A stretch of DNA of 32,871 nucleotides, taken from NCBI GenBank assembly GCA_015493525.1, contig WGCY01000032.1, positions 1 to 32,871 of the forward strand, in the 5' to 3' direction. This document shows positions 1 through 32,871 of the stretch, one piece after another. The notes under the pieces were generated by a model. It saw nothing but the letters and a program-made list of their open reading frames with translations. It made no database searches and was not told the origin of the DNA. The DNA comes from Bacteroidales bacterium. GTDB taxonomy: Bacteria; Bacteroidota; Bacteroidia; Bacteroidales; F082. How positions within the stretch are numbered: the first letter of the stretch is position 1; each line of letters opens with the position of its first letter. Made by a program: the position numbers and the translations under genes.

Positions 1-150
1 CTAAACGCTTTAAAACCTATCCCAATAAAAAAACACGGAAGAAAAGCTTACAGTTTCTTTAAATATGGACTTAACAGATTAGCTAAAATTATTAATATCA
101 ATGATTTAGAAACGTTTAAAGACTACTGTGAATTTTTGTCATGTACTTAG
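1..150 (+). CDS. IS4-type transposase, C-terminal fragment (runs off left edge)
   Basis: Frame 1 is open from the first base to a TAG at 148-150, giving 49 residues that include KPIPIKKHGRKAYSFFKYGL and end in CEFLSCT. The KHGRK/FKYGL stretch and a terminal FLSCT are typical of the C-terminus of IS4-family (DDE) transposases in Bacteroidota, an identification made from memory of the family. Only the tail lies in the window, so intactness of the element cannot be judged. The stop is 13 bp from the stop of the convergent DUF4301 gene. The right inverted repeat of the element must therefore lie in a very short space or reach into that gene's end; I could not delimit it. Confidence 0.72.
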   Translation, partial: LNALKPIPIKKHGRKAYSFFKYGLNRLAKIININDLETFKDYCEFLSCT

Positions 151-163
151 GTTAAATATATTA

Positions 164-1717
164 TTATTCCGGCTGATGCTGCGGACGCAACAAATCATTG
201 ATGGTTTTTACTGGATTAAAAGTAATCAGCGGCGTTTCCACAAAAAGTGTAATCCAGTCGGCCATGGCACCGTTCCACAAGCCGGGCAGCTCCTGCGCTT
301 TCAGTTCACGGCCATCCTTTGATTTTACGGAGATAAAACCTGTTTGCGGGTCCACAAAATCCCTGAGATCAAACGGGTTTCCCTGATAGTCGCGCACACC
401 GCAGACCAAATCTACCGGATTAAAATGTGTTGCTCCGGAAACAATTTTCTGTTGTTCAGCATCTTTTAAATTCATCTGGGAAGATTCCACAATCTGCAGG
501 GAGAGTTCGTCCTCTTCGTTCACCACCCAAAACGGCCCGCCACCGGGTTCACCTTCATTTTTGACCATGCCGGCTACACGCATAGGCCGGTTGAGTTTAC
601 CAAACAGAAAATCAATTTTTTCCATTTTCTCATAGCCTTCGTATGCCGCCGGAATAAAGATATTCAGCTGCTCACGGGCAAAAGTTTTTATTTCATCCAG
701 TTCCTTATCCGAAAGATTTCCATCTTCCAGCCTGTCGAGATACACAAATGTCTGCTCCTGAAGTCGGAAAAGCAAGCCACCGATGACCTTTTTGTAGCGG
801 TAAGTGGTACCGCGAAGCCGGCCAGGGACTATGTTATCTATATTTTTCACAAAAATTATTTCCCCTTTTAAATCATTCAGGTTTTCGATAAGGGCACCAT
901 GTCCGCCGGGGCGAAACAGCAGGCTGCCATCTTCGTTGCGAAAAGGCGCGTTGTTCATCTCCACGGCTATGGTATCGGTAGAGGGCTTTTGTTGCGAGTA
1001 GCTGACCTGAAAATGGACGCCAAAATGATTTTCATATTTCTCACGCACGGATTCCACGGCCTTTTCAAATTCCGGTTGATGCTCGGGCGAAACGGTAAAA
1101 TGCACCCGTGCCTCGCCCTCTTTATCCACAGCATAATGTGCCGCCTCTGCCAAATGCTCTTCAAAAGCTTTGCGCGGGCCATCGGGATAGAGATGGAAAT
1201 GCAACAATGCTTTTGGCAACATGCCGTAATTCAATCCTTTATCTGTAAGAAGATAATCCAGGATGGTGTTGTAATCTTTCTGCTGGCGAAGCGTTTTCAG
1301 GTCAAGGCCGTCTTTTTGCAAAATACCGGACAACACATTGTAAAAAGCAAATTTTTCCAGGTTCTTAAAGAAATAGCCCATGCTCTGCAAATCATTTTCC
1401 CGCTCAAGCCGGTCGGTTTCCTCCTGTGTTCCCGAAAAGGTCTGCCGGAAAGCAAAGAGTTTCTTAAACATACGGCTGGCAGCACCGGAAGCAGGAACAA
1501 ATTTCAGAATTTCGTAATCCTCTTTGTTCACGTCAAAAAAGGTTTCCAATTCTTTTGCCATATCTTCGTCAAACGAAAGCAGGCCGTTACCCGGAACAGC
1601 CGGAGCGGCAAGGCGAATGTAAGGAAACCCCGTTTTAAAGTGTTCCAGCTGTTTTTCGACTGTTTCGGGAGAGATACCTTTGGATTTTATCTGTTGGAGG
1701 TCTTTTTCGGTAAACAT
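164..1717 (-). CDS. DUF4301 family protein (nucleotidyltransferase-like)
   Basis: A 517-residue protein, full length for the DUF4301 family found mainly in Bacteroidota. Recognisable conserved blocks are KFVPASGAASRMFK (about 72-85), FRPGGHGALIENL (268-280) and VKNIDNI (290-296). The second and third resemble the sugar/uridine-binding loop and following strand of UDP-sugar pyrophosphorylases, so a nucleotide-sugar-binding fold is likely, but no reaction is established for the family. No signal peptide or membrane segment is seen, so it should be cytoplasmic. The ATG start is preceded by a good -7 element at 1743-1750. It is transcribed alone, with an AT-rich restriction-modification cassette upstream and an insertion-sequence end immediately downstream. 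The last residues could have been altered by the insertion; length argues against serious truncation. Confidence 0.85.
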   Translation of the reverse strand: MFTEKDLQQIKSKGISPETVEKQLEHFKTGFPYIRLAAPAVPGNGLLSFDEDMAKELETFFDVNKEDYEILKFVPASGAASRMFKKLFAFRQTFSGTQEETDRLERENDLQSMGYFFKNLEKFAFYNVLSGILQKDGLDLKTLRQQKDYNTILDYLLTDKGLNYGMLPKALLHFHLYPDGPRKAFEEHLAEAAHYAVDKEGEARVHFTVSPEHQPEFEKAVESVREKYENHFGVHFQVSYSQQKPSTDTIAVEMNNAPFRNEDGSLLFRPGGHGALIENLNDLKGEIIFVKNIDNIVPGRLRGTTYRYKKVIGGLLFRLQEQTFVYLDRLEDGNLSDKELDEIKTFAREQLNIFIPAAYEGYEKMEKIDFLFGKLNRPMRVAGMVKNEGEPGGGPFWVVNEEDELSLQIVESSQMNLKDAEQQKIVSGATHFNPVDLVCGVRDYQGNPFDLRDFVDPQTGFISVKSKDGRELKAQELPGLWNGAMADWITLFVETPLITFNPVKTINDLLRPQHQPE

Positions 1718-1742
1718 TAATTATTTATTTTGGTTTATCTAA

Positions 1743-1750
1743 CAAAAATA
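1743..1750 (-). promoter_or_regulatory. -7 promoter element for the DUF4301 gene
   Basis: CAAAAATA on the plus strand is TATTTTTG on the coding strand, matching the Bacteroidota -7 consensus TAnnTTTG, 26 bp upstream of the ATG. No clear -33 TTTG partner was found. Confidence 0.45.
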
Positions 1751-1837
1751 CAGAAATTGTCTTCTTTAAAGCGGCAGGCAGAGAAAATATTGTTCCTCTC
1801 CAGGCTTTCACTGAATGTGGGCTGCGCCTCAAATACA

Positions 1838-3607
1838 CTATAATGATGTATGCAGTGCATGTTCGGTAAAGATGTTTAATTGTTGATTTCTCTCAATTTC
1901 CTTTTTTGTTAATTTGGCTTTATAGTTTTCCCAGTCTTTAATCTTTATACCTGCAATCCCTAATTGTAATTCATCGAAATTGGTATGAGAAATTATTTCA
2001 TGCAAATTAATTCTCATTAGCAAATCTTTCGTTATCATTCTTTTAGCATCTTTAAATGCAATTGATTGAATAAATCCCTGTGTTCCCTCTTTGTTCAACA
2101 GAAACCTTGTTATCTCCGCTTCAATTAATGTATCAAAACCAATAAAGTAACAAGTATCATCAAGCATGGCTGGCTTGTTATCAATTGGCTTAACAAGAGA
2201 AAATGTGGTCGTTTTATACATTCCCGCAATGGCCACTTTGTAGGGTTTAAATGAATAATCTCCAATTCCAAAAATTGAGAAAACAGGTTTCCCTTTGTAA
2301 ATACTTGATTTTCTTTTGTTAAAATACTCAATATTATTGAAAAGATAATAATAAGTCTTAGGATATAGTTCTCTTATATATTTAGTTTCCTGTCCTACCT
2401 TTTTCTGAGTAATGATGGTATATTTTCTGGATTTATCAATTACAGCCCCTTTTAAATCAGAGCTTTTTAATAATGCAAAAACCAAATCTTTTTCTATTTC
2501 GACCGTTTCTTTATTATTATTAAAATATTGACCGTTAATATTTTCCAACTCCATTATTTTAGAAGCATCGTGTTTTACCCCTTGTCTCCAGACGAAAGGA
2601 AATTCTCCATCCAAATCTTCGGACTTTAGGTACAAGTCAATGTTTGCAACAAATTTATTATTAACCCAGCCATATTCCCTAATTAAATGTTTTGTGTAAA
2701 TATTATATTCACTAATTGACATGCCCGGCCTTTTGTTTAGGGAACACAATAATAAACAGGCATTTACGGAAACATTAAATTCTATTTTCGCATCAATATC
2801 AAATTGTTTAATGTTCGAAATTCGATATTTTATTTTATTTTGTTCCAGAAGAATATTTTTTGCTACCGAATTTTTAACAAGAAAGGCAAAATTCCCATCT
2901 GATTTTGAGAATGTTGATATTAACTTAACGGAAATATACTCCCCAATATCAAAATTTCCTTTTCCTGTAATTGCATCAAGTCCGTTATGGTTTTTAAAAT
3001 TTGACTTTACGGGTAAATTATCAGAGCCGAGAGAAGATAATTTTGAATTTGTTACCCAGGGAGGATTTCCAATGACCAATATTTTTTGGTCTTTGTGTTT
3101 CTCTGAAATTTTCCTAAAATCAAAGTCAAAGACATTGTAATGGTAAATATGTATTTCCGGCAGATGAGAATTTTTACTTTTCAAAAAGTAGTCCAAAATA
3201 GCAAATTTCGTTTCCCATACGTAAGGTTTGTAAATTTCAACGCCATAGATAAACTTAACATCATCAAATGTGCGAAGGCATGAAAGAATAAAATTTCCTT
3301 TTCCACAGGTAGGTTCAATAATAATCTCAGGTGCTGTATTTTGATTTTTTAAAAGATGACAAACCTTATCACTTAAATTTCTATTTGTCTGAAAATCACC
3401 ATACTCAGCTCTGTCAGGTTCGTTTACAACAACTCTTTCATTTGACACGGTATCAATTAGTTCCTCTAATTCTGAAGGCGTTTCAAAAAAGAAATTTATT
3501 CCGCAAATTGATTCTATCTCTGAATTAAAATCCTCAACAGATAAACTGATTGAATATTCAAAAAAATCAATTACAGATTGTGTAATATTTGCTTCAAAAA
3601 TTTTCAT
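1838..3607 (-). CDS. Type II DNA adenine-N6 methyltransferase of an R-M pair
   Basis: A 589-residue protein with the hallmarks of an N6-adenine DNA methyltransferase. Motif I, the S-adenosylmethionine loop, is EPTCGKGNFI (98-107); motif IV, the catalytic (D/N)PP(Y/W), is NPPW (181-184). The segment DFQTNRNLSDKV (71-82) before motif I fits motif X, the usual order in gamma-type enzymes. About 350 residues follow motif IV and probably hold the target-recognition region. It starts 1 bp after the stop of the endonuclease gene, so the two are co-transcribed with the endonuclease first. Its job would be to protect host DNA at the site cut by that endonuclease; the recognition sequence cannot be read from the protein. 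The gene is markedly AT-rich next to its neighbours, which suggests horizontal acquisition. Confidence 0.88.
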   Translation of the reverse strand: MKIFEANITQSVIDFFEYSISLSVEDFNSEIESICGINFFFETPSELEELIDTVSNERVVVNEPDRAEYGDFQTNRNLSDKVCHLLKNQNTAPEIIIEPTCGKGNFILSCLRTFDDVKFIYGVEIYKPYVWETKFAILDYFLKSKNSHLPEIHIYHYNVFDFDFRKISEKHKDQKILVIGNPPWVTNSKLSSLGSDNLPVKSNFKNHNGLDAITGKGNFDIGEYISVKLISTFSKSDGNFAFLVKNSVAKNILLEQNKIKYRISNIKQFDIDAKIEFNVSVNACLLLCSLNKRPGMSISEYNIYTKHLIREYGWVNNKFVANIDLYLKSEDLDGEFPFVWRQGVKHDASKIMELENINGQYFNNNKETVEIEKDLVFALLKSSDLKGAVIDKSRKYTIITQKKVGQETKYIRELYPKTYYYLFNNIEYFNKRKSSIYKGKPVFSIFGIGDYSFKPYKVAIAGMYKTTTFSLVKPIDNKPAMLDDTCYFIGFDTLIEAEITRFLLNKEGTQGFIQSIAFKDAKRMITKDLLMRINLHEIISHTNFDELQLGIAGIKIKDWENYKAKLTKKEIERNQQLNIFTEHALHTSL

Positions 3608-3608
3608 A

Positions 3609-4286
3609 CTAATGATTCACTTTGTCGATAATTTTGGTAATCCCATCCACTTTCTCAGAAAGTGCTACAACCCTTCCGTATTGTAACCTCCATTGCAAAG
3701 CGTTGGATATGGTCAGATAGCCTAATTTGGGAGGGCTCTGCAAAATTTGCTTTGCTATTTGGGTTAGGATAATATCATCCGCAGGGATGTTTTTATCAGT
3801 GAGATAAGCTATTATATCCTCTTCGTTTGCCCCATCATCCATCATTTCAATCAGCCTGAAAGTTGTTGTGTAATCTGCCGTTCTTTCCTTGTCGATAAAC
3901 GAGCAACTCTTGAAATCTAACAGGGCTGTTTCACTTTCCTGATTATCTGTCTTTTCATAAACAAAGACGAGAAGGTTATATCCCAGCCCGTATATTTTTT
4001 GTTTAGCATCTTTAAAAGGGCTTGAAGATTGGGGTTGTTTTATTGAAGTTACTTTAATATCAGTATTTATTTCCGGTGCCGGCAAATCAACTCCCCTTGC
4101 AGAGTTTCCATTATCTACGATATAATTTTCATTCAGGAAGTTTTTGAATTTGTGTTCGATATAAGTTCCAACAGCTTTTCCGTCAGTTACACCATATAAC
4201 TCTTTGTTTTTGTACATGGTTTCCTGTTTGCAAAATTCATTTGCTGAATTTATTAAATCTTTTATTGTCAGGTTTTTCTTGTTCAC
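3609..4286 (-). CDS. Type II restriction endonuclease (PD-(D/E)XK type)
   Basis: A 225-residue protein encoded directly upstream of the adenine methyltransferase. Likely catalytic residues are Glu44 in a helix (YIEHKF), Asp67 (GVDLP) and the pair Asp76/Lys78 (TDIKVTS), which together make a plausible PD-(D/E)XK metal-binding site. The stretch QPQSSSPFKDAKQKIYGLGY (84-103) looks like a conserved family block, and YNLLVFVY after it is a typical core strand. The frame begins with GTG at 4286; the ATG at 4291-4293 is in another frame, so GTG is the best start. A -7 element lies at 4309-4316. I recognise it as a restriction enzyme from the fold signature and its methyltransferase partner, not from a named enzyme, so its site is unknown. 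Confidence 0.8.
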   Translation of the reverse strand: MNKKNLTIKDLINSANEFCKQETMYKNKELYGVTDGKAVGTYIEHKFKNFLNENYIVDNGNSARGVDLPAPEINTDIKVTSIKQPQSSSPFKDAKQKIYGLGYNLLVFVYEKTDNQESETALLDFKSCSFIDKERTADYTTTFRLIEMMDDGANEEDIIAYLTDKNIPADDIILTQIAKQILQSPPKLGYLTISNALQWRLQYGRVVALSEKVDGITKIIDKVNH

Positions 4287-4308
4287 TTGTCATCCTTATT
4301 TTAAAATA

Positions 4309-4316
4309 CAAATTTA
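4309..4316 (-). promoter_or_regulatory. -7 promoter element for the restriction-modification operon
   Basis: CAAATTTA on the plus strand reads TAAATTTG on the coding strand, a match to TAnnTTTG, 22 bp upstream of the GTG start. No separate controller gene is present in the cassette, so expression timing must rest on this promoter or on translation. Confidence 0.4.
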
Positions 4317-4351
4317 CGTATAATCAGTGACTTTTATTATTGAACACCAGC

Positions 4352-4404
4352 AACACACATTGTGTTATCCCAATGCATGCTGATAGGGAGCATTTCGTAT
4401 TGGG
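4352..4404. repeat. Two short inverted repeats in the junction between the R-M cassette and the lipid operon
   Basis: AACACA/TGTGTT (4352-4357 and 4361-4366) forms a small hairpin. CCCAAT/ATTGGG (4369-4374 and 4399-4404), with ATGC/GCAT inside it, forms a second imperfect one. Neither is followed by a run of U on the minus strand, so neither is a convincing terminator for the operon ending at 4417. Confidence 0.3.
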
Positions 4405-4416
4405 TTGTTTTAATTT

Positions 4417-5418
4417 TCAGTGCATGTCCGCCCCAGACTTCCCATCCCAATAACTCTCTACCGTTCTTCTCAGCCCCTCTTCCAGCCCCACTTTCGGCAC
4501 ATAACCAAAATGCGCTTTTAGCTTTTGGATGCTGAAATGATAATCACGCCCGCCATTGTCGATGCGGTAAGGCGTTAAAAAAGGCTCACTTCGCAATTTA
4601 AGAAAGCGGTGAAAAGCATAATAACTTTTGGCGGCAGCCATGGCCAGCCCATAAGGAAGCGATGTTTTGGGCAATGGGACACCGAGTTGTTTTGCCAGGG
4701 CCGTATTGAACGCATGCCAGGAAATATCCAATCCGTCCGTGGCAAGATATGCGTTCCCGACAGCTTTTTGTTCATTGCCAAGCAACATCATAATGTCAAC
4801 CAGATTCTCCACATAAACCGGACAGGTCTTGCTGCGACCGTGGTTTATTTCGGCAAATTTTCCCTGCAAAAGGGCATCGATATATTTGAAAAGAAAGGTC
4901 CTGTCGTTGATGCCAAAGACATTTCCCGGACGGACCGCAGTGATTTCCATGGAACATCCCGTTGAAAAATCCCAAAGCCACTGTTCGGCCATGAGTTTGG
5001 TTTGTGCGTAAGGAATGAGGTTTTGTGCCGGAGGGTCATCTTCCTTTACATTTTGCCTTCCAAAACCATGAAAAGCCACCGTGCTGACATAAACGAAACG
5101 TTTCACGCCGGCTTTTTCAGCTGCCTTGGCCACATTTTGCGTCCCGAAGAAATTAATTTTCTCAAAAAGAGAGAAAGGCCCCCAGTCGGCTGCCAGTCCG
5201 GCCACATGAAAAACTATCTGTACGTTTTCCATTGCCGGTTTCAGGGTTTCAGGCTGTGTAATATCACCATAAAAAAGATTTACCGGCAGGCCATCAATAA
5301 ACTGCAAATCAGAACTTTTGCGCACCAGCGCATGGACTTCGTACCCATCTGTGAGCAGCCTCCGGCAAAGGTTGCTGCCTATAAAACCATTGGCACCGGT
5401 TACGAGAACCTTTTGCAT
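4417..5418 (-). CDS. NAD(P)-dependent epimerase/dehydratase family reductase (candidate ceramide-pathway reductase)
   Basis: A 333-residue extended short-chain dehydrogenase. The Rossmann glycine motif is GANGFIG (8-14), the Ser/Thr pair sits in YVSTVAFHG (about 110-118) and the catalytic YxxxK is Tyr137/Lys141. The overall pattern resembles the dihydroflavonol reductase / 3-beta-hydroxysteroid dehydrogenase branch more than sugar epimerases. It is the last gene of a four-gene minus-strand operon, its ATG overlapping the preceding stop by one base. The other genes encode an N-acyltransferase-like protein and an Aur1-like PAP2 protein. Bacterial ceramide synthesis uses a reductase of this superfamily (CerR), so a role in reducing the 3-keto group of a sphingoid or ceramide intermediate is my inference. 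Another lipid or sugar substrate remains possible. Confidence 0.82.
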   Translation of the reverse strand: MQKVLVTGANGFIGSNLCRRLLTDGYEVHALVRKSSDLQFIDGLPVNLFYGDITQPETLKPAMENVQIVFHVAGLAADWGPFSLFEKINFFGTQNVAKAAEKAGVKRFVYVSTVAFHGFGRQNVKEDDPPAQNLIPYAQTKLMAEQWLWDFSTGCSMEITAVRPGNVFGINDRTFLFKYIDALLQGKFAEINHGRSKTCPVYVENLVDIMMLLGNEQKAVGNAYLATDGLDISWHAFNTALAKQLGVPLPKTSLPYGLAMAAAKSYYAFHRFLKLRSEPFLTPYRIDNGGRDYHFSIQKLKAHFGYVPKVGLEEGLRRTVESYWDGKSGADMH

Positions 5419-6134
5419 CAGTGAAAGTAGATTATGAACAAATCGGTAAACACACCGATAGAAACGTGAATCAGAAAAACGTACCAGATAGAACGGCTGC
5501 GAAGGGCAATCATGCCAAACAATATCCCCACAAAGATGGAGCCGATGATTTCACCCTCCGGTTTGTCGATGTGCACAAGGCAGGAGGAGATGGTTTCGAT
5601 AAGGATGGCATTGACTGCTCCAAAGCGATCTTTTAAGCCAAAGAGGATAAAACCACGGAAGAAAAATTCCCAGGCCACGTAATAAAACATGACGTAAGCT
5701 GTCTCATAAATAAACAGATGCGATTGATCGGCCAGCAGGCTTTTCGCCAAAGGATACTCCACACGCAGGTCGGGCATTTTTGAAGCGATAAAAATAATCG
5801 GGGCCACCAGTACAGGAATGGTAATCAGCCATCGCAAGCCGTATTTCACATCGCCCCACCCCCATCCAAACTGCCGCAGAGAGCTTTTCATCACAAACTT
5901 CACATACAACGCAGGCAGAATGAACATCAGCACAAAAAACACGGCGAACTGCCAGTACCGGGCAATTAAATCACCTTCATACAGCGACTTAACACGCGGA
6001 AAATAGTCATAGAAAAATTGCGGATAGCCGTGGTAGCGGTACAAAGTGAGCAACACCGGCGCACTCAGCAGAATAACATAGACATGAATGTCGCGTTTAT
6101 CAAACGTAATCCCCTTAAAAATTCCTTTCAACAT
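5418..6134 (-). CDS. CPBP-family (Rce1/Abi-like) intramembrane protein
   Basis: A 238-residue polytopic membrane protein with about six hydrophobic segments. Near the C-terminus it has the CPBP signature: WEFFFRG (155-161, Glu156 and Arg160) followed by LVHIDKPEGE (187-194, His188 and Glu194). In active CPBP proteases the first motif is usually EExxxR; here the first Glu is Trp155, so proteolytic activity is uncertain. It overlaps the upstream PAP2 gene by 20 bp and the downstream reductase gene by one base, so translation is probably coupled. Its place between two lipid-type genes suggests a membrane-associated accessory role, but nothing in the sequence shows the substrate. Confidence 0.8.
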   Translation of the reverse strand: MLKGIFKGITFDKRDIHVYVILLSAPVLLTLYRYHGYPQFFYDYFPRVKSLYEGDLIARYWQFAVFFVLMFILPALYVKFVMKSSLRQFGWGWGDVKYGLRWLITIPVLVAPIIFIASKMPDLRVEYPLAKSLLADQSHLFIYETAYVMFYYVAWEFFFRGFILFGLKDRFGAVNAILIETISSCLVHIDKPEGEIIGSIFVGILFGMIALRSRSIWYVFLIHVSIGVFTDLFIIYFH

Positions 6135-7068
6135 CGTCCTCTACTTTACAATAAGGTCTTAACCGTCCCCTGATTTGCCTGTCGTAAAACCATCCGGCAA
6201 AACTGACTGCCACCGCCGTCCACACGATCCCGGCAACAACATCCACCACATAATGAAAACGGCAATAGATGACGGCAACAAAAATCCCCAAAATGAACGG
6301 GATAAAGGTAAGAAACATTTTTTTGTTGTACCTGAACATGATCACCATCGTCGTTAGGGAAGTGGCAATGTGCAGGCTGGGAAAGGCATCGAACTTGTTC
6401 GGTTCAAAAATATGAATAAAGTTACGGATGGGAACAGCAAGGAAAATTCCATTCAGAGCCTTGGTTTGCAACTGCATGATGGGCTCATAATAACGCGGCC
6501 CCATAGCCGGCACAAAGAAATAAGTTATATAAGCTCCATAATTCACCACAAGCAGAAGAAAAATACTCCTGTCGAGGGCGGTAAACGCTCTTTTTCGGTA
6601 CAAATAAACCAAAATAAACAGCGGGAACGGGTAGTAAATAAAATAAGTGAGGTACAACAAATCGGTCAGCCACGGGCGGACCCAATGCTCTATCCAAACT
6701 GTCGGATCGACACCCAACATCCGGAAATCTATGGCTGCCAATTCTTTGTCATAATCATGCGGATTAAAATAGGGAAGAATCATAAAGAAACTTTCAAAAA
6801 TCACAAACATGAAGATCAACGGATAAAAATCCAGGTATATTTTACCGAGCTTTTGCCAAAAATTCTGGGGAGGGCCCGGTTTTCGGTTTTTACGCAAAAA
6901 GATGGCCAGGCCAATGAGTGCAAAAGAAAAAACCAGTACAACAACCGGCCAGACAGCATAAGGGTTTCGCGGAAGCGAGAAAAGAAAAAAAACAAAAACG
7001 ACAACCACAAAAAGTGTGTTCAAAAGGTCAATTACACTCAGGTACCTCTTGTTGAAAAACGAAATCAT
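6115..7068 (-). CDS. PAP2-superfamily membrane protein, Aur1/inositol-phosphorylceramide-synthase-like
   Basis: A 317-residue protein with about seven to eight membrane segments and the three PAP2 motifs in the Aur1-type arrangement: PAMGPRYY (187-194), PSLH (230-233) and YCRFHYVVDVVAG (268-280). Catalytic candidates are His233, His272 and Asp276. This C-terminal PAP2 subfamily includes fungal Aur1 and the bacterial enzymes that move a phospho-head group from a phospholipid to ceramide. Soluble-lipid phosphatase activity is the alternative. It lies 6 bp after an N-acyltransferase-like gene and overlaps a CPBP gene, all in one operon that ends in an epimerase-family reductase. The neighbours fit a phosphosphingolipid role. 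Motif presence is seen directly; the substrate is inferred. Confidence 0.85.
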   Translation of the reverse strand: MISFFNKRYLSVIDLLNTLFVVVVFVFFLFSLPRNPYAVWPVVVLVFSFALIGLAIFLRKNRKPGPPQNFWQKLGKIYLDFYPLIFMFVIFESFFMILPYFNPHDYDKELAAIDFRMLGVDPTVWIEHWVRPWLTDLLYLTYFIYYPFPLFILVYLYRKRAFTALDRSIFLLLVVNYGAYITYFFVPAMGPRYYEPIMQLQTKALNGIFLAVPIRNFIHIFEPNKFDAFPSLHIATSLTTMVIMFRYNKKMFLTFIPFILGIFVAVIYCRFHYVVDVVAGIVWTAVAVSFAGWFYDRQIRGRLRPYCKVEDDVERNF

Positions 7069-7074
7069 AGCCTC

Positions 7075-8211
7075 TTATCCCCGCTTCTTGAAGTCTTGAG
7101 AATAAATACGATACGTTTTATACGGGTCCGCATTTATGTTTTTCAGAATACGGTTCATCATGGTGTTATTTTCCAGAATCCAACTTGCTTCCGCTTCTTT
7201 GTACCCCCATTTCTCAGCCGCTTTAAAGCAGCGGGCATACATAACCGTGTCAATCCCTTTGAGGCGATAACCATCAATCAATCCAAGTGTCAGTACTCGG
7301 CCACGGTTGACTTTCTTTTTGAAATTGATTAATTTCAAAAAATTAAACGGGAAAAGACGGCCATCGCGTATCGTTCTCGTAATCTGATTTAAATCCGGCA
7401 GAATGGCAATAAATGCCACCGGTTTGCCTTTGTCCTCGGCAATATACACAAAGTCGGATGTAGTAACCATTTTAAGCTCCTGCGCCAGGGCTTTAAACTC
7501 ATCATCATCCATGGGGATAAAACCCCAGTTCTTTTCCCAGGCCTTGTTGTAAACATATTGCAATTTGGAAGCTTCTTCTTTTATCTTTTTAAAATTCACA
7601 TTCCGGACAGTAATTCCATCCGCATTCAGCCGTTTTTCAATGTTATCTGCCAGCTGAAGATATCTTTTAGGAAAATTGCTCACCGGAAAACGATAGGAAA
7701 ACAGATCCATCTTTTTGCCAAAGCCGGCAGCCTTAATCAGGTCGTCATAGTAAGGCTTGTTGTGTACCATCATCACATAGGGCTGGGTATCAAACCCTTT
7801 GACAAGCGTTCCGCAAGTGTCGTTTGTAGAAGGGTTCATGGGGCCATATATCCCATCAACACCTTTTTCTTTCAGCCACTTTTTGGCCGCATCAAAAAGT
7901 GCCCCGGAAACTTCCTTGTCGTTCACCGACTCAAAAAAGCCAAAAAAGCCATAGTTCTCATGCCAGTGTTTTACATAATTTTGGTTGGTGATGGCTCCGA
8001 TACGCCCCACCACATCGCCCTGATCATTCAACGCAATAAAATAATCGGCATCCGCATGATGGAAAAACGGATTTTTCTTTTTATCCAGTGTCTCTTTCTG
8101 AACAATCCGTAAATCGGGCACATAAAGTGCATCATTGGCATAAAGTTTATAAGGAAACCCTATAAATGCTTTTAAATCCTTTTTACTTTCAACTTTTTTT
8201 ATCTGAACCAT
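7075..8211 (-). CDS. GNAT-fold N-acyltransferase-like protein (YghO / bacterial ceramide synthase-like candidate)
   Basis: A 378-residue soluble protein, first gene of the four-gene operon. The N-terminal third has YFIALNDQGDVVGRIGAITN (about 57-76), the usual GNAT strand pattern before the acyl-CoA site. The conserved-looking stretch IYGPMNPSTNDTCG follows. The C-terminal half carries a second GNAT-like strand block (DFVYIAEDKGKPVAFIAILPD) and ends with a region like 'EASWILENNTMMNRIL', also GNAT-like. I connect it with the long GNAT-type proteins such as E. coli YghO and with the N-acyltransferases proposed as bacterial ceramide synthases; this is from memory and needs a profile search. Its operon partners, an Aur1-like protein and an epimerase-type reductase, support an N-acylation step in sphingolipid synthesis. 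A -7 element lies just upstream at 8232-8239. Confidence 0.75.
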   Translation of the reverse strand: MVQIKKVESKKDLKAFIGFPYKLYANDALYVPDLRIVQKETLDKKKNPFFHHADADYFIALNDQGDVVGRIGAITNQNYVKHWHENYGFFGFFESVNDKEVSGALFDAAKKWLKEKGVDGIYGPMNPSTNDTCGTLVKGFDTQPYVMMVHNKPYYDDLIKAAGFGKKMDLFSYRFPVSNFPKRYLQLADNIEKRLNADGITVRNVNFKKIKEEASKLQYVYNKAWEKNWGFIPMDDDEFKALAQELKMVTTSDFVYIAEDKGKPVAFIAILPDLNQITRTIRDGRLFPFNFLKLINFKKKVNRGRVLTLGLIDGYRLKGIDTVMYARCFKAAEKWGYKEAEASWILENNTMMNRILKNINADPYKTYRIYSQDFKKRG

Positions 8212-8231
8212 GTTCGTTTTATTTTAAGCGT

Positions 8232-8239
8232 CAAATATA
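8232..8239 (-). promoter_or_regulatory. -7 promoter element for the four-gene lipid operon
   Basis: CAAATATA reads TATATTTG on the coding strand and matches TAnnTTTG, 21 bp upstream of the ATG at 8211. No other promoter is seen inside the operon, where gaps are 6 bp or less. Confidence 0.45.
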
Positions 8240-8368
8240 AATGTTTTTCTGAAAAGAGCATTTCTTGGAAGTCGGCCATCTGGTTTTAAGACACCGATAA
8301 TCCTTTTAAACTGGTTACTTTTCTCTTCAACTACACAGACTTCCCATGAAAAAAATTTTTTAGGATAG

Positions 8369-8400
8369 TTGTATTTAAAAAAGAAATAATACTATTTTTG
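8369..8400 (+). promoter_or_regulatory. Promoter of the tRNA-Leu pair
   Basis: TTG at 8369-8371 and TATTTTTG at 8393-8400 are separated by 21 bp, matching the Bacteroidota -33/-7 layout. The -7 box ends 15 bp before the first tRNA base. Confidence 0.6.
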
Positions 8401-8415
8401 CACCCTCTTTTAAAT

Positions 8416-8500
8416 GCCCAGGTGGCGGAAATGGTAGACGCGCATGGTTGAGGGCCATGTTCCCGTTTTGGGAGTGCAAGTTCGATTCTTGTTCTGGGCA
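8416..8500 (+). tRNA. tRNA-Leu (anticodon GAG)
   Basis: An 85-nt class II tRNA. The acceptor stem GCCCAGG pairs with TCTGGGC, with discriminator A at 8500. The anticodon stem CATGG/CCATG encloses the loop TTGAGGG, which puts GAG at 8450-8452. A long variable arm (CCC/GGG) and a T arm with TTCGATT follow. CCA is not encoded. It is followed 66 bp later by a second tRNA-Leu, and the pair probably forms one transcript. Confidence 0.95.
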
Positions 8501-8507
8501 CAAAGAG

Positions 8508-8560
8508 AATGTTGAATGTGGAAGAATGATTGAGGAATACCGGATTTGTCATTCAACATT
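8508..8560. repeat. 11-bp perfect inverted repeat between the two tRNA genes
   Basis: AATGTTGAATG at 8508-8518 is the exact reverse complement of CATTCAACATT at 8550-8560, with a 31-bp loop. In the precursor RNA it would close a hairpin between the two tRNAs and might guide processing; there is no U tract, so it is not an intrinsic terminator. Confidence 0.55.
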
Positions 8561-8566
8561 TTGAAT

Positions 8567-8650
8567 GCCCAAGTGGCGGAATTGGTAGACGCGCTAGTTT
8601 CAGGGACTAGTGATCGCAAGGTCGTGTAGGTTCGAGTCCTATCTTGGGCA
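8567..8650 (+). tRNA. tRNA-Leu (anticodon CAG)
   Basis: An 84-nt class II tRNA with acceptor strands GCCCAAG and CTTGGGC and discriminator A at 8650. The anticodon stem CTAGT/ACTAG holds the loop TTCAGGG, giving CAG at 8601-8603. It has a long variable arm and the T-loop TTCGAGT. CCA is not encoded. A strong intrinsic terminator follows within 10 bp, so this is the last gene of the tRNA transcript. Confidence 0.95.
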
Positions 8651-8655
8651 CTTTC

Positions 8656-8697
8656 AAACCCGTATTTTCCATGGAAAGTACGGGTTTTTATTTTTTG
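8656..8697 (+). terminator. Intrinsic terminator of the tRNA-Leu transcript
   Basis: AAACCCGTA (8656-8664) pairs with TACGGGTTT (8679-8687). The interior TTTTCC/GGAAAG also pairs, giving a long nearly continuous stem, and a T-rich tract runs to 8696. Confidence 0.85.
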
Positions 8698-8894
8698 TCA
8701 GGGCACCGGCCGGGCTATCCGCCATAGTCCTCGTTGCAAAAACGGTGTCGGCTAAGCGTTTGCAGGAGCTTCCTCCGGTCGCTCTGCCCCCGCAAGCCTC
8801 CCTCCCGTTTTGCCCCTGCGGGCTATCGGCTGCTATCCCTGGTGCAAAACATCCGTTGCCCTCATGGAACCGGTTTCCATAGAAAAAGGATGTT
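8698..8894. other. Repeat-like GC-rich intergenic stretch without a gene
   Basis: About 200 bp of GC-rich sequence (for example GGTCGCTCTGCCCCCGCAAG) with several frames open in both directions but no start with a promoter and no recognisable protein. Its base composition differs from both the tRNA pair and the next gene. It runs directly into a dispersed repeat at 8895, so I take it as degenerate intergenic repeat material; its relatives, if any, lie outside this window. Confidence 0.4.
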
Positions 8895-8993
8895 GCATTC
8901 AAGAAGCAATTTTCTTCCGGCTTCGGACTTCTGGCCTCCGGCAATAATAATCGCACAATAGATCAATCTTTCACCAAATTTGCAGTAGCACCA
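8895..8993. repeat. Dispersed intergenic repeat, copy 1
   Basis: About 99 bp beginning GCATTCAAGAAGCAA and ending GCAGTAGCACCA. It matches 11734-11839 in the same direction, with substitutions and a small length difference around the TTCCGGCTTCGGACTTCT core. It lies just upstream of the large secreted-protein gene, and copy 2 lies just downstream of it. Confidence 0.75.
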
Positions 8994-9058
8994 TAAATAT
9001 TAACAAGGCGTTGTCCATAAACAATCAGGACAGCATCTGTTCATGTAAGGGTAATCCC

Positions 9059-9066
9059 TATTTTTG
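9059..9066 (+). promoter_or_regulatory. -7 promoter element upstream of the large secreted-protein gene
   Basis: TATTTTTG matches TAnnTTTG. It lies inside the longest possible reading frame, 17 bp before the TTG at 9083. This argues that translation begins at or after 9083 and not at the TTG at 9011. Confidence 0.45.
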
Positions 9067-9082
9067 CACAAAAATTCTGAGA

Positions 9083-11647
9083 TTGAAAAAAAGAATCCCC
9101 TACATTTTATGCCTGGTGTTTTTCAATATAACGGCACTTCTTGCCACCGCACAATCGTGGAACAGGGATTTTAACTTTCATTTGGCCTATCCGCAGCTGT
9201 CTCCGGGGGGAGAGATGGCCTCCGCCTTTGACCTGCTCGCCTACAACAACGACATAAGCGTTCTCAGCCTGCACCTTGACCTGTCATACAAGGTGCAATT
9301 ATTGCTCACAAAGCCTGAAAGTGGTATTCCCATCCTCTATTACAACGTCCGCTTGCAGTCTGTCGGGGGCAGCACCAATTTTCGTGATTTTAAGGTCGAT
9401 TCCCTGCTGGAACCCCAAAAAATTGAAGCGGAAATCAAAGTTTACCAGAACCATCAGCTAAAGGATTCGCTGGTACAAACTATCCTGGTCAACCGCGATC
9501 AAATTCTGCTTCCTGTTTCCGGCCGCGTACCGCTCTCTTCGCTTTACATCACCTTTCGTATCAGAAAGGTTATCTACACCGAAGAGAACTACCGCCGTTT
9601 AGTTCGGACAGCCGGCGAAATAAACCACTATTACGGCTATTTTGAGATCATGAAAGAGCTTCCCCGCTTTTTGCTGAAGACATCCGTATCCAAAACGCCT
9701 CCCGCTCATTTTTTTCTGAATTACCTCCTGCTCAGCCGCTTAAAATATTACGTCCGGCAACACAACCTCTCACAACAACTGCATCTGGACCAACATGACC
9801 CTTTGAATTTTGAGAAAGCTTTTAAAAAGATGTCCCGCAAGCAGCTGCGCATGAAAACATTGTCGCAACAGCAACTTAGCAAAAAAGGGGCTATGAGCCT
9901 GGCAGACAAAGAAAACTTCACCCACGGATATGTGGCCCTCTCCATCAAAGCCGTATCCCTTTCAAAAGAACACCAGCCTTACATTGCAGCCAGTTTCAAT
10001 GAATTTGCCCGGGTATTTCCCGGCGATAAAGAAGCTGCTTTTGTTCAACGGGCAGAGGCTTATTACCGGCAGGGCCATTCCCCGGGACAGGAATCCGCTT
10101 CGCAGGAAATCTACCAGTACTTCATCGATGCCGCCTCATTAAAAATCCGTGAACAATCCTTTGTCCGTGCACTGGATTTTCTGACCAATGCCGCCTATTT
10201 TGAGGATCATTTTCCCGAAGTAAAACGCCTTGGCAAATTCGATAGCTGCCTTTTGCGCGCCCGCGATGGGCTGGCTTCTTCTTATCTGAAAGTTGCCCTG
10301 ATGGCCTCCGAAAACAACGACATCCCACTGGCAAACAGGTACAGAAAAAAAGCTTCACAAAGTTTGAAAGCCTACGCCACAAAAATTAATTTGTCAAAAA
10401 AACCGCTTTGTTATTCGCTTTATTCCCAAGAGATCTTCCGGATGGCAGAAAACAGCCTCCAACAGGGACATTTCCATAATGCACTTTCTCTTCTCGATAC
10501 AGCGCAAAGGGCCTGCTATAAGCTCGAAGGTATTGATTCACTACGAACAACCATTTGCAAAGAGTTGTTAAAACACAGGCTCGACACTGCCCGGGAATTG
10601 CTGGAGCAGGGAAACATTACGGCCTCCCGCACAAACCTGTTGCAGCTGGCAACAGACTATCCGGAGCTTTGCCCTTCCAAAGCGAAGTTCACGCAAAACA
10701 GGGATGTGATGGAAACAGCTACGGCCATTTTTCAGCAAACTATCACAGCCGGGGCACAGCTCCATGCACAAAACCTGAATACACAGGCAATGGACTGTCT
10801 GACTTCGGCAGCAAAATTTCAAAAAGCTTTTTCGCTTCCCGGTTCCCCGCAACTGGACAGCCTGATTACGGTAACCACCATTCCTTACGTAATTTCTATT
10901 GCCGACAAGGCCAATCTGGAAATATGGAAAAAACATTTTCAAAAAGCAGATTCCATATTCAAAACAGCACGAAACTTAAGCCTGCGTTATGGTGTAGCGG
11001 AAAACAATGAAGTGAAAAATACGCTCAATGCCCTTTCTGCAAAAATTAAAATAGCGGATTGTCAATGGAAACAGGAGAGAATCTCAACGCTTTTTTCAAA
11101 AATAAACCGGGCTGTCGAAGCCTACGAACTGACAGCGGCCAAAAGTTATTTTCTCCGGGCAAGAAAGCTTTATGCCCGTCGTGGCTCCTGCCAAAGGGAT
11201 AACAAACAAACAGCCGATACACTCCGCGTTTACGAAAACCTTTTTCACTATACTGACGCTTACCACACATTGACTTTGCAACTGTTCAACAAGGGGTTTG
11301 CTGCCGTATTGCCGGAATTTGCCAGGCTGGAAGAACAGTACCATGCTGAACACCTCGAAAAGTTTAAACTTCCCTATTCCGGTCTCTATGCCTTTGTTCA
11401 AAGCCAACACTCGGACAAGCTCACCATGGAAGCAGTCCATTATTTTATTCAAAATAAAGAATTTGCCAAGGCTTTACGCTACCTGCAACTCTCGAAAAAT
11501 GCAGCAGATGCCAAAACCGAACAAAAACAGATTGCATTGGGTTTTGTGGCCCAAAACATGACACCCCAATACCGGCTTTTAACACAACCCGCGTGGGTAC
11601 ATTTTGCCAAAGCCTACAGGAAAGCACTTTCGTCGAAAACAAAATAA
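9083..11647 (+). CDS. Large secreted helical-repeat protein of unknown function
   Basis: The frame is open from 9011 but has no in-frame ATG before the mature protein. I choose TTG 9083 because it puts a clean signal peptide at the N-terminus (KKRIPYILCLVFF, then a cut after ALLATAQ), and because a -7 element at 9059-9066 would otherwise lie inside the gene. The product is then 854 residues. The first ~170 mature residues are strand-rich. The remainder is a long run of amphipathic helices, many carrying A..Y...G..a.A...L patterns (for instance ALSLLDTAQ, ARELLEQGN, AKSYFLRARKLYARRG), resembling degenerate tetratricopeptide repeats. I do not recognise the family. It would be exported to the periplasm or outer surface. 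It stands alone between two copies of a dispersed repeat. Confidence 0.75.
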   Translation: MKKRIPYILCLVFFNITALLATAQSWNRDFNFHLAYPQLSPGGEMASAFDLLAYNNDISVLSLHLDLSYKVQLLLTKPESGIPILYYNVRLQSVGGSTNFRDFKVDSLLEPQKIEAEIKVYQNHQLKDSLVQTILVNRDQILLPVSGRVPLSSLYITFRIRKVIYTEENYRRLVRTAGEINHYYGYFEIMKELPRFLLKTSVSKTPPAHFFLNYLLLSRLKYYVRQHNLSQQLHLDQHDPLNFEKAFKKMSRKQLRMKTLSQQQLSKKGAMSLADKENFTHGYVALSIKAVSLSKEHQPYIAASFNEFARVFPGDKEAAFVQRAEAYYRQGHSPGQESASQEIYQYFIDAASLKIREQSFVRALDFLTNAAYFEDHFPEVKRLGKFDSCLLRARDGLASSYLKVALMASENNDIPLANRYRKKASQSLKAYATKINLSKKPLCYSLYSQEIFRMAENSLQQGHFHNALSLLDTAQRACYKLEGIDSLRTTICKELLKHRLDTARELLEQGNITASRTNLLQLATDYPELCPSKAKFTQNRDVMETATAIFQQTITAGAQLHAQNLNTQAMDCLTSAAKFQKAFSLPGSPQLDSLITVTTIPYVISIADKANLEIWKKHFQKADSIFKTARNLSLRYGVAENNEVKNTLNALSAKIKIADCQWKQERISTLFSKINRAVEAYELTAAKSYFLRARKLYARRGSCQRDNKQTADTLRVYENLFHYTDAYHTLTLQLFNKGFAAVLPEFARLEEQYHAEHLEKFKLPYSGLYAFVQSQHSDKLTMEAVHYFIQNKEFAKALRYLQLSKNAADAKTEQKQIALGFVAQNMTPQYRLLTQPAWVHFAKAYRKALSSKTK

Positions 11648-11657
11648 ATCTATTTCT

Positions 11658-11780
11658 ATGAAAAAATTTTTGAAACTGTTGCTCATCAGCAATTCCACCA
11701 TGGCCGGCGAAGCTTATCTGAGATGGCCGCTCAGCATTCAAGAAGCAAATTTCTTCCGACTTCCGGCTTCGGACTTCTGA
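11658..11780 (+). pseudogene. pepE: Truncated 5' fragment of dipeptidase E (pepE), cut by a dispersed repeat
   Basis: An ATG 10 bp after the preceding stop opens a 40-codon frame starting MKKFLKLLLISNSTMAGEAY. The LLLISNST...GEAYL pattern matches the first strand of PepE, an alpha-aspartyl dipeptidase of the serine-nucleophile S51 family, normally about 230 residues. After the codons for LRWPL, at about 11733, the frame passes into the dispersed repeat and stops at 11778-11780. The catalytic Ser, His and Glu regions are absent. No other part of pepE is in the window. I call it a remnant from the N-terminal match alone. Confidence 0.6.
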
Positions 11781-11839
11781 CCTCCGGCAACAATAACTAC
11801 ACAATACATCCATCTTCCACTAAATTCGCTGTAGCACCA
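11734..11839. repeat. Dispersed intergenic repeat, copy 2
   Basis: About 106 bp from GCATTCAAGAAGCAA to GCTGTAGCACCA, in the same orientation as 8895-8993. It starts inside the broken pepE frame and ends 1 bp before the stop codon of aroK on the other strand, so both of its edges are gene boundaries. Its core contains alternating CTTCCGGCTTCGGACTTC-type heptads also seen, reversed, at 30045-30072. Confidence 0.75.
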
Positions 11840-11840
11840 A

Positions 11841-12356
11841 CTACTTTAAACCCTCCATAATCTTCCCGGCCAGTGCCGGAACATCCAATTGCATGGCATT
11901 CACCTGTATGTCAGCTTTTTGGTAACAATTTAGCCGTTCGGCAAGTTTTTCTTCAATAAATTTTGTCAATACTGCTCCCGATTTCCCTGTTACCAGCGGA
12001 CGTTTGCGTTTGGCATGAAGCAGGCGATGCGCAATGGCAGGAGGTGTCATATCCAGAAAAACACTCAGGCCATAGCGGTTAATTTCATCCATGCCATGAT
12101 GATGACAAGGGGTCCCCCCTCCGGTGGCAACCACGACACCTTCCATTTCAAAAGTCTTTTTCAGCCGGTCGTATTCCAGCTTTCGGAAAAGCGGCTCATC
12201 ATATTTCTCGAAAAACTGATGGATTTCAATTTTAAATTTCTCTTCGAAAAAGTCGTCCATATCCACAAAGTGGTAACCCAGGTACCGGGCAAGCTTCTTG
12301 CCAACAGTAGTCTTTCCCACCCCCATAAAGCCCACAAGATAAATACGCTCTTTCAT
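11841..12356 (-). CDS. aroK: Shikimate kinase
   Basis: A 171-residue cytoplasmic kinase, normal length, that phosphorylates shikimate at the 3-hydroxyl with ATP in chorismate synthesis. The Walker A loop is GFMGVGKTT (9-17), Asp34 lies in VDMDD, a substrate-binding Arg is likely Arg58 in LFRKLE, and the GGG loop is ATGGGT (77-82). The lid RKRPL is present. It is not next to other aromatic-pathway genes. A -7 element at 12375-12382 serves it, divergently from the GH3 gene promoter. Confidence 0.95.
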   Translation of the reverse strand: MKERIYLVGFMGVGKTTVGKKLARYLGYHFVDMDDFFEEKFKIEIHQFFEKYDEPLFRKLEYDRLKKTFEMEGVVVATGGGTPCHHHGMDEINRYGLSVFLDMTPPAIAHRLLHAKRKRPLVTGKSGAVLTKFIEEKLAERLNCYQKADIQVNAMQLDVPALAGKIMEGLK

Positions 12357-12374
12357 TACAAAATTCTTTCATGT

Positions 12375-12382
12375 CAAAAATA
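12375..12382 (-). promoter_or_regulatory. -7 promoter element for aroK
   Basis: CAAAAATA reads TATTTTTG on the coding strand, 19 bp before the ATG. It is back to back with the GH3 gene promoter at 12421-12428. Confidence 0.45.
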
Positions 12383-12420
12383 AAACCTTTTGACAGACAA
12401 ACTATCTATCCTGAATTTTT

Positions 12421-12428
12421 TATTTTTG
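12421..12428 (+). promoter_or_regulatory. -7 promoter element for the GH3/beta-lactamase gene
   Basis: TATTTTTG, 16 bp before the ATG at 12445. A TTTTG at 12388-12392 lies about 28 bp upstream, longer than the usual 19-21 bp spacing, so the -33 box is unclear. Confidence 0.45.
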
Positions 12429-12444
12429 GAAAAAATAATTTCCC

Positions 12445-15400
12445 ATGAAAAAATATTACAATTTGTTGTCGGTTTACCTTTTTTTTCTTTCAATTTTTAC
12501 ATTTTCCGGACAGCTGTCGGCACAAAACATCTTACAGCAAAAACAGGCCATCCGTTGGGCCGATTCTGTTTACCAAAGCCTCACCATCGACCAACGCATC
12601 GGGCAACTCATCATTACCCGTGCCAACAATCCCCATGGGCCGTACGATCCGCAATTAGACAAATTGATTAAGCGATACAATTTGGGCGGTGTGAGTTTTC
12701 TTGCCGGTGATCCGGTAAAACAGGCATTACAGACAAACCACTGGAACAAACTTGCCCAAACGCCATTGTTCGTGGCCATGGATGCCGAATGGGGCATCGG
12801 GATGCGGCTCAAAGACACCCAGAAATATCCTTACCAAATGACACTTGGCGCAGTAGATAACGACAGCCTGTTGTACCGTATGGGGAAACAAATCGGCAAC
12901 CAGTGCCGGCGCATGGGCATCCAGATTAATTTTGCACCGGTGGTGGATGTCAACAGCAACCCGCAGAATCCCGTTATCGGAATGCGCTCGTTTGGTGATA
13001 ATCCCCACAAAGTGGCGGAAAAAGCATTTCAGTATGTAAAAGGCATGGAAGCGGCCGGCATTATTGCTTGCGCCAAACATTTCCCCGGCCATGGCAACAC
13101 TTCCCGGGATTCGCACAAGACCCTGCCGGTGGTCCATGATTCCAAAAAAGAAATAGAAGAAACCGCACTCCTGCCCTATCGTTTTCTTTTCAAAAGCCAG
13201 CCGCCGGTGTCTGCTGTTATGGTTGCCCACCTGTCCGTCCCGGCATTGGAAAAAAAGAAAATGCTCCCCACCAGCCTCTCCTACAATGTGGTTACCAAAC
13301 TGCTAAAAGACAAAATGCATTTTCACGGGCTTATCATTACCGATGCCCTGGATATGAAAGGGGTTTCCGAACATTTCGGCCCCGGAGATGCTGCCAAAAA
13401 AGCTTTTGAGGCAGGGAACGATATACTGCTGACACCCGGCAACATCCCCGCTGCCATTGCCAAAATCAAAGCCGTGGTTTTGAAAAACAAAACCTATGCA
13501 CAAAGGCTGGAAAACAGTTGTAAAAAAATACTTTATTACAAATATATCAGTGGTGCCGGCCGGCGGGAAATGATAGACACAGCCCACTTGATGGCCGATT
13601 TAAACAAACCGGAATACAAACGAACGGCCGGTTATCTCTATTCGCAATCCATAACGGTCGTAAAAAATGAAGGCAACCTGCTCCCTTTGCAGGATACCGT
13701 CCCGGCTTCCACCGCCATTGTCAGGGTGGGAGATAACCATCCCTCTGTTTTTGAGGATACCTTTCATCAATATTTTCCATCAAAAGTGTTTTACCTTCCC
13801 CGGAATGCCACAGAAGCCGAATATAATTTTGTTTTAAAACAGCTCCAAAAATTTGACAGGGCCGTTCTCTGTATCGTCAATACAAACATCGCTGCCACAA
13901 AACGTTTCGGCATAACGGAAGCAGAAGTCCGGTTTGCAGAAAATGCAGCAAAGCAAACCAAAACTGTTCTCAATATTTTTGCCAGTCCGTATGCTTTAAA
14001 CCTTTTCCAAAGCCTGAAGGGTTTTCAGGCGATTATCGTTTCGTACCAGGAAGTACCACAAACGCTGAAAGCTTCGGCAGAAGTCATTACGGGTACCCGC
14101 AAAGCCATCGGAAAACTCCCTGTGCATACACGAGATTTTTCAACGGGAACAGGCATTTATCTTCCCAAAATCCGTCTTCGCTATGGTACGCCGCAGGAGG
14201 TGGGAGCCAACCCGGTTTCTTTAAAAAGAGTAGATTCCATCGCCCTGGCCGGCATCGGGATGAAAGCCTATCCCGGATGCCAGATTCTTGCTGCCAAAAA
14301 CGGTATTATTTTTTACCATAAAACGTTCGGCTATCAGACTTATGCCGATACGGTTCCCGAAAAGGCAAATTACCTGTACGACCTTGCTTCGCTGACCAAA
14401 ATGCTGGCCACTACGGTAGCCCTGATGAAGCAGCAGGAAGACAGTGTCATCGACATTAGCAAAAAACTGTCCGACTACCTGCCCATGCTCCGGCTTTCCA
14501 ACAAGAAAGATTTAGGTTTTAAGGAGGTTTTGTCGCATCAGGCCGGCCTGCAGGATTGGATACCGTTTTATCTGTACACACTAAAGCTCCATTTTACGGA
14601 AAAAATGATTCCCAATACGAACGTATTACACTGGATTGAGTATGACCTGTGTAAAATGAATCCCGACAGCATCGGTCCGAACACTTCTATTTATCATCAT
14701 AAAATCAGCGAATTATACACAGTCAGGGTGGCACAGGACCTTTACCTGCAGAAAGATTACCATTATCGCATGATGCAACAGATACTGGATTCGCCCCTGG
14801 GCAAGAAGAAATACCAATACAGCGGCCTGGGATTTTACCTTTTTAAGGCCATGACCGAGCGGCTCAACGAACAGCCATTCGACCAATATCTATACAAAAA
14901 CATTTATCACCGCATGGGGCTTTACCACCTTGTTTTCACGCCACGCCGGTATTTTCCCTACACAGAAACCAATCCCACCGAACATGATACGATATGGCGC
15001 ATGCAACAGGTGTGGGGCGATGTGCACGACATGGGGGCCGCCATGCTGGGTGGCGTTTCGGGCAACGCCGGCCTTTTCGGCGATGCACACGATGTGGCCG
15101 CCATCATGCAGATGCTTGTGGATGGTGGTGAGTATAACGGGAAAAGAATCTTAAGCAGCCGGGTGATTAACCTGTTTAACCATCGTTATTTTGCAGCCGA
15201 CAGCAACCGCCGGGGGCTGGGATTTGATAAACCATTGCTAAAATATGTCGACCACAAATCCAATTGCAAATCGGCTTCAGACAAGAGTTTCGGCCATTCA
15301 GGGTTTACCGGCACCTATGCCTGGGCCGACCCGAAAAACGGGCTGGTTTACGTATTTCTTTCCAACCGTGTCTTCCCCGATATGATGAACACCAAACTGG

Positions 15401-15492
15401 CCAAAGAGGACATCCGTACCAACATCCATCAGCTCTTTTACAATGCCTTCCTGAAAAAGCCGGTACCATTGGTGAAAGAGAATAAAAAATAG
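12445..15492 (+). CDS. Secreted GH3 beta-N-acetylhexosaminidase fused to a class C beta-lactamase-like serine hydrolase
   Basis: A 1015-residue exported protein with a signal peptide ending near QLSAQ (about residue 27). The GH3 domain (about 35-370) has the NagZ-type loop KHFPGHGNTSRDSH from Lys211, which carries the Asp-His acid/base dyad, and the nucleophile Asp in ITDALDM (about 299). A middle region (about 380-590) resembles the second GH3 domain. The C-terminal domain (about 596-1000) is a penicillin-binding/beta-lactamase fold with Ser649-Leu-Thr-Lys652 (SxxK), a tyrosine motif degenerate at YSGLGF, and HSGFTGTY in place of KTG. Family knowledge points to cell-wall sugar or peptide processing outside the cytoplasm. 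This two-domain arrangement is common in Bacteroidota. It is single-gene, between divergent aroK and convergent truA. Confidence 0.92.
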   Translation: MKKYYNLLSVYLFFLSIFTFSGQLSAQNILQQKQAIRWADSVYQSLTIDQRIGQLIITRANNPHGPYDPQLDKLIKRYNLGGVSFLAGDPVKQALQTNHWNKLAQTPLFVAMDAEWGIGMRLKDTQKYPYQMTLGAVDNDSLLYRMGKQIGNQCRRMGIQINFAPVVDVNSNPQNPVIGMRSFGDNPHKVAEKAFQYVKGMEAAGIIACAKHFPGHGNTSRDSHKTLPVVHDSKKEIEETALLPYRFLFKSQPPVSAVMVAHLSVPALEKKKMLPTSLSYNVVTKLLKDKMHFHGLIITDALDMKGVSEHFGPGDAAKKAFEAGNDILLTPGNIPAAIAKIKAVVLKNKTYAQRLENSCKKILYYKYISGAGRREMIDTAHLMADLNKPEYKRTAGYLYSQSITVVKNEGNLLPLQDTVPASTAIVRVGDNHPSVFEDTFHQYFPSKVFYLPRNATEAEYNFVLKQLQKFDRAVLCIVNTNIAATKRFGITEAEVRFAENAAKQTKTVLNIFASPYALNLFQSLKGFQAIIVSYQEVPQTLKASAEVITGTRKAIGKLPVHTRDFSTGTGIYLPKIRLRYGTPQEVGANPVSLKRVDSIALAGIGMKAYPGCQILAAKNGIIFYHKTFGYQTYADTVPEKANYLYDLASLTKMLATTVALMKQQEDSVIDISKKLSDYLPMLRLSNKKDLGFKEVLSHQAGLQDWIPFYLYTLKLHFTEKMIPNTNVLHWIEYDLCKMNPDSIGPNTSIYHHKISELYTVRVAQDLYLQKDYHYRMMQQILDSPLGKKKYQYSGLGFYLFKAMTERLNEQPFDQYLYKNIYHRMGLYHLVFTPRRYFPYTETNPTEHDTIWRMQQVWGDVHDMGAAMLGGVSGNAGLFGDAHDVAAIMQMLVDGGEYNGKRILSSRVINLFNHRYFAADSNRRGLGFDKPLLKYVDHKSNCKSASDKSFGHSGFTGTYAWADPKNGLVYVFLSNRVFPDMMNTKLAKEDIRTNIHQLFYNAFLKKPVPLVKENKK

Positions 15493-15502
15493 AATTGTAC
15501 AA

Positions 15503-15525
15503 GGTCAGGATTGCAAATCCTGACC
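15503..15525. repeat. REP-like 10-bp perfect hairpin, copy 1
   Basis: GGTCAGGATT and AATCCTGACC pair perfectly around GCA. It lies 11 bp after the GH3 stop, in the gap before convergent truA. Compared in reverse orientation with 28810-28832 it differs by a paired change in the stem. It has no T tract, so it is a repeat first and a terminator only possibly. Confidence 0.7.
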
Positions 15526-15586
15526 AGCTAAATGTACCCGACCAACTATATGTAATTGTCAGCCGGTTAAAGCGTCCACGCTTTCG

Positions 15587-16366
15587 CTAAAGTATCGGTG
15601 CTTTATCTTCAAATATTTTTTCCATTTCTCCCAGATACCTCACCTCTTCCAGGAACAATCCCTGTGCCGGGGCCGAAAACCCGGCTTTGGCCCTGTCTTT
15701 GGCTTCTATAATGGTCTTTATGGCTTCCGGTTTCAGCTTTCCCTTTCCGATTTCCAGCAACGTACCCACAATGGCACGTACCATGTTGCGCAGAAAGCGG
15801 TCGGCGGTAATGGTAAAAACCAGTTGGTTTCCTGTTTGTTTCCATCCGGCTTCCGAAATCCTGCAGCGGTTTGTGGCCGTTTGCGTATGCAATTTAGAAA
15901 AGCTGGTAAAGTCCTCGTAATCCATCAGATAGCTGGCAGCCTGATGCATGGCCTTTACATCAAGGCTCCCCGTGTATGACAGGGTCAGCTCTCGGGCAAA
16001 CGGGTCTTTCTGCAACGAAATATAATAGCGATAAGTACGGCTGACCGCATCGAAACGGGCGTGTGCCTGCGGCGGGACTTTCCACGCACCATAAACGGCG
16101 ATATCTTCAGGTAGAAAACGGTTCAGTTTAAAAACAAAATCTTTTCCGGAAAACGGAAGCTCTTTGCCCAAATCGAAATGCAGGTAAAACTCCCTGGCAT
16201 GTACACCGGCATCCGTGCGCCCGCAGCCCACAACATTCACATCCTCCACGCACAGCACACTGATTTTCTCATTCATCTCAGCCTGTACCGAGTGGGCATT
16301 CTCCTGTATCTGCCAGCCATGATAGGCTGTTCCGCGATAGGCCAGTTTTAAAAAATAGCGGGACAT
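15587..16366 (-). CDS. truA: tRNA pseudouridine(38-40) synthase
   Basis: A 259-residue protein of the usual TruA length. It isomerises uridines 38-40 in the anticodon arm. The catalytic Asp52 lies in GCGRTDAGVHA (47-57). The N-terminal block FLKLAYRGTAYHGWQ is diagnostic, and the C-terminal FLRNMVRAIVGTLLEIGKGK is the second family block. It starts 10 bp after obgE and is probably its operon partner, under the promoter at 17396-17403. Confidence 0.96.
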   Translation of the reverse strand: MSRYFLKLAYRGTAYHGWQIQENAHSVQAEMNEKISVLCVEDVNVVGCGRTDAGVHAREFYLHFDLGKELPFSGKDFVFKLNRFLPEDIAVYGAWKVPPQAHARFDAVSRTYRYYISLQKDPFARELTLSYTGSLDVKAMHQAASYLMDYEDFTSFSKLHTQTATNRCRISEAGWKQTGNQLVFTITADRFLRNMVRAIVGTLLEIGKGKLKPEAIKTIIEAKDRAKAGFSAPAQGLFLEEVRYLGEMEKIFEDKAPIL

Positions 16367-16376
16367 TTCCGTCAGG

Positions 16377-17372
16377 TTAAATTTCTTCGTTCAATGCCTT
16401 CCAGAGTAGATCTTTTAACTCGGCCAATCCAGATTGGGCAACCGAAGAGATAAAGACATGGGGCACATCCGGCAGGTCTTTTTCCAACATCTCCATCAAC
16501 TCACCATCCAGCAAATCAGATTTTGAAATGGCAAGAACACGTTGTTTATCCAACAGTTCCGGGTTAAACCGCTTTAATTCGTTTAGCAGGACAATGTATT
16601 CTTTTTTAATATCACCGGTATCGGCAGGCACCATAAAAAGCAACACGGCATTCCGTTCAATATGCCGGAGAAACCGCAGTCCAAGCCCTTTGCCTTCGGC
16701 AGCACCTTCAATAATTCCGGGGATATCGGCCATCACAAACGACTGCTGGTCGCGGTAGGCAACAATGCCAAGGTTAGGTACCAGCGTAGTAAAAGGATAA
16801 TCGGCAATCTCCGGTTTGGCCGCAGACAACACCGAAAGCAACGTAGATTTTCCGGCATTGGGAAATCCCACCAGGCCCACATCGGCCAGCACTTTCAGCT
16901 CCAGGGCAATGGTGGCTTCCATACCCTCTTCGCCCGGCTGGGCATACTTGGGGGATTGGTTGGTGGATGATTTAAAATGATCGTTCCCCTGGCCTCCCCG
17001 GCCGCCTTTCAGCAGGACGACTTCCTGCCCATCTTCCAGTATCTCCGCCATTATTTCCTGTGTGTCAAGATTCCGGGCAATTGTCCCGAGGGGAACATCA
17101 ATGTATATATTTTTACCGCTGGCACCTGTACTGCGCTGCAGGCCGCCCGGCTCACCATTTTCAGCACGCAGATGCCGTGTATAATGCAAATGAAGGAGTG
17201 TCCACATCTGGGCATTTCCTTTCAAAATGATATCGCCCCCCTTGCCGCCATCGCCACCGTCGGGGCCCCCTTTGGGAATGTATTTTTCACGCCTGAAATG
17301 AGCAGAACCGGAGCCACCGTTTCCCGAAATACAGGATATTTTTACGTAATCTACAAAATTGGAAGAAGCCAT
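16377..17372 (-). CDS. obgE: Obg-family GTPase (ObgE/CgtA)
   Basis: A 331-residue ribosome-associated GTPase involved in 50S assembly and growth control. The Obg domain (1-157) has the glycine-rich folds [21 protein letters not shown] (split across about 27-47) and [12 protein letters not shown] (122-133). The G domain has [11 protein letters not shown] (169-179), DYPFTT (switch I), [10 protein letters not shown] (G3) and SKSD (G4). The C-terminal OCT domain found in some homologues is absent, which is normal for many Bacteroidota proteins of this length. It is the first gene of an operon with truA. Confidence 0.97.
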
Positions 17373-17395
17373 AATCTGTTCATTTTCTGAATGTG

Positions 17396-17403
17396 CAAAA
17401 ATA
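17396..17403 (-). promoter_or_regulatory. -7 promoter element for obgE-truA
   Basis: CAAAAATA reads TATTTTTG on the coding strand, 24 bp before the obgE ATG, in the 53-bp gap after the O-methyltransferase stop. Confidence 0.45.
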
Positions 17404-17425
17404 AAGTAAATGCCTGAATTCGATA

Positions 17426-18061
17426 CTATAATTTTCTTATCAGTAACAACCCGTCGCGAATGGAGAGCAACACCTGCTCTACCCTGCTGTCCTGTTTTAC
17501 AAAATCGTTAAATTTGCGGATGCCCAGCGTCTCCTTATCAGGATTTTTCTCCGAAAACACTGCTTTGCCACCCCATAACACATTGTCTGCCAAAATAAAA
17601 CCACCTTTCCTAAGTTTCTTCAAAGAGGATTCATAATAGCTCAGGTATTGTACTTTCGCGGCATCGAGAAAAACCAAATCAAAAGTTTCTTCCAGCTTGG
17701 GAACCAGCTCCAGCGCATCGCCGGCAAGAAAGCGAATTTTATTTCCCTGTTCAGCCTGCGCAAAAAACCGGCGGGCAAAACTTTCTATTTCTTCGTTGTT
17801 GTCTATTGTGTAAAGCAGCCCATCTTCCGGCAGTGCCTTGGCCATGGCCAGTGCCGAATAACCCGTAAAAGTTCCTATTTCCAGTATCCGTTTGGGCTGT
17901 AGCATCCAAACTACCATCTCCAGAAATTTCCCCTGCACTTTTCCCGAAAGCATGTTGGGATAGAACGTTTTTAGGTGGGTCTCGCGGTTCAAAGTCCGCA
18001 TCAACCTATCCTCTCCGGAAGTATAATCCGCAATATATTCAGTTATTTTCCTCTCCAGCAT
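17426..18061 (-). CDS. Class I SAM-dependent O-methyltransferase (caffeoyl-CoA/catechol type)
   Basis: A 211-residue protein. The SAM motif is [16 protein letters not shown] (59-74), followed by an acidic ribose-binding strand (LYTIDNNEE). The segment [17 protein letters not shown] carries the metal-binding Asp typical of cation-dependent O-methyltransferases, with DNVLWGG after it. The bacterial substrate is unknown, since members methylate various catechol-like hydroxyls. It has a possible -7 element at 18144-18151 and lies divergent from the marR gene across a 318-bp palindrome-rich gap. Confidence 0.9.
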
Positions 18062-18143
18062 GTCAAAATCGTATTTTTTACCTTATTAATATAAAGCCGT
18101 TGTCAACCTCAGTCCACAATCACAAACTATCCCCTTGATTTTG

Positions 18144-18151
18144 CAAAGATA
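18144..18151 (-). promoter_or_regulatory. Possible -7 element for the O-methyltransferase gene
   Basis: CAAAGATA reads TATCTTTG on the coding strand, an exact TAnnTTTG match 82 bp upstream of the ATG. The distance is longer than for other genes here, so the call is tentative. Confidence 0.35.
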
Positions 18152-18233
18152 ACCAGAGAATACAAACAACCACCCCGGGAATTTTCCCCTGCCGTCCGGG
18201 CTGTTAGAAATAAACAATCCTGAAATAATTTTT

Positions 18234-18296
18234 CATGGCAATGCCATGCCAACCGTGCAATCGTTTGAAAAAAGGCATTTAGAACAAATCTAAATG
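18234..18296. promoter_or_regulatory. Two further inverted repeats upstream of the marR promoter
   Basis: CATGGCA/TGCCATG around a single A (18234-18248) and CATTTAGA/TCTAAATG around ACAAA (18276-18283 and 18289-18296). Both are perfect. They lie between the divergent promoters and may be protein-binding sites; no function is shown. Confidence 0.4.
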
Positions 18297-18307
18297 TTAA
18301 TTTTTTA

Positions 18308-18335
18308 AAAAATAGTTTGCATGCAAACTATTTTT
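18308..18335. promoter_or_regulatory. 28-bp perfect palindrome, probable MarR operator O1
   Basis: The palindrome centres between 18321 and 18322, with core TAGTTTGCATGCAAACTA and A/T runs extending it to 28 bp. It covers the -33 element TTTG (18316-18319) and most of the spacer of the marR promoter. A dimeric winged-helix protein bound here would block RNA polymerase. Confidence 0.75.
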
Positions 18336-18347
18336 GGTTTATTTTTG
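18316..18347 (+). promoter_or_regulatory. Promoter of marR and the beta-oxidation genes
   Basis: TTTG at 18316-18319 and TATTTTTG at 18340-18347 with a 20-bp spacer fit the Bacteroidota consensus fully. Transcription should start near 18355, about 26 bp before the marR ATG. Confidence 0.7.
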
Positions 18348-18359
18348 TACGCATGCGTA
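18348..18359. promoter_or_regulatory. 12-bp palindrome, probable second operator O2
   Basis: TACGCATGCGTA, directly after the -7 box and covering the expected transcription start. It shares the GCATGC core with the larger palindrome, and the two centres are 32 bp apart, close to three helical turns. Confidence 0.55.
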
Positions 18360-18380
18360 ATAAACAGAATTAATCGAAAA

Positions 18381-18869
18381 ATGAAGTTAAACGAAACCAT
18401 CGAATTTTATATCAGGACAACATCGTTAGCCTTATCAAGAATGTATAATACCATTGCTGCAAAATATGGCATTACGCAAACGGTAGGTTACCTGCTGACT
18501 TATGTAGAGCGTGAGGGAACCCCTCCTACCAGGCTTGCGCAACAACTTGGAATGAAAAATTCAAGTCTGACCCGGCTGTTAAAAAAAATGGAAAAGGATG
18601 GATGTATCTACCGTAAAGTATCACCGGAAGATAAGCGGGTTGTGAAGATATTCCTGACAGAAAAAGGTGTACAACGCAGGAAAGTGGCCAAGAAGTCGGT
18701 ACTCGACTTCAATCAGAAGCTATTAAATAAAGTGGATGAAAAAGAGATGGCCACTTTTTTAAAGGTGTTTGACATCATCAAAGAGCAGGTTAACATCGAA
18801 TTGGGAGAAATGCCACTGCCTAAGCAGAAAAAAGAAAATCAAATTAATATTGAACAAGTTGTTCATTAA
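18381..18869 (+). CDS. MarR-family transcriptional regulator of the beta-oxidation locus
   Basis: The 162-residue form starting at ATG 18381 (MKLNETIEFYI) is preferred. The longer frame from 18321 would begin inside the operator and promoter. The winged-helix region is PPTRLAQQLGMKNSSLTRLLKKMEKDG (split across about 48-74), with the wing SPEDKRVVKIFLTEKG carrying the family's D-x-R. Flanking helices would form the dimer. Located 24 bp before a FadN-type gene and behind two palindromes that overlap the promoter, it is probably an autoregulated repressor of fatty-acid degradation. The ligand, a fatty acid or acyl-CoA, is inferred. Fatty-acid MarR proteins such as FabT are known in Firmicutes. 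Confidence 0.9.
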   Translation: MKLNETIEFYIRTTSLALSRMYNTIAAKYGITQTVGYLLTYVEREGTPPTRLAQQLGMKNSSLTRLLKKMEKDGCIYRKVSPEDKRVVKIFLTEKGVQRRKVAKKSVLDFNQKLLNKVDEKEMATFLKVFDIIKEQVNIELGEMPLPKQKKENQINIEQVVH

Positions 18870-18893
18870 ATTAACAAACCTAATCTAAATATT

Positions 18894-21296
18894 ATGGTAC
18901 GTAGAATTAAAAAAGTTGCAGTGCTGGGGTCCGGTGTTATGGGATCCGGTATTGCTTGTCATTTTGCCAATATCGGTCTTGAGGTCTTACTCATAGATAT
19001 TGTGCCACGAGAACTGACAGGTGCTGAAAAGGCAAAGGGACTGACGCTGAAAGACAAAGCAGTCAGAAACAGGATTGTCAACGATTCGTTGAATGCCGCC
19101 ATCAAATCCAAGCCCTCGCCTATTTACAAAAAGGCGTTTGCAAAACGCATTACCACCGGTAACTTTGACGACGATTTGCCCAAAATCAAGGATTGCGACT
19201 GGGTAATTGAAGTGGTTATTGAACGGCTGGACATCAAACAGCAGGTTTTTGAAAAAGTGGATAAACTGAGAAAACCCGGAACACTTGTAACATCCAATAC
19301 CTCAGGTATCTCCATTAATGATATGGCTGAAGGAAAAAGTGAAGACTTCCAAAAACATTTTTGCGGAACACACTTCTTCAATCCGCCACGTTATCTGCAA
19401 CTTTTCGAAATAATCCCTTCCAAATATACCGATCCGGAAGTTCTCTCTTTTCTTGAAGATTATGCAGGCCGTTATCTGGGAAAGACGGCAGTCCTTGCCA
19501 AAGACACCCCGGCATTTATCGCCAACCGTATCGGTACGTTCTCTATCATGGAGCTTTTCAATAAGGTGAAAGAATACGGATTGACCATACCCGAAATTGA
19601 TAAACTTACCGGTCCGGTAATTGGCCGTGCCAAATCAGCTACTTTCAGGACAGCCGATGTCGTCGGTCTTGACACACTGGTTCATGTTGCCGATTACATT
19701 CGCGAATCTACCCACGATGAAGCCAATGACGCATTTAAAATCCCCGGTTACCTCCAAAAAATGCTGGACAACAAATGGTTGGGTTCCAAAACAAAACAAG
19801 GCTTCTTCAAAAAGGTTGTGGAAGGCGGAAAGAAAAAGTTCCTCACCCTTGATTTTGAAACACTGGAATACAAAGAAGACCCGCGTCCGAAATTCTCCGT
19901 GTTGGAAAAGACAAAGGGAATAGACGATTTGCACAAACGTTTCCCCGTTTTACTGGCCGACAAAGGCAAAGCCGGAGCATTTTACCGTGCTTCTTTCTAC
20001 AGTCTGTTCCAGTTTACTTCCAACCGTATCCCTGAAATTACCGAAGATATATATAAGGTAGATGATGCCATGATGGCCGGGTTCGGATGGAAAATCGGCC
20101 CATTTGAAACATGGGATTCCCTCGGCGTGGCCGAAACGGTAAAAGCCATGGAAGAAGCCGGCAACAAACCTGCCCAATGGGTTTATGATATGTTGGATGC
20201 CGGATGCGCCTCTTTCTTTACGGTAAAAAATGGCCGCAAACAGTATTACGACCTGAAAACCAAAGCTTACAAAGAGGTTCCCGGTCAGGAAAACAAACTT
20301 TCACTGGCACTGCTTCGCGGCACCAACGTGGTTTGGGAAAACAACGATGTGAGCATTTTCGACCTCGGCGATGGCGTTTTGAATGTGGAATTCCACTCCA
20401 AAATGAATACCATTGGACAAGGCACGCTCGAAGGGCTGAACAAAGCGGTTGACATGGCCGAAGCCGATTATAAAGCACTGGTCATATCCAACGAAGGCGA
20501 CAACTTCTCGGCCGGTGCCAATGTAGGCATGATTTATATGCTGGCAGTAGAACAGGAATGGGAAGATTTGAACATGGCCGTTCAATGGTTCCAGAAAACC
20601 ACCATGCGTTTGCGCTACTCCTCTATTCCCGTTATTGCCGCGCCTCACGGAATGGCCCTGGGCGGCGGATGCGAAGTGTGTATGCACAGCGACAAAGTCA
20701 TTGCCCATGCCGAAACATACATGGGACTCGTAGAGTTTGGCGTTGGCCTGATTCCAGGCGGTGGCGGCACCAAAGAATTTGCCCTCCGTCTCGGTGATGA
20801 ACTGCATCCGGGAGACATTCGTACCAACCAGTTCCTGAACCGGTACCTGAGCATCGGACAAGCCAAGGTCTCCACCTCGGCCTACGAAGCTTTCGACCTG
20901 GGTTATCTCCGTCCGGGTGTTGATGAAGTTATCGTCAGCCGTGCCCATCAGTTGGCTTATGCCAAAAAAGTGGCTATTGAAATGGCCGACAAAGGATATT
21001 CACAACCTGCCCCCAGAAATAACATCAAGGTTTTGGGTAAAGAAGCCCTCGGAATGGTTTATGTGGGAGCTGATGGTTTCAAAACCGGTCATTACATGTC
21101 AGAACATGATGGACTGATTGCTGAAAAGCTGGGATGGGTCATGGCCGGAGGCGAAATTTCGCAACCGCTTACCCAGGTTACGGAACAATACCTGCTTGAT
21201 CTGGAAAGAAAAGCCTTTATGGAGCTCTGTATGCAGCGCAAAACGCTGGAACGCATCAACAGCCTGATTACCAAAGGTAAAATCCTCAGAAACTAA
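18894..21296 (+). CDS. fadN: Fused 3-hydroxyacyl-CoA dehydrogenase / enoyl-CoA hydratase (FadN type)
   Basis: An 800-residue bifunctional enzyme for hydration of enoyl-CoA and oxidation of 3-hydroxyacyl-CoA. The dehydrogenase comes first: NAD loop GSGVMG (12-17), catalytic His160 in GTHFFNPP and Glu172 in LFEIIP. The crotonase domain follows: EGDNFSAGAN (534-543) and GGGCE (590-594) form the oxyanion hole and supply one Glu, while EFGVGLIPGGGG (about 615-626) supplies the other. This order matches Bacillus FadN and is the reverse of E. coli FadB. Length is normal and all key residues are present. It is followed after 35 bp by the thiolase gene, as in the Bacillus fadN-fadA-fadE set. Confidence 0.95.
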   Translation: MVRRIKKVAVLGSGVMGSGIACHFANIGLEVLLIDIVPRELTGAEKAKGLTLKDKAVRNRIVNDSLNAAIKSKPSPIYKKAFAKRITTGNFDDDLPKIKDCDWVIEVVIERLDIKQQVFEKVDKLRKPGTLVTSNTSGISINDMAEGKSEDFQKHFCGTHFFNPPRYLQLFEIIPSKYTDPEVLSFLEDYAGRYLGKTAVLAKDTPAFIANRIGTFSIMELFNKVKEYGLTIPEIDKLTGPVIGRAKSATFRTADVVGLDTLVHVADYIRESTHDEANDAFKIPGYLQKMLDNKWLGSKTKQGFFKKVVEGGKKKFLTLDFETLEYKEDPRPKFSVLEKTKGIDDLHKRFPVLLADKGKAGAFYRASFYSLFQFTSNRIPEITEDIYKVDDAMMAGFGWKIGPFETWDSLGVAETVKAMEEAGNKPAQWVYDMLDAGCASFFTVKNGRKQYYDLKTKAYKEVPGQENKLSLALLRGTNVVWENNDVSIFDLGDGVLNVEFHSKMNTIGQGTLEGLNKAVDMAEADYKALVISNEGDNFSAGANVGMIYMLAVEQEWEDLNMAVQWFQKTTMRLRYSSIPVIAAPHGMALGGGCEVCMHSDKVIAHAETYMGLVEFGVGLIPGGGGTKEFALRLGDELHPGDIRTNQFLNRYLSIGQAKVSTSAYEAFDLGYLRPGVDEVIVSRAHQLAYAKKVAIEMADKGYSQPAPRNNIKVLGKEALGMVYVGADGFKTGHYMSEHDGLIAEKLGWVMAGGEISQPLTQVTEQYLLDLERKAFMELCMQRKTLERINSLITKGKILRN

Positions 21297-21331
21297 AATA
21301 AATCATTTTTAAATCAGAAAAACATAAAATC

Positions 21332-22504
21332 ATGAATGCATATATAGTAGGTGGATATCGTTCAGCAATTGGAAAAGCTCCCAGGGGATCTTTGCGGTTT
21401 ACACGTCCGGATGACGTGGCTGCCGTTGTTATCAGACATCTAATGAATGACTTTCCACAAATTGAAAAATCAGAAATTGACGACGTGGTGGTGGGAAATG
21501 CTTTTCCCGAAGCCGAAACAGGCATGAACATGGGAAGGTTGTTGTCGCTCATGTCATTGGACACCGTGGATGTTCCCGGCTCTACCATCAACCGGTTTTG
21601 CTCATCAGGAATTGAATCCATTGCCATTGCTTCCGCCAAAATCAGTGCCGGTATTGCCGATGTGATTATTGCCGGTGGTGCCGAAACAATGTCCATGATC
21701 AACATGGGTGGCTGGCGTATGGTTCCCAACCCGGATATTGCTAAAACCAATCCAAATTGGTGGCTGAGCATGGGGCTCACATCCGAGATGGTCGCCCGCG
21801 AATACAACCTGAAACGGGAAGATTTGGATGCTTTTGGCTTCAACTCTTACCAAAAGGCTTTCAACGCCATTGACAAAGGTTATTTTAAAGAGCAGATTGT
21901 TCCTTATACCATCAAAGAAAATTATTTTGTAGATGGTAAAATGAAGACCCGTGAAAGAGTCTTTGATACAGATGAGTGTCCGCGAAGAGGCACAACACTT
22001 GAAGGCCTTTCAAGACTGCGTCCTGCCTTTGCTCCTGACGGTGTTTCCACGGCAGGGAACTCCTCACAGATGTCCGATGGTGCAGCTTTTGTTTTGGTCG
22101 TTTCGGAAAAAGCACTGAAACGCTATAACCTGAAACCTATTGCCCGTTTGGTTGACTATCAGGTAGCAGGTGTTGAACCTTACAAGATGGGGGTCGGTCC
22201 AACAAAAGCCATCCCAAAAGTACTGAAACATGCCGGTATGAAATTGGATGATATGGATTTGATTGAACTCAATGAAGCTTTTGCAACCCAATCAATGGTT
22301 GTTGTAAAAGAGGTTGGCATCAATCCCGATATTCTGAATGTCAATGGCGGAGCTATCGCTTTAGGCCATCCGCTGGGGTGTACAGGAGCCAAACTGACCG
22401 TTCAAATTCTGAACGAACTGAAACGCCGTAACAAAAAATACGGTATGGTAACCATGTGTATCGGTACAGGCCAGGGAGCCGCCGGTATTTACGAAATGTT
22501 ATAA
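21332..22504 (+). CDS. fadA: Acetyl-CoA acyltransferase (thiolase)
   Basis: A 390-residue thiolase that cleaves 3-ketoacyl-CoA with CoA in the last step of beta-oxidation. The nucleophile is Cys90 (NRFCSSG), His346 lies in ALGHPLG, and the second Cys376 lies in CIGTGQGAAGIYE. Its position after the FadN-type enzyme makes the degradative role more likely than the biosynthetic one. A strong intrinsic terminator follows 7 bp after the stop, before the acyl-CoA dehydrogenase gene. Confidence 0.96.
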   Translation: MNAYIVGGYRSAIGKAPRGSLRFTRPDDVAAVVIRHLMNDFPQIEKSEIDDVVVGNAFPEAETGMNMGRLLSLMSLDTVDVPGSTINRFCSSGIESIAIASAKISAGIADVIIAGGAETMSMINMGGWRMVPNPDIAKTNPNWWLSMGLTSEMVAREYNLKREDLDAFGFNSYQKAFNAIDKGYFKEQIVPYTIKENYFVDGKMKTRERVFDTDECPRRGTTLEGLSRLRPAFAPDGVSTAGNSSQMSDGAAFVLVVSEKALKRYNLKPIARLVDYQVAGVEPYKMGVGPTKAIPKVLKHAGMKLDDMDLIELNEAFATQSMVVVKEVGINPDILNVNGGAIALGHPLGCTGAKLTVQILNELKRRNKKYGMVTMCIGTGQGAAGIYEML

Positions 22505-22511
22505 AATCTTT

Positions 22512-22547
22512 ATGCACAGCGACAAGCCCGTCGCTGTGCATTTTTTT
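22512..22547 (+). terminator. Intrinsic terminator between fadA and the acyl-CoA dehydrogenase gene
   Basis: ATGCACAGCGAC (22512-22523) pairs perfectly with GTCGCTGTGCAT (22530-22541) around a 6-nt loop, then a T run. It lies inside a co-directional pathway cluster and only 40 bp before the next ATG. Confidence 0.85.
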
Positions 22548-22581
22548 AAATTGAATTATTCATCTATCAAATTATAAAGTT

Positions 22582-24366
22582 ATGTCAGACAATAAAGCAT
22601 TGAAAGGCGGCGAATTTCTCATTAAAGAAACCAAAGCTGCCGATATTTTTATTCCCGAAGAATTTAATGAAGAACAGCAAATGATGGCGCAGACCTGCCG
22701 TGATTTTACAGAAACACAGGCAATTCCCAACATCGACAAGCTGGAGCATCACGACAACGAACTGCTCACAAAATTGATGAAAGATGCAGGAGAACTCGGT
22801 TTGCTCGGTATTTCCGTTCCGGAAGAATATGAAGGTTTCGGCCAGAATTTTGTTACCTCCATGCTTACCGTGGAAGAAATGGGCAAAGGTTACAGCTTTG
22901 CTGTGGCATACTCGGCCCATACAGGCATCGGAACACTTCCTATCCTTTATTTTGGAAATGAAGAGCAAAAGAAGAAATACCTTCCCAAGTTGGCTTCCGG
23001 CGAATACATCGGGGCCTATGCGCTGACAGAGCCCGATGCCGGTTCCGACCCGAACAATGGCAAAACCAAAGCCACACTGAGCAAAGACGGGAAACATTAT
23101 GTCCTGAATGGCAGCAAAATGTGGATTACCAACGGCGGTATTGCCGACTTGTTTATCGTCTATGCCAAAATTGATGATGACAAAAACCTCAGCGCTTTCA
23201 TCGTTGAACGTGATACACCCGGATTTACAACCGGAGCGGAAGAGGACAAAATGGGAATCCGTGGTTCTTCTACCGTCCAAATTTTCTTTGATAACGCTGA
23301 GATTCCGGCAGAAAATCTTCTCGGAGAACGCAACGAAGGTTTCAAAATTGCCCTTTATATCCTGAACCTTGGTCGTATCAAACTGGCTGCTGCCACTACC
23401 GGTGCAGCCAAAGCAACCATTGATGCCAGTGTACAGTATGCCAACGAAAGAAAACAGTTTGGTACGGCTATTGCCAACTTTGGTGCCATCAAAACCAAAC
23501 TGGCCGAAATGGTCATCCGTACTTTTGCCAACGAATCATTGACTTATCGCGCCAGCCAAAATATTGATGATGCCATCAACCAGCTGGTTGCCGATGGAAT
23601 GGACAAAGGCAGGGCCTCTATTGAGGGCATTCGCCAGTATGCCATCGAAGCCTCCATCGCCAAAGTATTTGGCTCGGAAGCACTTGATTTTGTCGTTGAT
23701 GAAGGCGTTCAGATATACGGGGGCATGGGATATTCAGCCGAAACTGTTGTAGAACGCGCTTACCGCGACTCACGTATCAACCGGATTTTTGAAGGGACCA
23801 ACGAAATCAACCGGATGGTGGCCGTGGGCGAATTGCTGAAAAGAGGCATGAAAGGCGAAATAGACCTGCTTACTCCTGCCAAAGCTGTTGGCAAAGAGCT
23901 AATGGGTATTCCTGATTTTGGCAGCACGTCAATGGATTATTTTGAAACCAAACACAAACTTATCGTAAACTTCAAAAAAGCCATCCTTATGGTGGCCGGT
24001 GCCGCTTTGCAGAAATACACCACCACTTTCCAGAATGAGCAGGAAATTATGCTGAACATTGCCGACATGCTCATGAATACTTATGCTGCCGAATCGACCT
24101 TGTTGCGTGTGGAGAAACTGGCCGGTATGTACGATGAAAAGAAGTTGGAAATTTACAAAGATATCCTCGACGTATTCTTGTATGACACGGCAGCAAAAAT
24201 GAACAAAATCGGCGTTGATGCCGTTAACTCTTTTGCCGAAGGTGACGAACAGGCAGGTATGCTTATGGGCATGAAACGTTTTACCAAAGTTAATCCGGTA
24301 AACGTGAAAGAAGCCCGCAGAAAAATTGCCAACCAATTAATTGATGCAAACAAGTATAATTTTTAG
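22582..24366 (+). CDS. fadE: Acyl-CoA dehydrogenase, long form
   Basis: A 594-residue FAD enzyme for the first oxidation of acyl-CoA. The FAD/substrate motif YALTEPDAGSDP lies at about 147-158, WITNGGIADLFIVYAK is the following block, and IFEGTNEINR near 402-411 holds Glu404, the likely catalytic base as in VLCAD/FadE-type enzymes. A C-terminal extension of about 170 residues makes it longer than the ~380-residue short/medium-chain forms and suits long-chain substrates. No electron-transfer flavoprotein gene is in the window. It is followed by a terminator at 24379-24412. Confidence 0.94.
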   Translation: MSDNKALKGGEFLIKETKAADIFIPEEFNEEQQMMAQTCRDFTETQAIPNIDKLEHHDNELLTKLMKDAGELGLLGISVPEEYEGFGQNFVTSMLTVEEMGKGYSFAVAYSAHTGIGTLPILYFGNEEQKKKYLPKLASGEYIGAYALTEPDAGSDPNNGKTKATLSKDGKHYVLNGSKMWITNGGIADLFIVYAKIDDDKNLSAFIVERDTPGFTTGAEEDKMGIRGSSTVQIFFDNAEIPAENLLGERNEGFKIALYILNLGRIKLAAATTGAAKATIDASVQYANERKQFGTAIANFGAIKTKLAEMVIRTFANESLTYRASQNIDDAINQLVADGMDKGRASIEGIRQYAIEASIAKVFGSEALDFVVDEGVQIYGGMGYSAETVVERAYRDSRINRIFEGTNEINRMVAVGELLKRGMKGEIDLLTPAKAVGKELMGIPDFGSTSMDYFETKHKLIVNFKKAILMVAGAALQKYTTTFQNEQEIMLNIADMLMNTYAAESTLLRVEKLAGMYDEKKLEIYKDILDVFLYDTAAKMNKIGVDAVNSFAEGDEQAGMLMGMKRFTKVNPVNVKEARRKIANQLIDANKYNF

Positions 24367-24378
24367 TTAACAACTACC

Positions 24379-24412
24379 TGAGGGACAGAAATCATCTGTC
24401 CCTCATTTTTTA
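24379..24412 (+). terminator. Intrinsic terminator after the acyl-CoA dehydrogenase gene
   Basis: TGAGGGACAGA (24379-24389) pairs perfectly with TCTGTCCCTCA (24395-24405) around a 5-nt loop and is followed by six T. Confidence 0.85.
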
Positions 24413-24430
24413 ATACAGCAGGGAGCAAGC

Positions 24431-24910
24431 ATGGCAAAAAACAAAGATTTCAGGAAACTGGCCAACAACCCATTTCGGTTAAAACTGTTTTTCATTAAGC
24501 ATATGCCCATGGGGTTGCTGAACGGCCTGCGTATTGTGGAGCTTGATAAAAAACATGCCAGCGTTTCTGTCCCTTATAATTACCTGACAAAAAATCCGTT
24601 CCATTCGTTGTATTTTGCCGTACAATCTATGGCTGCCGAGCTGTCTTCAGGGGCCATGGCCATTGCCGAAGTCAAAGCGGCACCCCGGCCTGTATCCATG
24701 CTGGTCTTCGACACAGAGGCCAAGTTCACCAAGAAAGCACAGAGTAAAGTAACTTTTACCTGTAACGACGGGGAAGCCATTAGCCGGGCCGTACAGGAGA
24801 CATTGAAAACAGGAGAAGGACGAACCGTTACCATCACTTCCATCGGAATTGATGCAAAAGGCAACCAGGTATCCGAGTTTCATTTTACCTGGACTTTCAA
24901 GGCAAAATAA
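24431..24910 (+). CDS. DUF4442 hot-dog-fold protein (thioesterase-like)
   Basis: A 159-residue protein that I recognise as DUF4442, a hot-dog-fold family related to acyl-CoA thioesterases. The pattern is a helix then YNYLTKNPFHSLYFAVQSMAAEL, the central hot-dog helix, then strands ending in SEFHFTWTF. Family members are largely uncharacterised. Placed in the beta-oxidation locus just before two acyl-CoA synthetases, it may hydrolyse or bind acyl-CoA and balance activation, which is inference. A terminator lies between it and the acyl-CoA dehydrogenase gene. Confidence 0.82.
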   Translation: MAKNKDFRKLANNPFRLKLFFIKHMPMGLLNGLRIVELDKKHASVSVPYNYLTKNPFHSLYFAVQSMAAELSSGAMAIAEVKAAPRPVSMLVFDTEAKFTKKAQSKVTFTCNDGEAISRAVQETLKTGEGRTVTITSIGIDAKGNQVSEFHFTWTFKAK

Positions 24911-24983
24911 TTTTATAATCATTAACTTAATTGCGTGCGTATAGAAAATTTTACAAATTCATTCAACATTTTAACCTAAAAAA

Positions 24984-26813
24984 ATGACCTTGAAATTTGA
25001 ACGGAATTTTGACATTCTCGACCAAAATGTCAAAAATCACAACCTGAAAATCGCTCTTTCCATAAAAAGAAACGGCCGCTGGGAAAACTTTAGTACCAAC
25101 GAGTACAAAGAAGCTGTGGATAACTTCAGCTATGGGCTGCTGGCCATGGGATTTAAAAAAGGGGACAAAATACTAACCATTTCTAACAACCGGCCCGAAT
25201 GGAACTTCGCCGACATGGGCATGGGACAGATTGGCGTTGTCCATGTTCCTGTTTATCCCAATATTGGGCCAAAGGAACACAGCTATATCCTGGAACATTC
25301 TGATTCAAGGCTTATTATCGTTTCCTCAAAAGAGCTTTATAATAAAATAAAACCCTTGGCTGACAAGATTCCCAAAATCGAAAATATCTACTCCTACGAT
25401 AAGATTGAAGGCATTCCCCACTGGCGTGAAATTGTTGAACTGGGAAAGAAAAACAAAGCCAAATTCGAAAAGGAGCTCCCCAAAATAAAAGATGGCGTTT
25501 CCAAAGATGATTTATTGTCAATCATTTATACCTCCGGAACCACAGGCCGTCCAAAAGGGGTCATGCTTACCCATTTTAATTTGATGAGCAATGTAATGGC
25601 CGCCGCACCCCTGCAACCCGTTGTTGCCAACGACCGGTGGCTCAGTTTCCTTCCCCTGTGTCATGTGCTTGAGCGAATGGTGAATTACTCCGTCCAGGCA
25701 TTGGGTTTAGAATGTTATTATGCCGAAAGTATTGACACCATAGGCGAAAACCTGAATGAAATTCATGCCCATGGTTTTACGGCTGTTCCCAGGGTTATCG
25801 AGAAATTTTACGACAAAATTATGCTCAGCGGCAAAGAGCTCACAGGAATAAAACGAAAAATATTTGATTGGGCAGTGGATGTAGGTGCTGCCTACGAAGA
25901 TGACCCGGCAAAGCGCAAACCTTTTTATAATACCAAGTTGTCTCTCGCCCGGAAACTGGTCTTCAGCAAATGGATAGAGGCCCTGGGCGGCAACCTGAAA
26001 GTCATTATCTCCGGCGGTGCTGCCCTGCAACCACGGCTGGCCCGCATTTTCAGTGCTGCCGGAATTAGCATTGCCCAGGGATACGGTCTATCGGAGACTT
26101 CTCCCACAGTTTCCGTTAACCACGGCGAATACCCGCTGATGCAAGCCGGTAGTGTGGGCGCAGTCATTGATAATGTGGAAGTCAAAATTGCCGAAGATGG
26201 CGAAATCCTCATGCGTGGCCCCAGCCTTATGATCGGCTATTACAAAGACCCGGAAAAAACCAAAGAAGTCATCGACAAAGAGGGTTATTTCCATACCGGC
26301 GATGTGGGAAAAATGGAAAACGGCGTGTTGTGGATTACTGACCGGAAAAAGGAAATCTTTAAGCTTTCGACCGGTAAATATGTGGCACCCCAAATTGTAG
26401 AAAATCGTTTCAAAGAATCCCCGCTTATTGAACAAATTCTTGTGGTGGGCGAAGGGGAGAAATTTGCTGCTGCCATCATCAGCCCCAATTTTCATTACCT
26501 GCACGGATGGTGTTTTAAAAACAATGTGAAATTCCGGGATAATACCGACCTCGTCCGCCATCCAAAAGTGTTGGCCCGGTATCAGGAAGAAGTAGACAGG
26601 ATTAACCAAACCCTGGGCAGGCACCGCCAGATAAAGAAATTTGAATTGACATGCCGGGAATGGACAACGGAAACCGGAGAACTGTCCCCTACCCTAAAGT
26701 TAAAAAGGGTTTACCTGAAAAAACTTTACAAAACAAAACTCGACCATATTTACGGGTATACGGAAGACTTTGGCGATCTGGGACTGGACAAAAAAGATAA
26801 AAACAAATTCTGA
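24984..26813 (+). CDS. Long-chain acyl-CoA synthetase 1 (fadD-like)
   Basis: A 609-residue AMP-forming ligase of the Faa1-type long-chain branch. It activates fatty acids with ATP and CoA. The phosphate loop is YTSGTTGRPKG (182-192), followed by the QGYGLSETSP adenine motif, YFHTGDVG, and the hinge DRKKEIFKLSTGKYVAP with the C-terminal domain after it. It has no signal peptide and is expected at the inner face of the membrane. The next gene is a close copy: most of the protein is near-identical, but the segment after the phosphate loop (AAAPLQPVVAND) differs. Confidence 0.95.
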   Translation: MTLKFERNFDILDQNVKNHNLKIALSIKRNGRWENFSTNEYKEAVDNFSYGLLAMGFKKGDKILTISNNRPEWNFADMGMGQIGVVHVPVYPNIGPKEHSYILEHSDSRLIIVSSKELYNKIKPLADKIPKIENIYSYDKIEGIPHWREIVELGKKNKAKFEKELPKIKDGVSKDDLLSIIYTSGTTGRPKGVMLTHFNLMSNVMAAAPLQPVVANDRWLSFLPLCHVLERMVNYSVQALGLECYYAESIDTIGENLNEIHAHGFTAVPRVIEKFYDKIMLSGKELTGIKRKIFDWAVDVGAAYEDDPAKRKPFYNTKLSLARKLVFSKWIEALGGNLKVIISGGAALQPRLARIFSAAGISIAQGYGLSETSPTVSVNHGEYPLMQAGSVGAVIDNVEVKIAEDGEILMRGPSLMIGYYKDPEKTKEVIDKEGYFHTGDVGKMENGVLWITDRKKEIFKLSTGKYVAPQIVENRFKESPLIEQILVVGEGEKFAAAIISPNFHYLHGWCFKNNVKFRDNTDLVRHPKVLARYQEEVDRINQTLGRHRQIKKFELTCREWTTETGELSPTLKLKRVYLKKLYKTKLDHIYGYTEDFGDLGLDKKDKNKF

Positions 26814-26866
26814 TAATTCTTAATGCGTCATGCTCAATTTTTTTATTAACCTACAATAAATACGCC

Positions 26867-28702
26867 ATGGACCTGGAAAGAAATTTTGATATTCTCGACC
26901 AAAACGTCAAAGAAAACAACCAAAAGATAGCACTCTCCATCAAAAGAAACGGTCGCTGGGAAAATTTCAGCACCAATGAGTATAAAGAGATGGTTGACAA
27001 CTTCAGCTACGGATTGCTGGCTTTGGGATTTAAAAAGGGGGATAAAATCCTGACTATTTCCAACAACCGTCCCGAATGGAATTTTGCCGACATGGGCATG
27101 GGGCAAATTGGTGTGGTACACGTTCCTGTCTATCCCAATATCGGCCCGCATGAGCATCGTTACATATTGGAACATTCCGATGCCCGCCTGGCTATCCTGT
27201 CATCCAAAGAATATTATGATAAGATTAAACCGCTGGCTGATGAAGTTCCGAAAATTGAAAACATATACACCTACGACAAGGTTGCTGGCGTCCCCAATTG
27301 GCGTGAAATTGTGGAATTGGGAAAGAAAAACAAGGCCAGGTTTGAGAAAGGGTTACCCAAAATAAAAGAGAGCATCTCCAAAGACGATTTGCTTTCCATT
27401 ATCTACACATCCGGTACCACCGGCCGCTCCAAAGGTGTCATGCTCACCCATTACAACTTCATGAGCAATGTTACCGCTACCCGCAACCTGCTTGACGTAG
27501 ATGCCGGTGACCGCTGGCTCAGTTTTTTGCCCATGTGCCACGTGCTGGAGAGAATGGTAAACTATCTTGTCCAGGCCAAAGGGCTGGGGGTCTATTATGT
27601 GGAAAGTATTGACACCATCGGTGAAAACATCAACGAAGTACACCCACATGGTTTTGCCACTGTTCCGCGTGTTTTGGAGAAACTTTTCGACAAAATTATG
27701 CTCAAGGGCAAAGAGCTATCGGGAATTAAACGCTGGCTGTTCGATTGGGCTGTGGAGCTTGGCGTACAATACGACGACAACCCGGCTAACCGGAGCAACA
27801 TGTACAATAAAAAGTTGAACATTGCACGGAAATTAATTTTTAGCAAATGGCAGGAAGCACTCGGCGGAGAGCTGAAAGTGGTTATATCGGGAGGGGCAGC
27901 CCTGCAACCCAGGCTGGCCAGGCTTTTTAGTGCCGTAGGAATTAAAATTGCACAAGGTTACGGCTTGACGGAGACCTCTCCCGTAATTTCGGTTAACTAT
28001 GGTGACTATCCGACTATGCAAGCCGGAAGTGTTGGCCCTGTGCTGGACAATATTGAAGTGAAAATGGCCGAAGATGGCGAAATCCTTATGCGTGGCCCCA
28101 GCCTAATGGTAGGTTATTATAAAGATCCGGAAAAGACCAAAGAAGCCATTGATGAACAAGGGTTCTTCCACACAGGCGACATAGGAAAAATTGAGAACGG
28201 TGCCCTATGGATTACCGACCGGAAAAAAGAAATCTTTAAACTTTCCACCGGGAAATATGTGGCACCACAGATTGTGGAGAATGTTTTTAAGGAATCACCC
28301 CTCATCGAACAGATTCTCGTTGTAGGTGAAGGCGAGAAGTTCGCTGCAGCCATCATCAGCCCCAATTTCCACTACCTCCACGGATGGTGTTTTAAAAACA
28401 ACATAAAATTCCGGGATAACCGCGATTTGGTCCATCATGAGAAAGTCAGGGCACGTTATCAGGAAGAAATAGACAGAATTAACAAAAGTCTGGGGCGGCA
28501 TCGCCAGATTAAGAAATTTGCGCTGACATGCCGGGAATGGTCCACGGAAACCGGTGAGCTCTCCCCTACCCTGAAACTGAAAAGAAACCAGCTGAAAAAA
28601 GTATATAAAACCAAGTTGGACAACATGTACGGTTACACGGACGACTACGGCGACCTTGGCCTGGTGGGAACCGTCAACACCAATAAAGGGAAAAAAGAAT
28701 AA
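26867..28702 (+). CDS. Long-chain acyl-CoA synthetase 2 (fadD-like), tandem paralogue
   Basis: A 611-residue AMP-forming ligase, by eye about four-fifths identical to its upstream neighbour. The phosphate loop YTSGTTGRSKG (180-190) has Ser in place of Pro, and the QGYGLTETSP, FFHTGDIG and DRKKEIFKLSTGKYVAP motifs are intact. Differences concentrate after the phosphate loop (ATRNLLDVDAGD) and in YLVQAKGLGVYYVESID, areas that may shape the acyl pocket, so the two copies may favour different chain types. Both frames are intact, so this is a retained duplication. A terminator follows at 28728-28767. Confidence 0.95.
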   Translation: MDLERNFDILDQNVKENNQKIALSIKRNGRWENFSTNEYKEMVDNFSYGLLALGFKKGDKILTISNNRPEWNFADMGMGQIGVVHVPVYPNIGPHEHRYILEHSDARLAILSSKEYYDKIKPLADEVPKIENIYTYDKVAGVPNWREIVELGKKNKARFEKGLPKIKESISKDDLLSIIYTSGTTGRSKGVMLTHYNFMSNVTATRNLLDVDAGDRWLSFLPMCHVLERMVNYLVQAKGLGVYYVESIDTIGENINEVHPHGFATVPRVLEKLFDKIMLKGKELSGIKRWLFDWAVELGVQYDDNPANRSNMYNKKLNIARKLIFSKWQEALGGELKVVISGGAALQPRLARLFSAVGIKIAQGYGLTETSPVISVNYGDYPTMQAGSVGPVLDNIEVKMAEDGEILMRGPSLMVGYYKDPEKTKEAIDEQGFFHTGDIGKIENGALWITDRKKEIFKLSTGKYVAPQIVENVFKESPLIEQILVVGEGEKFAAAIISPNFHYLHGWCFKNNIKFRDNRDLVHHEKVRARYQEEIDRINKSLGRHRQIKKFALTCREWSTETGELSPTLKLKRNQLKKVYKTKLDNMYGYTDDYGDLGLVGTVNTNKGKKE

Positions 28703-28727
28703 AATCTCAGATTAACTTGTTTACCAT

Positions 28728-28767
28728 GCCCCGTTGCGACTTTCTTGTCAGCACGGGGCTTTTTTTG
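28728..28767 (+). terminator. Intrinsic terminator at the end of the beta-oxidation locus
   Basis: GCCCCGT (28728-28734) pairs with ACGGGGC (28753-28759) across an 18-nt loop, followed by seven T. Confidence 0.75.
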
Positions 28768-28809
28768 CTTTTCCACAATTTCCTCTTTCAGGTCGATAAA
28801 GCCTTGGCT

Positions 28810-28832
28810 GGTCGGGATTTGCAATCCCGACC
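28810..28832. repeat. REP-like 10-bp perfect hairpin, copy 2
   Basis: GGTCGGGATT and AATCCCGACC pair perfectly around TGC. It is the reverse-orientation counterpart of 15503-15525, including the preceding GCT. It differs from it by A-T to G-C in one stem pair, so pairing is preserved. Confidence 0.7.
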
Positions 28833-28844
28833 CAAAGGACTATA

Positions 28845-28857
28845 GGATTTTCAATCC
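28845..28857. repeat. Second, shorter REP-like hairpin
   Basis: GGATT/AATCC around TTC, 12 bp after the previous hairpin, so the two look like a REP doublet. The remainder of the 28703-29003 gap holds the terminator at its left end and the gap promoter at its right end; I see no gene in it. Confidence 0.45.
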
Positions 28858-28971
28858 GGTTTTTACCATCTCACCGCCCGGGAATGAACGCCCAGGCAAT
28901 GATTTGAGCCATTCGCCTTCGACGGACTAATATTTTCCTCTTGATTATAGAAAAGAATGGCTTCAGTTTCC

Positions 28972-28979
28972 TAACTTTG
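28972..28979 (+). promoter_or_regulatory. -7 promoter element for gap
   Basis: TAACTTTG matches TAnnTTTG, 24 bp before the preferred ATG at 29004. It lies inside the longer frame from 28941, which supports the shorter start. Confidence 0.55.
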
Positions 28980-29003
28980 CCGCGACCAATTACAGCGAAA
29001 CAG

Positions 29004-30020
29004 ATGAACAAAAAAATACGTATTGCCATTAACGGTTTCGGGCGCATTGGGCGCATCACTTTCCGGAACATTCAGAAAAAAGAGAACATGGAAGTCGTTG
29101 CCATCAACGACCTTACCGATGCCGCCAACCTGGCCCACTTGCTTAAATACGACTCGGTGCACGGGCAATTTGACGGTACCGTGGAACACAACGGCGGCCA
29201 TATATACGTTAACAGTAAACAAATTATTGTTTTAAGCGAACCTGATCCGGCCAAACTTCCCTGGAAGAAGCTGAATATAGATGTTGTGATAGAGTCGACC
29301 GGCCAGTTTGTGGAACGCGATGAAGCCATCAAACACGTGGAAAAATCAGGGGCCCGTAAAGTGATTATTTCTGCTCCGGCCAAAGGCGAACGCTATGATG
29401 TAAAATACGTCGTGCTCGGTGTAAACGAAGCTATCATCGACAAAAACGATGTTGTCATCTCCAACGCTTCCTGTACCACCAACAACGTGGCACCACTCAT
29501 CATGATACTGGATGAACTGTGGGGTATCGACAAAGCCTTTATGACCACCGTTCACTCCTACACCAAAGACCAGAATATAGTGGACGGGCCACACACGGAT
29601 TGGCGTCGTGGGCGTGCTGCTGCCTACTCCATCGTACCAACTACCACCGGAGCCGCCAAAGCTGCCTCAAAAATATTCCCACACCTGGCAAAAAATCTTG
29701 GGGGTGCCGGTATTCGTGTTCCCGTTCCGGATGGTTCGCTCACCGACCTCACCTGCACGTTAAAGAAATCTACCAGCGTGGAAGAAATCAATGCTGCTTT
29801 TAAAAAAGCCGCCGGAGGAAGGTTAAAAGGAATTTTACAATACACCGAAGATCCCATTGTTTCCGCTGACATTATTGGAAACCCCTATTCGGCTGTCTTC
29901 GATGCCAACCTGACGGCCGTTTTGGGCGACAAAAACAAACTGGTAAAAGTGGTGGCCTGGTACGACAACGAGATGGGATACTCCAGCCGGCTGGTGGAAC
30001 TGGTGGAGAAGTTTGTATGA
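29004..30020 (+). CDS. gap: Glyceraldehyde-3-phosphate dehydrogenase, type I
   Basis: A 338-residue glycolytic enzyme from ATG 29004 (MNKKIRIAINGFGRIGR). The NAD loop is INGFGRIGR near the N-terminus, catalytic Cys157 lies in SNASCTTN, the partner His lies in TTVHSYTKDQ, and KVVAWYDNEMGYS is near the C-terminus. The frame is open back to 28941, but the extra 21 residues overlap the -7 element and do not resemble the family's N-terminus. It appears monocistronic; no terminator is seen before the convergent regulator gene. Confidence 0.97.
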   Translation: MNKKIRIAINGFGRIGRITFRNIQKKENMEVVAINDLTDAANLAHLLKYDSVHGQFDGTVEHNGGHIYVNSKQIIVLSEPDPAKLPWKKLNIDVVIESTGQFVERDEAIKHVEKSGARKVIISAPAKGERYDVKYVVLGVNEAIIDKNDVVISNASCTTNNVAPLIMILDELWGIDKAFMTTVHSYTKDQNIVDGPHTDWRRGRAAAYSIVPTTTGAAKAASKIFPHLAKNLGGAGIRVPVPDGSLTDLTCTLKKSTSVEEINAAFKKAAGGRLKGILQYTEDPIVSADIIGNPYSAVFDANLTAVLGDKNKLVKVVAWYDNEMGYSSRLVELVEKFV

Positions 30021-30044
30021 GGAAAAAGGAGGCGGGGTAAAGGA

Positions 30045-30072
30045 GTCAGAAGTCCGAAGTCCGGAGTCAGAA
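30045..30072. repeat. GAAGTCC-heptad intergenic repeat
   Basis: GTCAGAAGTCCGAAGTCCGG and what follows is a short heptad array in the 65-bp gap between gap and the regulator gene. It shares GTCAGAAGTCCGAAG with the reverse complement of 11762-11781, the core of the dispersed repeat. Confidence 0.5.
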
Positions 30073-30085
30073 ACGGGAAATTAGG

Positions 30086-30742
30086 TCAGTCAATCTGGAT
30101 AATGTTGTTTTTAATGGCAAACTTCACCAGATCCACGGTGGTTTTCAGTTCTATTTTTTTCATAATATTGTTTTTGTGCGTTTCCACCGTTCGCACACTG
30201 ATAAACAATTTCTCCGCAATATGGCGGTTCGACATCCCTTCGGCAAACAGTTTAAAAACCTCCAACTCTCTCGGCGAGAGCTGTTTCAACTTGTTCTCCT
30301 TCTCCACAGGGCCGATTTTCTGATCAGACAGATAGCTATGTAATAAAATATCGGTAATACTTTTGGCATAATATTCGTAACCATTGCGCAAAGTGTAAAT
30401 AGCTTCCAAAATCTCCGAACGGTTGGCATCACTGCCTATATGCCCTTTGGCCCCTGCTTTGATGCTACGCAGAATAAATTTCTCATCATTAAACATGGAA
30501 AGCACCAGCATCTTGGCCTTTGAAAAATGTTGCAAAAACAGTTTTATGTCATCAATAACCTTTTCAGAAACAGAATAAACCATGGTCAATGTCACATGAA
30601 CAGGATGCTGAGGCGGGTTTTTGATAAGATCTTCCAGAGAATCGTAACAACCCGCGATTTCAATATCATCAGAGTTATTCAACAAAGCCTTTAGGGCATC
30701 AGAAATAACCGGAAAAGGATTGACAAGGACAACGTAAATCAT
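30086..30742 (-). CDS. LuxR/NarL-type regulator with a degenerate (phosphorylation-site-less) receiver domain
   Basis: A 218-residue protein with a receiver-like domain (1-120) and a GerE/LuxR helix-turn-helix (LSPRELEVFKLFAEGMSNRHI from 155, then VRTVETHKNNIMKKI to about 197). The output domain is canonical. In the receiver the usual Asp-Asp after strand 1 is Asn8-Pro9, the phosphoacceptor Asp after strand 3 is Thr53, and the Lys of strand 5 is Ser104; only Ser82 of the usual set is kept. Ordinary phosphorylation is therefore unlikely. No histidine kinase is adjacent. It may act constitutively or respond to protein or ligand binding. Target genes are unknown. Confidence 0.88.
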   Translation of the reverse strand: MIYVVLVNPFPVISDALKALLNNSDDIEIAGCYDSLEDLIKNPPQHPVHVTLTMVYSVSEKVIDDIKLFLQHFSKAKMLVLSMFNDEKFILRSIKAGAKGHIGSDANRSEILEAIYTLRNGYEYYAKSITDILLHSYLSDQKIGPVEKENKLKQLSPRELEVFKLFAEGMSNRHIAEKLFISVRTVETHKNNIMKKIELKTTVDLVKFAIKNNIIQID

Positions 30743-31175
30743 GAAACCATTATTTTTCTGCCGGCGAAGTTAATAAAAGTATTTGATTATCCTCAACCTG
30801 TAAACGGCTGCTCAAAGTACAGGACAAAGACAGGCTGATGCCTGTTTTTATACACGAAACATTTTACACTGTCCAGCCAACCCCATCAGGAACGAAATAG
30901 TGAAGAAATCAGTAAAAGAAGATTATCTGGGGCATTATTAGACAAATTTCAAATCGACTAACATGGGCTTTATGTACTAAAAGACATCCAACAACATATC
31001 GCACCTAACAAGTTATCCCATGAAGTCGTAAAGTTCAGGGGTGTTTTATCATTGATAAGACACACAAGATGAATATATTACATATATAATCTAATCGTTA
31101 TTCTTGTTTTAAGAATCAGTAAAAGCAATGTTTTTAAGAAATAAATAAAATAATTTTTTATTTAATATTATTTTT
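30743..31175. other. AT-rich intergenic region, no gene seen
   Basis: About 430 bp between the divergent regulator gene and the repeat-protein gene. No frame longer than a few tens of codons with a family signature is seen, nor any tRNA, riboswitch or clear hairpin-plus-T-run. I found no TAnnTTTG element for the regulator gene in its first 60 bp. Confidence 0.4.
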
Positions 31176-31183
31176 TACATTTG
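31176..31183 (+). promoter_or_regulatory. -7 promoter element for the repeat-protein gene
   Basis: TACATTTG matches TAnnTTTG and lies 109 bp before the ATG at 31293, which would leave an AT-rich leader of about 100 nt. Confidence 0.45.
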
Positions 31184-31292
31184 CGCCCAAAATTATTTAA
31201 GGGATGAATTACTTAAATTCTTAAATGAAGTTAACTGAATTTTATAACATTTGAAGAAAAGAGACCTTTTTTCAAAATTAAATTTTTGCAGG

Positions 31293-32871
31293 ATGAAAAG
31301 AACAACAATTTTATTCAGCATGCTACTGTTTTTGGCAGTAAGCGGTTATGCACAGGTAGCCATCAACACAGATGGTTCCGTCGCCGATGCGAGCGCAATA
31401 CTGGATGTGAAAAGTACGGCCAAAGGCCTTTTGCTACCGAGGATGACAATGGCACAAAGAGATGACATAAGCTCACCGGCAACCGGCCTGATAATATATC
31501 AAACCGACAACACACCCGGCTATTATTACAATACAGGGACAGCCGCATCGCCAAAATGGGTTATGTTATCCAATCAGGCCTCTGGTTGGAAAACGACGGG
31601 AAATGCCGGGACAACTTCCGGGACTAATTTCGTCGGCACTACCGATGAACAGGATTTTGACATACGCACCAACAACACATTGCGTACCCGTATCACGCAA
31701 AAAGGGCAAATAGAAACTTTTAACACAGGGCATTCTGTTTTTATTGGCGAAGGGGCAGGAAACGCCGATGATATTTCAAATAACAACAATGATGTTTTTA
31801 TCGGATACCAGGCCGGATATTCCAACACAAAAGGGGAGGACAATACAGCCAGTGGGTACCAGGCTTTGTATTCCAACACAGAAGGCAACAACAATACAGC
31901 CTATGGACGAGGGGCCTTGTATTCCAACACAAAAGGCTATAATAATACGGCCAGTGGCCGCGAAGCTTTGTATTCCAACACAGAAGGCAACAACAATACA
32001 GCCTATGGACGAGGGGCCTTGTATTCCAACACAAAAGGCTATAATAATACGGCCAGTGGCCGTGAAGCTCTGTATTCCAACACATCGGGTTATAACAATA
32101 CGGCCTGTGGGGACAGGGCCTTGCATACCAACACAGAAGGTAATGGCAATACAGCCAGCGGAAAAGAGGCGTTGTATTCCAACACAAAAGGTAATGCCAA
32201 TACAGCCTGTGGCCAAGAGACTTTGTATAACAACACAACAGGTGAAGACAATACAGCCAGTGGGTTCTGGGCCTTGTTTCACAACTCAACAGGTAGTTAT
32301 AATACAGCCAGTGGGTACGAGGCTTTGTATTCCAACACAAAAGGCGATGACAATACAGCTTGTGGTTACAAGGCTCTGAATTCCAACAGTGAAGGTGAAA
32401 ACAATACTGCCAGTGGGTACGAGGCTTTGTATTCCAACACAAAAGGCGATGACAATACAGCCAACGGAGACTATGCTTTATATAGCAATACAAAAGGTGA
32501 GGACAATACAGCCAGTGGTTACGAAGCCTTGTCCAAAAACACAGAAGGTGAAGACAATACAGCCAGTGGATACCAGGCTTTGATGGGTAACTCAACAGGT
32601 AAGTACAATACAGCCAGTGGTTATTTGGCTTTGTCCAAAAACACAACAGGATATGGCAATACAGCCTGTGGCACCGCAGCTTTGTATAGCAACACCACAG
32701 GGAAATACAATACCGCAATCGGATACAAGGCAGGGCCTAACGGAAATGATTATGATAATACCACCGCACTGGGAAACGGTGCCGAACCAGACGGATCAAA
32801 TAAAGTATTCATTGGCAATACTGACGTTACCTGGATAGGCGGGGAAGTATTTTGGAGTACCTATTCCGATA
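31293..32871 (+). CDS. Secreted protein with YadA-head-like 17-residue repeats, N-terminal part (runs off right edge)
   Basis: The frame opens at ATG 31293 (MKRTTILFSMLLFLAVSGYA, a signal peptide) and is open to the window edge, at least 526 residues. After the signal comes a Bacteroidota surface-protein start: VAINTDGSVADASAILDVKS, LLLPRMTMAQRDDI and GLIIYQTDN. From residue 184 there are seventeen 17-residue units of the form NTASGYEALYSNTKGDD, then a diverged unit (NTAIGYKAG). Such units resemble the left-handed beta-roll of YadA-type adhesin heads. In Bacteroidota they often precede a C-terminal tail-fibre chaperone domain, which would lie outside the window. Likely a surface or matrix protein; its binding partner is unknown. 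Confidence 0.85.
   Translation, partial: MKRTTILFSMLLFLAVSGYAQVAINTDGSVADASAILDVKSTAKGLLLPRMTMAQRDDISSPATGLIIYQTDNTPGYYYNTGTAASPKWVMLSNQASGWKTTGNAGTTSGTNFVGTTDEQDFDIRTNNTLRTRITQKGQIETFNTGHSVFIGEGAGNADDISNNNNDVFIGYQAGYSNTKGEDNTASGYQALYSNTEGNNNTAYGRGALYSNTKGYNNTASGREALYSNTEGNNNTAYGRGALYSNTKGYNNTASGREALYSNTSGYNNTACGDRALHTNTEGNGNTASGKEALYSNTKGNANTACGQETLYNNTTGEDNTASGFWALFHNSTGSYNTASGYEALYSNTKGDDNTACGYKALNSNSEGENNTASGYEALYSNTKGDDNTANGDYALYSNTKGEDNTASGYEALSKNTEGEDNTASGYQALMGNSTGKYNTASGYLALSKNTTGYGNTACGTAALYSNTTGKYNTAIGYKAGPNGNDYDNTTALGNGAEPDGSNKVFIGNTDVTWIGGEVFWSTYSD
31842..32708 (+). repeat. 17 tandem 51-bp coding repeats
   Basis: Units start at 31842 and every 51 bp thereafter to 32708; each encodes NTA-x-G-x-x-AL-x-x-NT-x-G-x-x. 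Units 2-3 (31893-31994) and 4-5 (31995-32096) are almost identical at the DNA level, so a two-unit, 102-bp block was duplicated recently. Other units differ mainly at the variable positions. Confidence 0.9.

Follow-up and report, generated by a model that had tools for sequence, protein, structure and literature searches.

Analysis of the window, by which we mean the whole stretch of 32,871 nucleotides examined here (contig WGCY01000032.1 of the Bacteroidales bacterium assembly GCA_015493525.1), revealed a four-gene operon that very probably builds a phosphate-bearing sphingolipid. The operon encodes, in this order, a GNAT-fold N-acyltransferase, an Aur1-type PAP2 protein, a CPBP-family membrane protein and an extended SDR. 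We put at roughly three in four the probability of the complete explanation, namely that these genes complete sphingolipid synthesis together with a serine palmitoyltransferase (SPT) encoded elsewhere in the genome and that a phospho-headgroup is added; that the operon belongs to the ceramide pathway we have little doubt. The assignment to ceramide and phosphoceramide synthesis had first been proposed in a sequence-only reading of this DNA, and it is now supported by synteny with SPT, presence-absence patterns, sequence similarity and predicted fold, the two refutation tests set out there having been run without refuting it; the family classes, the SPT synteny, the fold matches of the PAP2 and CPBP proteins and the scarcity of MIPS among the carriers are read directly from the sequences. 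The substrates, the order of the steps, the headgroup and the role of the CPBP protein that we infer are as follows: SPT would supply 3-ketosphinganine, the GNAT protein would N-acylate it, reduction of the 3-keto group would fall to the SDR, and the Aur1-type PAP2 protein would take a phospho-headgroup from a phospholipid and attach it to the resulting (dihydro)ceramide; the CPBP protein would be a membrane partner without proteolytic activity, keeping the SDR and/or the PAP2 protein together or presenting the lipid substrate.

All four genes are located on the minus strand and start with ATG. The GNAT-fold, bCerS/YghO-like N-acyltransferase (positions 7075-8211; 378 aa; PF00583, 2.1e-7) is followed by the PAP2_3 integral membrane protein of the Aur1/IPC-synthase type (6115-7068; 317 aa; PF14378, 5.7e-20), the CPBP-family protein (5418-6134; 238 aa; Rce1-like PF02517, 8.1e-10) and the extended SDR of the OleD/3beta-HSD type (4417-5418; 333 aa; PF01370 Epimerase, 1.1e-37), so that Pfam upholds the four family classes originally assigned (GNAT acetyltransferase, PAP2_3, Rce1-like CPBP and NAD-dependent epimerase). 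The tight packing of the genes is confirmed as well, with a gap of 6 bp between the GNAT and PAP2 genes and overlaps of 20 bp between the PAP2 and CPBP genes and of 1 bp between the CPBP and SDR genes, as are the motifs: GPRYY at residue 190, PSLH at 230 and YCRFHYVVDVVAG at 268 of the PAP2 protein, and GANGFIG at residue 8 with Y137/K141 in the SDR, where both the Rossmann GxxGxxG and the YxxxK signatures are present. In the loci fetched for comparison, genes were called by an ORF script, and those lying beneath antisense ORFs were recovered in two loci (L239 and L240). A TAnnTTTG box that reads TATATTTG (8232-8239, minus strand) lies 28 bp upstream of the GNAT start; we take TAnnTTTG to be the Bacteroidota -7 box. 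The box is found in all 12 regions upstream of the operon GNAT orthologues, against a mono-shuffle mean of 0.6, a statistic that ignores relatedness. It is TATATTTG in 11 of these regions, 26-30 bp ahead of the ATG (counted, for L071 and L077, from the ATG visible in the sequence), and TAGTTTTG at -34 in L231. Judging from the sequence, the TATATTTG box upstream of the GNAT gene is likely the operon promoter.

The relationship of the GNAT protein to bCerS/YghO is apparent from direct comparison: it groups with YghO by similarity, aligning over its full length with YghO of E. coli K-12 (35% identity over 379 columns, E 1e-77) and with that of BL21 (36% identity, E 3e-80). The available text of PMC9386255 lists yghO and CC_1154 as the N-acyltransferase gene (aca) and places yghO in the ceramide cluster of E. 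coli BL21. The spt, epi and yghO genes of BL21 are found near one another, and a PDB sequence search with the GNAT protein returned no relevant match. Because almost every genome of our phylum sample encodes a member of the GNAT family (112 of 118 at E 1e-5, with many matches at 25-32% identity that often are distant paralogues), membership in it is by itself non-diagnostic. The genomic context, in which genes from 2 ORFs before to 4 ORFs after the GNAT gene were considered, links it to SPT: among the best 80 of 588 loci in named relatives, SPT is present at 71, a CerR-like SDR at 67, both at 61, PAP2 at 12 and CPBP at 4, the CPBP gene of L158 lying just outside this range. The loci without SPT are L111, L116, L117, L122, L124, L125, L127, L167 and L172, and in L122 and L125 the contig is shorter than 5 kb. 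At least four of the 80 loci (L108-L110 and L112) repeat genomes already included in the genus/family set; without these four, the counts are 67 of 76 for SPT and 59 of 76 for SPT together with the CerR-like SDR. Similarly, 26 of the best 29 loci of the phylum sample, besides that of the window, have an SPT-like gene at most 1.5 kb away, where SPT-like means a tblastn match to SPT rather than a family assignment; for two of the 29 loci, NF047600 is the best model of the SPT-like gene, with a score below the cut-off. From its sequence, the GNAT protein is predicted to acylate 3-ketosphinganine. The operon resembles the SPT-bCerS-CerR clusters of Caulobacter (CC_1162/CC_1154/CC_1164) and E. coli BL21 (spt/yghO/epi) in combining a YghO-family GNAT protein with an epimerase-family reductase in a genome that also encodes SPT; in contrast to these clusters, it includes neither an acyl carrier protein nor an acyl-AMP ligase, adds the PAP2 and CPBP genes, draws its reductase from another clade and, in the genome of the window, is unlinked to SPT. 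Comparators published for Bacteroides are BF9343_4218/BF9343_4240 (named in PMC10865984) and BT_0972 (PMC9278070).

Within the genus, 11 of the 12 genomes, several of which are 86-88% complete, encode orthologues of the PAP2 and GNAT proteins along with SPT (the genome of the window included), and the twelfth, G123, has none of the three. The four genes occur in the same order in 9 of the 11 operon-bearing genomes, again including that of the window; in L070 and L072, the operon runs off the contig end inside or just past the CPBP gene, and in L067, one of the nine, a Fic-family ORF sits between operon genes, ahead of the SDR. This conservation across the genus speaks against a chance array of the four genes. 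In five of the 11 genomes (L072, L073, L075, L076 and L077), SPT adjoins the GNAT gene and is divergent from it. Farther afield, G138, from another genus, has two separate units, SPT-GNAT and PAP2-CPBP-SDR; the arrangement SPT-GNAT-PAP2-CPBP-SDR forms a single run on a contig labelled as Saprospiraceae (L123); and SDR-CPBP-PAP2 was found again in three genera of one distant family. The four-gene order, expected to be conserved in SPT-bearing Bacteroidota, is not general there, having been seen in the genus and in L123 only. The complementary expectation, that the operon would be missing from relatives without SPT, was borne out: among 40 relatives, a PAP2 orthologue (at least 50% identity) is present in 12 of the 20 SPT-bearing genomes, defined as those with at least 607 bits to NF047600 (the next genome scores 375), and in none of the other 20. 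One of the genomes, G166, appears to repeat G138. The association is significant when counted by genome (Fisher p 4.5e-5), with p of only 0.11 when collapsed by genus, and therefore shared descent accounts for part of the co-occurrence. Distant PAP2 copies (27-28% identity), each beside a distant GNAT gene, are encoded in the SPT-bearing G146 and in G137, where SPT is lacking by the NF047600 criterion; the identities of the G137 GNAT-PAP2 pair are 33% and 27%.

The SDR had been assigned to the reductase class of CerR, and this proposal survives in part: the protein occupies the place of CerR in the operon, and it falls outside the clade that includes E. coli epi and the common CerR of Bacteroidota. 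Orthology with CerR was rejected because in the phylogenetic tree, in which some forks are weak and E. coli BL21 epi forms a long branch, the window-type SDRs (100/100) stand apart from the group of common CerR and epi (96/90). The best NCBIfam model for the SDR is OleD (162 bits, with a cut-off of 580), and the best PDB match is sterol-4-alpha-carboxylate dehydrogenase. OleD we take to be a 2-alkyl-3-oxoalkanoate reductase, and a 3-keto group with a long branch beside it presumably resembles that of 3-ketoceramide. When Pedobacter CerR was compared with the genome of the window, the window SDR was the best match (E 2.4e-25; next, 1.8e-13). With the window SDR as the query against ten named genomes, a window-type copy was detected in three (44-69% identity); the best match was the ceramide-locus CerR in five of the remaining seven, and another SDR outscored that CerR in Sphingobacterium (L154) and Reichenbachiella (L119). 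We moderately favor the SDR, on sequence grounds, as the ketone reductase of the pathway acting on (3-keto)dihydroceramide, an estimate lowered because the SDR and the ceramide-locus CerR are not each other's best match in those two of the seven genomes. A common-type CerR (at least 52% identity) is encoded in 5 of the 12 operon-bearing relatives (G118, G119, G120, G121 and G128), which leaves room for a different substrate of the SDR. In the other seven (G000, G122, G124-G127 and G138), no common-type CerR at this identity was found, and for this reason the CPBP-SDR pair would be the sole candidate seen there for the reduction, and it is plausible that, in most carriers, the SDR is a non-orthologous stand-in for CerR, acting on the putative substrate. 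A bolder combination, in which the CPBP protein and the SDR act as the two parts of a membrane-tethered ceramide reductase in place of CerR, with the PAP2 protein as a phosphoethanolamine-ceramide synthase, appears rather doubtful as a whole.

The predicted structure of the CPBP protein matches the Rce1-like fold; in a second check, run with Foldseek alone, no structure matched at E 0.001 or better. The fold would suit an active intramembrane protease that processes or controls the enzymes of the pathway, and so would E156, R160, H188 and H223, which are invariant in all 17 members of the CPBP set; K191 and E195, equally invariant, likewise hint at an active site. Against proteolysis speak the replacements of the first Glu of EExxxR by W155 and of the Asn of HxxxN by G227; in the set as a whole, these positions are W or Y and G or A, respectively, in 17 of 17 proteins. 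In the model of MrtX, as given in the accessible portion of PMC11980579, the catalytic water is held by the first Glu together with His, and the Asn aids the oxyanion hole. We consider the protease unlikely and give about even odds to a non-protease partner. The replacement of Glu by Trp is not a mark of sphingolipid-linked CPBPs only: among nine other CPBPs found by similarity outside sphingolipid operons, seven have W and two have I. Non-proteolytic CPBPs, namely SpdC and LnsB, are described in the available text of PMC7387801 as partners of lipid- or envelope-linked enzymes. SpdC, in the SagB-SpdC complex (6u0o), shares with the window protein the CPBP fold and altered catalytic motifs, at 7% identity, and LnsB, of the LnsAB system for lipoprotein N-acylation, is likened to it by its description (PMC7387801); in contrast to the window protein, both have other partners and belong to another pathway. 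A literature search for links between CPBP and sphingolipids gave no CPBP term among the matches listed. The recurrent CPBP gene is one to examine for a non-proteolytic part in membrane-lipid synthesis.

The Aur1-like nature of the PAP2 protein, previously suggested by motifs, is borne out by its predicted fold. The model is nearest to IPC synthase (9vj4) and Aur1, across residues 1-297, whereas LpxE and PgpB align with it only from about residue 104-117; a PDB sequence search with the protein returned no relevant match. The likeness to yeast Aur1 in complex with its subunit Kei1 (9ivc) and to the 2026 IPC synthase structure (9vj4) extends over about 260 residues, at 17% identity, and by analogy the CPBP protein could be an accessory subunit comparable to Kei1. 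A phosphatase of ceramide-phosphate or sphingoid-phosphate, instead of a transferase, seems quite improbable, given that the IPC synthase/Aur1 match spans 260-265 residues, includes the N-terminal helices and scores at least 5 Z units over phosphatases. On the strength of the model, the PAP2 protein is probably a ceramide phosphotransferase.

Since an IPC synthase heads the structural matches, the protein might be an inositol phosphorylceramide synthase that uses an inositol lipid obtained otherwise, and L158, a carrier of the CPBP-SDR pair, does have an inositol operon. The known inositol phosphoceramide operons (B. thetaiotaomicron BT_1522-1526) likewise tie an Aur1-like PAP2 to ceramide genes, as exemplified by the inositol-type operon of L228, MIPS-PgpA-GtrA-DUF5686-SPT-GNAT-CerR-DUF4833-PAP2; unlike these, the window PAP2 gene has neither MIPS nor PgpA as a neighbor. 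A MIPS match is absent in 11 of the 13 genomes with a window-type PAP2, and the genome of the window, which is 96.4% complete, gave no match to the inositol-phosphate synthase family PF01658. The window protein scores 31.8 bits to the phosphoinositol dihydroceramide synthase model NF052609, compared to 293-344 for five PAP2s from loci of the inositol type or related ones (the cut-off being 480 bits, PAP2s of L226-L228 and L233 themselves reach just 297-344). A 100/100 branch separates the window-type from the inositol-type PAP2s. Of the genomes with MIPS, G121 has both PAP2 types, its second cluster running from MIPS to an NF052609-like PAP2 of its own (319 bits) without SPT, and G119 has a second cluster of MIPS, SPT, GNAT and a partial common CerR that runs off the contig end. 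Inositol phosphoceramide as the main product was rejected on the absence of MIPS in most carriers, the low NF052609 score and the 100/100 branch, and an inositol phosphorylceramide synthase we regard as more improbable still than the phosphatase; the headgroup transferred by the putative phosphotransferase is probably not inositol.

Phosphoethanolamine is our tentative choice for this headgroup, at slightly less than even odds. According to the accessible text of PMC8791184, vesicles of B. thetaiotaomicron contain ethanolamine phosphoceramide as one of their most abundant sphingolipids, and a BLAST search with fly CPES against the B. thetaiotaomicron proteome is reported there to give no match. 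Our literature search found no report of a phosphoethanolamine-ceramide synthase in Bacteroidota. The group of Aur1-type PAP2s that stands apart from the inositol-ceramide synthases, and that is retained within the ceramide operon of carriers mostly lacking a MIPS match, offers a concrete candidate for such a missing headgroup step; more broadly, the operon may point to steps of Bacteroidales sphingolipid synthesis whose genes are still missing.

The genome of the window (2.85 Mb in 53 contigs) encodes its SPT on a separate contig, C27, unlinked to the operon. NF047600 is the best model for this protein (617 bits, 23 under the cut-off of 640), and SPT is its best PDB match (3a2b/8guh, E 4e-142; next molecule, 2e-92). 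The genome also encodes a glycine C-acetyltransferase, a SulA-type cysteate acyltransferase (601 bits to 28eh) and a fourth alpha-oxoamine synthase. Five more GNAT paralogues are present, and with these and the SulA-type enzyme, other N-acyl lipids are possible. Sulfonolipid synthesis likewise requires N-acylation and keto reduction, and the SulA-type enzyme, the location of SPT on another contig and the distant GNAT-PAP2 pair of the SPT-less G137 would all fit an operon that makes another N-acylated lipid, such as a sulfonolipid from the SulA product, with the SPT link incidental; this is the least likely of the alternatives, considering that SPT adjoins the operon in five genus genomes and that G123, devoid of SPT and of the GNAT and PAP2 orthologues, retains a second alpha-oxoamine-synthase match (323 bits to NF047600, L007 range). 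Among the genes that follow SPT on C27, two of which gave no useful matches, there is one for an ECF sigma factor.

In the window, a type II restriction endonuclease gene (NF052465, 331 bits against a cut-off of 290) and a methyltransferase-like gene (a weak match to PF20473) are located on the minus strand at 1838-4286, between the GNAT-PAP2-CPBP-SDR operon and the DUF4301 gene. This pair looks like an insertion because, in two sister loci (L067 and L069), the DUF4301 gene directly follows the SDR gene. Immediately upstream of the operon in the window, the opposite strand carries two tRNA-Leu genes (gag and cag; 8416-8651). In L067, from one member of the genus, the operon itself is split by a gene for a Fic-family protein (4662-5768) inserted between the CPBP and SDR genes.

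The genome of the window encodes additional YghO-like GNAT paralogues, namely two tandem pairs (contig C1, 21445-23747; contig C52, 3393-5708) and a single gene (contig C3, 26536-27657). Furthermore, a locus on contig C44 (L007) encodes a cysteate fatty acyltransferase of the SulA type, which scores 601 bits against 28eh; this suggests that sulfonolipids may be an additional product of this bacterium.

At two other ceramide loci, L093 (6942-7646) and L154 from Sphingobacterium (10128-10793), the SPT-GNAT-CerR genes are followed, in place of the PAP2 of the window, by a gene with a weak match to CDP-alcohol phosphatidyltransferases, possibly an alternative headgroup enzyme. In L228 (189-9758), inositol and ceramide genes and a DUF5686 protein gene form a single run, MIPS-PgpA-GtrA-DUF5686-SPT-GNAT-CerR-DUF4833-PAP2.

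No SPT was found in G137, a relative that encodes a distant PAP2-GNAT pair (L081, 5342-7405; PAP2 27%, GNAT 33%). The SPT-less genus member G123 retains a common-type CerR (48%; contig C48, 78726-79721), hinting at a second substrate for this reductase.
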